Shown here: positions 1 to 64,000 of the stretch, piece after piece
How the letters are laid out: every line of letters starts with the position of its first letter
How positions within the stretch are numbered: position 1 is the stretch's first letter
The notes under the pieces: model-generated
Database searches by the model: none
What the model was told of the DNA's origin: nothing
Seen by the model: the letters and a program-made list of their open reading frames with translations, nothing else
From: a virus
Reading direction: 5' to 3' (one strand)
Virus record (IMG/VR): IMGVR_UViG_3300042261_002158
Span: 50,153 to 114,152 of that record
Length of the DNA stretch: 64,000 nt
Made by a program: the position numbers and the translations under genes

Positions 1-42
1 CATACGGCTCTCAAGCCTATTATACATCTGTTCTCGGTTCAT
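1..42 (-). CDS. Partial unknown gene running off the left edge
   Basis: An ATG at 42 on the minus strand opens a frame of 14 codons that reaches the window edge without a stop. It is preceded by an AAGGTG Shine-Dalgarno-like stretch at suitable spacing and overlaps the end of the upstream 85-residue gene in another frame, the arrangement used throughout this region. Too short to assign. Confidence 0.4.
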   Translation of the reverse strand, partial: MNREQMYNRLESRM

Positions 43-277
43 AACACCTTGACTCCTCGGTTCTAGGGTGAGGGTGTTCAACGATAAAAACTATATCTTC
101 CATTAATTTATTAGCAGCGACCGTATCGCCAGTTAACTCTACGGCATACCATGGGTCCATTCCTCTGGATGTCAAATCATCATAACTTGCTTGTCTAACA
201 TTGTTTGAATTACAAGCAATACAAATGCCATATTCTGCCATCTCATTACATTCTAAACATATACCCATTATTCCCAT
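20..277 (-). CDS. Small protein with paired CxxC motifs
   Basis: 85 residues. Two close Cys pairs (CLEC and CIAC, residues about 7-22) suggest a small zinc-ribbon knuckle; the rest is a mixed, acidic tail. The start is supported by an AAAGGA stretch 7 nt upstream. It belongs to a run of small minus-strand genes reading toward the left edge. I do not recognise the family; binding of metal is inference from the Cys spacing only. Confidence 0.6.
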   Translation of the reverse strand: MGIMGICLECNEMAEYGICIACNSNNVRQASYDDLTSRGMDPWYAVELTGDTVAANKLMEDIVFIVEHPHPRTEESRCYEPRTDV

Positions 278-289
278 ATTTCTATTCCT

Positions 290-652
290 TTACAATTCTA
301 CATAATTACTTCTCAAACTCCCATAGTTCAAAGAAGTAATTCTGAGGTAACTAATATTGGACACCGTCATAGCCATTAGAATTTTAACATAATGGAACAT
401 GAGGGTTTCGACGGGGCTTGCTTGCTGCATGACCCAAAGAACACCCGTCGAAAGTGTACCGTAAGAGCCATTCGGTTTTAATTGACTTCCAATAAATTGT
501 GTGTATTTTGCAAATGCACTCGCTCTAGACTCCAGAATAATTGCACCGCTACCCTTATCAGGAATGATGTGAACTGTGCAGGAAGGTATGTCTGGATACA
601 GTTCAAACAAAAATGAAGTCTCTTTACGCTTTTTCAGCCAATAATTCCTCAT
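290..652 (-). CDS. Hypothetical protein
   Basis: About 120 residues, no recognised domain. It overlaps the 3' end of the upstream acidic gene by about 29 nt; the start is therefore uncertain (a TTG at 655, the ATG at 652, or a later TTG are all possible). Same strand and spacing as its neighbours, so probably part of one small-gene transcript. Confidence 0.5.
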   Translation of the reverse strand: MRNYWLKKRKETSFLFELYPDIPSCTVHIIPDKGSGAIILESRASAFAKYTQFIGSQLKPNGSYGTLSTGVLWVMQQASPVETLMFHYVKILMAMTVSNISYLRITSLNYGSLRSNYVEL

Positions 653-911
653 CAATATCCTTTTTACAGCCCAATAATCGTAATGCTTCCTCTAATGATA
701 GCGAGTCATCTTCATGTTCTGCCCAATCTTCCATTAATTCTAGAACTTCTTCTTCAGAAATGGGTTCTAGACATAATTTGAAAGGTTGCCAGCCAACCAT
801 TACACAATGACCACCTTCTTGGTAGAAATATTGACCATCCTTTTCGCAGATGATGATCCAACCATTTTCTTCATAATCTGCCCAATCAGCAAAAAATAAT
901 AGGTTTACCAT
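624..911 (-). CDS. Acidic hypothetical protein
   Basis: 95 residues, strongly acidic, with an N-terminal beta-like stretch rich in aromatic residues and a C-terminal helical part rich in Glu and Leu. No family recognised. Its start overlaps the end of the upstream gene by a few nucleotides, consistent with translational coupling. Confidence 0.6.
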   Translation of the reverse strand: MVNLLFFADWADYEENGWIIICEKDGQYFYQEGGHCVMVGWQPFKLCLEPISEEEVLELMEDWAEHEDDSLSLEEALRLLGCKKDIDEELLAEKA

Positions 912-1363
912 GAAATTCTCAAATAATGCTCGTCGTAAAAACCCCCAGCCTCTCTCATTTCGCCATCACCGTAAAATTCGTAATTTTTATGACACTCAGT
1001 AATGATTTCTGTGTCAAATCCCTCCTCTTCCAATTTTCTTCTCAATATTTTGGTGGCTTCACAGTCAGGTGCTGGTTTGAAATCCAACTCAAATTTTGCA
1101 TCATACAACTCATCTCTAGATCTGTAGGTTCCTGGCTTCCAACACTTGTATTCACTGAGGAATACGGTTCTTAATTTTTGTTTATTTGCCCACCGAAGAA
1201 ATTCGCCCAATTCACCGTCCAAAAGCCCATTTGCACGTTTTTGCTTTTTTGTGTAATTTTCTTCAGCCTGTTTTTTACAGGCAAGTTTATCAGCAGCTTC
1301 TTGAATTTTTTCTTGCTCGATTTGTTGTCTTCTTTCTTCCTTTAGCTGTGTTCTTGTAACCAT
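905..1363 (-). CDS. Hypothetical protein with basic coiled-coil N-terminus
   Basis: 152 residues. The first 45 residues are a charged helix (Lys/Glu/Gln rich, likely coiled coil), followed by a mixed alpha/beta region with a FYDEHYLRISW end. No family recognised. Lies 13 nt after the upstream gene and overlaps the next gene, as expected of a small-gene operon. Confidence 0.6.
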   Translation of the reverse strand: MVTRTQLKEERRQQIEQEKIQEAADKLACKKQAEENYTKKQKRANGLLDGELGEFLRWANKQKLRTVFLSEYKCWKPGTYRSRDELYDAKFELDFKPAPDCEATKILRRKLEEEGFDTEIITECHKNYEFYGDGEMREAGGFYDEHYLRISW

Positions 1364-1376
1364 TATTGCCTCTTAA

Positions 1377-1832
1377 TTAATAATTAAATATCGGACACTG
1401 TTTCAAAATTTCTACTAACAATGGAATATCGGAAACCGGAAATCGAATCGACATTGAAAAATGAAAATCATTATATCCATTAAATGTAGTAATAATCTCA
1501 TCTCCCACTATCGTTTCTGTCTCACCGTAATTCATCAAATGTGCGTTATATCTCCAATTGCAGCTATCTTCCCCTAGACCTGTTACTCTGCCATATAGTG
1601 TTTCTGCAAAAGGAATTGAATCATCTTGTGAATAATGATCAATGAGATTAAGGAAATTAGTGCAATCACCAGTTGAAATGAATTCAATCCATGCTATGCC
1701 AGGGCGATTTTCTTGACAAGAATTCCAAGTATTGAAGCCTAAATTCCACATTAACTGAAGCAAATCAGCCAGACCTTCATCTACTAGTACGTCATTACCT
1801 AGTCGATTTCTAATTACTTGCTTGTGTCTCAT
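1377..1832 (-). CDS. Hypothetical protein
   Basis: 151 residues. A central WNSCQEN...WIEF stretch (residues about 36-51) looks conserved-protein-like, but I cannot name a family. It overlaps the start-proximal gene by 23 nt. No signal peptide or membrane segment. Confidence 0.6.
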   Translation of the reverse strand: MRHKQVIRNRLGNDVLVDEGLADLLQLMWNLGFNTWNSCQENRPGIAWIEFISTGDCTNFLNLIDHYSQDDSIPFAETLYGRVTGLGEDSCNWRYNAHLMNYGETETIVGDEIITTFNGYNDFHFSMSIRFPVSDIPLLVEILKQCPIFNY

Positions 1833-2067
1833 TCTCTTTCCCTAACATTACGGGCGAATAATCGAGACAATTATTGCCCTCATTTTCGTAGAATTCCAAA
1901 TGATCATCAACAATTTCCACTTCTATATCTTCTGCAAGTACTTTGTAATCCTTGAAGCAAGATTTGTCTTCAAGATCGTAAACTCTGAAGAAATATCGAT
2001 GCGTGATTGGATTATAAAGCAAAAATCCTTTTGTGCCTTTTGCTGGTTTGGTCATTTTTTCACCCAT
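1810..2067 (-). CDS. Hypothetical protein, small beta-rich
   Basis: 85 residues; a lysine-rich start is followed by a beta-rich core (NPITHRYFFRVYD, then DIEVEIVDDHLEFYE). First gene after the strong terminator at 2124-2165, so it probably begins a separate transcript of small genes. No function inferred. Confidence 0.6.
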   Translation of the reverse strand: MGEKMTKPAKGTKGFLLYNPITHRYFFRVYDLEDKSCFKDYKVLAEDIEVEIVDDHLEFYENEGNNCLDYSPVMLGKENETQASN

Positions 2068-2123
2068 TTTTTTTGATTCTAGCCTTGTTTTTTGATTTTG
2101 TCAATCCGAATTTCAATTGCAAA

Positions 2124-2165
2124 AAAAATCCCACAACACGCAAAGGTGCGTGTTGTGGGATTTTT
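2124..2165 (-). terminator. Rho-independent terminator after the helicase gene
   Basis: A perfect 14-bp stem (2129-2142 with 2147-2160) with a four-base loop AAGG, extended by A5/T5 pairs. Read on the minus strand it ends in a run of eight T. It sits directly behind the UvsW-like helicase and separates it from the small-gene group. Confidence 0.9.
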
Positions 2166-2169
2166 GAGC

Positions 2170-4089
2170 CTATCCTTTCATCATTTTATTGTAAATTCTT
2201 TTCTGCCTAAGCATAAAGTGCCTTAGAGGATCTCCTGGCTTTAGATTTTTCAAGCCAATCTTCTGAGCCTCTGCAATCTTTTTGCTCCATTCTTCATCGT
2301 TGTTGTTCAAAAACTTGTGCAACTCCTCAAGATCTTTAGTGGTTGCATTCCCTATAAAAGGAGAGCGATCTGCAACATATTCTTGATACACCTTATCCCA
2401 TCCATGCTTGCGAATAAAATCAACAATAATACCTTTCATGCGAAGACTAGGCTTGTTCGGGTTTTTACGCCTAACAACCTCCTGAAGAAGACGCTGCTTG
2501 ATTTCCTCTGTCGAGACGTTTTCCAGCATGTCCTCTTCGTATTCATCGATAATATCATCGATGATTTCGTCAATTGCTTCCGCAGATTGATGCTCCACAG
2601 GAATAGCCATGATTCGTCGCAACATGTCGTCTATCAGTTCATTTCGCATACTTCCATATACTTCTTCCAAAGTAACATATTTGATTTCATCTGTTTCATC
2701 TTCTATTTCTTCTCCCTCTTCTGTCTTCTTAGGCAAAGTTGGCATTAAAATAGGATAAAACATATCATCCAGCATAGAAGCTGCGACAACAGCATTGAAT
2801 CGATCTGAAAGCTTTTCCCGAATGACCTCTGGCTTGTCATCCCATTCTCCAAAATATTCAATGTAGTTTGTCATCTTGACATCTTCTTTGCCTGGATTTC
2901 CCCGTAAGGCCCTACCTAATTTCTGAATTGGCTGCAATACATTAGCATCCAAAACAGTGTTATAAACACGAGAACATGCTGGCCAATCTGTTCCTTCTCT
3001 CCCAATGGCACAAGTTACTACAGCACAAAAATTTTGCTCTTTTTCAACAAGCTTTTTCTTGTGTGACTTTTGCTTGGATTGAGATACCAGATCAAGTACT
3101 TTATGCTCACCATAAATATCAGTAAGTCCTTTTACTAATTTCGAAACCCACTCCCATTTATTAACATGTTTGAAAAACTTTTGCCCGTCCGCAGGAACAA
3201 TGATAATCGGAGGCTGGTCTGGCTCAGCAGCAACAGCTTTCAAAATCTGATCCAACAGATCATAAGCATCTGCATAACAATTATAATTCTGATGCAATTC
3301 TCGGAGACCAGTGGTCTTCCAATGTTCCAAAAACTGCACACGATATGTCGTAAACTCTTCCATATAATGATTGGCAAGAATGGCTTGTCGATCACCACGA
3401 AAGAATGTTGCTGTTGTCAGATGTAAACTGCCGTTATTATCCAAAACGAACTTGCAAAATTCCCCCAGTCGGTTAGCATCTACTCCACCTTCATCCACCC
3501 CAGAAATATGATGCACTTCATCTGGCCGAAAAGAAGTATTGGCAATTGCCCGCAACTTCTCTTGCTTGGTCATGCTATTAAACGCAATAAGCAATGCCGA
3601 ATAACTTACAACAGCAGTACAGCCACCCAGCCTTTTATTGGCCAAGTACCCTTTGTAAGTCATATCTTCCAACAAGAATTTCTTGATTCTTTTAACCGAT
3701 TCGCTGCTGTCTGCACAGCAATTTACAGTTACTTCCCATTCATAAATTTCTCCATTGATTTTCAGCCTTTTATGTCGAAAATCAGTAAATCCTTCTCCGA
3801 TATTCAATTGCGGCACGATAAAAACTTGCTTTTGTCTATAGTTGGACTCCATAATTTCTCTAGCCGCATTAAAAACCTGTACAAGGCTTTTTCCGCTACC
3901 AGTCGGAGCGATAAAAATGGTTCTATGTTTTCCTTTAAACTTTTCAAAGCATCTAACCTGATATTTTCTTCCGCCATATCCAAGTTCTTTAGGATCATCT
4001 TCCTTGGGAACCGGAATATTGGTTTTCAAAGGCTTCCACTTAGAATCAACGTAATCAAAGTTAGCGGGATGTACATGTAATGTACGCAT
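2170..4089 (-). CDS. UvsW-like superfamily 2 DNA helicase
   Basis: 639 residues. SF2 helicase motifs are visible in order: motif I APTGSGKS (61-68), motif II DEVH (190-193), motif III TTATF (225-229), motif V GREGTDWP (363-370) and motif VI QKLGRALRG (389-397). The C-terminal 200 residues are acidic and helical, with no recognised domain. T4 UvsW (about 590 residues) unwinds branched DNA and R-loops and helps switch replication modes; the motif set, length and phage context suit a similar role, but other SF2 helicases (RadD/XPB-like) are not excluded. It lies downstream of the repeat-protein array on the same strand and ends in a strong terminator. Confidence 0.8.
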   Translation of the reverse strand: MRTLHVHPANFDYVDSKWKPLKTNIPVPKEDDPKELGYGGRKYQVRCFEKFKGKHRTIFIAPTGSGKSLVQVFNAAREIMESNYRQKQVFIVPQLNIGEGFTDFRHKRLKINGEIYEWEVTVNCCADSSESVKRIKKFLLEDMTYKGYLANKRLGGCTAVVSYSALLIAFNSMTKQEKLRAIANTSFRPDEVHHISGVDEGGVDANRLGEFCKFVLDNNGSLHLTTATFFRGDRQAILANHYMEEFTTYRVQFLEHWKTTGLRELHQNYNCYADAYDLLDQILKAVAAEPDQPPIIIVPADGQKFFKHVNKWEWVSKLVKGLTDIYGEHKVLDLVSQSKQKSHKKKLVEKEQNFCAVVTCAIGREGTDWPACSRVYNTVLDANVLQPIQKLGRALRGNPGKEDVKMTNYIEYFGEWDDKPEVIREKLSDRFNAVVAASMLDDMFYPILMPTLPKKTEEGEEIEDETDEIKYVTLEEVYGSMRNELIDDMLRRIMAIPVEHQSAEAIDEIIDDIIDEYEEDMLENVSTEEIKQRLLQEVVRRKNPNKPSLRMKGIIVDFIRKHGWDKVYQEYVADRSPFIGNATTKDLEELHKFLNNNDEEWSKKIAEAQKIGLKNLKPGDPLRHFMLRQKRIYNKMMKG

Positions 4090-4105
4090 TTGAATTTTCC
4101 TTAAG

Positions 4106-4648
4106 TTAGCTTTTTAGCCAATCAGAAACTTTTTTGATTTCTTTGCGAAACTCTGGATCGTAACATCCATTTCTAGGACTGGTGTAATTTACCAATGCTT
4201 GCCCTAATTTGACTTTAAATTTTGGCCTTGGTTCTCCTCTCTTGGCCATTTCGAGCAGGAGCTTTTTGTTTTCAGCGGCTGTGTTTACAAACCAATGCGG
4301 AGCTAGATTCCTAATTTCTTCATCGAATTCTGGATCATAACTGCCACATTTTGGATTGGTATAGCTGCATAATGCCAATCCCACCTTGGATTCTTTTTGT
4401 TTTGGTCTAGGCTCTCCTTTTTTAGCCATTTCTAGCAGGAGCTTTTTGTTTTCGGTGGCTGTATCCACAAACCAATGCGGAGCTAATCTCCTGATTGCTA
4501 TATTAAAGGTTAAATCACGACATCCTTTTTTTGTATAATTTGTTAAAGCAATACCCAATTTGGACTTAGCGACGGGCCTTGGTTTTCCTGCTTTGACCAT
4601 TTCAAGCAGGAGCTTTTTGTTTTCAAAAGCTGTGTCTTTTTTAGACAT
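4106..4648 (-). CDS. Tandem-repeat protein, 3 units
   Basis: 180 residues from the ATG at 4648, which lies 1 nt after the stop of the upstream paralogue and has an AGAAAGG ribosome site inside that gene's last codons. Three repeats, each with a predicted helix (ENKKLLLEM), a basic GEPRP turn, a KLG..L..Y helix and a YDPEF...IR helix ending in P.WF. Lacks the MLKKWQ cap of its paralogues, so it may be a 5'-shortened copy. Repeat proteins of this composition could bind nucleic acid, but no known family is recognised with certainty. Confidence 0.75.
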   Translation of the reverse strand: MSKKDTAFENKKLLLEMVKAGKPRPVAKSKLGIALTNYTKKGCRDLTFNIAIRRLAPHWFVDTATENKKLLLEMAKKGEPRPKQKESKVGLALCSYTNPKCGSYDPEFDEEIRNLAPHWFVNTAAENKKLLLEMAKRGEPRPKFKVKLGQALVNYTSPRNGCYDPEFRKEIKKVSDWLKS

Positions 4649-4649
4649 A

Positions 4650-5615
4650 CTATGCCTTTCTGAACCAATGTGGAGCCAATTTTCTGATTTGTTTGTCAAA
4701 TTCTGGATCGTAACTGCCTGTTTTTGGATTGGTATAGTTGCATAATGCCAATCCTATCTTAGACTCTCTTTGTTTTGGTCTGGGCTCTCCTCTTCTTGCC
4801 ATTTCCAATAAGAGCTTTTTGTTTTCCTCAGCCGTATCTACAAACCAATGTGGAGCTAACTTCCTGATTTGTTTGTCAAATTCAGGATCATAACTTCTGT
4901 TGTTGGTGTAGTTTATTAATGCTTGTCCTAATTTAGTTTTAGCATTTGGTCTGGGATCTCCTCTTCTTGCCATTTCCAGCAAGAGCTTTTTGTTTTCCTC
5001 AGCCGTATCTACAAACCAATGTGAAGCTAACTTCCTGATTTGTTTGTCAAATTCAGGATCATAGCATTTTTGTTTGATATTGGTATAAGAAACCAATGCT
5101 TCTCCTAATTTGTTTCCTCTTTTGCTTGGTCTGGGCTCTCCTCTTTTAGCCATTTCCAGCAGAAGTCTCTTATTTTCCTCAGCCGTATCTACGAACCAAT
5201 GTGGAGCCAACTTCCTGATTTGTTTGTCAAATTCTGGATCGTAACATCCATTTTTCGGATTTGTGTAGTTGCATAAAGTTCGCCCTAATTTGACTTTTTG
5301 AGAAGGTCTAGATTCTCCTCTTTTAGCCATTTCCAGCAAGAGCTTTTTGTTTTCTGCTACTACATCTATAAACCAATTCTCCCTTAAATCTCTGATTTGT
5401 CTATCAAATTCCAAATCATAGCATTCATGGTTTGGATTGGTATAATTGCACAAAGCCAATCCTAACTTATCGCTTCTTTTAGAAGGTCTGGGCTCTCCTC
5501 TTTTTGCCATTTCGAGTAGGAGTTTTTTGTTTATAGCTGAAGACGATTCTTCGTTAGCAAATTCAAGCCAACCGGTCATTTTTTCTAGTGCTTTGAGTTG
5601 CCACTTTTTAAGCAT
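4650..5615 (-). CDS. Tandem-repeat protein, 5 units
   Basis: 321 residues: the MLKKWQ cap followed by five repeats of about 58-60 residues, ending WFRKA. Start has an AAAGGG site and overlaps the stop of the upstream paralogue by 8 nt. The repeats within this protein are nearly identical over the ENKKLLLEMAKRGEPRP segment, with variable residues concentrated after it, the pattern expected if variable positions define target specificity. Function unknown. Confidence 0.8.
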   Translation of the reverse strand: MLKKWQLKALEKMTGWLEFANEESSSAINKKLLLEMAKRGEPRPSKRSDKLGLALCNYTNPNHECYDLEFDRQIRDLRENWFIDVVAENKKLLLEMAKRGESRPSQKVKLGRTLCNYTNPKNGCYDPEFDKQIRKLAPHWFVDTAEENKRLLLEMAKRGEPRPSKRGNKLGEALVSYTNIKQKCYDPEFDKQIRKLASHWFVDTAEENKKLLLEMARRGDPRPNAKTKLGQALINYTNNRSYDPEFDKQIRKLAPHWFVDTAEENKKLLLEMARRGEPRPKQRESKIGLALCNYTNPKTGSYDPEFDKQIRKLAPHWFRKA

Positions 5616-6564
5616 GCGGTCCCTTTCTGAACCAATCTGGCCTTAGTTTTTTGATTTCAGTGTCGAATTCTGAATCATAACAAGTATTTTTTTTATTTGT
5701 ATAATTACATAAAACCACACCTAATCTTTTGTTTGGTTTTGCTTCGCCATTTCGGGCCATTTCCAGCAAGAGTTTTTTGTTTTCATCAGCAGAATTTACA
5801 AACCAATCCGGCCTTAGTTCTCTGATTTGCCTACTGAAATCAGCATCATAACTATTTCCCTTATTGACATAATTGCACAGCAGTCGTCCTATCTTGGACC
5901 GTTTCTGTACTGGTCTGGGATCTCCTCTTCTTGCCATTTCGAGCAGGAGTTTTTTGTTCTCAGCAGGCATGTCTACGAACCAATCTGGTGTCAAATTTTT
6001 GATTTCTCTACAGAAATCTGGATCGTATGTTTGTTTTTTAGAACACATATAAGTGGTTAAAGCTTGGCCTAACTTAGTTTTACAAGTAGGTTTAGGCTCG
6101 CCTCTTTTAGCCATTTCGAGTAAGAGTTTTTTATTTTCAGTGGCTGTATTCGTAAACCAATGTGGAGCCAATCTCCTAATTTGCTGATCAAATTCAGGAT
6201 CGTATCCTGCTTGATCTTTATAAATATAGGAAGTCATGGCATTGCCTATTTTGGTTTTTTGTGAGGGTTTAGGATCTCCTCTTCTAGCCATTTCGAGCAA
6301 TTGTTTTTTCTTTTTCGTAGCAGTGCTTTCAAACCAATCCGGTCTTACGGATTTGATTTTGGCATCAAACTCTGGGCTATAGCATCCTCCTGTTTTTTTC
6401 AGATAGTTTTGGAGTGTTTTACCTAGTTTTGAATCATTATCAGGTCTTGGTTCTCCATTTTGAGCCATTCTGAGCAACAGGTTTCTTTTGTCGGTAGAGG
6501 TTTCGGAAAATTCGAACCAATCAGGGATATTCTCCAATGCTGTGATTTGCCATGTTTTAAGCAT
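5608..6564 (-). CDS. Tandem-repeat protein, 5 units
   Basis: 318 residues; MLKTWQITALENIPDWFEF cap and five repeats. More diverged than the neighbouring copies (for example KKKKQLLEMARRGDPKP and a one-residue-shorter unit), suggesting it is an older duplicate. The ATG is preceded by AGGAAG, which is part of the remnant's final codons. Function unknown; see the array entry. Confidence 0.8.
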   Translation of the reverse strand: MLKTWQITALENIPDWFEFSETSTDKRNLLLRMAQNGEPRPDNDSKLGKTLQNYLKKTGGCYSPEFDAKIKSVRPDWFESTATKKKKQLLEMARRGDPKPSQKTKIGNAMTSYIYKDQAGYDPEFDQQIRRLAPHWFTNTATENKKLLLEMAKRGEPKPTCKTKLGQALTTYMCSKKQTYDPDFCREIKNLTPDWFVDMPAENKKLLLEMARRGDPRPVQKRSKIGRLLCNYVNKGNSYDADFSRQIRELRPDWFVNSADENKKLLLEMARNGEAKPNKRLGVVLCNYTNKKNTCYDSEFDTEIKKLRPDWFRKGPHA

Positions 6565-6565
6565 C

Positions 6566-6695
6566 TTACTTCCTAAACCAGTCAGGTCTCAAAGTTTTAA
6601 TTTGTTTAGTGAATTCTGGACTAAAACACATTCCTTTATTGATGTATTTACAAAACGCTCGGTTTAAGTGCTGTAATTTGCCATTTTTTAAGCAT
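6566..6695 (-). pseudogene. Collapsed copy of the repeat-protein gene
   Basis: ATG at 6695 opens with the family cap (MLKKWQITAL) but the frame stops after 15 codons. A second frame immediately after it reads the last half-repeat (FCKYINKG...SPEFTKQIKTLRPDWFRK) to the stop at 6566. The two pieces are joined in different frames with all internal repeats missing. This is what an internal deletion between a cap and a terminal repeat would leave behind. Confidence 0.85.
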
Positions 6696-6696
6696 G

Positions 6697-7854
6697 TTAC
6701 TTCCTAAACCAATGTGGAGCCAACTTTCTGATTTTAGTGTCGAATTCTGGATCGTAAGTGTTACTTTTTTTATTTGTGTATTTACCCAAAACCAAGCCTA
6801 ATTTTGTCTTCCAATTTGGTTTTGATTCTCCATTCCTTGCCATCTTCAAAAGTCGTTCTTTCTTTTCTTTAACAATATCTGATTGGCTAACAAACCAATC
6901 TAATCTTAGTTTTCTGATTTTAACATCAAATTCTAGATCATAACAATTATTATTTTTATTAACATAATTACACAAGCATGCACCTAATTTTGTACATTGA
7001 GAAGGTCTTGATTCTCCTTTTGCAGCCCTCTCCAAAAGCAGTTCTTTATTCTCATTGGCGGTATTCGCAAACCAATCCGGTCTTAAATTTCTGACTTTAA
7101 TATCAAACTCTGAATCGTATGCGCTTTGACCGCTAGTAGTATAACTGCATAAAGCTACACCTAACTTATTGTGTTTGTTTGGTCTTGGTTCTCCATTCCT
7201 TGCCATCTCCAAAAGTCGTTCTTTCTTTTCATCAGCAATATCTGATTTACTAACAAACCAATCTAGCCTTAACTCTCTGATCTTGGCAGTAAATTCTGGA
7301 TCGTAGGAGCCACTATTTTTATTTGTATAACTACATAAAACTACACCTAACTTATTGGGTTTGTTTGGTCTTGGTTTTCCATTTCTTGCCATCTCCAAAA
7401 GTTGTTCTTTATTTTTATCAGCAGTATTCTCAAGCCAATCTGGTCTTAACTTCCGAATTTGTTTGTCAAATTCTGGATCGTAAGAACCATTATTTTTATT
7501 TACATAACCAAACAAACGCCCATACAATTTTGTTTTAAAACTTGGTCTTGGTTTTCCATTCCTCGCCATCTCCAAAAGTTGTTCTTTATTTTTATCGGCA
7601 GTATTTGTAAACCAATCTGGCCTTAACTTCCGAATTTGTTTGTCAAATTCTGGATCGTAAGAACCTTTATTTTTATTTGTGTATTCAACTAAACATCCCC
7701 CTAATTTATTTAATTTACAACTTGGTCTTGGCTCTCCATTCCTTGCCATTTCAAGTAATAGTTTTTTATTTTCAGCAGAAGATGATAATTCTTCAACAAA
7801 ATCAATCCAGCCAGGAATTTTTTCCAGTGCTGTGATTTGCCATTTTTTAAGCAT
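6697..7854 (-). CDS. Tandem-repeat protein, 6 units
   Basis: 385 residues, the longest and first-transcribed member of the array: cap MLKKWQITALEKIPGWIDF followed by six repeats. Units here use ARNGKPRP/ARNGEPRP and insert a few residues (SKSDIADEKK, SQSDIVKEKK) before two of the repeats, unlike the downstream copies. The ATG lies 5 nt upstream of the start-to-stop gap with the methyltransferase-like gene, so the whole block is probably one transcript. Function unknown. Confidence 0.8.
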   Translation of the reverse strand: MLKKWQITALEKIPGWIDFVEELSSSAENKKLLLEMARNGEPRPSCKLNKLGGCLVEYTNKNKGSYDPEFDKQIRKLRPDWFTNTADKNKEQLLEMARNGKPRPSFKTKLYGRLFGYVNKNNGSYDPEFDKQIRKLRPDWLENTADKNKEQLLEMARNGKPRPNKPNKLGVVLCSYTNKNSGSYDPEFTAKIRELRLDWFVSKSDIADEKKERLLEMARNGEPRPNKHNKLGVALCSYTTSGQSAYDSEFDIKVRNLRPDWFANTANENKELLLERAAKGESRPSQCTKLGACLCNYVNKNNNCYDLEFDVKIRKLRLDWFVSQSDIVKEKKERLLKMARNGESKPNWKTKLGLVLGKYTNKKSNTYDPEFDTKIRKLAPHWFRK

Positions 7855-7859
7855 AATCC

Positions 7860-8492
7860 CTATCCATTGTAAAAAAAATAAGTTGCCATCTCAGTTTTGC
7901 TGGCCTTATATGTATAAAAGTGATCGTACACTCCCCAACTACTTGGCTTGCGTAAATACGGCATCAAATACCCCAGAAAACTCTGAGGATCAAATTTGCG
8001 ATTAGACCGACCGTCAGAAATCATTACGTTCGCAGCCACCACTGTCTCATCTGGACAAAAGTTCATGGTTCTTGCCACATACAAATGACTAGCTGGCGTT
8101 ATAACGGCTCTAGTGTAATCAAAATACACCAAAGAAGGCTTAAATTGATCGTAATTCTCACTAATCATTTCGAGCCAGTCCCCTTTAAACCAATGAGCTT
8201 CTGGATGGTCCTGGCGATTTTTCTCGATCACTCCTTCCTCATATACATCATAATCCACTCCGCAAAACTGATCTTTTTTGAGAAACCCCATATTTACCAA
8301 CTGAACAATTTCTGCCCCTTCACTATTGGGTTGTCGGTTGCACAACGTCCAATAGTTACGATCCAAAGGAATGGATTGGTTGCCAGTGATGTCCCGATAA
8401 GCCTGGACCAACTGCTTTCTTGCCTCGATCTTCTTGGGCTTTTCATGATATACCGGCTGATGCTGAGATTGGCGATACTTGTCAAAAGGCAT
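7860..8492 (-). CDS. Putative SAM-dependent methyltransferase-like protein
   Basis: 210 residues from the ATG at 8492, chosen because of an AGGAGT site 7 nt upstream (the open frame extends further but lies across a terminator). A central FCGVDYDVYEEG...NRQDHPEAHW, then GDW, then LVYFDYT pattern resembles the nucleotide-binding and acidic motifs of class I methyltransferases, though the usual glycine-rich motif I is not obvious. It heads the repeat-protein transcript. A different Rossmann-like enzyme is possible. Confidence 0.45.
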   Translation of the reverse strand: MPFDKYRQSQHQPVYHEKPKKIEARKQLVQAYRDITGNQSIPLDRNYWTLCNRQPNSEGAEIVQLVNMGFLKKDQFCGVDYDVYEEGVIEKNRQDHPEAHWFKGDWLEMISENYDQFKPSLVYFDYTRAVITPASHLYVARTMNFCPDETVVAANVMISDGRSNRKFDPQSFLGYLMPYLRKPSSWGVYDHFYTYKASKTEMATYFFYNG

Positions 8493-8591
8493 GTGTAGAC
8501 TCCTATTGCAAGGCCAACTGGTGTCAAATTTTGACAATTTCCTCTGTAGCAAGTCTACAACAACCGAATTTTTTTGTAAAGTTTGCAAAAA

Positions 8592-8615
8592 AATACCGGC
8601 ATCTCTGCCGGTATT
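8592..8615 (-). terminator. Rho-independent terminator after the GHKL gene
   Basis: Ten-base perfect stem (8592-8601 with 8606-8615), TCTC loop, followed on the minus strand by a seven-T run. It ends the GHKL ATPase transcript and lies upstream of the methyltransferase-like start at 8492. Confidence 0.85.
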
Positions 8616-8641
8616 TAAGAAAAACAATGTGAGGAAAAAAA

Positions 8642-10768
8642 TCAATCTTTCTCCGCATCCTGATTGATTTTTTTCACATCATTCAATAAAGACAGAGCCT
8701 CTTCGCTTTCAAAAACAGCCATCAAATGTGAATTTGCATTCAACTGCTCTGAAGAACCAAATTTATTCTGTCCTTCTTCTTTTTTCGTCTTATTAAAATC
8801 AATTTCCAAATACTCCTGATGAAGAATATGAGCACGACGAGCCACTTTTGTAGCCTTTTCATAAATAGAAAGCCACTTGCGATAAAGACTGGGATGCATA
8901 TCATAATTAAAAGAAGCCATCTGCAAAATAGTCGTATTATTTTTATTCAAAACAAGACGACCGTTACTGTAAACGCCGAATAAATCGGGCTCAAATTCCT
9001 GATAAGCTTCATGATCAATTTCAGATGTTCTGTTCTCCATCCCTTTCTCAGAATTAGGACCGCCATGCCCTCCAGGTCGCTTCGGAATCAACACTCTAAA
9101 AGTGAAATTGTACTTGTCAACGCCAATATCACAATGATAATTCTTTTTGGGCAAATATTGCTTCAAATGCTTGTATTCGTCAACAGAAATCAAAGATTTC
9201 TTGCCATTTTCATCAATTCGAATCAATGGAGAGACACTAATAGAATAAACATTGTCATATTCAAGCCTAAAATCGACCCCAGGAGTGACATTGAAAATAG
9301 CATCCAGTACAGGTTTTCCATTGCCATATTCCAATTTCACAAAATTAACATGATCTCCAGGCTCTAAAGTTCTGATAATTTTCCAGCTTTTATTGCCTTC
9401 ACTATCAGCAACTTCTTTCAAAACATTAATAGTTCGATCTACCGAAGCACCTTGATACTTAGGAATAGGAGCCAAATCATCAGTACAATCGTAAGGACAG
9501 TGGCTTTTCATCCTCTCTTTGAAATCAACCAAATTAGTCGGATTTTCATTGGCAATTTTCTGAAATACTATATTGACAAGCTTTCTGGTTTGATGAGGAT
9601 CATTAGTTTGGAAAAATTCATTCAATCCTCCCAAGGCAAAAATAGATCCTGATTGCTTTGGAATTAAATTAACCCGAGCCTTGACAACAGGCAACCAATG
9701 AGCAGCTTCAGTAAATTCTGGATAAAACTGTTTAAGTTTAGAGCTAAAATCCTTTTTAGGACAGAAAATACCTAAAATAGCCAATAAATCACGAACATTA
9801 GAGGATGTGTAATATGGTTCGGTACTTGCCCTGGTTAAATCTTTATTGCAATATTCACCTTTATAATCACAGGTGACAAACAACAATTCATTAGAGTGTT
9901 TGTAGTCATTCCTTCTTAAGCCTTTTTCTTCTCCATTCAACACAATTGGACGATTAAAACCATCCAAAAGGTTTGGATAAACTACAAGCTGAATATTAAC
10001 ATCAAAATCATATTTCGCATCTCCTTCTTTAATGCTAAAAGATGTGTTAAAGAACTCCTGATCTACACAAAACTCTTCATCAACTTTATCAATGCTTGGA
10101 ATATTGAAAGTACGGGAGCTATCTGAAAAATCGATAGTTTTGTATTTGCACAACTTTCCGTGAATTGTATTTAGCTTGGCACGCAGCCTAATCTTGCCAA
10201 CCAAAGGAGTGATTTCTGATATCAGTCTTGCATAGGAAGGAACAATCAGTCCATTGTGCTCCTTGTTTTTGATCGTGTTGGCATTAGAGTATCTGTAGAT
10301 GTAATAGACATTATATCTTTTATAATTGCTCCCCATTACGCTTTTGATTTCATGATTCCACTCATTGGAAACGTCCTTAACAAGGGCATCATTGAAATTT
10401 TCACAAGTCAACCTAACGCTATATTCGCAATCTGAACGATTGTGAATAACAAATTCAGCCTCCTCATTTGTCTTCGTTGTAAGAAACATATTGGACTTCA
10501 TGCCGTTACCTTGAATTCCGTCTCCACCGGTAACGCTTGGTCGCATGCAGGATTTTAGGTCTTCAATGCTTTTAAAAGCATTTCCATTATGGCCAAGTAC
10601 AAAATATTCTTTGCTGTCCTTTCTTAGATTGAACAGAATCATTTCGTTTGCTTTTTGAGCATAAGCATTATGAAGCACCTCCCTAACGACTAGAGCAACC
10701 CTCTTTTCTTCCGAGACATAATCGTCTCGACGGGTTAACATTGTAATTGGAAAAGTAGAATTCGGCAT
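8642..10768 (-). CDS. GHKL-family ATPase, possibly rIIA-like
   Basis: 708 residues. The N-terminal 110 residues carry the Bergerat ATP-binding fold: N-box REVLHNAYAQKA (E30, N34), a G1-like LGHNGNAF (58-65) and G2 GGDGIQGNGMKS (81-92). The canonical G1 aspartate (DxGxG) reads as H-N-G-N-A, so metal/adenine contacts may differ. The long remainder has no recognised domain. T4 rIIA is a GHKL protein of similar size (725 residues), which makes an rIIA-like membrane-integrity or exclusion role plausible; MutL/Hsp90/topoisomerase VI-like proteins are alternatives. Transcribed from a good sigma70-type promoter and closed by a terminator. Confidence 0.65.
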   Translation of the reverse strand: MPNSTFPITMLTRRDDYVSEEKRVALVVREVLHNAYAQKANEMILFNLRKDSKEYFVLGHNGNAFKSIEDLKSCMRPSVTGGDGIQGNGMKSNMFLTTKTNEEAEFVIHNRSDCEYSVRLTCENFNDALVKDVSNEWNHEIKSVMGSNYKRYNVYYIYRYSNANTIKNKEHNGLIVPSYARLISEITPLVGKIRLRAKLNTIHGKLCKYKTIDFSDSSRTFNIPSIDKVDEEFCVDQEFFNTSFSIKEGDAKYDFDVNIQLVVYPNLLDGFNRPIVLNGEEKGLRRNDYKHSNELLFVTCDYKGEYCNKDLTRASTEPYYTSSNVRDLLAILGIFCPKKDFSSKLKQFYPEFTEAAHWLPVVKARVNLIPKQSGSIFALGGLNEFFQTNDPHQTRKLVNIVFQKIANENPTNLVDFKERMKSHCPYDCTDDLAPIPKYQGASVDRTINVLKEVADSEGNKSWKIIRTLEPGDHVNFVKLEYGNGKPVLDAIFNVTPGVDFRLEYDNVYSISVSPLIRIDENGKKSLISVDEYKHLKQYLPKKNYHCDIGVDKYNFTFRVLIPKRPGGHGGPNSEKGMENRTSEIDHEAYQEFEPDLFGVYSNGRLVLNKNNTTILQMASFNYDMHPSLYRKWLSIYEKATKVARRAHILHQEYLEIDFNKTKKEEGQNKFGSSEQLNANSHLMAVFESEEALSLLNDVKKINQDAEKD

Positions 10769-10819
10769 TATTTTTTTCTCTCTTTCTGTAAAATAGTTAG
10801 TCTTGCAAGTGAACGGCGC

Positions 10820-10847
10820 ATTCTAATACCATAAGAGTTTATGTCAA
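10820..10847 (-). promoter_or_regulatory. Sigma70-type promoter for the GHKL gene
   Basis: On the minus strand TTGACA (10847-10842), 16 bp spacer, TAGAAT (10825-10820), about 52 nt upstream of the start codon. A perfect -35 and a good -10. Confidence 0.7.
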
Positions 10848-10856
10848 TATGAAAAG

Positions 10857-11564
10857 TTAAAATTCTTCATGTGAAAATTCTTTTTTAAAATAAGAACGCA
10901 ACCCTTCAGTAATCTTTTCTTTAATTAAATTTAAATCAAAAAAGCAACTGTCGCACATTGCGGTTAAGTCTTTATCAGACATCAATTTAGACATATAGGG
11001 CGACAAGGCAACGTAATAACGAGATACTTTCCCTGAGACCAACCACATTTTGAATATTTTTGTATCCAAAAATTCCTTGATTTTTTCTAAAGATGGCTCT
11101 CCGTCGCATCTTTCAAATAAAAATTTCTTGGTTTTGTCAATTTCGTGAAAAAGTTTTGGATCGGTATTGTCTAAAACAGGCGTTTTGGAAGCTATTTCGT
11201 CTAATTTTCTATTGAACCATCGTTCCCAAACCTTCCAGCGAATCCAAGCTTTCTCTCCGCAAATGCAGTTGGGAGAAATATTTTCTGAATTATTCATTTT
11301 CAAAATGGTCAAATTGGCACGAATGTACAAGCTATTTTGTTCAGGTTTAAGTAAACCACGAGTTTCTCGCAACATTTTCCAGCAATGTTTAAAAAGAACC
11401 GATTTTCGAGGATCTTTTTTACTGGGCAAGGTATTACGTCGATAATCTACCCCATGAATATTTCCTTTGAAAATTTTAAGAAATTCCTCTTGATAAAGAT
11501 CTGCCATTTTGTAAGCATGCACTTCCTCAGGAGTCATAGACGAGATTAAATTGATGTCTATCAT
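10857..11564 (-). CDS. Hypothetical protein with C-pair motifs
   Basis: 235 residues from ATG 11564 (a TTG six codons upstream is an alternative). Contains CICG (about residues 101-104) and CDSC near residue 202, possible metal ligands, in an otherwise helical, lysine-rich protein. No Shine-Dalgarno is visible; TATATAAT ends 6 nt before the ATG, so the message may be leaderless or nearly so. Function unknown. Confidence 0.6.
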   Translation of the reverse strand: MIDINLISSMTPEEVHAYKMADLYQEEFLKIFKGNIHGVDYRRNTLPSKKDPRKSVLFKHCWKMLRETRGLLKPEQNSLYIRANLTILKMNNSENISPNCICGEKAWIRWKVWERWFNRKLDEIASKTPVLDNTDPKLFHEIDKTKKFLFERCDGEPSLEKIKEFLDTKIFKMWLVSGKVSRYYVALSPYMSKLMSDKDLTAMCDSCFFDLNLIKEKITEGLRSYFKKEFSHEEF

Positions 11565-11570
11565 GACAGA

Positions 11571-11578
11571 ATTATATA
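11571..11578 (-). promoter_or_regulatory. TATATAAT octamer 6 nt before a start codon
   Basis: On the minus strand TATATAAT is followed by six bases and the ATG at 11564. Same layout as upstream of 35546, 62036 and 63931; candidate late-type promoter giving a very short leader. Confidence 0.45.
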
Positions 11579-11624
11579 ACAAATGCTTATTTTGGTCTAG
11601 AAAAAAATTTTCTAAATTTTGTTA

Positions 11625-11653
11625 TTGAAATTTCTAATCGAATGCGCTATATT
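11625..11653 (+). promoter_or_regulatory. Sigma70-type promoter for the structured RNA region
   Basis: TTGAAA (11625-11630), a 17 bp spacer and TATATT (11648-11653). It points into more than 500 nt without a gene, so its main product is probably an untranslated RNA, possibly also the leader of the polymerase gene at 12198. Confidence 0.7.
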
Positions 11654-11659
11654 ACCCAT

Positions 11660-12091
11660 GTCGAAGAACCTTATTTTTAATTAAATAAGTAAGTAGACAG
11701 GCTTGTCCAATTGAATGGGAGAAGATACCTCCAAGTCTTTTGGGTAGCCCAAAACTAGAGCCGAGTACATAAGTTAGTTTTATGTTGAGCCTTGGAGCCG
11801 GGCAGGTTTACAGAGACCTAGTGCCTTTCTCGACGTACCGAGGTTTGCCGTGCTTCTTACTCGCATCCAGAGCGGTGACATTTGCATTAAAAAGCTTGCG
11901 AGGGCGCAAATGAAGATGCTACACGGTTAGTAGGTACACAAAAAAGCGTATCGTCAAAAGTTACAACGAAAGCATTGCTTGTAGTATATGCAGATATATC
12001 TAGTTTTTTAGATACTTCTGTAGCAAAAGGACCCTTAAGTACAAAACATTAGGGAAAAAAAACTTCCCTCAGTACTTAAGCATTACTTTTG
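11660..12091 (+). ncRNA. Candidate large structured non-coding RNA
   Basis: About 430 nt without an open reading frame, clearly more GC-rich between 11700 and 11940 than the surrounding genes. Visible hairpins: 11670-11676/11683-11689, TTTTGGG/CCCAAAA at 11738-11744/11748-11754, ACATAA/TTATGT at 11767-11772/11780-11785, CATTTGC/GCAAATG at 11879-11885/11906-11912, TATCTA/TAGATA at 11997-12002/12009-12014, and a composite 3' helix: 12024-12029 with 12086-12091, 12034-12042 with 12072-12080, 12051-12056 with 12064-12069. A sigma70-type promoter lies just upstream. It does not match tmRNA, RNase P or intron signatures I know; ornate phage RNAs such as GOLLD or ROOL are the closest idea. Ends are approximate. 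Confidence 0.6.
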
Positions 12092-12197
12092 TATTTATTC
12101 TATATTACAAGCATTAGCCACCGCCCCCTGGTCTAGACTTATAAAGAAATTTTAGAAAAGACTAGATTTTTAAAAATTAATTTGATAAGATGCAGGG

Positions 12198-13517
12198 ATG
12201 GATTCAAGTATCGCTGGCACACAACTTTCTGAGCAGATTTATGATTTAATGCAAGGACAAGAATCCTTGTATCTTAGAACTGAGCCCGAAGTCCCTGACT
12301 TTACGGCTAATTTACCATTTAGAATTTTTATTTATAATAAAAATCAAAAGCTAGAGATCGAGGTATTCTCCGAAAATTTGATCTTGATTTTTAATTTATT
12401 GAAAATTACAATATTTACAAATGAATTTATTAAATACTTGTACTGTTGGAACATTAAGTCTCTTTGCTCATATTTTACATTTTTTACATCAAAATTTTTG
12501 TTCTCAGATGTAAATATGGTGAATGTGATCGACCTGAAAGTTATTGAAAACTTTTTAGGTATCAGGAAGAATCACCCTGAAAGTTTACCAGAGGTGATTA
12601 ACAGAACAAGGATTGTAATTCAAAATAAAAACTGGAAGACTATTTACAAACAAATACATCTTCCGTTGTCGCTTAAAGTATTACCTTTAATTGAGACAAC
12701 ACCATTAATTAACACTTTGACTAGAAAATCTGAATACCCTTATTATGAAATTGAAGGCCAACAAAATGGTCGAATGAATTGTGTCAAGAAATTCACCAAT
12801 GGCTATCTTGCTCATAATATGAGTCCAGATATAAAACGAAATATGAAACCTAAAGGTTACAATCTAAGCTTTATTCTGCCCGATTATCGGTATTGTGAAG
12901 TCGTTGTCTTGCAATGGCTCACTAAAGACGAAGTGTTAAAAGACATTTTAGATTCAGGATTAGATGTACATAAGAGAATTTATGAGTTGATCACTAATAA
13001 TCCCTGTGATACTCCAAACAAGCGAAGCATTTCTAAGAAAATGTTTTTGCCAGTTATGTTTGGTTGTGGTCCTAAAGGTCTAGCAGATAATTTAAAGATC
13101 ACAGAGGATGTGGCAAAGGAATTGTATCGTAGGATTTGTATTATTTTTAAACAATCTGCAAAATGGATGTTTGAGAAACAAAAAGCAGCAGCACAAGGAG
13201 TGATTTGCGATTATTTCGGCAGACCTAGACAATATCCGCAAAATGAGAGCTATCGTGCTCGTAATGGAATGGTTCAAGGTGTTGCTGCTACAGTTTGTCA
13301 AGAAAAATTGATTCAATTAAGTGAAAAATTAAACCGTCAGGATGCCAAGATCGCTTTTAGTGTTCATGACGGTTTTGGTTTGGTGTGTGATACAGAGAAA
13401 ATTAATCAGGTTAGTGTTTTGGTTAATGAAGTTTTAAGTTCTGAGTCTGTGTTATGTCCAGGGCTTAAGATGGAGGTAGAGATTAAAACAGGTACTCGTT
13501 TAGATGCTTTGGTTTAA
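12198..13517 (+). CDS. Family A DNA polymerase without a visible exonuclease domain
   Basis: 439 residues. Polymerase motifs: motif A around LPDYRYCEVVVL (D229, E234), motif B KRSISKKMFLPVMFGCG (275-291) and motif C SVHDGF (H390, D391), matching the palm and fingers of E. coli Pol I and T7 polymerase. The N-terminal 200 residues are short, hydrophobic and lack the DxE and other acidic residues of a 3'-5' exonuclease, so proofreading is either absent or supplied in trans. T7 polymerase is about 700 residues, so this is a minimal form. It heads the plus-strand replication block after the structured RNA; a CAGGG site precedes the ATG. Confidence 0.85.
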   Translation: MDSSIAGTQLSEQIYDLMQGQESLYLRTEPEVPDFTANLPFRIFIYNKNQKLEIEVFSENLILIFNLLKITIFTNEFIKYLYCWNIKSLCSYFTFFTSKFLFSDVNMVNVIDLKVIENFLGIRKNHPESLPEVINRTRIVIQNKNWKTIYKQIHLPLSLKVLPLIETTPLINTLTRKSEYPYYEIEGQQNGRMNCVKKFTNGYLAHNMSPDIKRNMKPKGYNLSFILPDYRYCEVVVLQWLTKDEVLKDILDSGLDVHKRIYELITNNPCDTPNKRSISKKMFLPVMFGCGPKGLADNLKITEDVAKELYRRICIIFKQSAKWMFEKQKAAAQGVICDYFGRPRQYPQNESYRARNGMVQGVAATVCQEKLIQLSEKLNRQDAKIAFSVHDGFGLVCDTEKINQVSVLVNEVLSSESVLCPGLKMEVEIKTGTRLDALV

Positions 13518-13526
13518 GGGGGTCTT

Positions 13527-14096
13527 TTGCAAACATTAGAAACAATTGTAAATAATTTTCCTATTACTGAAAAAGAATATGAAATTTTAGATAAAAAATT
13601 TGGTGCTTTAGCTTATTATGCCGCTTGGCAACTCAAAAAGAACAACATCAACAATAATCAATTAAATGATCCAGATGATGATGTTCAAGAGCTTCGTATT
13701 GCGTTAATACGTGCTGGAAGTTATTATAAAAGACAGATTTACATCGAAAGCTGTTTTAATATTTTACATAAACATGTCAAAGATAAGTTCAACAGATGTG
13801 TTTTGAAGAGATTACAACAACTTTGGATAGATCGTCGTCGTCATGGAGCTTCTAGACAGAAGTTTGGACCATTTCAGGAAAAGCTTTTGGAAAGTATGGT
13901 AAAAAATTATTTACCATTACATTTAAGACCAAATAAAGATGAATGTTTGGTTATAGATAGTAAATTTACTACTTATTGCAAACAAATTATTTGGAATGCT
14001 CAGAAATCTTTAGGCAAAAAGATCACTAAAGAAAAAAGTTGGAGAACTGCTATGGTTTCTCTTAGTGATTTCGATTATCTTAGCTCTGTTAATTAG
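13527..14096 (+). CDS. Possible gp55-like late sigma factor
   Basis: 189 residues, starting at TTG 13527 behind a GGGGG Shine-Dalgarno. The segment DDDVQELRIALIRAGSYY followed by an aromatic helix (SCFNILHKHVKD) and a basic stretch resembles region 2 of sigma factors, and the length matches T4 gp55 (185 residues). This is weak, pattern-level similarity. The location between polymerase and replicative helicase, and the TATATAAT-like octamers upstream of many genes in this window, are consistent with it. Otherwise an unknown basic protein. Confidence 0.35.
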   Translation: MQTLETIVNNFPITEKEYEILDKKFGALAYYAAWQLKKNNINNNQLNDPDDDVQELRIALIRAGSYYKRQIYIESCFNILHKHVKDKFNRCVLKRLQQLWIDRRRHGASRQKFGPFQEKLLESMVKNYLPLHLRPNKDECLVIDSKFTTYCKQIIWNAQKSLGKKITKEKSWRTAMVSLSDFDYLSSVN

Positions 14097-14107
14097 AGAG
14101 GTGATAA

Positions 14108-15592
14108 ATGGATGATGAGTTGTTAAATGACCCTGAGCTAGCAGATCCTGATGGCGAAGATGGAGATGCAAAGTATTCTTGGGATGAGGATTTTCAAAAA
14201 CATATCTTGTCTTTATTAATTTCAGATCGACAGTTTTTGCTTTCCTCCTTGGACATTATAAAGCCTAATTACTTTACAAATAAAGTCCATAAAAAAGTAT
14301 GTCAAATCGTTTTTTCTTATTTTAAGAAATATCGAGTTATTCCTCGTAAAGACTTTATTATCCAAGAGATGAAAACCAGTCTCAAGGATAATAAAGCTTT
14401 ATCTTATTATTTGGCCGAATTTAATGTGGTAGTTGATTATTTCCAGCCTGGATTGGATTCTAGAGAATATCTTCAAGACAAAATTACCTATTTTGCCAAA
14501 ATTCAAGCAGTTCGCAAGGCATTTCATGATTCTTTGAAGGAGATTGATAAGAATCCTGAATCAGAGGAGACATGGCAAACAGTTTATGACAAGATGAGGG
14601 ATGCGATGACTACGCATCAGAATTTTGAAGTTGGAATTGATTATTTTAATACGTTTAAAGATCGATACGTTGCCAAAGAAGAAGATGATGACAATGATCG
14701 ATTTATTACAGGCATCGACAGTATTGATATACAGATTAATGGTGGTGGCTATATTCGTGGAGAAATTATTGGAGTTGTGGCGGGAAGCGGGGTGGGCAAG
14801 AGCGTTTTCCTATCTTGCTTGACAGCCATTAACATTTTAAGAGGCAAAAATGGCGTTTATATTTCTCTAGAATTGGCCGAAAAAAAGATTGCTGATCGTT
14901 TTGATTCTATCTTTACTGAATTTCCAATTCAAAAACTTTCAAGTTATAAAGAAGACGTTTTTGAAAAATTAGATAGTTTGGAAATTGACAGAACCAATAA
15001 ATTCGGTTCGTTAATTATCAAAGCTTTTCCAGCAGGAACAGCTTCAGTTAACACAATTAGAGCTTATTTATCCCAATTGAGATTTCATGGTTTCAATCCA
15101 GATTTTGTGATTGTGGATTATGTAGGCGAAATGCAAGGTATTCCTGGCCTTCCCACTCATGAATCTATGGAAAAAATTGTCAGAGATTTGCGAGGTATGG
15201 GTTCTGAAGAAAAGGTGTTTGTAGCCACTGCTATGCAGCCTAATCGTGATTATAAAAACGATAAGGGCAGTAGTGGTCCTCAAAGGATTGACGATAAGCA
15301 TTTGGCGGGTTCTTTTGGTCAAATTCGTCCTTTGGATGGTTGTTTTTCATTAAACCAGAACGATACAGAAAAGGAATTGGGGATTGGTCGAGGATATGTG
15401 ATAAAACAGCGAGATGGCGAGAGCAGATACCAGTTTTTCTTAAAATTCAATAAAGAAAATCTTAAGATCACTGAGATGAGCAGTATAGATTATCGTAAGG
15501 CATTGAATTTAAGAAAAGAATATGCTTCTCAAGAAATCGAGATGGATCAGATTAGCGATGATAATCAATGGCCGACAGGAGATGAACAGTGA
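14108..15592 (+). CDS. DnaB/gp41-like replicative helicase
   Basis: 494 residues. An N-terminal helical domain (about 25-110) is followed by a RecA-like core with Walker A AGSGVGKS (225-232) and a Walker B-type FVIVDYVGEM stretch near residue 340; length and layout match DnaB and T4 gp41 hexameric 5'-3' helicases. The N-terminus is unusually acidic (residues 1-27). It has a GAGAGGTG ribosome site and overlaps the next gene by 4 nt. Expected to unwind the fork together with the polymerase and ssDNA-binding protein encoded nearby. No primase was identified in the window. Confidence 0.85.
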   Translation: MDDELLNDPELADPDGEDGDAKYSWDEDFQKHILSLLISDRQFLLSSLDIIKPNYFTNKVHKKVCQIVFSYFKKYRVIPRKDFIIQEMKTSLKDNKALSYYLAEFNVVVDYFQPGLDSREYLQDKITYFAKIQAVRKAFHDSLKEIDKNPESEETWQTVYDKMRDAMTTHQNFEVGIDYFNTFKDRYVAKEEDDDNDRFITGIDSIDIQINGGGYIRGEIIGVVAGSGVGKSVFLSCLTAINILRGKNGVYISLELAEKKIADRFDSIFTEFPIQKLSSYKEDVFEKLDSLEIDRTNKFGSLIIKAFPAGTASVNTIRAYLSQLRFHGFNPDFVIVDYVGEMQGIPGLPTHESMEKIVRDLRGMGSEEKVFVATAMQPNRDYKNDKGSSGPQRIDDKHLAGSFGQIRPLDGCFSLNQNDTEKELGIGRGYVIKQRDGESRYQFFLKFNKENLKITEMSSIDYRKALNLRKEYASQEIEMDQISDDNQWPTGDEQ

Positions 15593-15978
15593 AATTAGAT
15601 TTTCGTGTGATTGGTTATGCTAAGCTTGGCACAATAAACTCAGATAAAAAGTATGTGATAGAACAAATCTTGGGATATTGGGAAGCATCTGTTGATGATA
15701 AAATTTTAGCAACTGGCAATTTATATACATGTCTTGATGCTTGCAATGCACATGCTGATGAAGTTAAAAAAATGTGCGAAAGAGAAGAGTTGCTTAAAAA
15801 GATGAAGGAATATAAGAGGATTAGTGAAGAAAAAAAGAAAGAATATTACAAAGAAGAATATTACAAATACAATCCTGAATGTGGGTGTATAGTCAGAGAA
15901 GATATTATGATCATGGCAATGTTGCCACAGATGTTAAAATTAGGTATAACATTAGAAGATTTAGAAGAAAAGGAATAA
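15589..15978 (+). CDS. Hypothetical protein
   Basis: 129 residues from a GTG overlapping the helicase stop, with AGGAGA upstream. N-terminal beta-rich part (residues 1-55) and a lysine/glutamate-rich helix, then a C-terminal CGC-containing segment. No family recognised; co-translated with the helicase. Confidence 0.6.
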   Translation: MKLDFRVIGYAKLGTINSDKKYVIEQILGYWEASVDDKILATGNLYTCLDACNAHADEVKKMCEREELLKKMKEYKRISEEKKKEYYKEEYYKYNPECGCIVREDIMIMAMLPQMLKLGITLEDLEEKE

Positions 15979-15980
15979 CA

Positions 15981-16541
15981 ATGGAAATATTAAAGTTTGA
16001 TAGGTTTGTGATAGAGATTGATCCAGAAAAACTAAGATTTGATGAAACCAGTTTATCTCATTATATCCAAACCGAATCTGGTTATTATGATAATTTTGGC
16101 GGTTACTTAGCTAAAGCAGAAAGAAATCAGCAAAACAAAGAATTGTTGTATGAACAAGTATTTCATCAGAGATACATTGAGGCTAAAGAAGAAGGAGGGA
16201 CAGATAAACTTGCCGAGGCAAGAGCCAAAGCAGACCAGACTGTCAATGCTTTAAAGAATGAGATTATTGAGGCAAAGTATGTGGTAAATCGTTTAAAGCA
16301 ACATTTAAAAGCTTGGGATAAAAGCCATGATAATGCCCAATCATTAGGGCATATGATGCGAAAACAAATTGATAAATTAAATTCTGATATTAAATTGGCA
16401 AGTATTGGCTCTGACGATCCTAGAATCGCTAATATGCTTGCTTCTTGGGGGGAAGATGCTTGGAATCCTCCAGTTAAAGAAAAAGAGGAAGAGGAAGAGC
16501 CAGGATTTGATGCAAATTTTGATGTAGAAGATTTGATATAA
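15981..16541 (+). CDS. Coiled-coil protein, possible UvsY-like recombination mediator
   Basis: 186 residues from the ATG with an AAAGGA site 8 nt upstream (an upstream in-frame start inside the previous gene is unlikely). Mostly helical and charged: a YLAKAERNQQ helix, an AEARAKAD helix and a RLKQHLKAWDKSHDN...GHMMRKQ helix, ending in an acidic tail. T4 UvsY (137 residues) has a comparable helix-linker-helix order and works with UvsX and gp32, both encoded nearby. Similarity is architectural only, so this remains a hypothesis. Confidence 0.4.
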   Translation: MEILKFDRFVIEIDPEKLRFDETSLSHYIQTESGYYDNFGGYLAKAERNQQNKELLYEQVFHQRYIEAKEEGGTDKLAEARAKADQTVNALKNEIIEAKYVVNRLKQHLKAWDKSHDNAQSLGHMMRKQIDKLNSDIKLASIGSDDPRIANMLASWGEDAWNPPVKEKEEEEEPGFDANFDVEDLI

Positions 16542-17173
16542 TGATTGATCCGAAGAAAATTACTAATTTCAAATTAAATCCGTATCAACTTCAAGAAGTA
16601 TTGTCTTTTTGGATATGTGTGGCGGGTAAATCTGCGGCTACTATTGCTCCTAGAATCGACAAGGTTATTTGGTTTGGCTATAAGATTTTAAATCATCGAG
16701 GTCCAAAAATACCTTTTAAAATTTTTCGAGAACTAGGAAAAGAACGACTTTCTGAATTATTAAAAAATTTTGGAATTGGCTGTTATAGTTTAAAAGCCGG
16801 TACTTTGGTAGATATTGCAAATTCTGATTTAAATTTGAGTATTTGCAGTAGAGAAGACTTGATTAAGATCAAGGGTATTGGCTTAAAAACAGCTAGTTGT
16901 TTTATTATGCATAGCCGCAAAAACTCTCGTTGTGCTGGTTTGGATACGCATTTAGCCAAATTTATGCATTCATTGTTTCCAAAGGAATTTGATGGAGAGA
17001 TTCCCAAGAGCAAAAAGCAGTATTTTGTAATGGAAAATCGATTTTTAGCTATTTGTGATAAATTGCAACGTCCTCCAGCCAAATTAGATTTGTTAATTTG
17101 GAAACTTTATGCATATCATCAATGTCATGCCAAACGTTTTGTTGAAGTAATTGAGTCAAGAATTAATCAGTAG
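16541..17173 (+). CDS. HhH-GPD DNA glycosylase/AP lyase (endonuclease III-like)
   Basis: 210 residues; the start overlaps the previous stop by 1 nt. A helix-hairpin-helix KGIGLKT (111-117) with Lys116 in the position of the E. coli Nth catalytic lysine, followed by LDTHLAKF with Asp135 in the position of the catalytic aspartate. The C-terminal four-Cys iron-sulphur cluster of Nth is absent. Likely removes damaged bases or cleaves abasic sites; base specificity cannot be read from the sequence. Confidence 0.75.
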   Translation: MIDPKKITNFKLNPYQLQEVLSFWICVAGKSAATIAPRIDKVIWFGYKILNHRGPKIPFKIFRELGKERLSELLKNFGIGCYSLKAGTLVDIANSDLNLSICSREDLIKIKGIGLKTASCFIMHSRKNSRCAGLDTHLAKFMHSLFPKEFDGEIPKSKKQYFVMENRFLAICDKLQRPPAKLDLLIWKLYAYHQCHAKRFVEVIESRINQ

Positions 17174-17292
17174 AACGTATATAAAGTAGGTCGTCCGTCA
17201 ATCAACAGATAGACAATAGTTACGGCTAACCCTAATGATGCTGTATCTATTATCTGGTGAGAGGCAATGATTTATAGGGCTTTTGTTCAGAA

Positions 17293-17355
17293 ATGAAAAA
17301 AGGTATCAACCTCAACGACTACACAAGTCTTGAAGCCAAATTATTGCGTGAATAG
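17293..17355 (+). CDS. Possible 20-residue leader peptide
   Basis: A short ATG frame (begins MKKGINLNDY) whose stop codon lies in the loop of the terminator at 17332-17371. No convincing Shine-Dalgarno. If translated, a ribosome at its end would melt the terminator stem and allow read-through. Confidence 0.25.
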   Translation: MKKGINLNDYTSLEAKLLRE

Positions 17356-17371
17356 TTTGGCTTCTTTTTTT
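17332..17371 (+). terminator. Terminator immediately before the gene at 17381
   Basis: Nine-base perfect stem GAAGCCAAA (17332-17340) with TTTGGCTTC (17356-17364), 15-base loop, and seven T (17365-17371). The GGAGG of the next gene starts at 17372. Confidence 0.75.
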
Positions 17372-17380
17372 GGAGGAATA

Positions 17381-17782
17381 TTGAGACATTTTGAACATCT
17401 AAGATCGCAAGAGGCCAGTAGTTTTCGCAGTAATTATCCTTGGGCATTGATATGTTTGACTGCTTGTCTTATGAATTTAGATAATTGTTATGGCAAATTG
17501 CAATTGCCAGTAAACGACATACAAAATGAGAGTCAGTATTTAATTCAGGGTGGCGATTATTTAAGGTTAAATCAAATCTCAGAAATTTTTAATTTTGTTG
17601 ATTCGTACAAGGATCGGGTTGATTTTTTCTTATTCACTTGTAACAATGGCAATGTTTCTTCTGCAATGTCTGCTGCTTTTTCATACATATACTTTAAAAA
17701 TATTGATCCAGATTTCACCAAACAAACATTTAATATTCAGGTATATCGACAGATGTTGAGGTATTATTACTCTAATATTTGA
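17381..17782 (+). CDS. Hypothetical protein with phosphatase-loop-like motif
   Basis: 133 residues from TTG 17381, chosen for GGAGG at 17372-17376; a longer frame starts at TTG 17330 but overlaps the terminator. The segment FLFTCNNGNVSSAMSAAFSYI resembles the P-loop of dual-specificity phosphatases (HCxxGxxRSxA) in its placement of Cys, Gly and the following helix, but the catalytic His and Arg are missing. Probably not an active phosphatase of that type; a ligand-binding relative or chance is possible. Confidence 0.5.
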   Translation: MRHFEHLRSQEASSFRSNYPWALICLTACLMNLDNCYGKLQLPVNDIQNESQYLIQGGDYLRLNQISEIFNFVDSYKDRVDFFLFTCNNGNVSSAMSAAFSYIYFKNIDPDFTKQTFNIQVYRQMLRYYYSNI

Positions 17783-17783
17783 T

Positions 17784-18338
17784 ATGGATGGACAATTAGT
17801 AGAGTTTTTGAATAAAAAAATTTCTGACGGCATTTTACCAGCTAGAGCTTTAATTGCTAGAGCTAAAATATATGACGATTGTCAAAGCGGCGTATTTTCC
17901 GATAGCAAGCATTTTCCTTTTTATTATTATTTAGGAACTAAAATAGAGCCTAGTATTGTAATGCAAATTGGTCCTTATTTAGGTTTGCCTGGATTTTGTT
18001 TCATGCAAGGTTGCAAAACCGTAAAGCAATGGTTTTGTATTGGTGAATATTCTAATATTGTTATGTCAAATTTGCGTAGTTTATGTAAATGTAGCATAAT
18101 TGCAGAATCAGAATCTCATCTACTTGATGGTATTATGGCAGATGCATGTTTTGTATCACAAAATTTTGATGATTTAAGCAATAAATTGGAATTTTTGTGG
18201 AAATATTTAAAGCAAGATGGATTATTAATTTGTGATTATATTTCATCTTCTAGTATTTTTGATGATTTTTGTCGTTTAAATAATCGTCAACCTTATTACT
18301 TTAACACAAGATATGGAATAGGAATTGTAGAAAAATAA
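17784..18338 (+). CDS. Putative methyltransferase-fold protein
   Basis: 184 residues, starting 1 nt after the previous stop with no clear ribosome site, so probably translationally coupled. The order beta strand (SIVMQIG), helix, strand (WFCIGEY), then LLICDYI near the end is reminiscent of a class I methyltransferase/Rossmann fold, without a recognisable SAM motif. Function uncertain. Confidence 0.4.
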   Translation: MDGQLVEFLNKKISDGILPARALIARAKIYDDCQSGVFSDSKHFPFYYYLGTKIEPSIVMQIGPYLGLPGFCFMQGCKTVKQWFCIGEYSNIVMSNLRSLCKCSIIAESESHLLDGIMADACFVSQNFDDLSNKLEFLWKYLKQDGLLICDYISSSSIFDDFCRLNNRQPYYFNTRYGIGIVEK

Positions 18339-18339
18339 T

Positions 18340-19110
18340 ATGGGTTTCGAAATAAAATATACGTTTCATACTCGTAAAGAAGATGGCACTTACATTACCG
18401 AAGAGACCAAAGAGAGGTATCAGAAAGTAGGAAAGCCTTTTGATGATACCACTTTGGACAAATGTGCGGCTGCTATTTTATCGCAGTTGGCACGCAGAGA
18501 TATTTGGGTTGTAGGTGTTGAGGTTTATGAGTTAGTTAAAAAGCAAATTAGTTTTAAAGAAGCTACTGACGGCAAGGGGATTGTATTAAAGAACAAGAAA
18601 TTTTCTTTAAATGGCGTAGCTCAAGCTGTAGAAGAAGAGGAAATTGAAGAGCCTGTAAAACAAAGCATTCATCCTCATCAGCAAAGCATTCATCCTCATC
18701 AGCAACGTAATATTAATACAAGGAAAACTTTATATGAGGTTTACTTTGATCCAGCGATTCAGTATGTTAATGAAGTTAAGAAATTAAAGTTTACTAGAGA
18801 TCGCAAGTATCAGGTTTATGAAATAGTTCCACATCCTTCTGGAAAATTAGACGCTCAAAAGATTGTAGTTGCAGATGATGCAGGGCGAATTGTGACAGTA
18901 GATGAGAAATATTTTGTAAATGCAGGGCGAGGCTTGTTTGGCGATGAACAATTGAATTTCTCTGGCAGCAACGGCCTTAGAGAACGTCGTCCCAAATTAA
19001 GTTACGAAGATGAATTCACAGACATTCCTCAGGCTGTGCGTAACATTCCGATTGATACAGGACAAATTCCAGAAGAACTTTTACAAATTCCAGATATTAG
19101 AAAGGGATAG
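18340..19110 (+). CDS. Hypothetical protein with a duplicated SIHPHQQ segment
   Basis: 256 residues. N-terminal domain (1-95) with TFHTRKEDG and a YEL helix, then an acidic linker, a perfect two-copy QSIHPHQ linker (from the DNA repeat at 18661-18702), and a C-terminal domain containing KYQVYEIVPHPSG. The linker suggests two separate domains whose spacing can change by repeat slippage. Its place between recombination genes hints at a DNA-metabolism role, but no family is recognised. Confidence 0.6.
   Translation: MGFEIKYTFHTRKEDGTYITEETKERYQKVGKPFDDTTLDKCAAAILSQLARRDIWVVGVEVYELVKKQISFKEATDGKGIVLKNKKFSLNGVAQAVEEEEIEEPVKQSIHPHQQSIHPHQQRNINTRKTLYEVYFDPAIQYVNEVKKLKFTRDRKYQVYEIVPHPSGKLDAQKIVVADDAGRIVTVDEKYFVNAGRGLFGDEQLNFSGSNGLRERRPKLSYEDEFTDIPQAVRNIPIDTGQIPEELLQIPDIRKG
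18661..18702 (+). repeat. Perfect 21-bp tandem duplication
   Basis: Two adjacent identical copies of a 21-bp unit (CAAAGCATTCATCCTCATCAG), in frame, encoding QSIHPHQ twice. Confidence 0.95.
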
Positions 19111-19112
19111 CA

Positions 19113-19586
19113 ATGGCTTCAAAGCAGCAAAAACAGATGCAAAAGCGGAAGGAAAGGGAACGGGCTTCTAAAGAAAAGATTCTTAAGAAGCGTGAAATAA
19201 TCAGAGGAGAAGCTCGTGACAAACGAGAAGAATTTCGCAAAGACAAAAAGATTAAGAAATTACAGAGAGATATTGTCATGCTTGGTCAATGGGCAGATCA
19301 AGTAGGCATGGAGAATATTGATAATAACACTATCAATCAATTACAAAAGAACGTTGAAATACTAAAGGGTTTAGAGTCAGAATACGAAGAAGAGATGAAG
19401 ATTAAGCAAGAGAATCGTGAAAAGAATCTTAATTCTGAAGCAGCCTTAGGTGTTGCTCAGGATTTTTATGATTCTGTTCCTTTTGAAATTCCTGCTGAAC
19501 AACCTACCGAACCTGTTGCAGAATATGCTGAGGTTGAGATTGTCAAGGCTAATCAAGATAATTCTGTAGAAATTAAAGAAAATTGA
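19113..19586 (+). CDS. Basic coiled-coil protein
   Basis: 157 residues; the first 65 are extremely basic and helical (MASKQQKQMQKRKERERA...), followed by an acidic helix and a flexible acidic, Pro/Glu-rich C-terminus. The charge split resembles nucleic-acid-associated accessory proteins. Located just before the ssDNA-binding protein gene but separated from it by a promoter. No family recognised. Confidence 0.6.
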   Translation: MASKQQKQMQKRKERERASKEKILKKREIIRGEARDKREEFRKDKKIKKLQRDIVMLGQWADQVGMENIDNNTINQLQKNVEILKGLESEYEEEMKIKQENREKNLNSEAALGVAQDFYDSVPFEIPAEQPTEPVAEYAEVEIVKANQDNSVEIKEN

Positions 19587-19604
19587 AAAATTCTATAGAA
19601 TATA

Positions 19605-19633
19605 TTGACACAAGTTTCGATAATATCTATAGT
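19605..19633 (+). promoter_or_regulatory. Strong sigma70-type promoter for the ssDNA-binding protein gene
   Basis: TTGACA (19605-19610), 17 bp spacer, TATAGT (19628-19633), followed by a 40-nt leader and an AGAAGGAGAG ribosome site. The best promoter match in the window, as expected for a protein needed in stoichiometric amounts. Confidence 0.85.
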
Positions 19634-19680
19634 AGCAATTACTGTTAATTAAACATTGCTTTTACTAGAAGGAGAGCGTT

Positions 19681-20646
19681 ATGACAGAGTTTGGAAGTTT
19701 AGATCTTGATGAAGTCGTTGGTGAGGGTTCACGTTTAAGCGAAGGTGGTCAAAGTAATTTTTTGGACCAATTCCTTCCGATGCCCGAAGTCAAGCCTGGA
19801 ACTACGGGCACAGTTGCGGTTCGTATTTTGCCCCCAGCAAAGGGAGCAAAACTATTCCAATATAATCGTATTCATACGATTAATGGAAGAAAGGTTCACT
19901 GTCCAAGACCGCTGGTTAATGGTAAATGGGATCGTAATGTAAATTGCCCCATTTGTAATTATTACACCCAGCTTTGGAAAGAAGTGGATCAGTTAGACGC
20001 CCAAGGTCGAGTAGCTGATGCTAATCGTTTGAAAGCAGAAGCTCGTAATTTGAAGCCGGTAGAAAGGTATTACTACAATGCTATCGCACGGAGTGCTGTG
20101 GTTGATGGAGAAACTAAGCACAATGTTGGACCTCGTATTCTTAGCATTGGTAAGATTCTTCACACTATGATCATTCGAGCAATGGTTGGTGAAGAAGGTG
20201 ATCCAGATAGCAAGCTGGGTAATATCACAGATTTGAAGAATGGATACGACTTCATTATCCGTAAGGAAGTGACAAGCGGAGATGGATTTCCTAAGTATGA
20301 AAGATCGGGTTTTGCTAGAAATCCTAGTCCTGCTGGAGAGCCAGAGGAAATTAAGAATTGGGCTGCAAGCCTACATGACTTGACCAAACTCCGAAATCCT
20401 AAGGAGCTTGAAGTTTTGGAAAAAGAACTTGCCATCCATCGTGGTTTGATCGAAGACGACGATGTCTCTTTCAATAAGGACGAGTTTGATAATAAATGGG
20501 GCAAGAAATCCAACGTAAGCACGGCTCCTCCTGTAACAGCAGAAAAGACAGAAACTGTTGTTCAAGACGTATCAAGTGTTGTGGAAAGTATGGATGCTCC
20601 CATTGAAGACGAAGAATTCATGAAGGAATTGGAAAATATGGGATAA
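19681..20646 (+). CDS. gp32-like single-stranded DNA-binding protein
   Basis: 321 residues. A zinc-site candidate like that of T4 gp32 is present: H73/C74 (VHCPRPL) and C89-C92 (CPIC), inside a beta-rich OB-type core. The C-terminal tail is acidic (EDEEFMKELENMG), typical of ssDNA-binding proteins that recruit replication and recombination partners through the tail. T4 gp32 is 301 residues. It has its own strong promoter and terminator, so it is a single-gene transcript, next to the recombinase gene. Confidence 0.85.
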   Translation: MTEFGSLDLDEVVGEGSRLSEGGQSNFLDQFLPMPEVKPGTTGTVAVRILPPAKGAKLFQYNRIHTINGRKVHCPRPLVNGKWDRNVNCPICNYYTQLWKEVDQLDAQGRVADANRLKAEARNLKPVERYYYNAIARSAVVDGETKHNVGPRILSIGKILHTMIIRAMVGEEGDPDSKLGNITDLKNGYDFIIRKEVTSGDGFPKYERSGFARNPSPAGEPEEIKNWAASLHDLTKLRNPKELEVLEKELAIHRGLIEDDDVSFNKDEFDNKWGKKSNVSTAPPVTAEKTETVVQDVSSVVESMDAPIEDEEFMKELENMG

Positions 20647-20682
20647 CGTTGATGTGTCTGTTTTGAAGTTTCTCTAATCACT

Positions 20683-20724
20683 CAAGAGTGCTCGATGTTT
20701 TTGTCGAGCACTCTTGTTTTTTTT
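20683..20724 (+). terminator. Rho-independent terminator after the ssDNA-binding protein gene
   Basis: Thirteen-base perfect stem (20683-20695 with 20704-20716) and eight T. One of the strongest terminators in the window. Confidence 0.95.
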
Positions 20725-20747
20725 AACAATTACATAAGGAAATAAAT

Positions 20748-22004
20748 ATGGCGAAAAAGAAAATTACAAGAGATGAAAACATGATTGATATGGATGATGG
20801 GTGTTTGAGCATTGCAAAGGAAACAGGTGGAGATGTTTTGGCTGATCTTGATCCGATCAAAGGATATATTGATACAGGCAATTTAGCTTATAATTTTGCT
20901 TGTTCTGGTCGGTTTATTGGTGGCGGTATTCCTAGAGGCAGAATTACAGAAATTTATGGTCCATCTTCTTCTGGAAAGTCTCTAGTCGGCAGTAATATCA
21001 TGCACGGCTGTCAGAAAATGGGCGGTTGGGCGGTTTTGATGGATGTGGAAGATGCTGCTAATGTTCACTTTATGGAGAATGTTAGTGGAATTGATTTGAA
21101 GAAGTTGATTCGTTTTGGACCAGATAAAGTAGAAACTTTGGAAAAATGCTTTCTTATGGTTCATAATGTCACGAGAAAAATTAGATCTTATGAACAACAA
21201 AAAGGATTTAATCCTCGTCCAATTGTGATTGTATATGATTCAATTGCCGGTTCACCTTGCGAACGTGAGCTTAAAGAAACAAATTTACCATTTGATTTTA
21301 CTCCTGGCGATTGGAAGAAGATTGTTGGAAGAAATGAACAGCCTGGAGAAAGAGGAAAGATTTGTAGTCGAGAATTGAGAAAATTGGTTCCTGCTGTAGC
21401 TGCAAATGACGTTTCTTTTGTTATTCTTAATCAAGTCAGAGATAAGATTGGTTTAGCATGGGGAAATCCAGAAACAACAGCAGGAGGTGGTAGATCGTTG
21501 GAGTTTTACGCCTCACTTCGTGTTCGTATGCAGGCCAATAAAAAGATTGAAAATAAGAAGTTTGAAACCTTTGCTGGCATTAATTTAACAGCAAAGAATA
21601 TTAAAAATCGAAGTTTTCGACCTTTCATTACTGCAAGCGATATCAAATTGTATTTCGAGCAGGGAGTTGATCCTTTGAGCGGTGTATTGCTTTGTTTGTT
21701 TCAATCAGAAAGAATTACGGTCAAAAGTGCTGGTCGTTGGGACGTAGCCAAAGAATATCTTCCAGAAGGACAAGAAGAGTATTCTTTCCAGGCTTCTAAA
21801 GTCAAAAACACTGTGCCAAAACAAGTATTTTTAGATTGTCCAAAACTGATTGATGCCAATTCCAGAGAAGAGGTAGAGCAGTATCTATCTCAATTCAGCA
21901 AAGGATTGGAAGCTTCAGAAAGCGGCACGTTTGGTGAAAAAGCTGTTAGCTTTGAAGAAGATGGAAATCCAGTTGAATCAGATGTAGAAGAATCTGAAGA
22001 GTAA
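20748..22004 (+). CDS. uvsX: UvsX/RecA-like recombinase
   Basis: 418 residues. RecA-fold core with Walker A GPSSSGKS (71-78), a Walker B-type strand PIVIVYDSIAG (158-168), a FVILNQVRDKIG strand and an acidic C-terminal tail. T4 UvsX is 391 residues and E. coli RecA 353, so the size fits a phage recombinase. Expected to form filaments on ssDNA and drive strand exchange with the ssDNA-binding protein encoded just upstream. Good AAGGAAAT ribosome site; followed by a terminator. Confidence 0.85.
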   Translation: MAKKKITRDENMIDMDDGCLSIAKETGGDVLADLDPIKGYIDTGNLAYNFACSGRFIGGGIPRGRITEIYGPSSSGKSLVGSNIMHGCQKMGGWAVLMDVEDAANVHFMENVSGIDLKKLIRFGPDKVETLEKCFLMVHNVTRKIRSYEQQKGFNPRPIVIVYDSIAGSPCERELKETNLPFDFTPGDWKKIVGRNEQPGERGKICSRELRKLVPAVAANDVSFVILNQVRDKIGLAWGNPETTAGGGRSLEFYASLRVRMQANKKIENKKFETFAGINLTAKNIKNRSFRPFITASDIKLYFEQGVDPLSGVLLCLFQSERITVKSAGRWDVAKEYLPEGQEEYSFQASKVKNTVPKQVFLDCPKLIDANSREEVEQYLSQFSKGLEASESGTFGEKAVSFEEDGNPVESDVEESEE

Positions 22005-22016
22005 TCCTCTTGAAAT

Positions 22017-22044
22017 AAAACCCCCTTGAAAGAGGGGGTTTTTT
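22017..22044. terminator. Bidirectional terminator between convergent genes
   Basis: Stem AAAACCCCCT (22017-22026) with AGGGGGTTTT (22033-22042) flanked by A and T runs. It serves the recombinase gene from the left and the 142-residue minus-strand gene from the right. Confidence 0.9.
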
Positions 22045-22046
22045 AT

Positions 22047-22475
22047 TTATTCAATTTTGTAATTTCCGGCACTGATTTTTACGACATTATAGCCTTTTCG
22101 TATTAAGTTTTTCCGTACTTCCGAGAAGTAATTGCACAAGGAGGTGTAGCTTACGGTTTTATATTTTGATTTTAAATTTTTCAGTTTTACGGTATTTGCT
22201 GATAATAGTTGTTTTTCAATATCTTCTTTGATGTGATTAGCTCCAACTTTACGAGGAAATATCTTTTTCACATCAGTATATTCTGGTTTGCTTTTGTAAT
22301 TTTGATCACAAAAAGATGCAACTAATTTTTGGATCGTTAATAATTTGTCATTTGTATTTACTTTAAAGATTTCTGCCTGAAAGACCTTGGCAAATTCTAC
22401 CAATAATGGTAAATTCTCGTTTTGGGTTAAGAAAGATCTTCCATCTTGAGTTTTGATCAATAAGCATTTAGTCAT
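22047..22475 (-). CDS. Hypothetical protein
   Basis: 142 residues. A beta-rich N-terminal part (MTKCLLIKTQDGRSFLTQ...) and a basic helical C-terminal half (SLCNYFSEVRKNLIRKGYNVVKI) that could be a winged-helix-like DNA-binding unit. No family named with confidence. Divergent from the amidoligase gene, with a TATAAG/CTTATA palindrome between the two starts. Confidence 0.6.
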   Translation of the reverse strand: MTKCLLIKTQDGRSFLTQNENLPLLVEFAKVFQAEIFKVNTNDKLLTIQKLVASFCDQNYKSKPEYTDVKKIFPRKVGANHIKEDIEKQLLSANTVKLKNLKSKYKTVSYTSLCNYFSEVRKNLIRKGYNVVKISAGNYKIE

Positions 22476-22537
22476 AAGTTCGCCTTTCTTTGGTGGTAGT
22501 ATAAGTTCTTATAATTTAATTTACAAGTGGATTTTTA

Positions 22538-23572
22538 ATGAATAAAGCAATTGATTGTAGAAAAGTGGTTGATTGTAAATCATTCAGAAGATTTGGAATT
22601 GAAATTGAGGTTAATCCATTAACTGGTATTGTACGTCGCCCCGACTGTTCTTTGCTGCAAATCCCCGTTGGCTCTGATTATGTGGCCAATATCATTCAAG
22701 AAGTTTGCAAGGAGCAAGTTGAAATAATGGGTTGGGACTATATCCATAATAATAGTAATTGGGTGGTAAAACCCGATAACAGTTGTGGAATTGAGATAAA
22801 TACTCCTGTACTGAAGGGCTGGTTGGATCTTAAAAAATTACTGAGAGTGATAGATGCTTTGGCCAATTGTGGTGTTTGCTCGGATGATCGCTGTTCTTTG
22901 CATGTTCATGTCAATATTTCGGATTTAAATACCGATCAATTACTTTCTGTAATTGCTTGGTATATTAAGTGTGAACACATTTTTATCGATTCTGTCCCGT
23001 TAAATCGAAAAAATAATCGTTATTGTCAACCAATTGGCCTGACCGATATAGTCAGTCATGATTCTAAAATTGGCGAAGATTTGATTTGTAAAGTTTCTTC
23101 TTCGAAGTATTATTCTTTAAATGCATATCATTTTCTAAAAGGAGGAGGATTTTCTATTGATAATAGCAGGAAAAAAACCGTTGAATTTCGTTTGGCGGAA
23201 GGAGCAGGTTGTTTAGATGCTTGGTATGCCAAAAACTGGATTCGTTTATTATTACATTTTGTCGAAACAACAAAAGATATAAATATTGCAAAATACAATA
23301 AAAACAATCCCAAGTCTGGTTTGGCCTGGATTGATCTTTATGACATGTTTAAACTTTTGAAATTTGACCAGCCGCTTTCTCCAGGGATGTTGCAAGTTAA
23401 AAATTGGTTTTTGGAACGTATTGTCAATAATGGCTATAACAATGATATTTTAGGAATTTGGTCGAATGAGGGAAGGAAATTAATTCATCAGCAGGCTTTA
23501 GAGTTAATAGATAAAAATGATGTGAAGACGAGCAGAAAAGAGCGTATTTACTCTGATGATTATATTCTGTGA
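22538..23572 (+). CDS. Amidoligase-like enzyme (carboxylate-amine ligase superfamily)
   Basis: 344 residues. Hallmarks of the amidoligase family: RFGIEIEVN (about 19-27), a SCGIEINTPVL segment, HVHVNISDL (His pair in a GCS-like fold), and KTVEFRLAEGAGCLDAWY near the middle-to-end. The family makes ATP-dependent amide or isopeptide bonds and is related to glutamate-cysteine ligase. In a phage the substrate could be a peptide, a host cell-wall amine or a modified nucleotide; none is identifiable here. Confidence 0.7.
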   Translation: MNKAIDCRKVVDCKSFRRFGIEIEVNPLTGIVRRPDCSLLQIPVGSDYVANIIQEVCKEQVEIMGWDYIHNNSNWVVKPDNSCGIEINTPVLKGWLDLKKLLRVIDALANCGVCSDDRCSLHVHVNISDLNTDQLLSVIAWYIKCEHIFIDSVPLNRKNNRYCQPIGLTDIVSHDSKIGEDLICKVSSSKYYSLNAYHFLKGGGFSIDNSRKKTVEFRLAEGAGCLDAWYAKNWIRLLLHFVETTKDINIAKYNKNNPKSGLAWIDLYDMFKLLKFDQPLSPGMLQVKNWFLERIVNNGYNNDILGIWSNEGRKLIHQQALELIDKNDVKTSRKERIYSDDYIL

Positions 23573-23588
23573 TAACTAAATTAAATAT

Positions 23589-24026
23589 ATGTCTAATCGT
23601 AAAACTATTATGTCCCAAATGAAGAATTTGGCAGAAATTCTTGTACAACACACTTATCCAAAAGCAAATTTTGAGGAGGAGCAGACAGTTTCTATTTTAA
23701 AACAGAGAATGGTGATTGTGGATGGTTATGAAGTGTTTTTGTGCTTTAGCATCGCAGATTATGACAAATATATCTTGCATACTTTACAAATTCAGTCTGT
23801 TCACACACCGTTTTTGCCATTTAATATAGTTTGCAAGTTAGGGAGGGAATTTTTTGGATCGAAGGGGCTGTCGTATATTGAATTTTTGAGGAACGATAAA
23901 AAGATTTATTGTTGGATATTGAAATTTAAAAATGGCTCATTGATTTCTGAAAATAAAAGTAAATTAGAGGTATATGAAGATTTTGAATTTCGAATACTAA
24001 ATCCAGGTTCTTTGGATTTGTTGTGA
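23589..24026 (+). CDS. Hypothetical protein
   Basis: 145 residues, beta-rich, no motif recognised. Follows the amidoligase gene by 16 nt with a weak ribosome site and is probably co-transcribed with it. Confidence 0.55.
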   Translation: MSNRKTIMSQMKNLAEILVQHTYPKANFEEEQTVSILKQRMVIVDGYEVFLCFSIADYDKYILHTLQIQSVHTPFLPFNIVCKLGREFFGSKGLSYIEFLRNDKKIYCWILKFKNGSLISENKSKLEVYEDFEFRILNPGSLDLL

Positions 24027-24046
24027 TTATTATCACTAAATAGGAT

Positions 24047-24063
24047 GTGTACATCTTGTACAC
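24047..24063. promoter_or_regulatory. GTGTACA inverted repeat
   Basis: GTGTACA, TCT, TGTACAC: a 7-bp perfect inverted repeat 24 nt before the start at 24087. The same half-site pair, one base apart, forms the centre of the palindrome at 45321-45355. Possible operator. Confidence 0.35.
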
Positions 24064-24086
24064 TTTTCAAATTAATAAGAGGGATA

Positions 24087-24389
24087 ATGAACGCACCAAA
24101 GAAAATTCAAAGTCTTATTATTCGTCAGTTGTTAGATCGGGGATCGGTTTGGTTGATGTTACCTGATGGGGTTCAATTAGAAATCGGGATTACTCAAGAA
24201 AATCAATTTGGTGATGTTCAAAAAACAGATAACTATTGTTATGTTAGAGCATCTAAGGAAAGACGATCTGTAATGCTAGATTCCTTTAATCTGGGATTGC
24301 AATTTGAATCAAAGGATAATACAATCATTTATGAAGATGAGGATTTTGATGAAGACGGGGTTTTGGTTAAGTCTTTAGATGTTGTTTAA
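24087..24389 (+). CDS. Hypothetical protein
   Basis: 100 residues from the ATG with AGAGGGA upstream (a longer frame from 24045 crosses the inverted repeat). Short beta-rich protein (VWLMLPDGVQLEIGI) ending in an acidic tail EDEDFDEDG. No family recognised. Confidence 0.6.
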   Translation: MNAPKKIQSLIIRQLLDRGSVWLMLPDGVQLEIGITQENQFGDVQKTDNYCYVRASKERRSVMLDSFNLGLQFESKDNTIIYEDEDFDEDGVLVKSLDVV

Positions 24390-24689
24390 CCCGTATACTT
24401 CTTTTAAAGAAAAATTTCCAGATAAATCTAAATGATAAATATGTGTTCCAAACACTGATTTTTCGGATTTTGGTATTGAAAATTCTACGCAAAATTCGAT
24501 AATATTAGAGTGTAGGGTAACTTTAGTAACTGTAAGTTTGAAACTGGAGGAAGCGTCTATGAGTGTGTAATTGTTGTCACGAACGTGTTCTAGTATGGTT
24601 TTAAGCAATTGCTCTTTATTAATTATTTTTGTCCAATTGGCTTTGAGCAATTGCTCCAGTTCATTTTTTAAAAAAATTTCTGATTTCAT
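24375..24689 (-). CDS. Hypothetical protein
   Basis: 104 residues; helical N-terminus (EIFLKNELEQLLKANW) and beta-rich C-terminus. Tail overlaps the convergent gene ending at 24389 by 15 nt. Its ATG lies 11 nt from the ATG of the divergent plus-strand gene. Confidence 0.5.
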   Translation of the reverse strand: MKSEIFLKNELEQLLKANWTKIINKEQLLKTILEHVRDNNYTLIDASSSFKLTVTKVTLHSNIIEFCVEFSIPKSEKSVFGTHIYHLDLSGNFSLKEVYGLNNI

Positions 24690-24700
24690 GTGAGGTAATG

Positions 24701-24949
24701 ATGGCTAAAGATTTTGCTGGTACAATAAAAGAGTTCGCTGCAAACATTTCTGAAGAAGATCTGAGTCGATTGATTATGAAATTTGATCAACGACTTGCAG
24801 GCGACATGGCAGATGTTCTTAATTTTTATAGCGTCCATAAATCGCTTGACTATTTTTTGTCTAATTCAAAATCGTCAAGTGAACTTTTTTCTATGTGCGA
24901 TCAAATAGAAAAAGCTTTAAGACAAAAATATAAAGAACAATATGCTTAG
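24701..24949 (+). CDS. Small helical hypothetical protein
   Basis: 82 residues, all predicted helix. Start chosen at the second of two adjacent ATG codons because GAGGT lies 6 nt upstream. Followed by a terminator at 24977-25005. Confidence 0.6.
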   Translation: MAKDFAGTIKEFAANISEEDLSRLIMKFDQRLAGDMADVLNFYSVHKSLDYFLSNSKSSSELFSMCDQIEKALRQKYKEQYA

Positions 24950-24976
24950 CCAAACATTGTAATTATTCTTAATTCG

Positions 24977-25005
24977 GAGGGGGATGAAATCCATCCCCCT
25001 CTTTT
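24977..25005 (+). terminator. Terminator before the Hel308-like gene
   Basis: Stem GAGGGGGATG (24977-24986) with CATCCCCCTC (24992-25001), loop AAATC, then TTTT. Separates the small gene from the helicase. Confidence 0.8.
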
Positions 25006-25021
25006 GCTAAAAAGAGAAAAT

Positions 25022-27058
25022 ATGCCAAAAGTAATATGCATCGAAGATAAACTAGAATTAGTTCCGACCTCTCAATATCCCTACGCCAAATGGGATTTTG
25101 AATACTTTAATCCTATCCAATCCCGTCTCATCGATATTTATGCCAGCAATAATAATGCGGCTATCGCTTCCAGTACAGCTTCTGGAAAGACCGTAAGTTC
25201 TGAAATGTTTATGGCTTATGAACTCAGCAAAGGCAAAAAAGTAGCTTATATTGCTCCTTTGAAAGCCCTTGCCAAAGAAAAAGAAATGAGTTGGACCGCA
25301 GAAAGTCATCATTTCAGCAAATACAACATTTCAATTCTAACTGGCGATTATCGTCTGACAGAGCGTAGAATTGCTGAATTGGAAAAGTCAAATATCATCA
25401 TCATGACGCCAGAAATGTTGGCGTCCAGAACTAGAAATCACAAATCAGAAAAAAGCAGTTTTCTTAGCGATATTGGCGTTGTGACCTTTGATGAATCGCA
25501 TTTGTTAACTGTTCCTAATCGAGGCGATCATATTGAGATTGCTTTGATGAAATTAGTGGAAATTAATCCAGATATTAGAATTGTCATGCTTTCTGCCACT
25601 ATGCCTAATGTGGATGAAATCTGCGAATGGGTTAGTGATTTGACTGGTCGAGATACCTATTATTTGAGATCTAATTACCGTCCTTGTAGTCTTCATATTA
25701 ATTATTGCCCTTACAGGGATGTTGGTAGTTATGATGAAAAAGAAGATATAAAAATTGAGGCTGCTTGCGATTTAGTTGATCAGTATCCTGATGATAGATT
25801 TTTGATTTTTGTACACACCAAAAACACCGGACGCAAAATGTTAAAACGTCTGGAGTATCATGGTGTAGAAGCAGAATTTCACAATGCAGATTTAAATCTT
25901 AAAGATCGATTGGCTTTAGAGGATCGATTTCGTAATGGAGGTCTAAGAGCAATTGTGGCAACTTCCACGTTGGCTTGGGGTGTAGAATTGCCTGCTCGTA
26001 GAGTTGTTATCACAGGCGTACATCGAGGTTTAGAAGAAGTCGAAAACTATGACATTATGCAAGAAGTTGGTCGAGCCGGTAGACCTCGATACGATCCAAG
26101 AGGCGATGCCTATATTTTCATTCCAAGTAGTGAAAAAGGCAGTTGGATTAGTCGTTTAAAAAAGCCTACTCCAATCAAATCGGTTCTTTTGAATTATGTA
26201 GGAACGGCTGAGAATCCTCATTATAAAACCCTTGCTTTCCATGTGGTAAGCGAAATTCATAAAGGAAATGTTACTACAAACGAAGGATTTAAGGAGTGGT
26301 TTAAGCGTAGTTTAGCTTATCATCAGGATATTGGTTTTGATAATACGGTAATTGAAAGAACTATTGATTCTTTGATTAAATGCAAAGCTATTTATGAGGA
26401 AGATGGAGAATACCGGTGTACTCCAGTTGGCATTATTGCTTCAATGTTTTATTTTTCCCCTTTTGACGTATCAACTTTGAAACGCAATTTTTCATTTCTT
26501 TTTGATAAAAAATTGGAAAATAACGATTACGCTCTTGCAATGGCATTGGGAAATATTGATTCTTATTATTTTGGCATTGTGAATCGTCAAGAACGAGAGG
26601 AAATGTCAAGTTTTGGATCATTAGTTGGCAAAATGTTTGGACAATATGCCTTTTCTGATTCAGCGATTAAGTTTGGATATGCTTACTATACGATGTTGAA
26701 AGGTATGAAGAATGTACCGGCATTTCAAGCATTACATGGCTCTTTGCTGGTAGATTTGGATCGAACAATGCAAGTAATTCAGGCAATTGATTCCATGTCT
26801 GCTAAATGGAACAAGAAAGAAGCATTGAAAACTTTAAGATTGAGATTGTTGTATGGGGTAGAAAGTCATTTGGTTTCTTTGTGTCAAATTAAAGGGATTG
26901 GTCAGGTACGAGCCAAACGTTTATATTCTGCTGGAATTAAAGGGATAAACGACTTTGCTTTTGCAGATATTGATTATTTGGCAGGAGTAATGAAGTGTAA
27001 TAGAAACTTGGTCAAAGAGTCAGTAGAGGCAGCACAGCGTATATACATGGCAGAATGA
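25022..27058 (+). CDS. Hel308/Ski2-like superfamily 2 helicase
   Basis: 678 residues from ATG 25022 (AAGAGA upstream). Motif I SSTASGKT (50-57), motif II DESH (157-160), motif III MLSATMPN, a WGVELPARRVVITG motif V and QEVGRAGRPR motif VI. After the core come a winged-helix/ratchet-like region and a C-terminal helix-hairpin-helix (IKGIGQVRAKRLYSAGI). This order is typical of archaeal/eukaryotic Hel308 helicases that act on stalled forks. A second SF2 helicase in addition to the UvsW-like one, suggesting separate roles in recombination and fork repair. Confidence 0.8.
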   Translation: MPKVICIEDKLELVPTSQYPYAKWDFEYFNPIQSRLIDIYASNNNAAIASSTASGKTVSSEMFMAYELSKGKKVAYIAPLKALAKEKEMSWTAESHHFSKYNISILTGDYRLTERRIAELEKSNIIIMTPEMLASRTRNHKSEKSSFLSDIGVVTFDESHLLTVPNRGDHIEIALMKLVEINPDIRIVMLSATMPNVDEICEWVSDLTGRDTYYLRSNYRPCSLHINYCPYRDVGSYDEKEDIKIEAACDLVDQYPDDRFLIFVHTKNTGRKMLKRLEYHGVEAEFHNADLNLKDRLALEDRFRNGGLRAIVATSTLAWGVELPARRVVITGVHRGLEEVENYDIMQEVGRAGRPRYDPRGDAYIFIPSSEKGSWISRLKKPTPIKSVLLNYVGTAENPHYKTLAFHVVSEIHKGNVTTNEGFKEWFKRSLAYHQDIGFDNTVIERTIDSLIKCKAIYEEDGEYRCTPVGIIASMFYFSPFDVSTLKRNFSFLFDKKLENNDYALAMALGNIDSYYFGIVNRQEREEMSSFGSLVGKMFGQYAFSDSAIKFGYAYYTMLKGMKNVPAFQALHGSLLVDLDRTMQVIQAIDSMSAKWNKKEALKTLRLRLLYGVESHLVSLCQIKGIGQVRAKRLYSAGIKGINDFAFADIDYLAGVMKCNRNLVKESVEAAQRIYMAE

Positions 27059-27307
27059 TCAGTCTATTGGGTATTCAATTTTCACAATGCCATTGCCATC
27101 AATTTTTTCGCCTTTCTCGTTTTCTACCCAAAATTTGATTTCTTTAACGTCTTCGATGAATTCATCTCCAAAAAAACAGGATTCGTGGGGATCAACAGGA
27201 AGATACACTTTCCGTCCTTCCATTAAGACAACCACTCGACAGATGCCTTCTTGAGGATCGTATAATTTACAATTATTACAGATTTTTTCTATTGCTTTGT
27301 TAGTCAT
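27059..27307 (-). CDS. Small Cys-containing protein
   Basis: 82 residues. CNNC near the start, a Cys in GICR and one in HESCFF make four possible metal ligands (zinc or iron-sulphur). Ends directly at the helicase stop and is divergent from the zinc-ribbon gene at 27328 with only 20 bp between starts. Confidence 0.6.
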   Translation of the reverse strand: MTNKAIEKICNNCKLYDPQEGICRVVVLMEGRKVYLPVDPHESCFFGDEFIEDVKEIKFWVENEKGEKIDGNGIVKIEYPID

Positions 27308-27327
27308 AATCTATTATAGTTAACTCC

Positions 27328-27519
27328 ATGCCAACCTATGAATATAAATGCGATGCTTGCGGACATTCTTTAGAAATTTTCCATAAAATGTCAGATCCTG
27401 ACAAGAAGAAGTGTCCCAAGTGTAAAAAGAATAAGTTAAAGAAGCAATTTTCTGCTCCTCCGGTAATCTTCTTAGGAACTGGGTGGACTCCTAAAAGCCA
27501 TCAAGGCGAAAATCTATGA
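27328..27519 (+). CDS. FmdB-type zinc ribbon protein
   Basis: 63 residues. MPTYEYKCDACG followed by CPKC gives the CxxC...CxxC ribbon and the conserved MPxYEYxCxxCG start of the FmdB family. Bacterial members are often called regulatory, but their function is poorly known. A TATAGT hexamer ends 7 nt before the ATG, so the message may have almost no leader. A second FmdB-like protein is encoded at 38134-38442. Confidence 0.75.
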   Translation: MPTYEYKCDACGHSLEIFHKMSDPDKKKCPKCKKNKLKKQFSAPPVIFLGTGWTPKSHQGENL

Positions 27520-27582
27520 CATTAAGGGAAAGGGTAGTGAGGTCAAGATCTTAAGATAAATTTAACTTTCGAGGAATAAAAA

Positions 27583-28149
27583 ATGAGTGATTTAAAGCAA
27601 GGAACAGAATATGAAGAGTTGGATTATCAAGAGTTTGTGAAACAAATGCGTAAAGAAATAGACGAAGGAGCTTGGAGGCAAATTAGCAGAGAAGAGTTTT
27701 TACAGTTGCCACAAGGAACAAGAGTTAAGTTTGACAATCTGGATAAAGGCACAGGCACAATCTGCGGAATTTCTTCTATTGCACAACCAGTTATTGGGTG
27801 TGGTTATATTATAAAACCTGATCGACCGATTGCAAATTACAAATATAGTCATATTGTATTGTTTGAGAGTCAATTTGAGGTAATGAAAGAAAGTTCGAAA
27901 AAACAAAGAATTCTGCAAGAACAAAATGCAGCAGAAGCATATCATTATGCCGCAACCGAAATTAAAGGTCGTTGGCCTGAGGCTGAACATTTTATAGCCA
28001 AAGATCCAGATTGGGCTTATTATTATGCTTTAGAAATAATTCGTGATCGTTGGCCTGAGGCAGAAGCAGCAATTTTAAAAGATCCATATGTTGCTTATGA
28101 ATATGCTGATACATTTGGTATTAAAATGAAAGTAACTTTCGAGGAATAA
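27583..28149 (+). CDS. Protein with two RWPEAE repeats
   Basis: 188 residues. N-terminal beta-rich domain (about 35-110), then two helical repeats of about 28 residues sharing ...RWPEAE..I.KDP..AY.YA. Similar short helical repeats occur in various phage and giant-virus proteins of unknown function. GAGGAA ribosome site; the next gene starts 1 nt after its stop. Confidence 0.6.
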   Translation: MSDLKQGTEYEELDYQEFVKQMRKEIDEGAWRQISREEFLQLPQGTRVKFDNLDKGTGTICGISSIAQPVIGCGYIIKPDRPIANYKYSHIVLFESQFEVMKESSKKQRILQEQNAAEAYHYAATEIKGRWPEAEHFIAKDPDWAYYYALEIIRDRWPEAEAAILKDPYVAYEYADTFGIKMKVTFEE

Positions 28150-28150
28150 T

Positions 28151-28549
28151 ATGAGTGATCCATACGCTGACCGTAATCTCCAAGATTCTGGAGAACGACA
28201 AAAATTTCAAACAGGTGCCCAGAGAGACATTCAAGAAGGTAAAGGTCGTTACGATTTGTTGCCAGCAACAGCGATTTTTGCTGTTGCTAGAGTGTTTGAA
28301 GAAGGTGCAAAAAAGTATGAAAGCAGGAATTTTGAGAAAGGCATTCCTTTGTCTCGCTATATTGATAGTGCCTTAAGACATCTTTTCAAACATTTAGAAG
28401 GACATCGAGACGAGCCACACATGGCTCAAGCTGGATGGAATATATTAGCTTATATCCATACAGCGACAATGATCGAACGAGGTTTGTTGCCAGAAGAACT
28501 GAATGATTTACCTAATCATGTGAGTGAAGGAAAGGCAACGGTGATGTGA
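28151..28549 (+). CDS. dATP/dGTP diphosphohydrolase-like protein
   Basis: 132 residues. GRYDLLPATAIFAVARVFEEGAKKY, then SALRHLFKHLEGH and LAYIHTATMIERGL match the phage family annotated as dATP/dGTP diphosphohydrolase (MazG-like all-helical, with Glu/His metal ligands). It would hydrolyse dNTPs to dNMPs, adjusting the nucleotide pool or excluding a normal nucleotide. Also encoded in this window: DHFR and a GMP reductase-family enzyme. Biochemical specificity cannot be read here. Confidence 0.7.
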   Translation: MSDPYADRNLQDSGERQKFQTGAQRDIQEGKGRYDLLPATAIFAVARVFEEGAKKYESRNFEKGIPLSRYIDSALRHLFKHLEGHRDEPHMAQAGWNILAYIHTATMIERGLLPEELNDLPNHVSEGKATVM

Positions 28550-28800
28550 TGATTGTTGGCGATTTAGTGTTAGTTCCCATCAAGAATCGATGGGATTTGA
28601 ATTGCACTGGTGAAATTCAAGAAATACACGAAGACACAGTAGATGTATTAGTGTATAATATGGGTGGTCCAGGCGATAATAAAGTTGTTACTGGAATTCC
28701 ATTCAGTCAAATTAAGATTTTGGAGGATGGTGACCCAGAAATAGACGAAATTACAAGGGATATGGCTAGAGCAAGCTTACAAAAAGGAAGAAAACTATGA
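28549..28800 (+). CDS. Small beta-barrel-like hypothetical protein
   Basis: 83 residues from the ATG overlapping the previous stop by 1 nt (TGATG). MIVGDLVLVP...TGEIQEIHEDTVDVLV looks like a small SH3/KOW-type barrel. Overlaps the next gene by 4 nt (ATGA). Confidence 0.6.
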   Translation: MIVGDLVLVPIKNRWDLNCTGEIQEIHEDTVDVLVYNMGGPGDNKVVTGIPFSQIKILEDGDPEIDEITRDMARASLQKGRKL

Positions 28801-29282
28801 ACCAAGAATGCGAAAACTCAGTACAATCCGTTATCACTATTCTGAATGATCAGAATCTTTCTGACACGACCAAAGTGGAATATTTTGGTTATTTTCTTCG
28901 TAGGTTGACTTTGAAATATATGAATTCAGATAACGCCAATAGCGTTGGTTTTAATTCAATTTATTTTCGCCCAGAAGCATTGGATGGGTTAGCAAAATTA
29001 GCCGATAAGATTTGTGGATTGATTAACCCATCTGATCCATCATCTTCTATTGCTAGTTTTTGTGATGTAGTGATAAAGATTTGTGCATGGTGGACAAATG
29101 AAAAGCTTGAGGTGAAAATCAACCTGTTAGGTGTAGTCGAGTCTGTAATGTCTATGGATTGGGGCAAATCAATAACTTCTAGTAATAGTGATCGGATTAT
29201 GGCTTCTAGACGGTCGGTTATTGTACGGGGTGCTTTGCGACATATCAGTAATTGGATTGAAAGGACAATGAAGAATGGCTAG
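28797..29282 (+). CDS. Helical hypothetical protein
   Basis: 161 residues, almost entirely helical, no motif recognised. ATGA overlap with the previous gene indicates coupled translation. Confidence 0.6.
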   Translation: MNQECENSVQSVITILNDQNLSDTTKVEYFGYFLRRLTLKYMNSDNANSVGFNSIYFRPEALDGLAKLADKICGLINPSDPSSSIASFCDVVIKICAWWTNEKLEVKINLLGVVESVMSMDWGKSITSSNSDRIMASRRSVIVRGALRHISNWIERTMKNG

Positions 29283-29451
29283 ATGCGTTTTTGAAAATCT
29301 GACCATTGAACAGGCAAAAGCACTTGCTCAATGGTTTGAAGAACAAGGAGAACAGGATTGCATTGTCTGGTTTGAAGAAAGTGATCTAAAAAGTCCTTTT
29401 GCCAATAGAATTGAACATTATGACGATGAGATCGTGGTGTGGTGTAAATAA
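29275..29451 (+). CDS. Small acidic protein
   Basis: 58 residues, MARCVFENLT... to ...EIVVWCK. It overlaps the previous gene by 8 nt (ATGGCTAG). Coding is supported by its fit into the otherwise gapless series of genes and by its balanced composition; function unknown. Confidence 0.55.
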   Translation: MARCVFENLTIEQAKALAQWFEEQGEQDCIVWFEESDLKSPFANRIEHYDDEIVVWCK

Positions 29452-29466
29452 AAACAAGGAAAGGCC

Positions 29467-29688
29467 ATGTACGCACCAATGAATACCAAAAGATATAAAC
29501 AATGCGAATTGACTCATTATGTTGATGGTGGGGTGATCGAAAAGCTTATCACTTACATTCCTTATAAATTTGCAGTTCTTAATAAAGAACTGCATGTAGA
29601 GGATCAACCTGAGATCTGGGTCGTAACATGGGTTTCTGAGTTTGAAGTAGATATGTTGCCTGATGTTAATTCTACGATCAAAAGGTAG
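29467..29688 (+). CDS. Small hypothetical protein
   Basis: 73 residues, beta-rich, with a GGAAAGG ribosome site close to the ATG. No family recognised. Confidence 0.55.
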   Translation: MYAPMNTKRYKQCELTHYVDGGVIEKLITYIPYKFAVLNKELHVEDQPEIWVVTWVSEFEVDMLPDVNSTIKR

Positions 29689-29694
29689 AGTAGT

Positions 29695-29937
29695 ATGGGC
29701 TACAACAGTTATGACGAAGGTACTGGTTATGAGGATTGCACTGGTTTTGGTGTTGGTCATTTTGCATTTTCTGTAGGTTTAATAAATGGCACAGGTAGTG
29801 GTGGCGGTAATCCTCCAACCACTAGCATATGTTGTGGAGTTAATGTAGTTGGTCAAGGTAGAGGTGCAGGGGCTGGATGTGGCGACGGATGTCTTGATGG
29901 ATATGGCGATGGGAAAGGTTGTGAAAATGAAATTTAG
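29695..29937 (+). CDS. Glycine-rich small protein
   Basis: 80 residues, about one-third glycine, with several Cys in the C-terminal half (ICCGV, AGCGDGC, GKGC). AGGTAGAG upstream. Low complexity makes the coding call less certain, but no better frame covers this stretch. Confidence 0.45.
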   Translation: MGYNSYDEGTGYEDCTGFGVGHFAFSVGLINGTGSGGGNPPTTSICCGVNVVGQGRGAGAGCGDGCLDGYGDGKGCENEI

Positions 29938-30127
29938 TCAATTAGGAATTGGACAGTGGTTTAAAACCCCACAAGATGAGGATGAAGAAATTCGTTATAT
30001 AAAAATTAGCCCTCCTGTTGAAGATAAGTGGGGCAATGTCGTTGTCGCTGTTAATCGCTGTGGATTTGCTATGTACGATGCAGATATTCCAGATGATTGC
30101 GAAGTAATTCCGGTAGAGGAAAATTAA
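29927..30127 (+). CDS. Small hypothetical protein
   Basis: 66 residues starting MKFSQLGIGQWF; overlaps the glycine-rich gene by 11 nt. Beta-rich (YIKISPP, VVVAVNRCG). A longer upstream frame exists but would overlap the previous gene heavily. Confidence 0.55.
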   Translation: MKFSQLGIGQWFKTPQDEDEEIRYIKISPPVEDKWGNVVVAVNRCGFAMYDADIPDDCEVIPVEEN

Positions 30128-30322
30128 ATGAACTCAAGCGAACCACCTAAACCATATTCATTTGATATTAGGAATGGCGATATTTACACTTTTTGGTGTG
30201 CTGAATGCGGATACGAGGATGGCGAATATATTGAAGATCGTGGGTTTGTTGATAATCCACATTCTTGTACACAATGTGGTGGTGGTCCTTTGATTAAAGC
30301 TAGGAAGAAACCAAGTGGATGA
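30128..30322 (+). CDS. Small zinc-ribbon protein (paralogue of 31932-32174)
   Basis: 64 residues. WCAECGYED and CTQCGGGP give a CxxC...CxxC ribbon. The gene at 31932-32174 has the same order (TYWCTECDYEN...CVQCGGGP), so the two are paralogues. DNA- or protein-binding adaptors of this size are common in phages; no target known. Confidence 0.65.
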   Translation: MNSSEPPKPYSFDIRNGDIYTFWCAECGYEDGEYIEDRGFVDNPHSCTQCGGGPLIKARKKPSG

Positions 30323-30548
30323 TATTGGCGATAAATTTGTCCTTAGTGCAGGAGATTATGAGGTAATCTATGAATTGGTGGATATATGGCCCAACGGAGT
30401 CAAGGTACACGAAAATGACAGTGTTCGAATCATAGATTATCCGATAGATCCTGCTACTGGTTATGGAGAAAGTGTTATTCAAGAAAAAATCGATGATGAG
30501 TGGATTACAAAAGGTTGCGGAAGGTGGACAAATGGATGCCAATCCTGA
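30315..30548 (+). CDS. Small hypothetical protein
   Basis: 77 residues from GTG 30315 with AGGAAGAA upstream, overlapping the previous gene by 8 nt. Acidic beta-rich protein; no family recognised. Confidence 0.5.
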   Translation: MDDIGDKFVLSAGDYEVIYELVDIWPNGVKVHENDSVRIIDYPIDPATGYGESVIQEKIDDEWITKGCGRWTNGCQS

Positions 30549-30822
30549 AATGACATTTGATGAATTATTACAGAAATTTAGGAATATAGAGCAAAAGTGC
30601 GATGATCAATTTCTTAAAGAAATTAAGGAAGAATTTGGTTCTTTAGAAGATTTGGCTTTTGGGATATTAGAAAGCATACTGCACGACAGATCTAAATATT
30701 CGTATCTTTGTTTCGTCATGACTGATGAAGGCGAATATGCCATAGGAAATGGCAAGGCAAATAAACTTTTAAAGAAATTAGCTGAATTTAAGAAAGAATT
30801 TAAAAAACAAAAGCATGAATGA
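30532..30822 (+). CDS. Small helical protein with MDANPE start
   Basis: 96 residues; GGAAGGT ribosome site, 17-nt overlap with the previous gene. Acidic and helical. Shares the first six residues (MDANPE) with the next gene, hinting at local duplication of the start region. Confidence 0.55.
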   Translation: MDANPEMTFDELLQKFRNIEQKCDDQFLKEIKEEFGSLEDLAFGILESILHDRSKYSYLCFVMTDEGEYAIGNGKANKLLKKLAEFKKEFKKQKHE

Positions 30823-30837
30823 TCAATAGGTGAATAA

Positions 30838-31302
30838 ATGGATGCTAATCCTGAAAATGTTGGTAAATATTATCGTTGGAAAAATGGTTTTAGGGTTAAA
30901 ATAGTCGGGATTGATGAGCATAAGTGGTACAGAGTTTGTAGTCCAAACAATGAAAGTCGTACTTGGATTACTAGTCCATTAAACATTGAGGATGCAGAAG
31001 AGATTACCGAATCAGAGGCAAAGGTTGAGTTTGTTGAAATTAAACACAATACACCACAAATTCCATTTTGTACTTGTGGCATGTGGCGAGTTGGCAAACC
31101 CAACATATCAATAAATATGGCATTAAAACAAGGAAGTTTGGCATCGGATGAAAGCTATAGAATTCAGGAAGAACTTGAAAAATTCTTTAGAAATTTGAAT
31201 ATTATTACCAGAGTAAGCAGCACTGATGACGGAATGCGTTTTGAATTTTTCGATGTAAGTGTTGGGCAAAAAGAGAGCGACGACAAGGATGTTCAAAAAT
31301 GA
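30838..31302 (+). CDS. Hypothetical protein with MDANPE start
   Basis: 154 residues. N-terminal barrel-like region (KYYRWKNGFRVKIVGID) and a C-terminal helical part. CTCG near residue 80 has a single CxC. No family recognised. Overlaps the next gene by 4 nt. Confidence 0.55.
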   Translation: MDANPENVGKYYRWKNGFRVKIVGIDEHKWYRVCSPNNESRTWITSPLNIEDAEEITESEAKVEFVEIKHNTPQIPFCTCGMWRVGKPNISINMALKQGSLASDESYRIQEELEKFFRNLNIITRVSSTDDGMRFEFFDVSVGQKESDDKDVQK

Positions 31303-31802
31303 AGTACTTTGATTATCCAGAGCATGCATCTTGGCAAAGTCATTATGTAGAACATTCTCGTGGCTGTTTCTTTTTGATTTTCAACAAACAGTTCATGGAT
31401 GAAAATCTGCCGCCTAGTTTGCTTAAATATGGAGATGAAACTTTTCAAGTTGAATTGATTCTTAGGCGTATTCCTGAGGTACGATATCTAGATGAGTTGC
31501 CTCCAGCTTACGAATTATCAAAATCTATTGTATTAGACGAAGAATATAAAGAGCATGATGCCTGGACATTGCAGCATTATTTTTATAGCGAACATTATTG
31601 TCCTTGCCATAGGGTTTGGGGTGCAGAACTCCATGGAGGATATAAGCCATTAGAAGAACATTACAACCCAGGTCCAAGAGACGATTGTGGTTCGATTTTA
31701 TTTGATGTCTCAAAAATATATTGCAGAAATCATCCCAATTTAATACTTTATAGCGAGACAATGTCTTATGTAGAATTAGAGGAAAAACTAAAAGAGGTAT
31801 AA
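31299..31802 (+). CDS. Hypothetical protein
   Basis: 167 residues with a central HYFYSEHYCPCHRVWG segment rich in His and Cys that could bind a metal. No family recognised; overlaps the following short gene by 1 nt. Confidence 0.55.
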   Translation: MKYFDYPEHASWQSHYVEHSRGCFFLIFNKQFMDENLPPSLLKYGDETFQVELILRRIPEVRYLDELPPAYELSKSIVLDEEYKEHDAWTLQHYFYSEHYCPCHRVWGAELHGGYKPLEEHYNPGPRDDCGSILFDVSKIYCRNHPNLILYSETMSYVELEEKLKEV

Positions 31803-31951
31803 TGTTACCAATGCATTTTCACGATAAAGACCGCAAATTAGAGATTTTGCGAAATATTATCAGTAATTTAGAAAAATCCAACAAAAGGTTGTTTGATGAA
31901 AACACTCTGTTGAAAAAAAGGATAAAACAAAATGAAAGAAAAGAATCCTAA
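31802..31951 (+). CDS. Short coiled-coil peptide
   Basis: 49 residues, highly charged helix (KLEILRNIISNLEKSNKRL). Its ATG shares a base with the previous stop and its end overlaps the next gene by 20 nt. Fits the gapless layout. Confidence 0.45.
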   Translation: MLPMHFHDKDRKLEILRNIISNLEKSNKRLFDENTLLKKRIKQNERKES

Positions 31952-32174
31952 AGATTCTAATGGCGAACCGATTAAGATCGGTGTCGGTGATGCATACACA
32001 TATTGGTGTACAGAGTGCGATTATGAAAATACCTTTTGGAAGGCTTGGAATAAACATGGCACAATGAAGAAGCAGGAAAAGAGCAAATATTCCCCTTTGA
32101 ATCAGCCTTGTGTTCAATGTGGTGGTGGTCCAGTAAAGTGGAAAAAATTAGGAGAAATAAATGACAATATGTGA
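31932..32174 (+). CDS. Small zinc-ribbon protein (paralogue of 30128-30322)
   Basis: 80 residues. YWCTECDYE and CVQCGGGP form a CxxC...CxxC ribbon, with a longer lysine-rich insert between the knuckles than its paralogue. Confidence 0.65.
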   Translation: MKEKNPKDSNGEPIKIGVGDAYTYWCTECDYENTFWKAWNKHGTMKKQEKSKYSPLNQPCVQCGGGPVKWKKLGEINDNM

Positions 32175-32736
32175 ACGTGTGGGGACATTTCAGACAGAGC
32201 TTTTTTGCAGATCTTTACTTAATATTAAGTCATATAAAACAGAATTTGTTGTTGATTGGGTTTCTAGTGGTCATTATTCTATAAAGTTTGATGTAGAACA
32301 AGAAATTGGACCCTTGGGCAATATCGATAATCTATATAAGGACTGTTACATTAATCTGGCTCCTGAATGGATACAGAAAACGCTAGAGCTTTATCCCACG
32401 GCAGAACTACAACCAAGGGATAAATGTTATAAGCCTTTTTATGAGGATTTTCATACAGATCGTTGCATGTTTGATTTTGGTTTTGATAGACTTTTTCAAG
32501 CATTCAAGTGTCAATTTGATGATAAAGTAATTTTGACTACATATCACTTTATATACGGAATTCCCACTGGAGAAGTTTCAGTGCTTTACATGGCATTTGA
32601 GGAATTCAAAAGATTTAAAGAATTTCTGGATAATGCAATAAAGCCCTTTTATTCAGGTGTACGGTTTGGCGAGACTGGAGTTGAAAAGATTTGGGCAGGA
32701 ACAGACTGTGAGCCACAGCAAAGGGATAAATGGTAA
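32161..32736 (+). CDS. Hypothetical protein
   Basis: 191 residues, mixed alpha/beta, no motif recognised. Overlaps the previous gene by 14 nt. Confidence 0.55.
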   Translation: MTICERVGTFQTELFCRSLLNIKSYKTEFVVDWVSSGHYSIKFDVEQEIGPLGNIDNLYKDCYINLAPEWIQKTLELYPTAELQPRDKCYKPFYEDFHTDRCMFDFGFDRLFQAFKCQFDDKVILTTYHFIYGIPTGEVSVLYMAFEEFKRFKEFLDNAIKPFYSGVRFGETGVEKIWAGTDCEPQQRDKW

Positions 32737-32740
32737 ACTT

Positions 32741-32842
32741 ATGGAAGGTTTTTTTACAAATTTTGTTACAATAATGTCAATTATTGTTTTTTATGAGCTT
32801 GTTCATTCGTTGATTTATTGGTTCATGAAAAAAAAGAATTAG
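32741..32842 (+). CDS. Single-pass small membrane protein
   Basis: 33 residues: one hydrophobic segment (NFVTIMSIIVFYELVHSLIYWF) followed by MKKKN, a typical inside-positive small membrane protein. Ribosome site weak. Small membrane proteins near phage accessory genes may affect host membrane or exclusion; nothing specific is visible. Confidence 0.4.
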   Translation: MEGFFTNFVTIMSIIVFYELVHSLIYWFMKKKN

Positions 32843-32856
32843 AAAAGGAGATAAAA

Positions 32857-33147
32857 ATGAGTGTTTTTACTGTAAAAGAAGTTTTGATTAGTGATGCTAT
32901 TTTGCGTGAAGAAGATCGTAGCCTTTATCGCAAGTTGAATGTTCAGTTGGAAGTAGAATTAGAGCCAATAAAAGACCTGAGAACACATGTACCAACAACT
33001 ATTGGTGAACATGCAAAAGAATTAGGCGATGCGATTGCCAAGGCACTTTGTGATTCAATTTTTGTTGGCAATGGAGATAAAAAAGAGATAATTATTCGTC
33101 CTGTTGAGAGTGGATTTGGTTGGTATACCATAGAGGTGAAATCATGA
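32857..33147 (+). CDS. Small hypothetical protein
   Basis: 96 residues from the ATG with AAAAGGAGAT upstream. Beta-alpha-beta layout; no family recognised. Overlaps the next gene by 4 nt. Confidence 0.6.
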   Translation: MSVFTVKEVLISDAILREEDRSLYRKLNVQLEVELEPIKDLRTHVPTTIGEHAKELGDAIAKALCDSIFVGNGDKKEIIIRPVESGFGWYTIEVKS

Positions 33148-33329
33148 GTCATACAGATGACAGAAGACAACAGGTATTTTCGGTCTGGGAAACAGTATTC
33201 CAAGATTTGGTTGAAGTGGTGGAAGAAAAATTTAAAAAAAATTACGGGCGTAATGATGAATGTTTGTGCAAAGATCAGATTGTTGAATGTGCTAAAATTG
33301 CTTCTAGATTGGTGGAGAAAATAGCATGA
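33144..33329 (+). CDS. Small helical protein
   Basis: 61 residues, helical, with a C-L-C pair (DECLCKDQ). AGAGGTG ribosome site. Overlaps the next gene by 4 nt. Confidence 0.5.
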   Translation: MSHTDDRRQQVFSVWETVFQDLVEVVEEKFKKNYGRNDECLCKDQIVECAKIASRLVEKIA

Positions 33330-33514
33330 AAAAGCCTAAAACAGTAAAATCCATGAATCAGGTTTGGAATAAGCTCATGGAATATATAGGTCAAGACAAA
33401 GAACTTGAAAAAGAAGCTGCCAAAGTATTCAACATGATGTTAGACGAACTTTTAAGTAACGATTTTTTCGGTACAGAAGGACAGAACGATCCACGAGGCG
33501 ATCATAGAGATTAG
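33326..33514 (+). CDS. Small helical protein
   Basis: 62 residues, helical and charged; ATGA overlap with the previous gene. No function inferred. Confidence 0.5.
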   Translation: MKKPKTVKSMNQVWNKLMEYIGQDKELEKEAAKVFNMMLDELLSNDFFGTEGQNDPRGDHRD

Positions 33515-33518
33515 TAAA

Positions 33519-33980
33519 ATGGATGTCAAAGGACACGAAGAAGAAAGTATTAAAGTTTTTGGCAAACCTTGGACAGAGGTTCATGTTCTTTTAGATCAAT
33601 TCTATGATAGTTTTGGCAAGAAACATAGACACAGGCTTCATCATGAAAATGGAATTGCGTTGGTAAAGCAAATGTATGGAGATGAGGCGGCAGAGGTAGC
33701 TCGTCTCCATATTCTTTCTGATTTTCGACTTGATGGTTGGAAGGATGGCGACCCATTTCCTCAGAGTGAAGCTGATTTTATTAAAATACAAGAGGCCAAA
33801 CTGCAACAGGAGATTGAGCAATTAAAGGAAGAACTCGATCAATCAAACTGTGATGTGACAGAAGCTCGTTCATTGGTGAAACATCTTTTACGAAAGATTA
33901 TTGCTTGTAAGGCAAAAGTGGATGTTGATACATATCAACGTAGTTATGCATGGCTTGGAAATGGATCTTGGCGAATGTAA
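33519..33980 (+). CDS. DUF6915-like protein with coiled-coil tail
   Basis: 153 residues. The KPWTEVHVLLDQF...HRHRLHHENGIALV...HILSDFRLDGWKDGDP pattern resembles a small phage/bacterial domain of unknown function (I believe DUF6915), rich in His that could bind metal. A coiled coil follows (about 90-125). Confidence 0.5.
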   Translation: MDVKGHEEESIKVFGKPWTEVHVLLDQFYDSFGKKHRHRLHHENGIALVKQMYGDEAAEVARLHILSDFRLDGWKDGDPFPQSEADFIKIQEAKLQQEIEQLKEELDQSNCDVTEARSLVKHLLRKIIACKAKVDVDTYQRSYAWLGNGSWRM

Positions 33981-33983
33981 TTA

Positions 33984-34652
33984 TTAGCCCTGTCGGTTGA
34001 CTTTAGTTTTTAGTTTTCCTAAGCCAACTTCGGTTTGTACTACGAATTGCCAACCCATATTCTGAGCGTAATTATTCATCGCTGCCCATTTGGCACGATT
34101 TTGTTCATAATGGGTCTGATTGGCAGGCTTGACCTCCCAAATCTCTGTATCGCCGTTAATATAGTCAATTCGAATATCAGGAGTGTAATCGTGCCATTTT
34201 CCAGCATGATAATAAGGCACTTTAAATGGTTCTGCGGCGAAAGAGGCTACATCTTGGTCGTTTTCTAGCAAATTGTAAAAATCCTTTTCCATTCCAGAAC
34301 GATACTTTAATTCTTTGTTGCTTTTTTTGGAGACGAAAACTCCTGATTTAAAGTTGGGTTTTCTGGTGCTTTTCTTTGTGCCATTGGGCTTAAAGTCTTT
34401 CCAAACTGCTGCTTTGGTTTGTAGATTTTTGGGCATCACACGATTAGGATGTTTTAATTTGAAATGACTTTTAAGATCTCTGACGGGGCAATTGCAAGAT
34501 TCTACTGGACAAAGTATATATTCTCGACCTTCTTCGTGTACTTCAAGAATATGACTTTTGAATTCTTCGTGGCAAGTATAAGTTTTGCCGCAGCAGAAAC
34601 ATTGCCATTTTCTGGCTTTGCTCGATCCTGCGTCCTCAAAAAGCCGAGACAT
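33984..34652 (-). CDS. Zinc-finger and TnsA-like PD-(D/E)XK nuclease
   Basis: 222 residues from ATG 34652 (GAGGGTGAT upstream). Two C2H2-type fingers: CFCCGKTYTCHEEF...H.LEVH and a CPVESCNCPVRD...HFKLKH unit. Then a TnsA-type nuclease core: RSGMEKDFY (Glu), YTPDIRID (Asp) and EIWEVKP (ExK). TnsA cuts DNA ends in Tn7; phage relatives with this core are structure- or site-specific endonucleases. The fingers would supply DNA targeting. Lies first after the convergent small-gene block. Confidence 0.65.
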   Translation of the reverse strand: MSRLFEDAGSSKARKWQCFCCGKTYTCHEEFKSHILEVHEEGREYILCPVESCNCPVRDLKSHFKLKHPNRVMPKNLQTKAAVWKDFKPNGTKKSTRKPNFKSGVFVSKKSNKELKYRSGMEKDFYNLLENDQDVASFAAEPFKVPYYHAGKWHDYTPDIRIDYINGDTEIWEVKPANQTHYEQNRAKWAAMNNYAQNMGWQFVVQTEVGLGKLKTKVNRQG

Positions 34653-34656
34653 ATTA

Positions 34657-35037
34657 TCACCCTCTGGCATCTTCTAAATCTTGTACAAATTGAAGGGTTT
34701 CTTTTAGCTTTTTGTCTAATTCTAACACCATGATTTCAACAATTTCGTACAATTCTTTAACTTGACTTTCTCTATCAGTGGAAGGCAGTGGCCCATCAAC
34801 AAGTGTCACGCTGGTTACTGAATCTTTCTTAATATCTAAATTATATCTGTAGCTAAGATTTCCAATTTGTGTTTTGGTGATGTAGAAATCGTAAGTAACT
34901 CCACTGACTTCTTCAGTGGCTTTAAATTGTGTGCCGCCTAAATGTTCCCAGGTTAATCCTGCGGCGTTAGTTTTTTCTATAATTTCACGTACTAGAGCTT
35001 CATTATAAAGATCCTGGAGTTCAAGCAAACCTGCCAC
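34657..35037 (-). CDS. Hypothetical protein
   Basis: 126 residues from GTG 35037 behind a perfect GGAGG. Alpha-beta-alpha; C-terminal coiled coil. A TATATAAT octamer lies about 25 nt upstream of the start. Overlap-coupled to the nuclease gene. Confidence 0.6.
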   Translation of the reverse strand: MAGLLELQDLYNEALVREIIEKTNAAGLTWEHLGGTQFKATEEVSGVTYDFYITKTQIGNLSYRYNLDIKKDSVTSVTLVDGPLPSTDRESQVKELYEIVEIMVLELDKKLKETLQFVQDLEDARG

Positions 35038-35062
35038 AATGCCTCCAAAAATTTAATTCTAT

Positions 35063-35070
35063 ATTATATA
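35063..35070 (-). promoter_or_regulatory. TATATAAT octamer (candidate late promoter)
   Basis: Minus-strand TATATAAT about 25 nt upstream of the GTG at 35037 and in front of its GGAGG site. Same octamer as at 38809-38816 and 37172-37179. Confidence 0.45.
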
Positions 35071-35088
35071 TGTTTTGTTGTAAAAATA

Positions 35089-35499
35089 TTAAACTTCTTC
35101 AGAGTGAGTTTTGACAACGGCTTTAATATCGCCCTTTACAACTTTCGTCAATTTTTGAATCGCCTCTTCTCTGTCAATGATTTTAATCTTATCAAGATCA
35201 TTGTTGCTAAATATGTGAGTTGAAGGCTCACCTTTGGCCATTTTTTCTAAATTCTCTGCGGAGAAACTTGCATCTTCATCCCAGTTTTTTGGCAAATCAT
35301 CGTTTGGCTTCTTCATTTGTGCAAATACCATACGACTTTCTTCTCCTGCTCCAAATATATTAGCATCTTTGGTGAAAAAGAAAACAAAATCCGCTGTATC
35401 AATCATGGCGGCAATTTGATCTTCTGATTCTTGAATTATTAGATATTCGTCCCAAATATCCATTAATTCTCTAAATTTAGAAAAACCTGGAGAATTCAA
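35089..35499 (-). CDS. Acidic hypothetical protein
   Basis: 136 residues from TTG 35499 behind GAGGTG. Alpha/beta protein with FVFFFTKDANIFGAG near the centre. No family recognised. Divergent from the gene at 35546. Confidence 0.55.
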   Translation of the reverse strand: MNSPGFSKFRELMDIWDEYLIIQESEDQIAAMIDTADFVFFFTKDANIFGAGEESRMVFAQMKKPNDDLPKNWDEDASFSAENLEKMAKGEPSTHIFSNNDLDKIKIIDREEAIQKLTKVVKGDIKAVVKTHSEEV

Positions 35500-35531
35500 A
35501 GAACACCTCTTTTATATTTTCGTTCTTAACA

Positions 35532-35539
35532 TATATAGA
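35532..35539 (+). promoter_or_regulatory. TATATAGA octamer 6 nt before a start codon
   Basis: TATATAGA, six bases, then ATG 35546, with no Shine-Dalgarno. The same A/T core read backwards (TATATATG) faces the divergent gene at 35499. Confidence 0.45.
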
Positions 35540-35545
35540 TGTAGT

Positions 35546-36025
35546 ATGATTAGTTTTCGTAAATTTATGGAACAAGAAGCAGCACCTCCAATGGGAATTC
35601 CTGAATCCCCCGAGGCTCCTAATTCTTTAGGTTCCGATAAAACCAACAAACATCATTTTAAGATGTTGAAAATGAATATGAACATTGAAGATGATGACTT
35701 TGATGATTCGATGGGATTAGATGTTAAACCAGCATATATTGACAAAGAATTCAATGGTGTTTGGGTAAAACCTCCCATACCGGTCACATTTAAACCTGAT
35801 CCACACACAGAAGGTATTTATTTGGTTAAATTTTTATTGAGCGAAATGCCGTCAGGATCTTTTTTTTATCGGAACAAAATTAATGGAAAATATGTTTACA
35901 AAACGTACAAAGGAAAGATGAAAGACGAAATCATACCAATGTCAGAAGATAAATTAGCGGAAATTATAGCTGGCGGCTATCAAACGCCACAAACTGGCCC
36001 CATGCCTCCTTTAGGAGGTATGTAA
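35546..36025 (+). CDS. Candidate virion-associated protein with FRKFMEQE tag
   Basis: 159 residues. Starts MISFRKFMEQEAAPP, the N-terminal tag pattern shared by several proteins in this window and similar in style to T4 internal-protein capsid-targeting sequences. Middle region is acidic; a folded domain follows (about 65-150). Followed with a 1-nt overlap by another tagged gene. Confidence 0.55.
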   Translation: MISFRKFMEQEAAPPMGIPESPEAPNSLGSDKTNKHHFKMLKMNMNIEDDDFDDSMGLDVKPAYIDKEFNGVWVKPPIPVTFKPDPHTEGIYLVKFLLSEMPSGSFFYRNKINGKYVYKTYKGKMKDEIIPMSEDKLAEIIAGGYQTPQTGPMPPLGGM

Positions 36026-36198
36026 TGAAATTTAAAGAGTGGCTTGCTAAAGAAATGACAGATAGCTCTTGTGTTGCTAGTTTTGCCAGACCGACTATGT
36101 CCATGCAAACCAGAACTTGGCCAGAACCAGTTGTTCTGATGAATTATAACAAAAGAAAGCCAAAAAAGGTTAAGCAGTCTCAAAAGGATTGGTTGTAG
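36025..36198 (+). CDS. Small basic protein with FKEWLAKE tag
   Basis: 57 residues, MKFKEWLAKEMTD then a basic C-terminus (NYNKRKPKKVKQ). Overlaps the previous stop (TAATG) and has GGAGGT upstream. The end overlaps the convergent gene by 29 nt. A tagged basic peptide would suit packaging with DNA; this is inference. Confidence 0.5.
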   Translation: MKFKEWLAKEMTDSSCVASFARPTMSMQTRTWPEPVVLMNYNKRKPKKVKQSQKDWL

Positions 36199-37168
36199 CT
36201 AGAGATTGAACTTGCTGATAGCTGATGTGGCCATGTCCAATTTGTTTGAATTTCTTTTCTTGAATAAAGCTTAAGTTGTACAATCTATTCAATTTGTATC
36301 GGTTAATTGAATCAAGAATAAAACTCATGGATTCTACAGTTCCTTCTAGACCCCATTTTTCTAAGGAATTTAGTTTGTTTTGTATGTAATTGCTCCAGGT
36401 CTTTTGATCAATAGAAGGTACGAGAAGATAAAGTTCTGATCCTTGAGGAATTTTTGTCGTTTTATTTTTGACTCGCCATTCAAATTCATCTGAATAGGTT
36501 TCTCCTATTTTTTTCAACATAGCAACAATAATTTGGTGGGCTTCTTCTAGAGTAAGATCAATCTTCCAATGAGATTGATCTTGAGAAGCTCCTTTTTGCA
36601 GCCATCTTGCGAAATCCCAGGTGTTTTTAATCTTATTTGGCTGGGGAAAATCTCTTCCTCCATCGTAATTAAACCCATTATAAATGGCCGCACACTTCTT
36701 CTGAAAGTCAGTCAGTCTGTCATAAGCATATCTGGATGGAAAACCATAACTATCTGGCGGTTCTTTTTTTGTTAAACTTTCTGCTGCATTACGGAGATAT
36801 GAGCTAAGTTTTGTTCTAATTGAGTCCCAATTTGATTTAAACTCTTCAGGTTTATGGCTCCAGAGTCTAAGTAAGGCGTTGAGATTATTATTAGTCAGGT
36901 ATTCTGGATTGTTGTATTGAACTCTGGATAATTTGTTCAATTTTTCGAAATGGTAACCATCCATAACCAATAGCATTTCTCTGGCAACTCCGAAGAAATC
37001 ACGAATGATATTTTCACTACTGCTTACTCCTGACATTCCAGATAACTCTAAATTTGCTAATTGCTTTGGTACATCTGGGTGATATTTAGAGAAACTGCCA
37101 GCAACAAAGTATTTGTCGGGCACATCGTCTGGAGTATAAGATGATTCTACGAATTTACCAAATCTCAT
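36170..37168 (-). CDS. Tagged paralogue A (MRFGKFVESS)
   Basis: 332 residues. Paralogue of the next gene: both share the N-terminal tag, D(V/I)PDKYF, (I/L)SRVQYNNPEY, the NTWD(F/L)ARWLQ segment and a KIPxGSELY(L/I)LVPSI strand. No known domain recognised. SD-less start with TATATAAT three bases upstream. Candidate packaged or structural protein. Confidence 0.6.
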   Translation of the reverse strand: MRFGKFVESSYTPDDVPDKYFVAGSFSKYHPDVPKQLANLELSGMSGVSSSENIIRDFFGVAREMLLVMDGYHFEKLNKLSRVQYNNPEYLTNNNLNALLRLWSHKPEEFKSNWDSIRTKLSSYLRNAAESLTKKEPPDSYGFPSRYAYDRLTDFQKKCAAIYNGFNYDGGRDFPQPNKIKNTWDFARWLQKGASQDQSHWKIDLTLEEAHQIIVAMLKKIGETYSDEFEWRVKNKTTKIPQGSELYLLVPSIDQKTWSNYIQNKLNSLEKWGLEGTVESMSFILDSINRYKLNRLYNLSFIQEKKFKQIGHGHISYQQVQSLATTNPFETA

Positions 37169-37171
37169 GCA

Positions 37172-37179
37172 ATTATATA
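37172..37179 (-). promoter_or_regulatory. TATATAAT octamer 3 nt before a start codon
   Basis: Minus-strand TATATAAT, TGC, ATG 37168. Same 3-nt gap as the paralogue's element at 38116-38123. Confidence 0.4.
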
Positions 37180-38112
37180 TTAAGCTGCTTCAGCTTCTTG
37201 AGAAAGAGTGCTTTTAGAAATAGACTTAAGAGTTTGGTAGGTGATTCCGCTTTTTACCATGCCATAACGTTCTTGATCTACAAATCTTATATTGTATATT
37301 GTATCTAAGCCGAAGTTACTAATGCCATTTTTGATTGAATTTATTTCTTCCAAGTCTCTGGCTTGAAGACTGGCATATATTGGATTGGTATTAATAGATG
37401 GAACAAGAATATACAATTCTGATCCTTTTGGTATTTTTAGTATCTTGTTTTTAATCAACCATTCTTTTTCGCCTTGAAAAGTTTCTCCATTTTCGATTAA
37501 GGCACGAACAACGACTTTGTGTGATTCTTCTAAGGTCAGGTTGATATTACAGATTTGAATTATTCCCTGTTGTAACCATCTGGCTAAATCCCAAGTATTT
37601 CTGATGTTTGTCAGTGGGGCAAAATTGGATGCCATGCTGTTTGAGGAATTTTTATCATTTTGTATGTAATTATGGATTTCAAAGCATTTGTGTTGGAATT
37701 CCATATTTCCTTGATTTGTTTTAGAAAAATCAAAAAATACTTTCCGAATGCAGTCAAAGAATGAATATCGAACATTACTCTGGTGATCATCAAGGTTTTG
37801 GCTATAATTCCAGAGTCGAAGTAATACTCTTAAATTATTACTTACCATATACTCTGGGTTGTTGTATTGAATTCTTGATATTTTATTGATGGATTCGAAT
37901 TGAACTCCATTCATGGCTAGTAGTAATTTTGCTCCGTATTGGCTGAAAAAACTGCTAATAATTTGTTCGCTACTACTAACCCCTTCTATTCCTGGCAATT
38001 GAAGACCTGATAATTGTTGAAATGTATCGGGACGAAGATTGAAAGCCAAAAAATATTTATCAGGAATATCTTTTGCTCCATAAGATGCTTCAATGAATTG
38101 TCGAAATTTCAT
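37180..38112 (-). CDS. Tagged paralogue B (MKFRQFIEAS)
   Basis: 310 residues; paralogue of 36170-37168 over most of its length. F-I-E/A after the first helix is compatible with a T4 gp21-type prohead protease site (hydrophobic-x-Glu). C-terminus ends QEAEAA. Start lacks a ribosome site and is preceded by TATATATT and three bases. Confidence 0.6.
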   Translation of the reverse strand: MKFRQFIEASYGAKDIPDKYFLAFNLRPDTFQQLSGLQLPGIEGVSSSEQIISSFFSQYGAKLLLAMNGVQFESINKISRIQYNNPEYMVSNNLRVLLRLWNYSQNLDDHQSNVRYSFFDCIRKVFFDFSKTNQGNMEFQHKCFEIHNYIQNDKNSSNSMASNFAPLTNIRNTWDLARWLQQGIIQICNINLTLEESHKVVVRALIENGETFQGEKEWLIKNKILKIPKGSELYILVPSINTNPIYASLQARDLEEINSIKNGISNFGLDTIYNIRFVDQERYGMVKSGITYQTLKSISKSTLSQEAEAA

Positions 38113-38115
38113 GAA

Positions 38116-38123
38116 AATATATA
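38116..38123 (-). promoter_or_regulatory. TATATATT octamer 3 nt before a start codon
   Basis: Minus-strand TATATATT, TTC, ATG 38112; no Shine-Dalgarno. Confidence 0.4.
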
Positions 38124-38133
38124 TTCTTTAATT

Positions 38134-38442
38134 TCACAAATCATTAATTGTATTATAAGGATTTGGACCCATATGAGAGAGCTTTTCTGCTGTTTCTCTT
38201 TCTTTTTTGACTTTAGGGATGTTATGTTTAAATCTATAGTCGTGTCCTGTGCTTTCATTGTTCCATTTTCCAGTTCCTACTGGATCGGCAAAGGCAAATC
38301 CACAAGCAGAAACTAGTTTTTCTTTCTTTTTAGACTTACAATGAGGACATTTAACAGATTTGTATTTTCCTGTAGGGTCAAAACTGGTTATTTCGTCATA
38401 TTGTTGGTCACAATTTTTGCATACAAATTCATAAATTGGCAA
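38134..38442 (-). CDS. FmdB-like zinc ribbon protein with C-terminal extension
   Basis: 102 residues from TTG 38442, chosen for AAGGAGA 5-10 nt upstream. LPIYEFVCKNC...CPHC matches the FmdB-type ribbon; a 55-residue C-terminal extension (GTGKWNNESTGHDYRFK) is additional. Second member of the family in this window (see 27328). Confidence 0.65.
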   Translation of the reverse strand: MPIYEFVCKNCDQQYDEITSFDPTGKYKSVKCPHCKSKKKEKLVSACGFAFADPVGTGKWNNESTGHDYRFKHNIPKVKKERETAEKLSHMGPNPYNTINDL

Positions 38443-38452
38443 AGTATTCTCC

Positions 38453-38785
38453 TTAATTGTCTTCAGGAGGTGGATCATTGTAAAATTCCACATCCTCTGT
38501 AATTTGAGTTAATTTCTTGAAAATTTTCTCAATTTCTTTAAGTTTATAATCAGAACTTCTAAATCTCCATAAGAAGCTATTTTCGGCAATTTGCACGGCT
38601 GTATTCATTAGATCTGAATCAGGATTGATCTGAGACATGTTCATGTGTAATGCTTCCAGAAGCTGGTCCGGTTCAATATATCTGATTTCACCTTCGTCTT
38701 CGTCCATTTCTTCGTTGTCGTCAAATTCAAATTCGTTCTTATCATTTTCTGAATCATATGGATCGTAATCATAAAATCTCTTCAT
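38453..38785 (-). CDS. Acidic hypothetical protein
   Basis: 110 residues with a very acidic first third (DYDPYDSENDKNEFEF...) and a helical C-terminal part. AGAGG ribosome site; TATATAAT upstream at 38809-38816 inside the previous gene. Confidence 0.6.
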   Translation of the reverse strand: MKRFYDYDPYDSENDKNEFEFDDNEEMDEDEGEIRYIEPDQLLEALHMNMSQINPDSDLMNTAVQIAENSFLWRFRSSDYKLKEIEKIFKKLTQITEDVEFYNDPPPEDN

Positions 38786-38796
38786 ATTGAACCTCT

Positions 38797-39444
38797 TTAT
38801 GTTAACGCATTATATAATGGACATAATTTTTGCCACATCTCAAATACCCGAGTCTCATTCACCGTCATCGGTGCATTGACAAGACCCAATGCATTTGAAA
38901 ATGGGCATCCCCTTAAAGTATGTATCCATCTTCCACAACCTTTGCTATAATTAATCAACCATGACAAATCTTCAGATTCTTTAGCTTGTGGGCAAATTTG
39001 CTCGTCATATTCCCACTGATCGCCTATTAAAAAATGTTGATCTAATAAAATATCGATATCATTGTCTTGCAAAAACCAAGCATGTTGATTAATCCATGAT
39101 TTCGAAAATACTTCCAAGTCAGGTGTATCCAGCACCATGGTTAGTGGAAAAACAATCATTAAGTCTTTGTTTTTAATTGATTTGCGTAATTTCCTAGCTG
39201 AATCTAAAGTATTTGCTATTGTGTCGTCTTTAGTAAGTTTGTTATGATGCACAATGGGAATGCGAAGTTTTTTTGTCCATTGAAATAACACAAATGGAGT
39301 TTTGTTATTTCTTTGACACGCTAACACAATTTGAGCATCTGGGAGATTTTTGTAAATGGAATACCATGTTCCAAAAGTTTCCCAGTCTTTCTCTGGTTCA
39401 GTTACTATTAATATTGATAAATTGTGTCCTGTTTCGCTAATCAT
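38797..39444 (-). CDS. Hypothetical protein, possibly nucleotide-sugar-transferase-like
   Basis: 215 residues. The pattern SILIVTEPEKDWETFGTWY, then AQIVLACQRN and KLRIPIVHH resembles the start of a GT-A-type fold, but no DxD is clear. Divergent from DHFR. Function uncertain. Confidence 0.45.
   Translation of the reverse strand: MISETGHNLSILIVTEPEKDWETFGTWYSIYKNLPDAQIVLACQRNNKTPFVLFQWTKKLRIPIVHHNKLTKDDTIANTLDSARKLRKSIKNKDLMIVFPLTMVLDTPDLEVFSKSWINQHAWFLQDNDIDILLDQHFLIGDQWEYDEQICPQAKESEDLSWLINYSKGCGRWIHTLRGCPFSNALGLVNAPMTVNETRVFEMWQKLCPLYNALT
38809..38816 (-). promoter_or_regulatory. TATATAAT octamer (candidate late promoter)
   Basis: Minus-strand TATATAAT about 23 nt upstream of the start at 38785, in front of its AGAGG ribosome site; located in the last codons of the upstream gene. 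Confidence 0.45.
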
Positions 39445-39463
39445 TATTATAAAAGAGTTTAGG

Positions 39464-39931
39464 ATGATTACAATTATTGTGGCTTATTCAAAGAATTTCG
39501 TTATTGGTAAAGATGGACAGATTCCCTGGCATATTCCAGAGGATTTGAAACATTTCAAAAAGATTACAGGGAATTCCCCTCTAATTATGGGAAGAGTCAC
39601 TTGGGAAAGCCTGCCAGTAAAACCTTTGCCTAATCGTCTAAATGTAGTTGTTTCTAGAAAATTGCCGTCTCTAGGAAGAGTAGTGAATTCATTGGAACAT
39701 GCGATTACTTTTTGTGATTTGATGGATGGTAGGAGAAATTATTTCATCATTGGTGGTGGCAGGATTTATCGTGAAGCTTTGAAACAGAATTTGGTAGATA
39801 AAGTAATTGCTTCAGAAGTTAAGGCATCTTACGATGGAGATACATTCTTTCCTGATCTATATAAATTAGGTTGGAAATCCAATCTACTTGAAGAACATGA
39901 GTTGTTTAATGTTGTTGAATACACGAAATAA
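39464..39931 (+). CDS. folA: Dihydrofolate reductase
   Basis: 155 residues. Clear DHFR: MITIIVAYSKNFVIGKDGQIPWHIPEDL at the start (cofactor/substrate loop with W and the acidic residue in PED), PLIMGRVTWESLP (NADPH-binding), and YFIIGGGRIYREAL. Reduces dihydrofolate for thymidylate synthesis; T4 carries its own frd gene for the same reason. No thymidylate synthase was seen in the window. The next gene starts inside its 3' end. Confidence 0.95.
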   Translation: MITIIVAYSKNFVIGKDGQIPWHIPEDLKHFKKITGNSPLIMGRVTWESLPVKPLPNRLNVVVSRKLPSLGRVVNSLEHAITFCDLMDGRRNYFIIGGGRIYREALKQNLVDKVIASEVKASYDGDTFFPDLYKLGWKSNLLEEHELFNVVEYTK

Positions 39932-40400
39932 AGCATTCACACTTGTAGAAATGATGTTAGTACTTGCCATTATTGTATTTATGGTAGGTATGGCATTGCC
40001 ATTCGTATTAAAAGATATTACCAAATCCAATCTGCAAATTGCAGTTAAAAATTTAAGAAATGATCTGAAACACTATCAGTTACTGTCGAAGTCTAAAGGT
40101 AAACAGGTTATTTTCAAATACAAACCAGAAACTTCTGTTTATTATTTTGATGACGAAGAGAAGAAATTGCCTTATGAATTGAAATTTGATATAAGTGATA
40201 ATCCTAAAATCATTTTTTATCCTAATGGAAGATGCGAAGATAATACAATTGTGATAATGCAGGAAGAAAGAAGAGGTATTGTTACAGTTCAGGGAATGAC
40301 AGGAAGAATTTCGGTTGATTTTAAGAAAGTAGAAAAAGATGAGCAGCAAATTTGCGAAGAAGAACCAATTGAAAGCTCAGTGGGGCAAATTGCCCCATGA
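39897..40400 (+). CDS. GspH/FimT-type pseudopilin
   Basis: 167 residues (start 39897 or ATG 39909; both overlap the DHFR end). N-terminus carries a prepilin signal: short basic leader RNKA, then FTLVEMMLVLAIIVFMVGMAL, with the Glu at +5 and the methylated Phe at +1; Ala replaces the usual Gly before the cut site. The rest matches GspH/FimT minor pseudopilins: a long helix (NLRNDLKHYQLLSKSKG), then FYPNGRCEDNTIVI and TGRISVDF. In bacteria these form the tip of type II secretion/type IV pilus pseudopili. Unusual in a phage; possibly acquired from the host. Confidence 0.8.
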   Translation: MSCLMLLNTRNKAFTLVEMMLVLAIIVFMVGMALPFVLKDITKSNLQIAVKNLRNDLKHYQLLSKSKGKQVIFKYKPETSVYYFDDEEKKLPYELKFDISDNPKIIFYPNGRCEDNTIVIMQEERRGIVTVQGMTGRISVDFKKVEKDEQQICEEEPIESSVGQIAP

Positions 40401-40608
40401 GTCACCTGATTTAATATTTAGTAATGGAGAAGGTACTTCTTCTGCTGATCGGTCATTGTTGTATTATATGTTTTGTTCAGATCGACAAAGATGGGATTAT
40501 GAAAAAAATGGGATGGCTTTCGATCCTAGTTTTGTCAAAGAGTTGGAAAATCGAGGTTATGATATAAAGACATTAAAATTTAGCATTCAAAAAAAAGATG
40601 AACAATAA
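40339..40608 (+). CDS. Small hypothetical protein
   Basis: 89 residues. Overlaps the pseudopilin gene by 62 nt, which makes the exact start uncertain, but the C-terminal two-thirds (YYMFCSDRQRWDYEKNG...GYDIKTLKFSI) looks like a folded conserved protein. No family named. Confidence 0.5.
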   Translation: MSSKFAKKNQLKAQWGKLPHESPDLIFSNGEGTSSADRSLLYYMFCSDRQRWDYEKNGMAFDPSFVKELENRGYDIKTLKFSIQKKDEQ

Positions 40609-40780
40609 CTCAAATAAGAAAGAGCTTCTGCCAGAATTAACCGTATCTATTGGTTACTTGGTGTTAAAAGGGGTATTTCAAGCGATTTGTGGTTTTTTGG
40701 GTCTAGAAGCTTTTAAAAAATACGTTTGGAAAAAAAAGGATGACAAAAAACAACATTCTGAAGATGTTTCTGAGACGTAA
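40598..40780 (+). CDS. Small membrane protein
   Basis: 60 residues with one hydrophobic segment (TVSIGYLVLKGVFQAICGFL) and a lysine-rich cytoplasmic tail. Overlaps both neighbours (11 and 41 nt). Confidence 0.45.
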   Translation: MNNNSNKKELLPELTVSIGYLVLKGVFQAICGFLGLEAFKKYVWKKKDDKKQHSEDVSET

Positions 40781-42110
40781 TCATCAAAATTGCGTGAGGG
40801 TTCACTGTCTAGGTGATGCAATGATTGATGAGTATTTTTCGGTCAAGGTGGATCGAATTTCTCCAGAAACTCCTATGCCGATTATGACTTCGACTACTGA
40901 TGAGCCTATTCGTAAGCCAGGAGGAGCCGCAAATGTAGCTTATCAATTCAAACATTTCAATGTGGATGCAAGTTTGATTTGTTTTTGGGATGCTTTACCC
41001 ATGAAGGTGTATAAGGATCATAAATTGAAAACCATTACTGCATGGGAGGCAGATGCTTTTTTGCCAATTAAAAGAAGGTTTTTAGATGGACACACACAGA
41101 TTGTAAGACATGATATTGAGCAATTTCTTTGTGGACGTTCTCAGGAACAAATCAATGAATTTGCTAGAAGAATAGTAAGTGAAATCAAAAAAGCAGAAAA
41201 GCCGGATGTGGCTATATTTTCTGATTATGATAAAGGATTTTTTAAATCAGACGTTAATTTTTTGGATCAATATCGAGATGTAGTGACCATTGTAGACCCA
41301 AAACGTGGTCCTTTGTCCAGATGGAAAGGCTGTACCATCTTTAAGCCTAATAAAATTGAAGCAGAAAATCTCAGCGGTTATAGCAGTTGGAGAAATCAAG
41401 CTCAATTTTTCATGGAAGAATTAGGTTGTGAAGCGGTGGTAATTACCTTTGGAGGCGAAAAGGTAGCTGGAATTTATAAAAATGAGCTATTTGAATTTCA
41501 ACCTTGTCGTCCACATGTTCATGTAGATAGCGTGGTGGGTGCTGGAGATTGTTTTGCAGCTTGTTTTGCTATGGCAATTGGTCAGAGATTTACAGTTGCT
41601 GAGGCCGCAGAAATTGCTTGGAATGCTGGTGCTGTCTATGTTCAAAACAATATGAATCGACCCATTATTCCTGCTGAGATCCTTCCAGATGGCATTGTAG
41701 AGCCCATGGATTTAAAAGATCGAGACTTTAAGCTCGTATTCACCAATGGATGCTTCGATTTGCTCCATGAAGGTCATCTAATGACCTTAAATTATGCTAA
41801 GAGCAAGGGCGATAAGTTGGTAGTTGCTATCAATTCTGATGAGAGCGTGAAGAGGTTAAAGGGTCCAAATCGTCCAATTAAGCCTTTGGAGCAAAGGATG
41901 GCGGTGATGGCAGCATTGGAGATGGTTGATTTTGTAGTCAGTTTTGATGAAGATACACCCTTAGAGATTATTAAAGAGATATGTCCTGACGTATTAATTA
42001 AAGGGTCAGATTATAAAATTGAGGATATAGTGGGACATGACTTGGTTCCTGAGGTATATCGTGCTCCCATTATTCCTGATCTGAGCACTTCAAATTTTTT
42101 AATAAAATAA
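40740..42110 (+). CDS. hldE: HldE-like bifunctional heptose kinase/adenylyltransferase
   Basis: 456 residues (E. coli HldE 477). N-terminal PfkB/ribokinase domain: CLGDAMIDEYF (23-33), the GGAANVA segment (61-67) and GAGDCFAACF (267-276). C-terminal nucleotidyltransferase: FTNGCFDLLHEGH (334-346, HxGH-type motif) and NSDESVKRLKGPNRP. HldE makes ADP-heptose for LPS core; both active halves appear intact. Together with GT9-like proteins in this window it may modify host LPS, block superinfection or decorate virions. Close relatives acting on other sugars are possible. Start overlaps the previous gene by 41 nt; a later ATG at 40764 is an alternative. Confidence 0.85.
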   Translation: MTKNNILKMFLRRNHQNCVRVHCLGDAMIDEYFSVKVDRISPETPMPIMTSTTDEPIRKPGGAANVAYQFKHFNVDASLICFWDALPMKVYKDHKLKTITAWEADAFLPIKRRFLDGHTQIVRHDIEQFLCGRSQEQINEFARRIVSEIKKAEKPDVAIFSDYDKGFFKSDVNFLDQYRDVVTIVDPKRGPLSRWKGCTIFKPNKIEAENLSGYSSWRNQAQFFMEELGCEAVVITFGGEKVAGIYKNELFEFQPCRPHVHVDSVVGAGDCFAACFAMAIGQRFTVAEAAEIAWNAGAVYVQNNMNRPIIPAEILPDGIVEPMDLKDRDFKLVFTNGCFDLLHEGHLMTLNYAKSKGDKLVVAINSDESVKRLKGPNRPIKPLEQRMAVMAALEMVDFVVSFDEDTPLEIIKEICPDVLIKGSDYKIEDIVGHDLVPEVYRAPIIPDLSTSNFLIK

Positions 42111-42126
42111 ATTGAAAATGAAATAA

Positions 42127-42156
42127 TTTTTCTCATTTATAAATGGATGAGAAAAA
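42127..42156 (+). promoter_or_regulatory. Hairpin over the start of the HNH gene
   Basis: TTTTTCTCAT (42127-42136) pairs perfectly with ATGAGAAAAA (42147-42156), which contains the start codon. In the mRNA the start would be sealed; phage homing endonucleases such as I-TevI are known to be held off by similar early-message hairpins. Confidence 0.5.
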
Positions 42157-42422
42157 GGAAGATAATTGACAAAAAAGTCAAAAAAATAATTGACAAAAAG
42201 TGTTATTTTTGTTCATGTGATAAATATGAGCTTTTAGATGTTCATCGAATAGTTGAAGGAAGTCAAGGGGGCAAGTACGTAGATCATAACTCTGTATCAT
42301 GTTGTGCTTTGTGTCATAGAAAAATACATGCTGGAATTATAAAGATTGATCGCAAGTATCCAACCAGTTTAGGACAATGGGTTTTACATTATTGGATAAA
42401 TGGCGAAGAAAAATGGGAATAA
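42147..42422 (+). CDS. HNH endonuclease-like protein
   Basis: 91 residues. CYFCSCDKYELLDVHRIVEGSQGG...NSVSCCALCHRKIHAG is an HNH core with CxxC...CxxC zinc ligands and LDVHRI/CHRKIH histidines. Free-standing HNH genes in phages are usually homing endonucleases or nicking/repair enzymes. Lysine-rich N-terminus. Start lies in a hairpin and lacks a ribosome site. Confidence 0.75.
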   Translation: MRKRKIIDKKVKKIIDKKCYFCSCDKYELLDVHRIVEGSQGGKYVDHNSVSCCALCHRKIHAGIIKIDRKYPTSLGQWVLHYWINGEEKWE

Positions 42423-42426
42423 AACC

Positions 42427-42434
42427 ATAAATAT
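42427..42434 (+). promoter_or_regulatory. ATAAATAT octamer 3 nt before a start codon
   Basis: ATAAATAT, TGT, ATG 42438; close to the T4 late consensus TATAAATA. No Shine-Dalgarno between. Confidence 0.4.
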
Positions 42435-42437
42435 TGT

Positions 42438-42797
42438 ATGAAAACATTTTTAGCATGGTTAGAAACAATGGTTCCACCAATTGTGGATCAAAATCAAGAA
42501 CGAAAAGCAACAGATCAGGCAGTTAAAGCGATTGCCAATGATCCGGCCACTTCCAAACTCAGATCTGATTTGGCTGCTGGCGGTCCTGATAATGTTTTAA
42601 GGGACAAATTGTTGAAGGGCACTTCTATGGCGATGCAGAAAGTGGGAAAAATTGATCCTACGATTCTGAAGCAGACCAATGCTAATAATGTTGCGGTGCC
42701 ATTAGCAAAAGAAATGGGAGTCGATCTTAAGAGAGTTGCTCCTAATTTGGCAAAGGCCGCTTTATCTAAAGGGGTCAATTTCAATAATGGGGTTTAA
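42438..42797 (+). CDS. Candidate virion-associated protein with FLAWLE tag
   Basis: 119 residues, MKTFLAWLETMVPP..., strikingly like the MKTYQEFIAEA start of T4 internal proteins. The rest is helical and Ala/Lys/Asn-rich. Followed by another tagged gene with an 11-nt overlap. Confidence 0.55.
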   Translation: MKTFLAWLETMVPPIVDQNQERKATDQAVKAIANDPATSKLRSDLAAGGPDNVLRDKLLKGTSMAMQKVGKIDPTILKQTNANNVAVPLAKEMGVDLKRVAPNLAKAALSKGVNFNNGV

Positions 42798-43029
42798 ATC
42801 TTTTATTCAAAATGAGATGAAAGGTCTTTTTGGGCAAATTAGTTCAATGAATCCTGGAACGGCAGGACATAATATTGAAATTAATTCTTTAAAGCCTAAT
42901 GTTCGTAAACGAGGAACTAGTGTGCAGCGTATAATGCAAAAGAATTCAATAACTTCTGCTCCTCTTCCTAGTGTAGCTATTCCTGTACAAAGAAGCCTGG
43001 GAAGTATTTCTAATAGAAAATTTTTCTAA
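42787..43029 (+). CDS. Small basic protein with FKSFIQNE tag
   Basis: 80 residues, MGFKSFIQNEMKG then a basic, low-complexity region (KPNVRKRGTSVQRI) without predicted fold. Like the 57-residue gene at 36025 it looks like a tagged basic peptide. Confidence 0.5.
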   Translation: MGFKSFIQNEMKGLFGQISSMNPGTAGHNIEINSLKPNVRKRGTSVQRIMQKNSITSAPLPSVAIPVQRSLGSISNRKFF

Positions 43030-43226
43030 TATTTCTAATTTTACTATTGCAATTGGTTTGAGATTGTCTTAAATTAACCAATATTAATGCAATTAAATTT
43101 AAATAGGCTACAGCCGAATTTAAGCTTGCGGACATAAGACCTCTGTTAATTTTGCGTTAAAATTAGCAAGTTGTGTGGATGAAGCAAGAATTACAAACTC
43201 AACTTTGTAGAAAGCAGAAATTACTT
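43030..43226 (+). other. Intergenic leader before the PrkA gene
   Basis: No gene-sized frame. Contains a weak promoter-like TTGAGA...TATTAA pair near 43060-43090 and a small hairpin TAATTTT/AAAATTA at about 43147-43165. In-frame starts upstream of 43227 (GTG 43173, ATG 43179) exist, so part of this may be coding. Confidence 0.35.
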
Positions 43227-45311
43227 ATGGAACAACAAAACTCTGTCTCTTCAAGCCTAATGCAGTACGCACAATTGTATGATCGTAAGGAATTTATGGC
43301 TCTTCATGAAGAAATGAGTTTCTCAGACTATGTCGAGCAACTTAAAAGCAAGCCGACTTTGGCCAGAAATTCATTTCAATATATTTACGATATGATTATT
43401 TCAAAAGGCGTGACTGCCTTCGAAAGATATCGTAAAAGCTATAATCGTTACAATTTCTTTAATGATCAAGAGATTCCAATCTTTGGTTTGGAAGAAACTT
43501 TGCAGCAGCTTGTGGATTTTATTCAAGGTGCTGCTGGAGGATATGGCACAGAACATCGTGTTTTGTTGCTACATGGACCTGTTGGTTCTTCGAAATCCAC
43601 AATTTGCCGTTTGATTAAGCGTGGTTTGGAAAAATACAGCCGCACTCCAGAAGGAGCTTGGTATTCTTATAAATGGGTCAATTTGCCATGTGAAGGCATT
43701 AATGCAATGTATACTGAAGATACTTGCATGTCTCCAATGAATGAAAATCCATTGAAATTAATGCCAATGTCAATGCGTAATGTCTTTTTGAAAGAATTGA
43801 ATGACATTTTCTCCAAACAACATAATGGGGATTCTCCTTATGAATTAATCTCTGAAGGAGATTTGAATCCTCGTTGTAAGTTCTTTATGAGTGAACTTTT
43901 GCGTCGATACAATGGCGATTGGTTTAAAGTTGTCACAGAACATATTCGTGTGGTACGTCGAGTCCATTCTGAAATTGATCGAGTAGGTATTGGCACTTTT
44001 CAACCAAAAGATGAGAAAAATCAGGATAGCACAGAACTGACTGGCGACATGAATTTCGCCAAAATCGGACATTTTGGGGCTGATTCTGACAGTCGAGCAT
44101 TTAATTTCGATGGAGAATTTGAAGTTGGCAATCGTGGTATGGTTGAATTCATCGAAATGTTGAAATTGACCAATGAATTTCTTTATGATTTGCTGGGTGC
44201 TTCTCAAGAACACCAGATTAAACCAAAGAAATTTAGCCAAATTGTTATTGATGAATTGATTGTATCCCATACAAATGGTGCGGAATTTCAACGCCTAAAG
44301 AGCAACCAATTCATGGAAGCTTTGCGGGATCGTACTATTAAGATTGATGTGCCATATCTTTTGAGATGGTCTGATGAAATTAAGGTTTTGGAACAGGATT
44401 ACGGGCCTACCAAAATCAAACAGCACATGATGCCGCATACTCTAGAAATTGCTGCTTTATTTGCGGTTTTGACACGATTATATGACGATCCTGACAAAAA
44501 GCTGGACCTTCGTGATAAAGCGAAATTGTATGATGGTCGGGCTCTGCCAGGATGGACAGAAGATTCTGTTAAGGAATTAAGAGACAAGTATACTACGGAA
44601 GGTATGGATACGGGCGTTTCTGCTCGTTATGTGCAAGATAAGCTTTCTAATTGTCTTGCAAGGCACAAGTCGTATGTTAATGTGTTCCATGTGATGTCGG
44701 AGTTGAAGGCAGGACTTTCTGCTTCATCTTTGATCACTAATGTGGAAGATATTAAGCGATATGAATATTGTGCGGAATTGGCAATCAAAGAACTGAACGA
44801 AATTCTCAAGAATGAAGTTCAGAAAGCTCTTGTGGCAGATGAGAAGGCAATTGAACGGTTGTGCAATAAATACATTGACAATGTCATTGCTTATGTAAAT
44901 GAAGAGAAGATGATCAATCCGATCACAGGAGAAAAGATGGACCCAGACGAGCGTCTCATGCGAAGTATCGAAGAAAAGAATAACATTCCCGAACAGGGAT
45001 GTGATGATTTTCGTAGATCTTTGTCATCGTTTATTGGGACGTTGGCTCGTCGCAAACAGGAATTTAGCTGGGATTCCAATCCTGAATTGCAACGAGCTTT
45101 GCAAGCCAAGATGTTTGAGGATGTTAGATCTACCATTAAATTGTCATCTTTAACCAGAGAAGCATCAGAAGTAGATCCAGATCTTCAGGAAAAGCTTGAA
45201 GCAGTAAAGACAAGGCTGATCAAGAATTATGGTTACAATCAGCAATCTGCCACGGATGTGCTCGATTACTGTAGCTCTTTGTTTGCAACCGGTGATGTTG
45301 CTGAAAATTAA
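43227..45311 (+). CDS. prkA: PrkA-type serine protein kinase (AAA+)
   Basis: 694 residues from ATG 43227 (earlier in-frame GTG 43173 and ATG 43179 would add 16-18 residues; no start has a good ribosome site). Walker A GPVGSSKS (117-124) is the hallmark of PrkA/YeaG, followed by a full AAA+ core and the long C-terminal PrkA domain; E. coli YeaG is 644 residues. In bacteria PrkA is co-encoded with YeaH and SpoVR and acts in stress or sporulation responses. All three partners occur here within 7 kb, so the phage carries the complete set. Confidence 0.9.
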   Translation: MEQQNSVSSSLMQYAQLYDRKEFMALHEEMSFSDYVEQLKSKPTLARNSFQYIYDMIISKGVTAFERYRKSYNRYNFFNDQEIPIFGLEETLQQLVDFIQGAAGGYGTEHRVLLLHGPVGSSKSTICRLIKRGLEKYSRTPEGAWYSYKWVNLPCEGINAMYTEDTCMSPMNENPLKLMPMSMRNVFLKELNDIFSKQHNGDSPYELISEGDLNPRCKFFMSELLRRYNGDWFKVVTEHIRVVRRVHSEIDRVGIGTFQPKDEKNQDSTELTGDMNFAKIGHFGADSDSRAFNFDGEFEVGNRGMVEFIEMLKLTNEFLYDLLGASQEHQIKPKKFSQIVIDELIVSHTNGAEFQRLKSNQFMEALRDRTIKIDVPYLLRWSDEIKVLEQDYGPTKIKQHMMPHTLEIAALFAVLTRLYDDPDKKLDLRDKAKLYDGRALPGWTEDSVKELRDKYTTEGMDTGVSARYVQDKLSNCLARHKSYVNVFHVMSELKAGLSASSLITNVEDIKRYEYCAELAIKELNEILKNEVQKALVADEKAIERLCNKYIDNVIAYVNEEKMINPITGEKMDPDERLMRSIEEKNNIPEQGCDDFRRSLSSFIGTLARRKQEFSWDSNPELQRALQAKMFEDVRSTIKLSSLTREASEVDPDLQEKLEAVKTRLIKNYGYNQQSATDVLDYCSSLFATGDVAEN

Positions 45312-45320
45312 CATTTAATT

Positions 45321-45355
45321 ATTGTCCCATGTGTACAATGTACACATGGGACAAT
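45321..45355. promoter_or_regulatory. 35-bp near-perfect palindrome
   Basis: Seventeen-base arms (45321-45337 and 45339-45355) around a single A. No T run follows, so it is not a classical terminator. It lies 12 nt before the methyltransferase start and its centre is GTGTACA-A-TGTACAC, the half-sites also seen at 24047-24063. Could be an operator or an RNA-processing hairpin. Confidence 0.5.
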
Positions 45356-45367
45356 TAAGGATTACAC

Positions 45368-45991
45368 ATGAAAAGTATAGCGAAAATTATAGATTTGCCT
45401 TTAGTTTGTCCTGATCCTAGTGAATTTGTACGGCCATTTCCTTGGCGATCTCCTTTGTGCATAGTTGAAGCTATAAAAGATATCATTACTGGCAAAACAG
45501 TTTGTGATGTTGGTTGTGGCGAAGGAGATATTATGGCACAAATGGCGAAGCATGCCAAAAGTGTGATTGGGATTGAAAAAGATCCGGCTCGTTATTCTGT
45601 AGCTATAAACAGAGGATTAGACATTTTAGTTGGGGATTTTACTACTTGTGAAATTCCCGTTGTTGAGGTATATTATACCTGGACTTATGGGGAGATGTTT
45701 TTGAAAACAGCAGATATTTTGTTTGAACGATTTAGTAGTTTTAAGTTAATTACTGGTGGCCAAGCAGATATGCCTGTAGGGTTCAACAAATACGGAAATG
45801 CTCCTGGTTATTGTCATCAGTTGATGGACAAATATGGCGGCGAATTTAGAGTGTTTCCTTATTTAGAGAATAGTGTTTTGGACAGATTTCCATCTCAAGG
45901 ATTTTGGTGGCTTTTGGTTATGGAAAAGTCGGAAGAAAAAGAAATTAAGCAAATTTGTGCTGCAAGAGATGTTTTAGAACATAACGTTTGA
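45368..45991 (+). CDS. Class I SAM-dependent methyltransferase
   Basis: 207 residues. Motif I VCDVGCGEGD (about 46-55), a post-I acidic residue in IGIEKDP, and a LVGDFTTCEI strand. Substrate not identifiable. Located between prkA and yeaH on the same strand, with a 4-nt overlap into yeaH, so it may be part of the kinase system's transcript. Confidence 0.75.
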   Translation: MKSIAKIIDLPLVCPDPSEFVRPFPWRSPLCIVEAIKDIITGKTVCDVGCGEGDIMAQMAKHAKSVIGIEKDPARYSVAINRGLDILVGDFTTCEIPVVEVYYTWTYGEMFLKTADILFERFSSFKLITGGQADMPVGFNKYGNAPGYCHQLMDKYGGEFRVFPYLENSVLDRFPSQGFWWLLVMEKSEEKEIKQICAARDVLEHNV

Positions 45992-47241
45992 ACTTTTCGT
46001 CATCCAAGTTTACAGAAAATAGGTGCTTTATTACTAAGAGAATTCATGAAGATTGGCAAGGTTTTAGGGATGTAATCTCTGGTAGAGCTAGGAGAGAGTT
46101 AAAGCGTTTAATTAAATCCGGCTCAATTGTCCGAAATCGTCCTAAAGGTGGTAAAATGACCATCTCTATTCCTGAAATTGAAATCCCCCATTTTGCCTTT
46201 GGCACTCAGGGGAAAGGCATTGCACGAGGTCCTGGGAAGGAAGGTGATATTATCGGCAGAGATCCTCAGCCTGGAAAAGGGAATAAAGCGGGCGATCAAT
46301 CGGGCGAAGGCATTGATATTACTGTAGACTTGGATGATGTTTTGAAATTTATGGAGGAAGAACTGAAGCTTCCTCGTATGGAACCTAAGCCCAATGAGAC
46401 TTTTGAAGAAGTAAAGATTAAGTACAATGATATTTCCAAAACTGGTCCTGAGTCTTTAAGGCATACCCGTCGAACTATTATGGAGACTTTGAAACGATTG
46501 GCAATGACTAAAAGTCTAGAAAAGGTACATCAACTTCCTGGCATGAAGATGCCAATTCGTTTGATTGCTCCAATTAATTCTGATCGAAGATATCGTCAAT
46601 ATAAAGAAATTAAAATCCCTTCATCTAATGCAGTGATTTTCTTTGCCCGAGATTGTTCTGGAAGTATGGATGATTTTCGTTGCGATATTGTTTCTGACAT
46701 GGCTTGGTGGATCGATTGTTGGATCAAGAGGTTTTATAAACGAGTTGATCGTTGTTATTTTGTCCATGACACACGAGCTATGGAAGTTAATGAGGATCAA
46801 TTTTACAAAATGCGATACATGGGCGGAACTTTATGCTCGTCTGTGTTCAAATCCATCGCTGAACAATTAGAAAATCGTTATCCTCCAGAAGCATTTAATA
46901 TTTATATATTTTATTTTACAGATGGAGATAACTGGGATGGAGACAATGAAAAGGTAGTCAATATCATCAACGAACAACTTAGTCCTAACATCGTCAATAT
47001 GATTGGGATTTCTCAGATTTGCTCTTGGAATTATGAAGGTAGTGTCAAGAAGGCAATTGATGAGAATATTAAAAGCGATTATTTAAGATCGGTAGATATT
47101 GGCTCATCTGCCAGCACTGAGTCTAGTGGTAATAGTTGGAATTACAGTCCAGTTAACATGGATGATGAAACAAGAGATACGCAGATTATTGATGCGATTC
47201 GTAAATTGTTAGGTCGTTCAGACGCTAAAAATCCTGTGTGA
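45988..47241 (+). CDS. yeaH: YeaH/YhbH-type protein (DUF444, VWA-like)
   Basis: 417 residues from TTG 45988 overlapping the methyltransferase stop. N-terminal GRARRELKRLIKSG, the Gly-rich linker GTQGKGIARGPGKEGD, and a VWA-type metal-site motif FARDCSGSMDDF near residue 217 match the YeaH family; E. coli YeaH is about 430 residues. The family works with the PrkA kinase and SpoVR. The intact MIDAS-like DxSGS suggests it is functional. Confidence 0.85.
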   Translation: MNFSSSKFTENRCFITKRIHEDWQGFRDVISGRARRELKRLIKSGSIVRNRPKGGKMTISIPEIEIPHFAFGTQGKGIARGPGKEGDIIGRDPQPGKGNKAGDQSGEGIDITVDLDDVLKFMEEELKLPRMEPKPNETFEEVKIKYNDISKTGPESLRHTRRTIMETLKRLAMTKSLEKVHQLPGMKMPIRLIAPINSDRRYRQYKEIKIPSSNAVIFFARDCSGSMDDFRCDIVSDMAWWIDCWIKRFYKRVDRCYFVHDTRAMEVNEDQFYKMRYMGGTLCSSVFKSIAEQLENRYPPEAFNIYIFYFTDGDNWDGDNEKVVNIINEQLSPNIVNMIGISQICSWNYEGSVKKAIDENIKSDYLRSVDIGSSASTESSGNSWNYSPVNMDDETRDTQIIDAIRKLLGRSDAKNPV

Positions 47242-47280
47242 TTTTATGTTTGGGTGTATTCATTTTGAAGAAATGGAAAA

Positions 47281-48243
47281 ATGAAATTCCACACAATCAC
47301 AAGCGGCATGAAATCTCATATTTTAGCCACTTGCAATAATTATTTCTGCACCAACCAAAAAGAAAGAGCAAAACCTTTACTGGAAATGCTTTCTAGGTTA
47401 TTTCCTAAGGATTTTTTGGTTAAAAATTTTGTCAGTCTTTATGAAAAGAATCTAACACAAGATCATTTTGGTGTTAATTGGACTGGACAAGATCTATCTG
47501 GAAAATCTATTGAAATTTTCTCAGATCAAGGCATGGGTGATTTAATCAACATGCTTCGCTATTTGCCTGTCATTAAAGATAGGTGGAAAAGTTGCACTAT
47601 TACTTTGAATTGTTATCCTTATTATGATCAATTCGAACGATTGCTACATGGCGTAACATCTATTGATCGTTTTGTTTACAGTCATGTTCGATGCGATTAT
47701 CACACTAATATTCTTAGTGTTCCAGCGATTTTAGCCGGATTGAAGTACGATGTGTATTATCCTGCTCATTTTAAAGATTTGCTGGAAAAGACAACGATTC
47801 CTCAGCAAGTATCTGTTTATCCTTACAAAAAACCTGATGATTTTAAAATAGGAATTGCTTGGGAAAGTAATCCAGAAAACAATCTGTTTAAAGACAAGTC
47901 CATTCCGTTGCCGGATTTGGTGCGTTTAGAGAAATTCAAACTACATTCTTTAATTCCTCATGAATGCAATTTGTTTTTGCCAAATAAAATAAAGGATCTT
48001 CTAGATACTGCCGAATTAATAAGTCAAATGTCTCTTGTAATTAGTGTGGATACTGTTGTATTGCATTTAGCAGGGGTGATGGGAGTGCCAACTTGGGGAC
48101 TATTGCCTGTTCATGCTGATCCTCGATGGGGAAGGGAAAGTAAAACTATCTGGTATCCGTCAGTGACTTTATTTAGAAATCCTGGTAGTTGGCTGCAAAT
48201 TGTTAAATTTCTTGAAAAAGAGCTTGAAAAAAAGCCAAGTTAA
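47281..48243 (+). CDS. GT9-like glycosyltransferase with short TPR-like N-terminus
   Basis: 320 residues. C-terminal features of the TPR-linked heptosyltransferase-like family: FSDQGMGDLINMLRYLP, FKIGIAWESNP, and SVDTVVLHLAGVMGVPTWGLLP...RWG...WYPS. Related proteins at 58969 and 60892. Sits inside the prkA-yeaH-spoVR group, between yeaH and spoVR. Probably transfers a sugar to LPS, protein or virion; acceptor unknown. Confidence 0.7.
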   Translation: MKFHTITSGMKSHILATCNNYFCTNQKERAKPLLEMLSRLFPKDFLVKNFVSLYEKNLTQDHFGVNWTGQDLSGKSIEIFSDQGMGDLINMLRYLPVIKDRWKSCTITLNCYPYYDQFERLLHGVTSIDRFVYSHVRCDYHTNILSVPAILAGLKYDVYYPAHFKDLLEKTTIPQQVSVYPYKKPDDFKIGIAWESNPENNLFKDKSIPLPDLVRLEKFKLHSLIPHECNLFLPNKIKDLLDTAELISQMSLVISVDTVVLHLAGVMGVPTWGLLPVHADPRWGRESKTIWYPSVTLFRNPGSWLQIVKFLEKELEKKPS

Positions 48244-48273
48244 GTTAAATTGTGTATTAAGGAAGATTAAAAA

Positions 48274-49875
48274 ATGTCTAAATCCAAAATGTTTAGTGGC
48301 TCTCCGATTCTACAAGGCAATAACACTATCCCAGGTGTGCCAGTACACAAGGAAGTAGTCGAAATATTGCCTCAAATTGAAGCGGCATGTAAGGGTATGG
48401 GATTGGATTATTACCCAATCATTCTGGAATTCGTTTGTTATGATGAAATGTCAGAGTTAGCTAGTTACGGAGGGTTTCCTGTACGATATCCCCATTGGAA
48501 GTGGGGTATGGAATATGAGCAATTGGCAAGAGGATATGAATTTAACCAATATCGTATATCAGAAATGGTTGTGAATACCTGTCCTTGTCGTATTTACATA
48601 ATGGATTCTAACACCCTGGTGGATAATATTAATGTTATTTGTCATGCCATTGGACATAACGATTTCTTTAAAAACAACATTTTCTTCCATCCTACAGATG
48701 GAAACATGATGAACAAACTTGCGAATCACGGCACAAGAATCCGCAATTATATGGCACGTTGGGGCAGGGAAACAGTTACTGAGTTTATCGATCAGGTATT
48801 GAGAATTGAAACATTGATTAATCCTCAAGATGCCTGGAAGCAACGTAAAATTAAGAAAGCGGTAATCAAGGACGAAAGAAATTATCGTCACCCTCGTCGT
48901 TTGGATTCAACTCATAATTATATGGATGAATGGGTGAATCCTAAGGAATATATCGAAAGAGAACATGAAATTATTGAACGTAAGGATGCCAAAGAATTTC
49001 TGGATATTTTTGAAAAGCCAGAAAAAAATATTATGGGTTATTTAAAGGACCATGCCCCTTTAAAGCCTTGGCAACAAGACATTATCACTATGTTGTATGA
49101 GGAATCGATGTATTTTGATCCTCAGAGACGTACCAAAATGATAAATGAAGGTTGGGCCTCTTATGTAGATTATCATCTTCTTTGTAGAGAAGGGCTAGTG
49201 TCTTTAGGGCAACCTACCACTGATTGTGGAATTTGGGAATATTCCAAGCATAAAATGCAGGTCTTGGGCGGAAAGTATTCTATGAATCCCTATAAATTGG
49301 GATTTGAATTGCTTTTGGATATCGAGGATCGATGGAACAAAGGCAAATTTGGACGAGAATACGAAGAATGCCAGGATATGAAAGAAAAGGAAAAATGGGA
49401 TAAACAATTAGGATTAGGTAAAGAAAAAGTATTTGAAGTTAGAAAATTTTACAATGATTATACATTGGTTCAAGAATTTTTCACCAGAGAATTTTGTGAT
49501 CGTAAACAATTCTATGAATGGCGAAAATTCCCCAATGGAGAATACAAAATTGTGAATCGAGATTTTGATTCCATCAAGAAAAATCTGCTCAATAGGCATT
49601 TGAATGGAGGTTTTCCCGACATTCGCTTGACTGACCCTAATCATTTGGGCAAGGGTTGGTTTTTCATGCAGCATTATTGGGATGATCGTCCTTTGTATGA
49701 AAAATATGTGCGTGAAACCATGACTTCTATTCATAGAATTTGGAGGGATGTGGTGTTGTTGGGCACAAGAAATGTCGATGGAGAAGAAGTTGTGTATTAT
49801 TGTGATGGGCCAGATCCTGACGAGCATATTTATTTAGTTCCTAAAGAACAATATGAAAAGGAATTTTTAAAATGA
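48274..49875 (+). CDS. spoVR: SpoVR family protein
   Basis: 533 residues. Matches the SpoVR/YcgB family through YYPIILEFVCYDEMSELASYGGFPVRYPHWKWGMEY, HAIGHNDFF and MINEGWASYVDYHLL (His-rich, possible metal site). E. coli YcgB is about 510 residues. Third member of the PrkA-YeaH-SpoVR set. AAGGAAG ribosome site; overlaps the next gene by 4 nt. Confidence 0.9.
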   Translation: MSKSKMFSGSPILQGNNTIPGVPVHKEVVEILPQIEAACKGMGLDYYPIILEFVCYDEMSELASYGGFPVRYPHWKWGMEYEQLARGYEFNQYRISEMVVNTCPCRIYIMDSNTLVDNINVICHAIGHNDFFKNNIFFHPTDGNMMNKLANHGTRIRNYMARWGRETVTEFIDQVLRIETLINPQDAWKQRKIKKAVIKDERNYRHPRRLDSTHNYMDEWVNPKEYIEREHEIIERKDAKEFLDIFEKPEKNIMGYLKDHAPLKPWQQDIITMLYEESMYFDPQRRTKMINEGWASYVDYHLLCREGLVSLGQPTTDCGIWEYSKHKMQVLGGKYSMNPYKLGFELLLDIEDRWNKGKFGREYEECQDMKEKEKWDKQLGLGKEKVFEVRKFYNDYTLVQEFFTREFCDRKQFYEWRKFPNGEYKIVNRDFDSIKKNLLNRHLNGGFPDIRLTDPNHLGKGWFFMQHYWDDRPLYEKYVRETMTSIHRIWRDVVLLGTRNVDGEEVVYYCDGPDPDEHIYLVPKEQYEKEFLK

Positions 49876-50825
49876 ATCTAGACGACATATATTTAATTCC
49901 AAGAGTGGTTTCTAATATCATTTCCAGAGAAGCAATAAACACTTCGGTGACAATTGGCAATGCTAAACTTAAAATGCCTATCATTGCTTCTCCAATGCGA
50001 GATGTATGTGATGGAGCATTTGGTCAGAAATTGGTCAGAAATGGATGCTATGGCATTCTGCATCGTTTTTCTTCTATAGAAGAACAGCATAATGATTATT
50101 GTAGATTTCATGAAATGGCTGCTGCAATTGGTGTTAATGGTGATTTTGTAGAACGATTTGAAGCTTTATATAATGCTGGTTGCAGGGTATTTTGTGTTGA
50201 TACGGCTAATGGAGCCAATATCTTAGTTAAAAAATGCATTGAAAAACTGATTGGCATACATGACGATGTTAAGTTTATTGTAGGAAATGTGGCATCGGCA
50301 GAAACTTTTGTGTGGTGTGCAAATCTTGACAATGTTATCGGGGTTCGTGTTGGAATAGCTGGAGGAAACGCTTGTACCACCAAAGACTCCACTGGCGTAT
50401 ATCAACCCATGGGTTCTTTGATTAAGGAATGTCGTAAAGTTAAGGATGAAGGATATCTTAAAGCTTTGATCATTGCTGATGGCGGGATTAAAAACACAGA
50501 ACATTTTTGCAAAGCTTTAGCAATTGGAGCAGATGTGGTAATGTTGGGATCTGTGCTAGCTGCCGCCAGCGATAGCCCCGCAGATCTAATTAAGCGGGAT
50601 GGTAGGTTTTATAAGGTCTATCATGGTTCTGCCTCATTTGAGATTCAGTCTATTTATAGAGACAAACCTAAATATATTGAGGGCAAGACGGTATTGTTGG
50701 ATTTCAACAATGAAACTTTAGAACAGATTGTGGCAAGATTCTCAGATGGGCTAAGAAGCTCTATGAGCTATTTTGATGCTAAGAATCTAGAAGAATTTAG
50801 ACATAAGCAGTTTTTAACTACTTAA
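49872..50825 (+). CDS. GMP reductase/IMP dehydrogenase family enzyme
   Basis: 317 residues. DDIYLIPR start, then MPIIASPM, the GIAGGNACTTKDSTGV active-site loop (catalytic Cys168) and IADGGIKNTEHFCKALAIGADVVMLGS phosphate-binding segment. No CBS domains. The TGV..P after the Cys loop is closer to GMP reductase than to IMPDH, but short IMPDH relatives exist. Would rebalance guanine and adenine nucleotides. Overlaps spoVR by 4 nt. Confidence 0.75.
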   Translation: MNLDDIYLIPRVVSNIISREAINTSVTIGNAKLKMPIIASPMRDVCDGAFGQKLVRNGCYGILHRFSSIEEQHNDYCRFHEMAAAIGVNGDFVERFEALYNAGCRVFCVDTANGANILVKKCIEKLIGIHDDVKFIVGNVASAETFVWCANLDNVIGVRVGIAGGNACTTKDSTGVYQPMGSLIKECRKVKDEGYLKALIIADGGIKNTEHFCKALAIGADVVMLGSVLAAASDSPADLIKRDGRFYKVYHGSASFEIQSIYRDKPKYIEGKTVLLDFNNETLEQIVARFSDGLRSSMSYFDAKNLEEFRHKQFLTT

Positions 50826-50936
50826 AAGATTCAATTATGGGGAAACCCCCTCATTTGTAATGTATAAAATCCCCACATATAAACTGGTATTATAAATCAT
50901 AATAATACTAAATATGTTTAATTGAGGGGTAATTGT

Positions 50937-51725
50937 ATGTTAGCTACTACTAGTTCTTTGATTATAGCCGGTATGACAGTTAAATCCGGCACTTCATTTA
51001 CAGTAATTGGATCTATATTTCAGGCTAAATTATCGATTTGGGCTATAAGATTTTTAAAATTAGCCTCTGTAATTGCATTTTCTCAATTTGGCAAGATATT
51101 TAACGTAGGTTTTCCTAAGGCTGGAACTTGTTCTATTCAATATTCTCTGCAAAGTGCTGGTATTGATTCTGTTCATTGGGCACTTAATGTGCGTAACAGG
51201 GAGTATTTGCACCATGTGAACAGATACAAAGCTTCTTTGGTGTGTGTCGGATCACTAATTCAATGGGCAAAAAAGGAAAATTTACCACTTTTGCATTATA
51301 TGCCTGACTTTGAAGCTTTTACTCAAATGGACACAAGTTCCTCTGAAGAATTGTGCTATTGGCCTCAGTTAGTAGATGTACCTACTTTGGATAAGCAATA
51401 TCCAAATAGCAAGTTTATTTTCAACACTCGTCCTTTGGACAAGTGGATTAGTTCTATCAATCGATGGTACAACATGAGGGGTAAGTTAATTTCTTTAGAT
51501 ATTCCTGGATTACCAAGAGGGGTGGGCGGTTTAGATAAAGATTTGATCAATTGGCACAATTGGCAACAGAAGAATATGGTTGACTATTTTGGTGGAGAAA
51601 ATGAGAAATTTATTATTTTCGACATTGAAAAAGACAATCCCCAAAAGTTAGCCAACTTTGTGGGTATCAAGAATATGGTTTGGGAGAAAAAGAACGTTAA
51701 TACAAAACGTCCTGAGAAATCTTAG
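50937..51725 (+). CDS. Sulfotransferase-like protein with hydrophobic N-terminus
   Basis: 262 residues from ATG 50937 (GAGGGG upstream). VGFPKAGTCSIQYSLQSAGI (about 56-75) resembles the PAPS phosphosulfate loop and FIFNTRPLDKWISSINRW the 3'-phosphate motif. The first 55 residues are hydrophobic and may anchor it in a membrane. Substrate could be a surface glycan. A second, unrelated-looking sulfotransferase-like gene is at 58218. Confidence 0.6.
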   Translation: MLATTSSLIIAGMTVKSGTSFTVIGSIFQAKLSIWAIRFLKLASVIAFSQFGKIFNVGFPKAGTCSIQYSLQSAGIDSVHWALNVRNREYLHHVNRYKASLVCVGSLIQWAKKENLPLLHYMPDFEAFTQMDTSSSEELCYWPQLVDVPTLDKQYPNSKFIFNTRPLDKWISSINRWYNMRGKLISLDIPGLPRGVGGLDKDLINWHNWQQKNMVDYFGGENEKFIIFDIEKDNPQKLANFVGIKNMVWEKKNVNTKRPEKS

Positions 51726-52165
51726 TGATTGCCAAAAATCCCTGGACCTGTATTTCCATCTGCCCCTAATCCAACTGGTAGTGCATTAGGGGTTTTTTGT
51801 GCAAAATCAGCATATGGTTGGTTTTGCACATTTCCAAGTCCAGTTTCTTGATTTTGGACATTATTTGCATTTTTGATTTTTTCCCATTTTGCTTCAAAAT
51901 TCTTAAATAATTTTAAGAATTTTTCTACTTTTTCGCCGCCTTTCTCAGGTAATTGATTTTTGAAATGAGCAATTCCAGAATCAATGGCTGAGATTTTGTC
52001 CTGATCCGGCTCCATTTTCATGGGTTGGGTATCTACTTGGGGCTGTAATCCGGTTTGAATTATTGCATTGGATGCAGGAGCATTCGTGTTGTTATGAGGA
52101 TACATGTCTGGCATTTGGGAGCCCATGCTAGCTTCAGCTTCTAACCAAATCTTGAATTTATTCAA
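51722..52165 (-). CDS. Candidate virion-associated protein with FKIWLEAE tag
   Basis: 147 residues from TTG 52165 behind GGGGGAAAA. MNKFKIWLEAEASMGSQ fits the shared tag. The rest is Asn/Gln/Pro-rich with one helix (residues 65-100). Overlaps the convergent sulfotransferase gene by 4 nt. Confidence 0.55.
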   Translation of the reverse strand: MNKFKIWLEAEASMGSQMPDMYPHNNTNAPASNAIIQTGLQPQVDTQPMKMEPDQDKISAIDSGIAHFKNQLPEKGGEKVEKFLKLFKNFEAKWEKIKNANNVQNQETGLGNVQNQPYADFAQKTPNALPVGLGADGNTGPGIFGNH

Positions 52166-52241
52166 TTTTCCCCCAATTTTGTAACTATATTAAAAAATAC
52201 ACCTGTACGTATTTAGTTTATTTGTGTAAAATTAATTTGGA

Positions 52242-52907
52242 ATGAGACAATCAAAAGATCAAATTTTGTTCGATGTACATAATCATTGCATCAATTTATC
52301 CTTGAGAGATATTTATCTCCATTCTTTTTATGATAAGGAGAGCGATGGAGAACCAGGGGTAGAATATCGTATGGCTACTACATTTACTAAAAATATGTAC
52401 ATTTTGGATCAAAATCCATTTAAGCCAATTTTGGTTCATCTTCATTCTGTCGGAGGGTGTTGGTGGAATGGCATGGCAATTTATGATGTAATACAATATG
52501 CTACATCTTATATTACAATGCTTTGTTATGCTCAAGCGTCTTCGATGAGCGGGGTGATTTTACAGTCGGCAAGATGTCGAGTTATGATGCCAGATGCTCA
52601 TTTCATGATGCATCATGGAGTTATTGGAGCAGAAAATCATCCTATGGCTGTAAAATCAGCCGTAGATTTTGAAGCAAAAATGTGCAATCGTATGTTACAG
52701 ATTTTTGCTCGTAGAGCCGTAGTAGGACCTTTCTTTAAGAAAAGAAAGTCAACTACAGTTCAGGCAATCTACAATTTTTTTGATAAAAAACTTAAAGATA
52801 AAATCGATTGGTATCTAGATGCAGAAGAAACTGTATTTTTTGGATTAGCGGATTTTGTTCTAGGACATAAGCAATATCCAACAGTTGCTTCTTTAAGAGA
52901 AACATAA
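52242..52907 (+). CDS. ClpP-like serine protease
   Basis: 221 residues. HLHSVGGCWWNGMAIYDVIQY (like LxSPGG..xxGxxIyDtm), YAQASSMSGVIL with the nucleophile Ser101, FMMHHGV with His124, and a later WYLDAEETVFFGLADFVLG segment supplying the Asp. E. coli ClpP mature length is 193. Phage S14 peptidases often serve as prohead proteases; given the tagged proteins nearby this role is attractive, but host-protein degradation is possible. Confidence 0.7.
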   Translation: MRQSKDQILFDVHNHCINLSLRDIYLHSFYDKESDGEPGVEYRMATTFTKNMYILDQNPFKPILVHLHSVGGCWWNGMAIYDVIQYATSYITMLCYAQASSMSGVILQSARCRVMMPDAHFMMHHGVIGAENHPMAVKSAVDFEAKMCNRMLQIFARRAVVGPFFKKRKSTTVQAIYNFFDKKLKDKIDWYLDAEETVFFGLADFVLGHKQYPTVASLRET

Positions 52908-53719
52908 TGACTGAATTTAATGAATTAGAAAGAAGAGAAAGACTCAGTCAATCTGATGCTGATGTCAAAAAGGCAATAAAATCATTTAAACACTATGACC
53001 TGATGCCGTTATACGAATTGTTGAAAATCAATAATCCGAAACAAGTTTGGTTCTCTGACTTGTATCATACGAAAAAGGATTTTGAAGCCGCAGATATTGC
53101 CTTGAGATATTCTGGCAGAGAAGTTTTAATACAAGACAAATCAAGACATTCTGGTAAAGGCTGCGATTTAGGAATCGAATTTGCCAGAATTTATTGTTTT
53201 ATAGAGAATTACGCTGATCGTCATATGATTTTTGATGGTGGCAGAGATGTTCATTTGGTGAAACCCAGACCGATTGAAGTCTGTACTGAATTTCCATGTT
53301 CAGATTGGATTCCAGAAGATCTTCAGGGTATTTTACTGGCTAAAAGAAATTGGGATCATTCTGTTGCAAAAAATCATTTTTATTTATTGCACAAGAAAGA
53401 TGATGATGCCTATTATTGGATCAAGTCTAATTCAGTGAAGATTTTAATCAAAAGTTTATTTAAACAATGGATTTCGTCTTGTTATAATCATTTAGATATG
53501 TTAAAAGCATTATTCATGCAAGCTATAAAGACGGGAAGGATTAATGAATTATGCCGTCCAGGTCTTGATGTTTATTGCAAAAGGGATGGCGATTTAAAGT
53601 CTGTTATCTTTAAAGATAAAGATAAATCCTGTCATTATTGTAAAAACATCGCTTATATTCGTTTTGAAAAATTATTTAAAGAAGGTATTGATTGGGTAAA
53701 AACCCAAAGGAGAATTTAA
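52907..53719 (+). CDS. Hypothetical protein with C-terminal Cys cluster
   Basis: 270 residues. Alpha-helical N-terminus, beta-rich middle, and a CHYC pair near residue 248 with an earlier CxxxxxxxxYCK. No family recognised. Overlaps the protease by 1 nt and is followed at once by the small coiled-coil gene. Confidence 0.55.
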   Translation: MTEFNELERRERLSQSDADVKKAIKSFKHYDLMPLYELLKINNPKQVWFSDLYHTKKDFEAADIALRYSGREVLIQDKSRHSGKGCDLGIEFARIYCFIENYADRHMIFDGGRDVHLVKPRPIEVCTEFPCSDWIPEDLQGILLAKRNWDHSVAKNHFYLLHKKDDDAYYWIKSNSVKILIKSLFKQWISSCYNHLDMLKALFMQAIKTGRINELCRPGLDVYCKRDGDLKSVIFKDKDKSCHYCKNIAYIRFEKLFKEGIDWVKTQRRI

Positions 53720-53935
53720 ATGTTATCACCTGAATTATTATTGTCCGACAAGTTTGCAGAGTTTTCTGGTCAAATCACCGCTTTGCACGAACGTAAAAAG
53801 CAATTAATTGCTGAATTTAAAGCTTTATATGAAAAGCACAAGGCAGACTTGAAAGCGATTGATGAAGAAGTTATAATCTTGCAAAACAGTTTTGATGACT
53901 GGGCCGAACAACAAGCACCAAATAAAAAGCAGTAA
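53720..53935 (+). CDS. Small coiled-coil protein
   Basis: 71 residues, almost one continuous coiled coil (ALHERKKQLIAEFKALYEKHKADLKAID split over heptads). Starts directly after the previous stop with an AGGAGA ribosome site. Confidence 0.6.
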   Translation: MLSPELLLSDKFAEFSGQITALHERKKQLIAEFKALYEKHKADLKAIDEEVIILQNSFDDWAEQQAPNKKQ

Positions 53936-53938
53936 CTT

Positions 53939-55285
53939 ATGAATCATCCGGTTTGTGGATTTGAACACCTTCATCGTCATACCTCATTTTCGCTCCTTGA
54001 TGGGTTTGCTACAGTTGCCGAATATGCGGAACGGATGCCGCAATTAAATCAAAAACACCTATGTGTTACTGATCACGGAGTAATGGGAGCGGTTCCAAGC
54101 CAAATTACAGAATGTGAAAGACATAATCTGCATCCAATTTTTGCTATGGAAGCATATGTTAACGATATGCAGCCTGAAGTTCAGGTACGTCAAGAATCGG
54201 CTGATTTTCGCAAGGATTTGCCAGAACATCTGCAAAAGAAATTTGATAAGTCTTGTCACTTAACAATTCTTGCTGCAACAGATGAAGGTTATTCTAATTT
54301 AGTACAGGTTTCATCTTGGGGTTGGATTCATGGCTTTTATCGCAAACCACGAGTTACTCGGGAAGTCTTAAAAAGACACAAAAAAGGCTTGATCTTTCTA
54401 AGTGGATGTGCAAATAGCGAAATTGCCAATGCCTTAATGAATGATGGCGAAGATGCAGCAATGGATATGGTACGTTTGTACCAAGAGATGTTTTCGCCTA
54501 ATTTCAGACTTGAAATTATGATGTTGGATTTTAAAGGTCAAAAAGATTACAATTCATTTTTGATCAAAGCTCATGATAAATTTGGCGTTCCTTTAGTACT
54601 GACTCAAGACACTCATTATTGCATTGGCGCACATTCTCTTAATCAACGTTTGATGTTGATGCAAAAAAACAAAAGGACCATTCAAGAAGTTGAGGCTATG
54701 ATCAATGCAGAAGAAGATGCATTCGAACTGCAAGATTCTAATTTATGGATGAAAAGTGAAGATGAGCTTAACGAAAAGTGGGAAAAAGATTATCAAGATA
54801 ATATAGATTACGAATTGTTCAAACAAGCCAAATTAAATTCTGTTAAGATTGCTAAATCGTGTAAAGGCGTGCAGTTAAATAGAGAAATTAAATTTCCTAA
54901 GGTAGATGCTCCTGATATGATTTTGTGGCAAGAAACTCAAAAAGGATTGAAAGCTAGAAGATGTCCTGATACTGAAGAATATAGAAATCGCATCAAGGAG
55001 GAATATGAGCTTATTTCCAAAAAAGGATTTTCTAGCTATTTTTTGATTCAAAAAGAAATGATTGATGAAGCGAGAAGTGCAGGGAAGGAAATTTTAGGTT
55101 TTGGAGATGGCTCGGAGTGTGTTGGTCCAGGGCGAGGAAGTGTTTGTGGCAGTTTAGTAGCTTATTGTTTGCGACTACATGATGTAGAACCGATCATACA
55201 CAATTTAAGCTTTAGTCGATTTTTAAGTCCTGCTCGTGGCGGTCTTCAAATGAAGGTGAGATTTTCTGGCAAACCAATTAAATAA
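53939..55285 (+). CDS. N-terminal half of DNA polymerase III alpha (PHP domain), ends before catalytic Asp
   Basis: 448 residues. PHP domain at the start: EHLHRHTSFSLLDG (His10, His12, His14) and TDHG (45-48); the chain then follows Pol III alpha up to GPGRGS (396-401), CGSLVAY and LSFSRFLSPAR. In full-length DnaE the next segment contains the DxDxD polymerase residues; here it is replaced by GGLQMKVRFSGKPIK and a stop, followed by a terminator. So the palm aspartates, fingers and C-terminal domains are absent. It may be a split polymerase with the other half elsewhere, a stand-alone PHP nuclease, or a broken gene. Confidence 0.8.
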   Translation: MNHPVCGFEHLHRHTSFSLLDGFATVAEYAERMPQLNQKHLCVTDHGVMGAVPSQITECERHNLHPIFAMEAYVNDMQPEVQVRQESADFRKDLPEHLQKKFDKSCHLTILAATDEGYSNLVQVSSWGWIHGFYRKPRVTREVLKRHKKGLIFLSGCANSEIANALMNDGEDAAMDMVRLYQEMFSPNFRLEIMMLDFKGQKDYNSFLIKAHDKFGVPLVLTQDTHYCIGAHSLNQRLMLMQKNKRTIQEVEAMINAEEDAFELQDSNLWMKSEDELNEKWEKDYQDNIDYELFKQAKLNSVKIAKSCKGVQLNREIKFPKVDAPDMILWQETQKGLKARRCPDTEEYRNRIKEEYELISKKGFSSYFLIQKEMIDEARSAGKEILGFGDGSECVGPGRGSVCGSLVAYCLRLHDVEPIIHNLSFSRFLSPARGGLQMKVRFSGKPIK

Positions 55286-55286
55286 A

Positions 55287-55311
55287 AAAACCGCCCACGA
55301 AGGGCGGTTTT
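55287..55311 (-). terminator. Terminator between convergent genes
   Basis: AAAACCGCCC (55287-55296) with GGGCGGTTTT (55302-55311). On the minus strand it is followed by a seven-T run, on the plus strand by only four, so it mainly serves the minus-strand gene at 55327. Confidence 0.85.
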
Positions 55312-55326
55312 CGCAAACAATGATGC

Positions 55327-56187
55327 CTACCAGCGTCTCATCATCATAGCATTATTGAAATTTCTCATAGCGGGAGCTTGTGGCATTGAGGGCATGCCTC
55401 CCATTGCCGACATATCTCCTGGCATCATGCCTTGTTGCATATCTACTCCTGGCATTGGTTGTTGTGCCGCTCCAGGGAATCCTGACATAGGAGGCATTCC
55501 AGGCTGTCCTGGGGTGCCCATTGGTGCATCCATTGGCATTTCTTCCATCTCTTCTTCGCCCATGCCTTCTGGATTTTCCATGTCTTCTTCTTTGTCTCCG
55601 TCTTCATCCTCTTCGTCTTCTTCGTCGCCAATTTCTTCATCATCAAGATCATCAAAGTCTAAATCCTCGTCTTCTTCGTCTTCATTTTCTTGATCGGCGT
55701 CTTGAAGATTTTCTTGGCTTTTTTGTCCAAGATCTTGAACAAATGGAGCAGCTACTTCTTCATTCATAGCTTTTACTAGTTTGTTACAAACAACTGGTCC
55801 ATATTCACGATGGGACATAACTTCTGAAATATATTGATAGGTTGCTTTGTGTTGTAGCATTTCTGCTATGACACTGGAGAGCGTTCCACTATTTTTTAGC
55901 TCATGTACCAATTGTTCTGCAAATAATGGATTGGACTTCAAATTGTCAACTACCATTTTGGAAAGTTGAATTTGCTCCATGGTATAATAGCTTTTGGATG
56001 GAATTTTGAGAACTTTGTCGCCCATATCGCCTAAACCTGTTTTGGCATTTGCTTTGTTTTTTCCTGTGGCAACATAAGGATTTTTATGTCCTTTGGGTGC
56101 TTTTGGTGGCGTTTTGGGATAAACATTATCTCCTTTAACGCTAGTTGTTACTTTGCTATCGAGAAATTCTCTATATATCTTTTTCAT
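55327..56187 (-). CDS. Acidic, Met/Pro/Gly-rich protein with IYREFLDS start
   Basis: 286 residues. N-terminus MKKIYREFLDSK may be another variant of the tag. A helical domain (about 65-155) is followed by a very acidic run (residues 165-205, Asp/Glu) and a low-complexity Met/Gly/Pro tail. Acidic plus disordered composition is seen in scaffold-like or chaperone proteins; no family recognised. AGAGG ribosome site; overlaps the PspC gene by 17 nt. Confidence 0.6.
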   Translation of the reverse strand: MKKIYREFLDSKVTTSVKGDNVYPKTPPKAPKGHKNPYVATGKNKANAKTGLGDMGDKVLKIPSKSYYTMEQIQLSKMVVDNLKSNPLFAEQLVHELKNSGTLSSVIAEMLQHKATYQYISEVMSHREYGPVVCNKLVKAMNEEVAAPFVQDLGQKSQENLQDADQENEDEEDEDLDFDDLDDEEIGDEEDEEDEDGDKEEDMENPEGMGEEEMEEMPMDAPMGTPGQPGMPPMSGFPGAAQQPMPGVDMQQGMMPGDMSAMGGMPSMPQAPAMRNFNNAMMMRRW

Positions 56188-56365
56188 TCTTAACCTCTTG
56201 TGGCATTATAATTGCTAAAATGATGTAAATTACTAGAGGAAGCCCTGCTCCTAATAATGTCAATATAACTAAAAGCAGGCGAAGTCCGTTAGGATTAAGG
56301 TTGAATTGTTTTCCCAATCCCGAACACACTCCAAACAACATTGCGTTTTCCATGTCTTTTATCAT
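56171..56365 (-). CDS. PspC-domain membrane protein
   Basis: 64 residues. LFGVCSGLGKQFNLNPNGLRLLLVILTLLGAGLPLVIYIILAIIMP is spread over the PspC domain: a GVCxGLxxyF start and one long transmembrane segment ending in the MP signature. In bacteria PspC senses membrane stress and activates the Psp response. A stand-alone minimal domain in a phage could interfere with or mimic this pathway. AGGCAGGA ribosome site. Confidence 0.75.
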   Translation of the reverse strand: MIKDMENAMLFGVCSGLGKQFNLNPNGLRLLLVILTLLGAGLPLVIYIILAIIMPQEVKNEKDI

Positions 56366-56416
56366 ATGTCCTGCCTTGTAAATTTGTGTACTTTATTTAT
56401 GATTGATAATTATATT

Positions 56417-58195
56417 TCACAACCAAATTCCATAACCTTTTCTTGGATCGGCATTTATCCACTCATCATAAATATCGAAAATATGAGCCCCGCCAACCAC
56501 ACCCTGTCCTGGCTCTAAGACAATAAATTGTCTACAAGCAAAATTATCTTGAAAATATGTATATCCTAAAGGTTTAGAAATTTGCCAAATTGGTATCAAT
56601 TGATTGGCACTATAAACATTTTGAGTGCCTGTTCCATTCAACTGAATGATTCCAAATCCATTCGTAGCTACACCTATGTAAGTATATTGAATATTTCTTA
56701 AATCGAAATTTCCAGCCACCTTAACAGTGCTTGTGCCCCAATAAATGCTGCCTCCAGTACAAGTTAGATTGCCAGTGATGGTAATTTGTCCTGTTTTAAA
56801 ATAAGCGATTCCGCCAGTTTGAAAAGTGAAGTCTCCAGTCGTTAGATAATATCCGTTGGCATCTAAAGTGTTTGAACCAAGAGTGATACTTTCTGCAACC
56901 GCACTTCCGTTTAAAATACAAGTTGCTGTTCCTCCTCCATCAAAATATACAGCGTTGCCACTATGAGGTATTCCAGCACCTCCTATTCCATTACTTACGT
57001 CTGACCAATTCCAACCATTGTGCCAATTTGTATCAGAATCACTAATCCAATAACGATCATGTGCTGGAGAAATACTTGGACTGGCACTGGCACTTGGACT
57101 TAGGCTCGGACTGGCAGAAGGACTCTTACTGGCCGAAGGGCTTAGACTTGGACTTGTACTGGCTGAAGGACTTAATGAAGGACTTATACTTGGACTAGCA
57201 GAAGGACTCTTACTAGCAGAAGGGCTTAAACTTGGACTGACACTAGCAGAAGGGCTTAAACTTGGACTGACACTAGCAGAAGGGCTTGTTGAAGGACTTA
57301 TACTTGGACTAGCAGAAGGACTCTTACTGGCAGAAGGACTTAAACTTGGACTTATACTGGCCGAAGGACTCAATGAGGGGCTGATGCTCGCAGAAGGGCT
57401 TAATGAAGGACTTTTACTAGCCGAAGGACTCAATGAAGGGCTGATGCTTGCAGAAGGGCTTAATGAAGGACTTGTACTAGCCGAAGGACTCAATGAAGGA
57501 CTTGCACTAGCAGAGGGGCTTAGTGAAGGACTTGGGCTGGGACTTGTACTGGCCGAAGGGCTTGCTGAAGGACTCATACTAGAACTAGAAGATAGTTCTA
57601 ATAGTTCTAAGCTGCCATCTCCACCTTTGCCTCCAAGGCCAACATTTCCTGGCATAGTTCCAGAGCCACCACCGCCACCACCACCACCACCTTCTCCGTC
57701 TGATCCGTTGGCGAAAGCTACTCCACCAGTACCACCACCTTCGAACCCTCCAGCACCACCAACCCCAGAACTGCCTGCCGATCCATTAGTTGTATTTGTT
57801 CCGCCAGATCCAGCACCACCACCACCACCACCAGAGCCTCCACCTGGATCGCCGCCATCGCCACCATGGTAGGTTCCATCGCCACCTAGACTATTATCTC
57901 CAATCGTTCCGCCACCGCCTGCTCCTATCATTTTGGAAGGATTGTCAATTCCTTGGATATCTGTTCCATTGGCCCAATTGCCAGCAGTAGCACCGGCACC
58001 AACGGTTATTGTGAATTGTTCGCCTTCTGTTACAAGCAAAATGCCGTCATTCCAACCGCCACCACCACCACCTCGTCCACCAGCACCAACTGTACCATTA
58101 GATCCGCCAGCACCAGCACCTTGGCATATGACGTAAATTGAATCAACGCCTGCGGGGACGGTATATGTGTAGGTTCCTGGTGTGTATAGCGTCAT
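56417..58195 (-). CDS. Glycine-rich, SPS-repeat adhesin or tail-fibre-like protein
   Basis: 592 residues in three parts. Residues 1-205: glycine-rich region starting with a PGTYTYTVPAGV strand, a layout found in phage tail adhesins. Residues 205-380: serine/proline repeats of a 10-residue SPSLSPSASx unit forming a stiff linker. Residues 380-592: beta-rich domain beginning HDRYWISDSDTNWH, repeated small GNLT/GDFT strands typical of surface proteins. Likely host-surface-binding or virion surface protein. Upstream TAAATAAT and AAGAGG elements precede the start. Confidence 0.7.
   Translation of the reverse strand: MTLYTPGTYTYTVPAGVDSIYVICQGAGAGGSNGTVGAGGRGGGGGGWNDGILLVTEGEQFTITVGAGATAGNWANGTDIQGIDNPSKMIGAGGGGTIGDNSLGGDGTYHGGDGGDPGGGSGGGGGGAGSGGTNTTNGSAGSSGVGGAGGFEGGGTGGVAFANGSDGEGGGGGGGGGSGTMPGNVGLGGKGGDGSLELLELSSSSSMSPSASPSASTSPSPSPSLSPSASASPSLSPSASTSPSLSPSASISPSLSPSASKSPSLSPSASISPSLSPSASISPSLSPSASKSPSASPSISPSTSPSASVSPSLSPSASVSPSLSPSASKSPSASPSISPSLSPSASTSPSLSPSASKSPSASPSLSPSASASPSISPAHDRYWISDSDTNWHNGWNWSDVSNGIGGAGIPHSGNAVYFDGGGTATCILNGSAVAESITLGSNTLDANGYYLTTGDFTFQTGGIAYFKTGQITITGNLTCTGGSIYWGTSTVKVAGNFDLRNIQYTYIGVATNGFGIIQLNGTGTQNVYSANQLIPIWQISKPLGYTYFQDNFACRQFIVLEPGQGVVGGAHIFDIYDEWINADPRKGYGIWL
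57060..57580. repeat. Tandem 30-bp-type repeats coding SPSLSPSASx
   Basis: About 17 imperfect 30-bp units (some shortened) of the form GAAGGACTTxxACTxGCAGAAGGGCTTA-like on the plus strand, coding on the minus strand. Units such as KSPSLSPSASISPSLSPSAS recur, so unit number can change by slippage. Open frames on the opposite strand here are an effect of the repeat. Confidence 0.9.
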
Positions 58196-58217
58196 TAAAT
58201 ATGCCTCTTGATTATTT

Positions 58218-58967
58218 ATGCATTTGATTTATGATTTACATTACTACATTAAAGCACTTATGCAAATCGATCCTAATATTGAATGTGTCAAAATTCATGG
58301 ATTGCAACGATCTGGGACCAATTATCTAGCTCATTTGATTGCTAATAATTTTGAGGACACAAAATTGTTGGTTAATGTGGCTGGTTGGAAACATGGCCCC
58401 TATGTTGCTCCCTGGATTTTAAATAAAGAAATTCATGTTGTGGTGATTATTAAAAATCCATATTCTTGGCTTGTTTCTATGTATGATTACTGGGGGCCAA
58501 ATAGGAAATTGAGGATAGGGCCAGATCTTGCTGGAATTTCCTTTGAAGATTTTGTCACACAGAGAGCGATTTTTGAAAGACAAAAGGATATTCCCTATTT
58601 AATCAGAGCGTCCAACCCCGTACAGCATTGGAACAACATGAATTATCATTGGTCTAGCATTCGTATGACACAAAAACAATTGTGTTTTGTTACTTATGAA
58701 GCATTGTTAGAAGATCCTAAGGTTACAATACATCAAATTTCTTCGGTTTTAAATCTGAAGGAAAAATCGGAGTTTGTTGGCTGTTCTCAAACCTTCAAAC
58801 CTTCAGGAGAACAATTGACAATTGAAGAAGATGAATTCGACAAAAAAGATTATTATTTAAAGGAAGAGTATTTAAATAGATACACTCCTGAATTGTTAGA
58901 GTTTGTTAATTCTCAATTAGATATTGAATTGATGGTGAGTTTTGGATATAAGTTAATGTGGAAATAA
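58218..58967 (+). CDS. Sulfotransferase-like protein
   Basis: 249 residues (ATG 58260 giving 235 residues is an equally good start; neither has a ribosome site). VKIHGLQRSGTNYLAHLI is a sulfotransferase-type P-loop and VVIIKNPYSWLVSMYDYW a 3'-phosphate-type segment. Starts the glycan module that continues with the GT9-like gene 1 nt downstream. Confidence 0.65.
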   Translation: MHLIYDLHYYIKALMQIDPNIECVKIHGLQRSGTNYLAHLIANNFEDTKLLVNVAGWKHGPYVAPWILNKEIHVVVIIKNPYSWLVSMYDYWGPNRKLRIGPDLAGISFEDFVTQRAIFERQKDIPYLIRASNPVQHWNNMNYHWSSIRMTQKQLCFVTYEALLEDPKVTIHQISSVLNLKEKSEFVGCSQTFKPSGEQLTIEEDEFDKKDYYLKEEYLNRYTPELLEFVNSQLDIELMVSFGYKLMWK

Positions 58968-58968
58968 A

Positions 58969-60177
58969 ATGATATTATTTTTTAACTCAGAAGAACAAAT
59001 TGCTGCTTCTCATGAAGAATATGGCTATGTCTACGAACATACATTTGATAAATTTGATGATACCACTAATACGATTTACTTCACAACTCCCTGTGATCAT
59101 GATCGTCGGGTAAAATCTTTAGAAAATAAAAAAAGCAATACCAAATTAAATGTTGTTAATCCCTATTCGATTGCTAGTTTGCCTGTTTTTCCTAAAAACA
59201 TTGGATTTATTGAGTTTGATGAAGTAGTGGATATTTTGTCTAAAGTGGAAAAAATTGATATTGGTATTTTGAATGCTATGTCCAATGCTATCGGGGATCA
59301 TTTAATTGGAATGCAAGCTTTTGCTTATTTCCAAAATAAGCTGGCCGAGACATTTCCAGATAAAGAGATCAAGATTTCTTTGTATCAATTTAACCCCTAC
59401 CACGTTCAAAGTATTACTGTTCAATGGCAAGGTAAATTTCAACATGTTTTTATGTTGCCGAATCGAGTCTCTAAATTATGTCAACATAATGCCTTTATTG
59501 ATTTGGGGACTTTATTGTTAAGAGAAAACTTTGACAATCAACCAATGATTGATTTCTTTTTAGGAGCATTGTCTATTGATCCTTCAACGGTTCCTGTTGA
59601 GGCAAAACGTGTTAAATATCAGGTCAATCCACAGGCCAAGAGACAAGCACAAGATTTATTTGTTGTTTTGAAATCTTCAAAAAGACCTATTTTATTGTTT
59701 CATAATACATCTACTAGTCCAATACGTTCTATCAATACAATTGAATCAATAAGAATCATTAAGGAGATTTTAAATAAATCTGATTATTTTGTAGTAACTA
59801 CATCACATTCTGATTTTCAACATCCTCGTTTCTTAAGTTTGTCTAAATATTCGCAAAGATTAGATGATTTTGCAGCGATAATTTCTCAAGTAGATGCCAT
59901 TGTAACTGTAGATACTTCAACTTATCACATTGCAGATGCCTTCAATATACCTACAGTAGTATTGTTTACTAGCATTCAACCAGAGTATAGAATTAAATAC
60001 TATCCTTATACACGAGCGATAATGCTAGAAGAAAAAGATGGTTTATTATGGGGAAGACACAAGATTGAAAATACAAAGTCTGAGACTCTAACACAATATG
60101 TCGATCAATTGTGTAAAAAAATTGATGTAGATCAAGTCTTACAATTAATTGAAGAGGCTAAAGTTGCCGCTTTTTAA
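58969..60177 (+). CDS. GT9-like glycosyltransferase
   Basis: 402 residues. N-terminal 90 residues unknown; then SNAIGDHLIGMQAFAYF (donor-side glycine/His), and a C-terminal AIVTVDTSTYHIADAFNIPTVVLFTSIQPE segment characteristic of heptosyltransferase-like GT9 proteins. The third such protein in the window. Starts 1 nt after the sulfotransferase-like stop. Confidence 0.65.
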   Translation: MILFFNSEEQIAASHEEYGYVYEHTFDKFDDTTNTIYFTTPCDHDRRVKSLENKKSNTKLNVVNPYSIASLPVFPKNIGFIEFDEVVDILSKVEKIDIGILNAMSNAIGDHLIGMQAFAYFQNKLAETFPDKEIKISLYQFNPYHVQSITVQWQGKFQHVFMLPNRVSKLCQHNAFIDLGTLLLRENFDNQPMIDFFLGALSIDPSTVPVEAKRVKYQVNPQAKRQAQDLFVVLKSSKRPILLFHNTSTSPIRSINTIESIRIIKEILNKSDYFVVTTSHSDFQHPRFLSLSKYSQRLDDFAAIISQVDAIVTVDTSTYHIADAFNIPTVVLFTSIQPEYRIKYYPYTRAIMLEEKDGLLWGRHKIENTKSETLTQYVDQLCKKIDVDQVLQLIEEAKVAAF

Positions 60178-60895
60178 TGATTTCGGCCATCACATTTTGT
60201 GCTTCTAGATAACCGTCAATGCATTCGCCGCAATCCATCCACTTGCCTTGCAATTCTACTATCTTCAATTGTCCTTTTTGCAAAAAATGCGAATTCACAT
60301 CGGTGATCTCTAATTCTCCACGAGAAGATGGAGAAAGTTGCTTGATGAAATCCCAAACCGTGCTGTCGTAGAAATACAATCCGGTTGCGATTAGATCAGA
60401 AGTGGGATTCTTTGGCTTTTCCACGATTTGTAATACTTTCCCATTTTCGTCTTGGACAATAACGCCATATTGTTCTGGGTGTTTGACATGTGTGCCAAAG
60501 ATGATTGCTCCTACAGGATTTTTCTCAAAATCTTTGACTACATTTTCGAAGGTGTTTTCGAAAATGTTATCTCCCAACAACAAAGCAACAGGATCGTCTC
60601 CTGCCCACTCTTCTGCTAGTCCCAAAGCATCAGCAATGCCTCTTGGCTGGGATTGGTATCGATAGTGCAAATGCTTCAGACCAAATTCTTCGCCGTTTCC
60701 TAGCACTCTTAAAAAATCGCTAGCTGAATTTCCTCCACAAACAATCAAAATATCTGTAATGCCAGAATTAACCAACAATTCAATGGCATGATAGACCATT
60801 GGTTTGTTGTAAACTGGCAACAAATGTTTATTTGTAGGAATGGTGAGAGGTGAAAGTCGTGTTCCACTTCCGCCAGTTAGAATAATGCCCTTCAT
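60158..60895 (-). CDS. rmlA: RmlA-like glucose-1-phosphate thymidylyltransferase
   Basis: 245 residues. MKGIILTGGSGTRLSPLT start (GGxGTRLxPLT signature), KHLLPVYNKPM, LLGDNIFE and VEKPKNPTSDLIATGLYFYD are the nucleotidyltransferase motifs; the WMDCGECIDG segment is near the end. E. coli RmlA is about 290 residues, so this is a short form. Would make dTDP-glucose or a similar activated sugar for glycosylation. Overlaps its upstream neighbour by 4 nt. Confidence 0.85.
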   Translation of the reverse strand: MKGIILTGGSGTRLSPLTIPTNKHLLPVYNKPMVYHAIELLVNSGITDILIVCGGNSASDFLRVLGNGEEFGLKHLHYRYQSQPRGIADALGLAEEWAGDDPVALLLGDNIFENTFENVVKDFEKNPVGAIIFGTHVKHPEQYGVIVQDENGKVLQIVEKPKNPTSDLIATGLYFYDSTVWDFIKQLSPSSRGELEITDVNSHFLQKGQLKIVELQGKWMDCGECIDGYLEAQNVMAEIIKKRQL

Positions 60896-62019
60896 TTTAC
60901 CTCCTGAATATATTTAATTAAATCATGATTTATACTATCAAACACTGAGCCCCAATCTTGGAGATTTGTTTGTCGATATAATTTAACCGAAGGATACCAA
61001 GGTGTTTGATCTCCTGATATGCCAAATCTCCAATCACAAAGATAAGGGCTTAAAACCCATACATTTTTTCCCATTGCTGCTGCTAATGGAAAAACAACTG
61101 TTTCCACAGTAATGATCAAGTCCATCGAATTAATCATCACCGCCAAATCATAAATGTCATTGATTCTTGGTCCTAATTCAATGATATTTGGGTCATAAAC
61201 CGGCTCGGAATTATGCAGATTATACAGTTGTACGTTTTCATTTAATATCTTTTGAAACCATTTAGGATTCACATTTCTGCGAATATCATTAAAACTATTA
61301 GGATTGCCTTTGGCAATTATTCCAATTTTAAAGGAGTCAAGTTCCCATTTTGTCTCAATATTAAAAGTATTCGTTTGAGGTATTGGCTCAAAAATCTTGA
61401 GCAATTTAGGCAAACTCATACTGGTAGTATGAAAATCAAATTCAGGCATACAGTCTGTACTGATATGTTCTTTGGGAATGGTTTGGAATCCTTGCAAATT
61501 AAACAATTTTTCTAATTTTCCAGCACAACTTAGTACGATCTGGCAATTAAACCTTTTTTGTAATTCTTGAATGTAAGGAACGAACATGATTTGATCGCCT
61601 AAACCCTGTTCACAAAAAACCAACAATCTTTTTCCCTCTAACGAGGCTACTCCGTCCCAAGCTCGATCTTTGAAGATTCTACGATAGGCAATCATGGTAT
61701 CGTATAGATCAAACCTTTTTTCATAGAATTCCCACATTTTTTCGTATTGTCTTAAATGCATAAGACATCTAAGAATACAATCAAAAGTCATACGGGAAGG
61801 AAAGTAGTCATAGGACTTCATAAACATATCCAAAGCTAATTGGATACGTTTGCCGTCTTGGAATTGCATAGCAGCATTGAAGCATTGTTCTGCTTTATCG
61901 TCATGATATTGCTCTTTGAGTATTTTAAGAGCTTTTCGCATCAATACTTCTGCTGATTCAAATTCGGATTTTTCCTGAAAATTTACCGCTTGAGTTAATA
62001 ATTGAATAGCTTGCTGCAT
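60892..62019 (-). CDS. TPR-linked GT9-like glycosyltransferase
   Basis: 375 residues. N-terminal 110 residues are TPR-type helical repeats (ALKILKEQYHDDKAEQCFNAAM). Then KRLLVFCEQGLGDQIMFVPYIQEL, FKIGIIAKGNPNS, ITVETVVFPLAAAMGKNVWVLSP and DWRFG...WYPSVKLYRQ, the signatures of the TPR-glycosyltransferase family. Closely related in layout to the gene at 47281. Its start is divergent from the gene at 62036. Confidence 0.75.
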   Translation of the reverse strand: MQQAIQLLTQAVNFQEKSEFESAEVLMRKALKILKEQYHDDKAEQCFNAAMQFQDGKRIQLALDMFMKSYDYFPSRMTFDCILRCLMHLRQYEKMWEFYEKRFDLYDTMIAYRRIFKDRAWDGVASLEGKRLLVFCEQGLGDQIMFVPYIQELQKRFNCQIVLSCAGKLEKLFNLQGFQTIPKEHISTDCMPEFDFHTTSMSLPKLLKIFEPIPQTNTFNIETKWELDSFKIGIIAKGNPNSFNDIRRNVNPKWFQKILNENVQLYNLHNSEPVYDPNIIELGPRINDIYDLAVMINSMDLIITVETVVFPLAAAMGKNVWVLSPYLCDWRFGISGDQTPWYPSVKLYRQTNLQDWGSVFDSINHDLIKYIQEVK

Positions 62020-62023
62020 TACA

Positions 62024-62029
62024 TATAGT
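62024..62029 (+). promoter_or_regulatory. TATAGT hexamer 6 nt before a start codon
   Basis: TATAGT (within ACATATAGTA), six bases, ATG 62036. The mirror-image ACTATATG faces the divergent gene at 62019. No Shine-Dalgarno. Confidence 0.4.
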
Positions 62030-62035
62030 AGTAAT

Positions 62036-62533
62036 ATGTTTATTGAATCAAGCTTACAAGACCTTTATTTATCAACTGTATCAGCATTTCCACAATGTGG
62101 GCTGAGACAAAACGCTACACACCCAATTATCATTAAAAACTTGACCTGGGTGCCATTTTTAGGTCTTAAAACTTTATTTGTCAAGAGTTTAGCTCAAAAT
62201 GAAGAGCGTGAGTATAATCCCATTATTCTCTTTAAAAATGTCAATTATGATGGCAACGAAGTGCTTTTAAAGGCCAGTGATGGTAAACAATACAACTTTG
62301 ACAGAATTTCTTTAGAAAATTCAGATGTTTTAGTGCGGTGCAATTGCAAGGATTTTTCTTATAGATTCAATTTTTACAACCATTTGGACAAATCATTGTA
62401 TGGCAGAAAACGTACCAAATACGAATCAAAAGGTGGTCCTCCAGCTAATCCAAGTGAACTACCTGGAGCTTGTAAACACTTATGGAAAACCGTCCATGTT
62501 TTAAAAGAGGCTAAAATCTTTGTTGAATTTTAG
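62036..62533 (+). CDS. Protein with SWIM-like zinc motif
   Basis: 165 residues. VRCNCKDFSYRFNFYNHL...GACKHLWKTV has the CxC...CxH arrangement of SWIM zinc fingers with a long insert. SWIM domains bind nucleic acid or proteins and occur in recombination mediators. Short-leader promoter layout. Confidence 0.55.
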   Translation: MFIESSLQDLYLSTVSAFPQCGLRQNATHPIIIKNLTWVPFLGLKTLFVKSLAQNEEREYNPIILFKNVNYDGNEVLLKASDGKQYNFDRISLENSDVLVRCNCKDFSYRFNFYNHLDKSLYGRKRTKYESKGGPPANPSELPGACKHLWKTVHVLKEAKIFVEF

Positions 62534-62555
62534 TTGCTGGTTATTCTTTTAAAAT

Positions 62556-62816
62556 ATGAAAATTACTCCTATTGCTGTAAAGTCGCTTTTAGAAATTATG
62601 GACGCTAGAGGTCTAAATACTAAAGAGTGGTGCCTGGAAATACGAATTTTAGATAATGGTGTTGTAGGCATTGGGTTTAACAAGGTGGAAAGGGATTTTA
62701 TTTTTGGGGATTTAGGCATTGCCATTGATGAGCGTGTGGACACAGAAGGTTTATTAATTGATTTAGGAGAAATAGATGGCAAGAAAGGATTGATATTTTC
62801 GTCGGAGCAGGAATAA
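62556..62816 (+). CDS. HesB/IscA-like fold protein lacking cysteines
   Basis: 86 residues. MKITPIAVKSLLEIM, CLEIRILDNGVVGIGF and DFIFGDLGIAIDERVDTEGLLIDLGEIDGKKGLIF follow the A-type iron-sulphur carrier pattern, but the three conserved cluster cysteines are missing. HesB-like genes are known in cyanophages; this one probably does not carry a cluster in the usual way. Confidence 0.45.
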   Translation: MKITPIAVKSLLEIMDARGLNTKEWCLEIRILDNGVVGIGFNKVERDFIFGDLGIAIDERVDTEGLLIDLGEIDGKKGLIFSSEQE

Positions 62817-62834
62817 ATATATTTAGAGGTGTTT

Positions 62835-63710
62835 ATGAATCAAAGAACTCTTGTTTTAATATTCTGCTTAATTGCTTGTGTTTATGGAGTTGTTGTTGGT
62901 TACGATCTGGTGAAAAAGGCTCGTGCCAAGCAGACTCAATCGGGTCAAAAGTCTAATTGGGAATGGAGTAACGATTGGAATAAGATTACTCCTGAGGCTC
63001 CTAAAGACGAAAAGCCAAAAGATCTTCCTATTCCTGAAGATCCCCAGAATCCCTCAGATATTTCTGTGAAAGATTATCAGGATGCGATCAAAAAGTCTGA
63101 AGAGTATGGAATGCCAATCTTGTTATTTTTTGAAGCAGAGTGGTGTACATGGTGCCAAAAATTGAAAAAAGAAACTCTTACTGATTCAGATGTAAAAATT
63201 GCACTTAAGAATTATTTAGTGGTCAATATTGATGCTGACAAGAACAAGGACTTAGTGAAGGAATTTGAAGTAAAATATCTTCCTTATTATGTTATCACCA
63301 ATGCTCAGAAAAAGAATCTTAAGGCAGATGGCGGTTTTAAGAACGCCAAAGACTTTGTTGCTTGGTTAGACAATCCTAATTTATACAAACAACCCAAAAA
63401 ATCTTTGCCTAAGAGTGAAATTCAGCCTGAATCGCCAAAACCTGAGACTCCTGATTCAGAGTCTCCAATTCAGAAAAGCCCTCGTAAGAAGCTGTTGAAC
63501 TGTAGTCCTGCTCAGGTGTACTATACAGTTCCTGAAAACGCTTCATATATTATGACAGAAGAAACTCCAATTCAAGCTTCATATATTCAAGCAGAAACGT
63601 CTAACAACGTTTATTACTATGTTCCAAACACTGTTTATTATGGAGGCTTTAGATCTGGTATAAGATCTGGTTTTCGTTTTGGTGGTTGTAATATTGGCGG
63701 CTGTAATTAA
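62835..63710 (+). CDS. Membrane-anchored thioredoxin-like protein
   Basis: 291 residues from ATG 62835 (AGAGGTG upstream). A hydrophobic signal anchor (RTLVLIFCLIACVYGVVVGY), a Trp/Pro-rich linker, then a thioredoxin domain with FFEAEWCTWCQKL (C104, C107) and a YLPYYVITNA cis-Pro-type segment. The C-terminus is Pro-rich and then Tyr/Gly-rich (YYGGFRSGIRSG). Would face the periplasm and reduce or make disulphides, perhaps for host envelope or virion proteins. Confidence 0.7.
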   Translation: MNQRTLVLIFCLIACVYGVVVGYDLVKKARAKQTQSGQKSNWEWSNDWNKITPEAPKDEKPKDLPIPEDPQNPSDISVKDYQDAIKKSEEYGMPILLFFEAEWCTWCQKLKKETLTDSDVKIALKNYLVVNIDADKNKDLVKEFEVKYLPYYVITNAQKKNLKADGGFKNAKDFVAWLDNPNLYKQPKKSLPKSEIQPESPKPETPDSESPIQKSPRKKLLNCSPAQVYYTVPENASYIMTEETPIQASYIQAETSNNVYYYVPNTVYYGGFRSGIRSGFRFGGCNIGGCN

Positions 63711-63931
63711 CTTAATATTAAACTTAAGTGAGTTTCACCAACGTCAGATAAGATAGTTAGACAACATTCTCTGGTAAAGTTGTCAAAGCTATCTATATGC
63801 CATTGATCATCATTTAATGATTGTAGGTATGTTTTAATAGAAGAGTCATCTGAAAAATATGCCAGTAGCGTGCTTTTGCTGATATTTAATCTATTAATAC
63901 ATGCAGTTCTTTTTAAAGTTGTAGTAGACAT
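63707..63931 (-). CDS. Small hypothetical protein
   Basis: 74 residues, helical, with a C-C pair. No ribosome site; TATATAAT ends six bases before the ATG. Overlaps the convergent thioredoxin-like gene by 4 nt. Confidence 0.5.
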   Translation of the reverse strand: MSTTTLKRTACINRLNISKSTLLAYFSDDSSIKTYLQSLNDDQWHIDSFDNFTRECCLTILSDVGETHLSLILS

Positions 63932-63937
63932 ACTATG

Positions 63938-63945
63938 ATTATATA
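63938..63945 (-). promoter_or_regulatory. TATATAAT octamer 6 nt before a start codon
   Basis: Minus-strand TATATAAT, six bases (CATAGT), ATG 63931. Same layout as 11571-11578. Confidence 0.45.
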
Positions 63946-63963
63946 GAAACTGAGGATATAACT

Positions 63964-64000
63964 TTGGAAGACTGTTATTTTTTTGTCGAAATAGATTCAG
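63964..64000 (+). CDS. Possible partial gene at the right edge
   Basis: TTG at 63964 with GAGGA 7-10 nt upstream opens a frame (MEDCYFFVEIDS) that runs off the window. Too short to be sure. Confidence 0.3.
   Translation, partial: MEDCYFFVEIDS

Follow-up and report, generated by a model that had tools for sequence, protein, structure and literature searches.

What occupies the intergenic region at 11600-12197 of the window (the whole 64,000-nucleotide stretch analysed here, the final 64 kb of a virus contig of 114 kb), between a leftward gene for a 241-aa protein and a rightward gene for a family-A DNA polymerase, and what might it do there? Positions 11655-12130 hold a real structured RNA, beyond mere foldable intergenic DNA, and this pseudoknotted non-coding RNA of ~450-470 nt is almost certainly a new RNA class. 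The features of the locus are collected in table 1. The preliminary description had reported a region with no reading frame and with raised GC, and both were confirmed: the longest sense ORF has 43 aa (11782-11913), no antisense ORF has 40 aa or more, and GC content is 0.45-0.48 across 11700-12000 versus ~0.33-0.36 in the surroundings. The 3' end, placed earlier at 12120, was nearly right; the limit lies slightly further on, at ~12125-12130. The RNA region was computed to fold with a minimum free energy of -138.1 kcal/mol (z = -3.6), which none of 100 shuffled sequences equalled. Folding energy alone leaves the strand undecided, because the reverse strand folds equally well (z = -3.7).

Table 1. 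Features of the RNA locus; positions are those of the window unless another contig is named.
Feature	Position	Strand	Evidence or remark
Divergent 241-aa all-helical protein, no family assigned	10857..11582	-	conserved neighbour
Putative sigma70-type promoter of the RNA, TTGAAA-17-TATATT	11625..11653	+	motif; position conserved in 8/12 members
Structured RNA, approximate inferred transcript limits	11658..12130	+	folding, alignment, R1, covariation; 3' limit placed by the conserved pairing strands at the 3' end
Predicted 5' hairpin CUUAUUU/AAAUAAG	11670..11689	+	sequence, folding; variable 5' domain
Variable 5' stem GGCU..CCAA..GGGAG/CUCC..UUGG..AGCC	11700..11749	+	folding; family test p = 0.08, not significant
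Conserved core found by R1	11751..11938	+	36 bits, E = 2e-9
Three-way junction: Pa 11755-11760/11829-11835, h1 11761-11764/11792-11795, h2 11801-11809/11814-11825	11755..11835	+	covariation
Central domain, closed by Pb 11848-11856/11914-11926; conserved GGUUAGNAGG at 11925-11934	11847..11935	+	covariation
Helix a, 11860-11865/11897-11902	11860..11902	+	98.6% of cells paired; 5/6 pairs changed on both sides
Pseudoknot helix b, CAUUUGC 11879-11885/GCAAAUG 11906-11912, crosses helix a	11879..11912	+	read from member sequences
Long-range helix c, GCGGUG 11872-11877/CACCGC 12119-12124	11872..12124	+	family permutation p = 1.5e-4
Long-range helix d, UGCUUGUAGUAUA 11976-11988/UAUAUUACAAGCA 12101-12113	11976..12113	+	family permutation p = 5e-5
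Helix e, CUUAAGUAC/GUACUUAAG, 12034-12042/12072-12080; inner hairpin GGGAA/UUCCC 12052-12068	12034..12080	+	family permutation p = 5e-5
U-rich linker between helix e and strand d', conserved	12083..12100	+	alignment
-10-like UAAGAU immediately upstream of the polymerase start	12186..12191	+	similar in most relatives
Family-A DNA polymerase, 439 aa	12198..13517	+	downstream marker gene
Second-type (group 2) RNA-like regions	L056 5219-5652; L058 5281-5760; L059 5076-5484; L060 5003-5396		

The same locus was found in many IMG/VR contigs by protein searches with the polymerase and its divergent neighbour. In relatives that have the homologous RNA, it sits between the divergent 241-aa gene and the family-A polymerase gene, and where the polymerases are ~46-54% identical a non-coding stretch of 500-700 nt again separates the two genes. 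Direct blastn of the window RNA against the first three relatives gave no significant match, and a structure-based search was therefore needed. Motifs common to ten aligned members were AAAACCAUAGGAGCCGGGUGAGUCUUACCGG, CCGAGGUNNGCC and GGUUAGNAGG. A covariance model, R1 (176 positions, 38 pairs), was built on four relatives as the seed, with the window left out. R1 recognised the core of the window RNA and, at E ≤ 5e-13, matched 11 members besides it, a number that includes the seeds; the non-seed members matched were the window and 7 others, at E ≤ 2e-9. No further match was obtained in ~250 kb of phage sequence, and each of seven records held one copy per genome. A 458,813-bp contig carries the RNA; a 527,112-bp contig has both flanking genes and no R1 match, and R1 likewise gave no match on L021, despite an identical locus arrangement. 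Scans outside the polymerase locus with patterns of the conserved motifs returned only members at the polymerase locus or chance matches in unrelated contexts (e.g. L005, L010-L013), and a search for relatives of the polymerase in bacterial genome contigs returned none.

Homologous intergenic regions upstream of family-A polymerases were thus collected, and compensatory changes were found among 12 members, as the preliminary description had proposed to look for. In the 12-member alignment, which was fitted to R1 and to that extent leans towards the structure, standard pairs filled 93.8% of the paired cells, versus 65.8 ± 1.5% in shuffled alignments and 35-46% with slid partners, margins that are still very large. 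Changes on both sides were seen in 33 of the 38 modelled pairs, the covariation score was 0.784 versus 0.243, and 32 of 35 pairs in the window core were standard. Eight of the 12 aligned members, the window among them, stood outside the seed; the helices were chosen after ten members had been viewed by eye, which leaves the structure not fully independent of these ten. Chance folding of AT-rich intergenic DNA would agree with promoter-like and terminator-like sites that, taken alone, occur near chance level, but it is refuted by a level of covariation that none of the 500 shuffles or the slid controls reached and by the independent R1 match, and its probability is negligible.

Summed over all members, the paired cells hold 26 G-U against only 5 A-C, and this excess identifies the + strand as that of the RNA. 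The same excess, expected of a + strand RNA, bears on whether the structure works as DNA, in the form of extruded origin hairpins with transcription incidental. Such a DNA structure would suit a position at the GC-skew minimum and the good folding of both strands, but it is most improbable in view of the G-U pairs, and the pseudoknots and long-range helices spanning 130-250 nt are RNA-like.

The conserved fold consists of a three-way junction, a domain with an internal pseudoknot and two long-range helices by which the 3' end is anchored in the rest of the molecule. Pairings were assessed by a strand-swap permutation test, in which the strands of each RNA were compared with strands exchanged among members. 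The stretch of helices a and b, tested together, gave p = 0.004. Helix c pairs the 3' end with the loop that separates a from b; in the window itself it has only 6 bp and is not distinctive (rank 10 of 12), and its counterparts in relatives are GGUGCCAUGG/CCAUGGCACC (L045), GAUGCUAUGGU/ACCAUAGCAUC (L017) and ACUCUUGG/CCAAGAGU (L016). The nested 3' composite helix of the preliminary description is helix e with its inner hairpin. Counterparts of it occur in the relatives. Covariation and the strand-swap tests together back the fold of a large structured phage RNA, as had been claimed from the window alone.

An own promoter had also been claimed, and this claim held in part. The motif TTGAAA-17-TATATT is present and, with 10 of 12 matches, ranks first among the sigma70-like sites of the region, and in 8 of the 12 members, including the window, the top promoter lies 64-98 nt upstream of the conserved core. 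For the window taken by itself the score does not exceed chance (p = 0.07), promoter-like sites in the region are near the chance number (5 seen versus 3.5 ± 1.8 expected), and the scores of the 12 members are individually modest (mean z of 0.94 per sequence). An independent promoter of the RNA is plausible on the conserved position of this site. The polymerase ATG is preceded at 7-12 nt by a -10-like hexamer (UAAGAU, UAGAAU or UAUAAU) in most members, and this suggests a transcription start of its own for the polymerase gene, giving an mRNA with a short leader or none.

These elements bear on whether the RNA is a cis-acting leader of the replication operon, controlling the long rightward transcript as an attenuator or by processive antitermination of the put type. 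The put RNA of phage HK022 is an antitermination RNA of ~65 nt with two hairpins, and the window RNA is like it in being structured and in standing where an operon begins, immediately downstream of a putative early promoter; it differs in its length of ~470 nt, in its pseudoknots, and in that the polymerase has a -10-like element of its own. A leader would account for an RNA that in every case precedes the polymerase operon and runs in its direction, for the lack of a clear + strand terminator between the RNA and the next gene in the window, and for helix e with its following U-rich tract, which resembles a terminator or pause site with the conserved 3' strands coming after it. A leader specific to the polymerase is weakened because another gene separates the RNA from the polymerase in L034/L046 and in L048. 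The -10-like hexamer so close to the polymerase ATG in most members also speaks against a leader, as does the 3' end that pairs back into the body, as in a finished RNA, and the fold is far bigger than is known for antitermination RNAs. The leader explanation was judged rather unlikely, yet it is a serious rival of the origin role discussed below.

Comparison with known RNA classes was made at several levels. The covariance-model check proposed earlier was run with Rfam (4227 families), and no known family matched at the RNA, either when the window and ten loci were searched at the gathering threshold or under relaxed limits (E ≤ 10 on the RNA region and E ≤ 1 on eight relatives). By ARAGORN, the window and 14 related loci contained no tRNA or tmRNA, and blastn of the RNA against 50,697 phage records gave no match. 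The statement that the region has no tmRNA, RNase P or intron signatures therefore agrees with ARAGORN and Rfam alike. Searches of open-licence papers found no description of the RNA, and one in a subscription journal is possible.

Among individual candidates, GOLLD was rejected on the lack of an Rfam model match (E ≤ 10) and of any tRNA in or near the RNA (ARAGORN), ROOL on the lack of an Rfam model match, tmRNA, which has tRNA-like ends and a tag reading frame, on the ARAGORN and Rfam results, and RNase P RNA, whose conserved core Rfam models recognise, on the Rfam result. For group I and II introns there was no Rfam match, and the region is intergenic, with the polymerase reading frame beginning downstream. 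An HDV-like ribozyme, a class with a nested double pseudoknot, a catalytic C and cleavage 5' of P1, was considered on the order a-b-hairpin-a'-b', which is alike by eye; the insert between a and b is longer, and no Rfam match was found. With no match to GOLLD, ROOL, tmRNA, RNase P RNA or an intron, the RNA is therefore placed in a new class. The preliminary description had allowed for the RNA either belonging to an ornate class or founding a new one; the second option thus stands, and membership of GOLLD or ROOL falls as far as Rfam tests it. The newness is at the level of the RNA class only, in that no match in sequence or fold was found among those tested; large ornate phage RNAs are already known as a broad idea.

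GOLLD and ROOL are large phage or prophage RNAs of unknown function that often lie beside tRNA islands and form cages (PMC12286853). Many GOLLD RNAs exceed 800 nt, a ROOL example has 659 nt, and ROOL has several pseudoknots (PMC12286853). The window RNA shares with GOLLD that both are large, ornate, structured phage non-coding RNAs; it has about half the size, lies at a replication locus instead of tRNA islands and has no Rfam match. With ROOL it shares the character of a large phage RNA with pseudoknots, and it differs in being smaller, away from tRNAs and confined to a single replication-linked locus, again with no Rfam match.

A trans-acting RNA, either a ribonucleoprotein scaffold or an RNA-only particle like GOLLD and ROOL, could merely be parked at the switch point of early genes. 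Its large size, pseudoknots, single copy per genome and own putative promoter would fit such an RNA, as would the conserved unpaired motifs GUCUUACC, CCGAGGU and GGUUAG, and phage RNAs that self-assemble are known in GOLLD and ROOL (PMC12286853). It is, however, smaller than these two, unlike both models and without tRNA genes nearby, and the constancy of its locus among diverged phages would be needless for a freely trans-acting RNA. A trans-acting role was considered rather unlikely, but it too is a serious rival.

The neighbours of the RNA include genes for the family-A polymerase, a DnaB-like helicase and a gp32-like SSB. The 241-aa protein, aligned with 24 relatives and encoded divergently from the unit of RNA and polymerase, was predicted with confidence to be all-helical (pLDDT 91.7); comparison by fold and family gave no clear relative, and a profile search gave a single weak match to a sigma factor (FliA, E = 0.27), which was not relied on. 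Further to the left, at 5608-7854 on the - strand, the window encodes two adjacent proteins that consist of tandem LLEMARNGEPRPS..KLG..L..Y repeats.

In the window contig the minimum of the cumulative GC skew (within 25 kb) lies 350 bp from the RNA; it lies 0.3, 1.0 and 1.6 kb away in three relatives, and 18 kb and 5.6 kb away in G001 (458 kb) and G004, so that 4 of 6 contigs have it within 0.3-1.6 kb, the minimum being confounded with gene direction in that divergent orientation alone can create one. Larger ORFs within 12 kb in the window contig number 11 minus and 0 plus on the left and 12 plus and 0 minus on the right, and across contigs the genes within 12 kb mostly point away from the RNA. 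In huge phages, GC skew of such a kind has been taken to indicate bidirectional replication (PMC7162821).

Since the RNA stands at the switch of skew and gene direction, beside a family-A polymerase and a replicative helicase, an origin role is favoured, and we infer that the RNA may help to initiate or regulate replication of the phage DNA at its locus, as a primer, R-loop or scaffold (probability about 0.4). The RNA would be transcribed on the + strand from the host-type sigma70 promoter and would fold while being transcribed, with the 3' strands c' and d' docking into the rest of the RNA only once transcription reaches the 3' end. The finished RNA might then prime the origin or hold it open, in an R-loop like that of RNA II extended by the family-A polymerase, or, as an alternative step, recruit replication proteins to the origin. 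The nearest working model would be RNA II of ColE1, a sigma70-driven, structured origin RNA of ~550 nt that serves as a primer extended by a family-A polymerase. A primer of this type forms a persistent RNA-DNA hybrid at the origin and is processed by RNase H. The window RNA resembles RNA II in its putative sigma70-type promoter, size and structure and in the family-A polymerase beside it, its own placement at an origin being putative; it differs in that no relation in Rfam or sequence was detected and in that it is phage-encoded.

The RNA is not universal at this locus, since some distant relatives (L022, L023, L024 and LR756511) hold a coding gene in its place. In L022 (4808-5992), L023 (4829-5992) and L024 (4793-5968), all lacking the RNA, a gene of 387-394 aa lies between the divergent gene and the polymerase gene, and a similar reading frame lies upstream of the polymerase in L037. 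LR756511.1, a 595-kb phage record, has distant relatives of the polymerase and the 241-aa gene, with a coding gene filling the space between them. In L056, L058, L059 and L060, and perhaps in L049 and L051, which are more distant relatives with both flanking genes, another conserved non-coding stretch that R1 does not recognise is found at the same place (group 2 in table 1). Its 3' end can pair with the homologous internal site (c/c') in four cases; the permutation test was not significant (p = 0.08), and this pairing is only suggestive. A more specific form of the origin role, in which an autonomous phage origin RNA would prime or license replication with the phage's own short family-A polymerase and would exist in two sequence-unrelated versions at the same origin locus, is put forward tentatively and seems doubtful as a whole.

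A compositional feature of the locus was observed separately. The tetramer GCGC is strongly avoided in the phages with the RNA (5 in the 64-kb window) and is 12-fold enriched in the RNA region, with 23 in 7 kb inside versus 46 in 170 kb outside (Poisson p ~2e-17), as counted over window positions 11583-12197 and their equivalents in 10 relatives. Other GC tetramers are 1.4-3.4-fold enriched in the RNA region. GCGC often occurs as UAUGCGC directly 3' of the RNA end, and the site may be tied to methylation, restriction or an origin.

Large, intricately folded phage RNAs are rare, and the start of replication in huge phages is largely unexplained. A new class with covariation-supported pseudoknots, placed at a conserved replication-switch locus, offers a concrete handle on both questions.

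What the first reader, a model, noticed from the sequence alone, without database searches (positions are those of the whole stretch)
53939..55285. DNA polymerase III alpha cut off exactly before its catalytic aspartates
The reading frame follows Pol III alpha through PHP and GPGRGS...SLVAY...FLSPAR, then changes to an unrelated short tail and stops at a terminator. The precise break point suggests a split polymerase or a repurposed PHP nuclease rather than random decay, and a separate family-A polymerase is also present.
Basis: partly seen in the sequence, partly recalled or inferred. Interest (0 to 1): 0.7.

Follow-up and report, generated by a model that had tools for sequence, protein, structure and literature searches.

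The report
Huge-phage polymerase split across two genes
The "cut-off" gene is one half of a bacterial-type DNA polymerase III that a whole group of huge phages encodes as two separate genes, with the nucleotide-gripping part on one protein and the metal-binding catalytic part on the other; the second half of this particular phage probably lies just beyond the end of the assembled fragment.

Summary
ORF 53939-55285 (448 aa) follows Pol III alpha through PHP, GPGRGS and RFLSPARGG, then ends in a 13-residue tail before the catalytic aspartates. It is neither an assembly error nor decay. I found 37 viral loci (about 25 distinct sequences) whose gene stops at the same point. In 11 of 14 whole records searched, a second gene 1-14 kb downstream on the same strand supplies the missing half (PF07733 from position 98-100, fingers, HhH). 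The three records without it, including this one, end 0.2-8.7 kb after the N-half. The C-half carries its own ~85-residue extension, a decayed second copy of the palm segment in which GPGRGS is replaced by N-x-[NH]-N. The pair therefore looks like duplication plus reciprocal loss, not simple fission. N-halves keep the PHP zinc ligands; their palm stub is more conserved (71%) than the PHP (62%). Most likely the two proteins form a two-subunit polymerase with one composite active site; the association is inferred, not shown. No intron or split-intein signal was found in the window. A PHP-less polymerase split at the same seam is known (Iyer et al. 2021), so this is a new variant of a known kind. 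In passing: putative translational-bypass hairpins in the PHP codons of several relatives.

The parts
53939..55285 (+). N-half of split DNA polymerase III alpha (448 aa)
53966..54520 (+). PHP domain; H12, H14, D21, H46, E71, H107, C157, D224, H226 match the nine Zn ligands of M. tuberculosis DnaE1 PHP exonuclease
   Evidence: Pfam; columns; ligands from PMC5636811 and general knowledge, alignment to 5lew
54923..55237 (+). first part of palm (PF07733 positions 3-98 of 260), equivalent to E. coli DnaE up to residue 396
55124..55141 (+). GPGRGS nucleotide-binding loop (residues 396-401)
   Evidence: sequence; conserved in nearly all N-halves (GPARGS or GAGRGS in a few)
55238..55282 (+). end of the N-half: GG + tail LQMKVRFSGKPIK; relatives share the pattern GG[KR]xxxLxF where PDxDxDF would stand
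55286..55312 (.). terminator-like hairpin between the N-half and the convergent gene 55327-56187
55327..56187 (-). acidic protein of unknown function; its homologue stands between N-half and C-half in L014, L031, L038
48274..49875 (+). SpoVR gene, conserved upstream neighbour of the N-half in relatives and of the unsplit gene in LR756511
52242..52907 (+). ClpP-like protease, conserved upstream neighbour in part of the relatives

Best explanation
The ORF is the N-terminal subunit (PHP exonuclease + dNTP-gripping part of the palm) of a replicative C-family polymerase that this huge-phage group encodes as two genes. The C-terminal subunit (second palm part with the catalytic Asp triad, fingers, HhH, OB) is a separate gene 1-14 kb downstream in relatives, and in this phage probably just past the contig end. 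The pair arose by duplication of the front of dnaE and reciprocal loss: the N-copy kept PHP and GPGRGS and lost DxD; the C-copy lost PHP and GPGRGS and kept DxD. Inferred mechanism: the two proteins associate without splicing, so that the GPGRGS loop of one and the aspartates of the other form a single active site, with the PHP as built-in proofreader. Shown: gene structure, seam, overlap, conservation. Inferred: association, composite active site, activity.
For: 37 loci stop at the same seam. PF07733 ends at 98 in N-halves and starts at 98-100 in C-halves. The C-half is present in 11 of 14 whole records, and the three exceptions are cut off. The C-half extension matches the N-half palm (hhalign score 40.3, P 6e-7; best of 200 column-shuffles 20.5; no other N-half region matches), and the C-half profile aligns to E. 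coli DnaE from residue 314 while the N-half runs to 396. D89, D91 and D248 are invariant in 12 C-halves. The nine PHP ligands are conserved wherever the sequence covers them, apart from rows with disrupted 5' ends. The palm stub is more conserved (0.71) than PHP (0.62). The palm is low-confidence in AlphaFold models of either half alone. The nearest unsplit gene (LR756511) is syntenic with the C-half.
Against: No C-half is in hand for this phage itself. No complex was modelled and no interaction data exist. The low palm confidence could come from shallow alignments (22 and 12 rows). The C-half's second copy could fill the place of the N-half's palm piece, which would argue against a shared active site.
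Confidence: 0.66

Rival explanations
1. Two-gene polymerase, but the C-half is a complete polymerase by itself (its decayed copy rebuilds the palm and N-x-[NH]-N replaces GPGRGS); the N-half is a separate PHP proofreading subunit whose palm stub only docks it.
For: The C-half keeps a homologous palm segment of its own with a conserved Nx[NH]NLL in place of the GS motif. PHP ligands are intact.
Against: The N-half palm stub, GPGRGS included, is under stronger constraint than the PHP, which a mere docking stub would not need. The extension is not confidently part of a palm in the C-half model.
Confidence: 0.25
2. Truncated or decaying pseudogene, or an assembly artefact.
For: The catalytic half is absent from this contig.
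Against: Same end in 37 loci and conserved residues throughout; the C-half is present in relatives.
Confidence: 0.03
3. Trans-splicing at RNA or protein level joins the halves into one chain.
For: Phage G has an interruption with a homing endonuclease gene at the same seam, and inteins sit elsewhere in some relatives.
Against: No Rfam intron in the window and none at the seam in six relatives. No intein N-fragment at the end of the N-half. The C-half has its own ATG and an 85-aa extension overlapping the N-half, so a joined chain would hold a duplicated palm segment.
Confidence: 0.03
4. The N-half now works alone as a PHP nuclease unrelated to the polymerase.
For: PHP site intact; PHP-only exonucleases exist (established knowledge).
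Against: The partner gene is always kept nearby where it can be seen; the palm stub is the best-conserved part.
Confidence: 0.03

Closest known systems
Split minimal Pol III alpha of group 2.2 jumbo phages (Iyer et al. 2021, PMC7824862; RaK2, Atu_ph07)
   Same: Separate N (NTP-binding) and C (Mg2+/template-binding) proteins; in RaK2 and Atu_ph07 the N-unit ends at PF07733 position 95-98, the same seam.
   Different: Theirs is minimal: no PHP (RaK2 N-unit 173 aa), genes distant, found beside a family-B polymerase. Here full size with PHP, genes close, overlap through duplication, beside a short family-A polymerase.
Bacillus phage G Pol III (gp329/gp331/gp339)
   Same: Polymerase gene interrupted at the same seam; phage G PF07733 breaks at 102|103.
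   Different: Phage G has a homing endonuclease gene and probably introns there; gp331 starts after the motif and no duplicated palm segment was seen.
Unsplit DnaE of huge phage LR756511.1
   Same: 47% identity, same neighbourhood (SpoVR, acidic protein, AAA ATPase).
   Different: One gene of 1180 aa at the place of the C-half.
M. tuberculosis DnaE1 (5lew)
   Same: N-half aligns over 438 profile positions; all nine PHP zinc ligands conserved.
   Different: Single chain.
Cyanobacterial split-intein DnaE
   Same: dnaE in two genes (own knowledge).
   Different: Different split site and joined by a split intein; no intein fragment here.
T4 topoisomerase genes 39/60
   Same: Phage replication enzyme split into two genes, ascribed to a homing endonuclease; gene 60 has a bypassed insert (PMC5009743).
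   Different: Other enzyme; bypass-like inserts occur in relatives here, not in the window.

Membership tests
C-family (DnaE) DNA polymerase, complete single chain | palm with GPGRGS and PDxDxD plus third Asp in one protein | tested here: not met
   Window protein lacks PDxDxD and all after it; absent from contig
Split Pol III alpha (two-gene C-family polymerase) | N-unit ends at the seam between NTP-binding loop and catalytic strand | tested here: met
   PF07733 3-98; same in 37 loci
Split Pol III alpha (two-gene C-family polymerase) | separate gene for the catalytic half in the same genome | tested here: inconclusive
   Met in 11 relatives; contig of this phage ends 8.7 kb after the N-half
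Iyer minimal split Pol III of group 2.2 jumbo phages | no PHP or other Pol III domains | tested here: not met
   PHP present, E 5e-36; C-halves have fingers, HhH
Iyer minimal split Pol III of group 2.2 jumbo phages | family-B polymerase in the same phage | not tested
   A family-A polymerase was found instead; PolB not searched, contig incomplete
PHP proofreading exonuclease (M. tuberculosis DnaE1 type) | nine Zn-coordinating residues | tested here: met
   all nine in the window protein
PHP proofreading exonuclease (M. tuberculosis DnaE1 type) | 3'-5' exonuclease activity | not testable with these tools
   -
Split-intein DnaE | N-intein fragment after the N-extein, C-intein before the C-extein | tested here: not met
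   tail of 13 aa; C-half extension is palm-like, not an intein
Trans-spliced intron-split gene | intron halves at the break | tested here: not met
   no Rfam intron in window; the only intron in six relatives adjoins a tmRNA

The most novel reading that the evidence does not exclude
A replicative polymerase whose single catalytic centre is shared by two polypeptides that each carry one half-dead copy of the same palm segment: one keeps the triphosphate-binding GPGRGS and has lost the aspartates, the other keeps the aspartates and has lost GPGRGS. The enzyme would be an obligate heterodimer made by duplication and reciprocal decay, with the proofreading PHP on the subunit that cannot polymerise.
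Probability: 0.55. Interest if true: 0.75.

Novelty: new variant of a known kind. Interest (0 to 1): 0.6.

Why it matters
The seam runs through the active site, not between domains, and it recurs at the same place in unrelated jumbo phages, here with full-size subunits and a traceable origin: a syntenic unsplit relative exists. It makes two questions directly testable: whether the C-family palm can be assembled in trans, and whether splitting lets a phage regulate synthesis and proofreading separately. It also warns that searches for complete polymerases miss the replicase of many huge phages.

Tried and rejected
Assembly error or frameshift: rejected by relatives. Catalytic half elsewhere in the contig: none. 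Split intein and trans-spliced intron: no signal. Single fission without duplication: disfavoured by the overlap. Single versus repeated origin: unresolved. In a concatenated tree LR756511 falls among the split genomes, but keeping the split genes as one clade is not rejected (AU p 0.415), so a re-fusion in LR756511 is possible but not shown. Bacterial genomes: the C-half scan found no relative. Pfam on the bare extension was too weak (best E 0.05). Foldseek on the C-half gave mainly DnaE/PolC hits with poor superposition, as the model is loose.

Full report
What is there. The window is the last 64 kb of a 114,152-b IMG/VR virus record. ORF 53939-55285 encodes 448 aa: PHP (residues 10-194) and the first part of the Pol III alpha palm, which in Pfam terms stops at position 98 of 260 of PF07733. 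The protein ends ...GPGRGSVCGSLVAYCLRLHDVEPIIHNLSFSRFLSPARGG-LQMKVRFSGKPIK. In E. coli DnaE numbering the alignment ends at 396, just before the catalytic D401 and D403 (residue numbers of the aspartates from general knowledge). The other 50 kb of the contig holds no second half.

The stop is a conserved family trait. A search of viral contigs returned relatives of 45-64% identity. In all 37 loci where the seam can be read, including duplicate assemblies (about 25 distinct proteins), the frame ends within about 5-30 residues after R-F-[LM]-S-x-[AS]-R-G-G. Tails differ, but the first residues keep a pattern G-G-[KR]-x-x-x-L-x-F where an unsplit polymerase has P-D-x-D-x-D-F. I read this as a remnant of the catalytic strand without its aspartates; that is inference.

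The missing half is a separate gene. Whole-record searches with PF17657 and PF07733 found it in G002, G003 and G005-G008, with PF07733 starting at 98-100. A C-half profile found it in G009-G013. The records without it (G000, G001, G004) end 0.2-8.7 kb after the N-half, while observed gaps between the halves run from about 1 kb to about 14 kb. L031, among the relatives nearest to the window (64%), has the C-half 9.0 kb after the N-half, preceded by an AAA ATPase gene. This contig ends 8.7 kb after its N-half, and neither the AAA gene nor the C-half is in it. The C-halves carry the aspartates D89, D91 and D248 (L035 numbering), the fingers and HhH domains, and a C-terminal region that matches OB folds weakly by structure.

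Duplication, not plain fission. Every C-half begins with its own start codon and about 85 residues before PDxDxD. This extension matches the N-half palm segment: hhalign score 40.3, P 6e-7, against a maximum of 20.5 in 200 column-shuffles, and only the palm windows of the N-half match. The C-half profile aligns to E. coli DnaE from residue 314, so 314-396 is present in both halves. In the extension GPGRGS is missing and N-x-[NH]-N-L stands in its place, also conserved. The nearest unsplit gene, in the 595-kb phage LR756511, sits where the C-half sits in the split genomes, between the AAA ATPase gene and a shared downstream gene; the N-half has moved or been copied upstream, after SpoVR. Tree support groups all of these, with LR756511, at 100/100 against other phage DnaE; the order inside is unresolved.

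How it probably works. PHP zinc ligands are intact in the window protein, matching the nine of M. tuberculosis DnaE1, whose PHP is a proofreading exonuclease (PMC5636811). The palm stub of the N-half is more conserved (mean pairwise identity 0.71) than the PHP (0.62). A stub that did nothing would not be. GPGRGS belongs to what Iyer et al. call the NTP-binding subdomain and DxD to the Mg2+-binding one (PMC7824862; the assignment of the two motifs to those subdomains is mine). The simplest account is a heterodimer with one active site. AlphaFold models of each half alone leave exactly the palm parts uncertain (N-half 397-402 and 425-448; C-half 81-124 and 193-253), which fits but does not prove it, as the alignments were shallow and no complex could be modelled. 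The main rival is that the C-half polymerises by itself and the N-half is a docked proofreader.

Known relatives. Iyer et al. 2021 described a split, PHP-less Pol III in other jumbo phages. I checked RaK2 and Atu_ph07: their N-units end at PF07733 position 95-98, the same seam. Phage G is interrupted at the same seam with a homing endonuclease gene between the pieces. PHROG families phrog_7513, 13169 and 11127, whose profiles run out near the seam, and phrog_12219, which starts there, suggest further cases. The present system therefore belongs to a known kind but is a distinct, full-size variant with duplicated palm segments. I found no paper describing it in the held library; subscription literature was not searched.

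A side observation with its own weight. In several relatives, not in the window, the N-half frame is broken just after the PHP motif HLH(L)HTD by short inserts: 40-42-nt hairpin inserts (L057, L062, L070, L054, L053, L067), 8-nt inserts starting with TAG (L043, L044, L046, L048), and both kinds in L066. Reading resumes exactly at the homologous codon, most often in another frame. Hairpins are far more stable than shuffles (z -3 to -7). In L057, L062 and L070 a gene with HNH-endonuclease similarity ends directly before or overlapping the N-half. T4 gene 60 has the same combination of split enzyme, nearby homing endonuclease and bypassed insert (PMC5009743). Take-off and last-gap codons agree at two of three positions in most cases. 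Bypassing is my inference; there is no expression evidence.

Noticed in passing
L057:10001-10060 (same in L010, L058, L059, L064), L062, L070, L054, L053, L067: 40-42-nt hairpin inserts, most with in-frame stops, exactly after PHP codons HLHTD of the N-half; reading resumes at the homologous codon, often in another frame. Candidate programmed translational bypass (T4 gene 60-like).
   Followed up: partly
L043, L044, L046, L047, L048, L063 (N-half 5' end); L066 ~10034: 8-nt inserts TAGTTTAC / TAGCTAAC directly after a His codon at nearly the same site; L066 has an 8-nt insert plus a second hairpin insert. An EHLHLH-TAG pattern matched 12 stretches of viral contigs.
   Followed up: partly
L057:8991-9998, L062:8774-9988, L070:4416-5420, L008:56-1261: HNH-endonuclease-like genes ending at or overlapping the start of the N-half; three of the four genomes carry the hairpin insert.
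   Followed up: partly
L014:6285-8774 and 13812-16748; L060: Inteins in the PHP region of the N-half (before CHYC) and in the C-half (YGFN|SH) of the 459-kb contig; intein at GPGRG|S in L060, as in phage G gp329.
   Followed up: no
window 12198-13517: Short family-A polymerase (439 aa) with degenerate N-terminal region; similar short PolA in G004, G007, G008 and LR756511, so these phages pair a PolA with the C-family enzyme.
   Followed up: partly
L031:16389-16955; L035:13825-14183; L038:15512-15864: Phage tmRNA genes between the two polymerase halves; in L031 a group I intron directly adjoins the tmRNA, with an HNH-like ORF after it.
   Followed up: no
L046, L047, L054, L063, L049 (SpoVR gene): SpoVR gene interrupted one or two times by ~1.2-kb inserts, possibly introns.
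   Followed up: no
window 4106-7854 (-): Adjacent genes made of tandem ~55-residue repeats (NKKLLLEMA+RGEPRP..LG.AL..YTN....YDPEFD..IR.L.P.WF), function unknown.
   Followed up: no
G000:C1:16892-18025 and window 56417-58195: Low-complexity genes: GDEDM repeat protein and an SPSASxSPSLSP repeat protein with a glycine-rich head.
   Followed up: no
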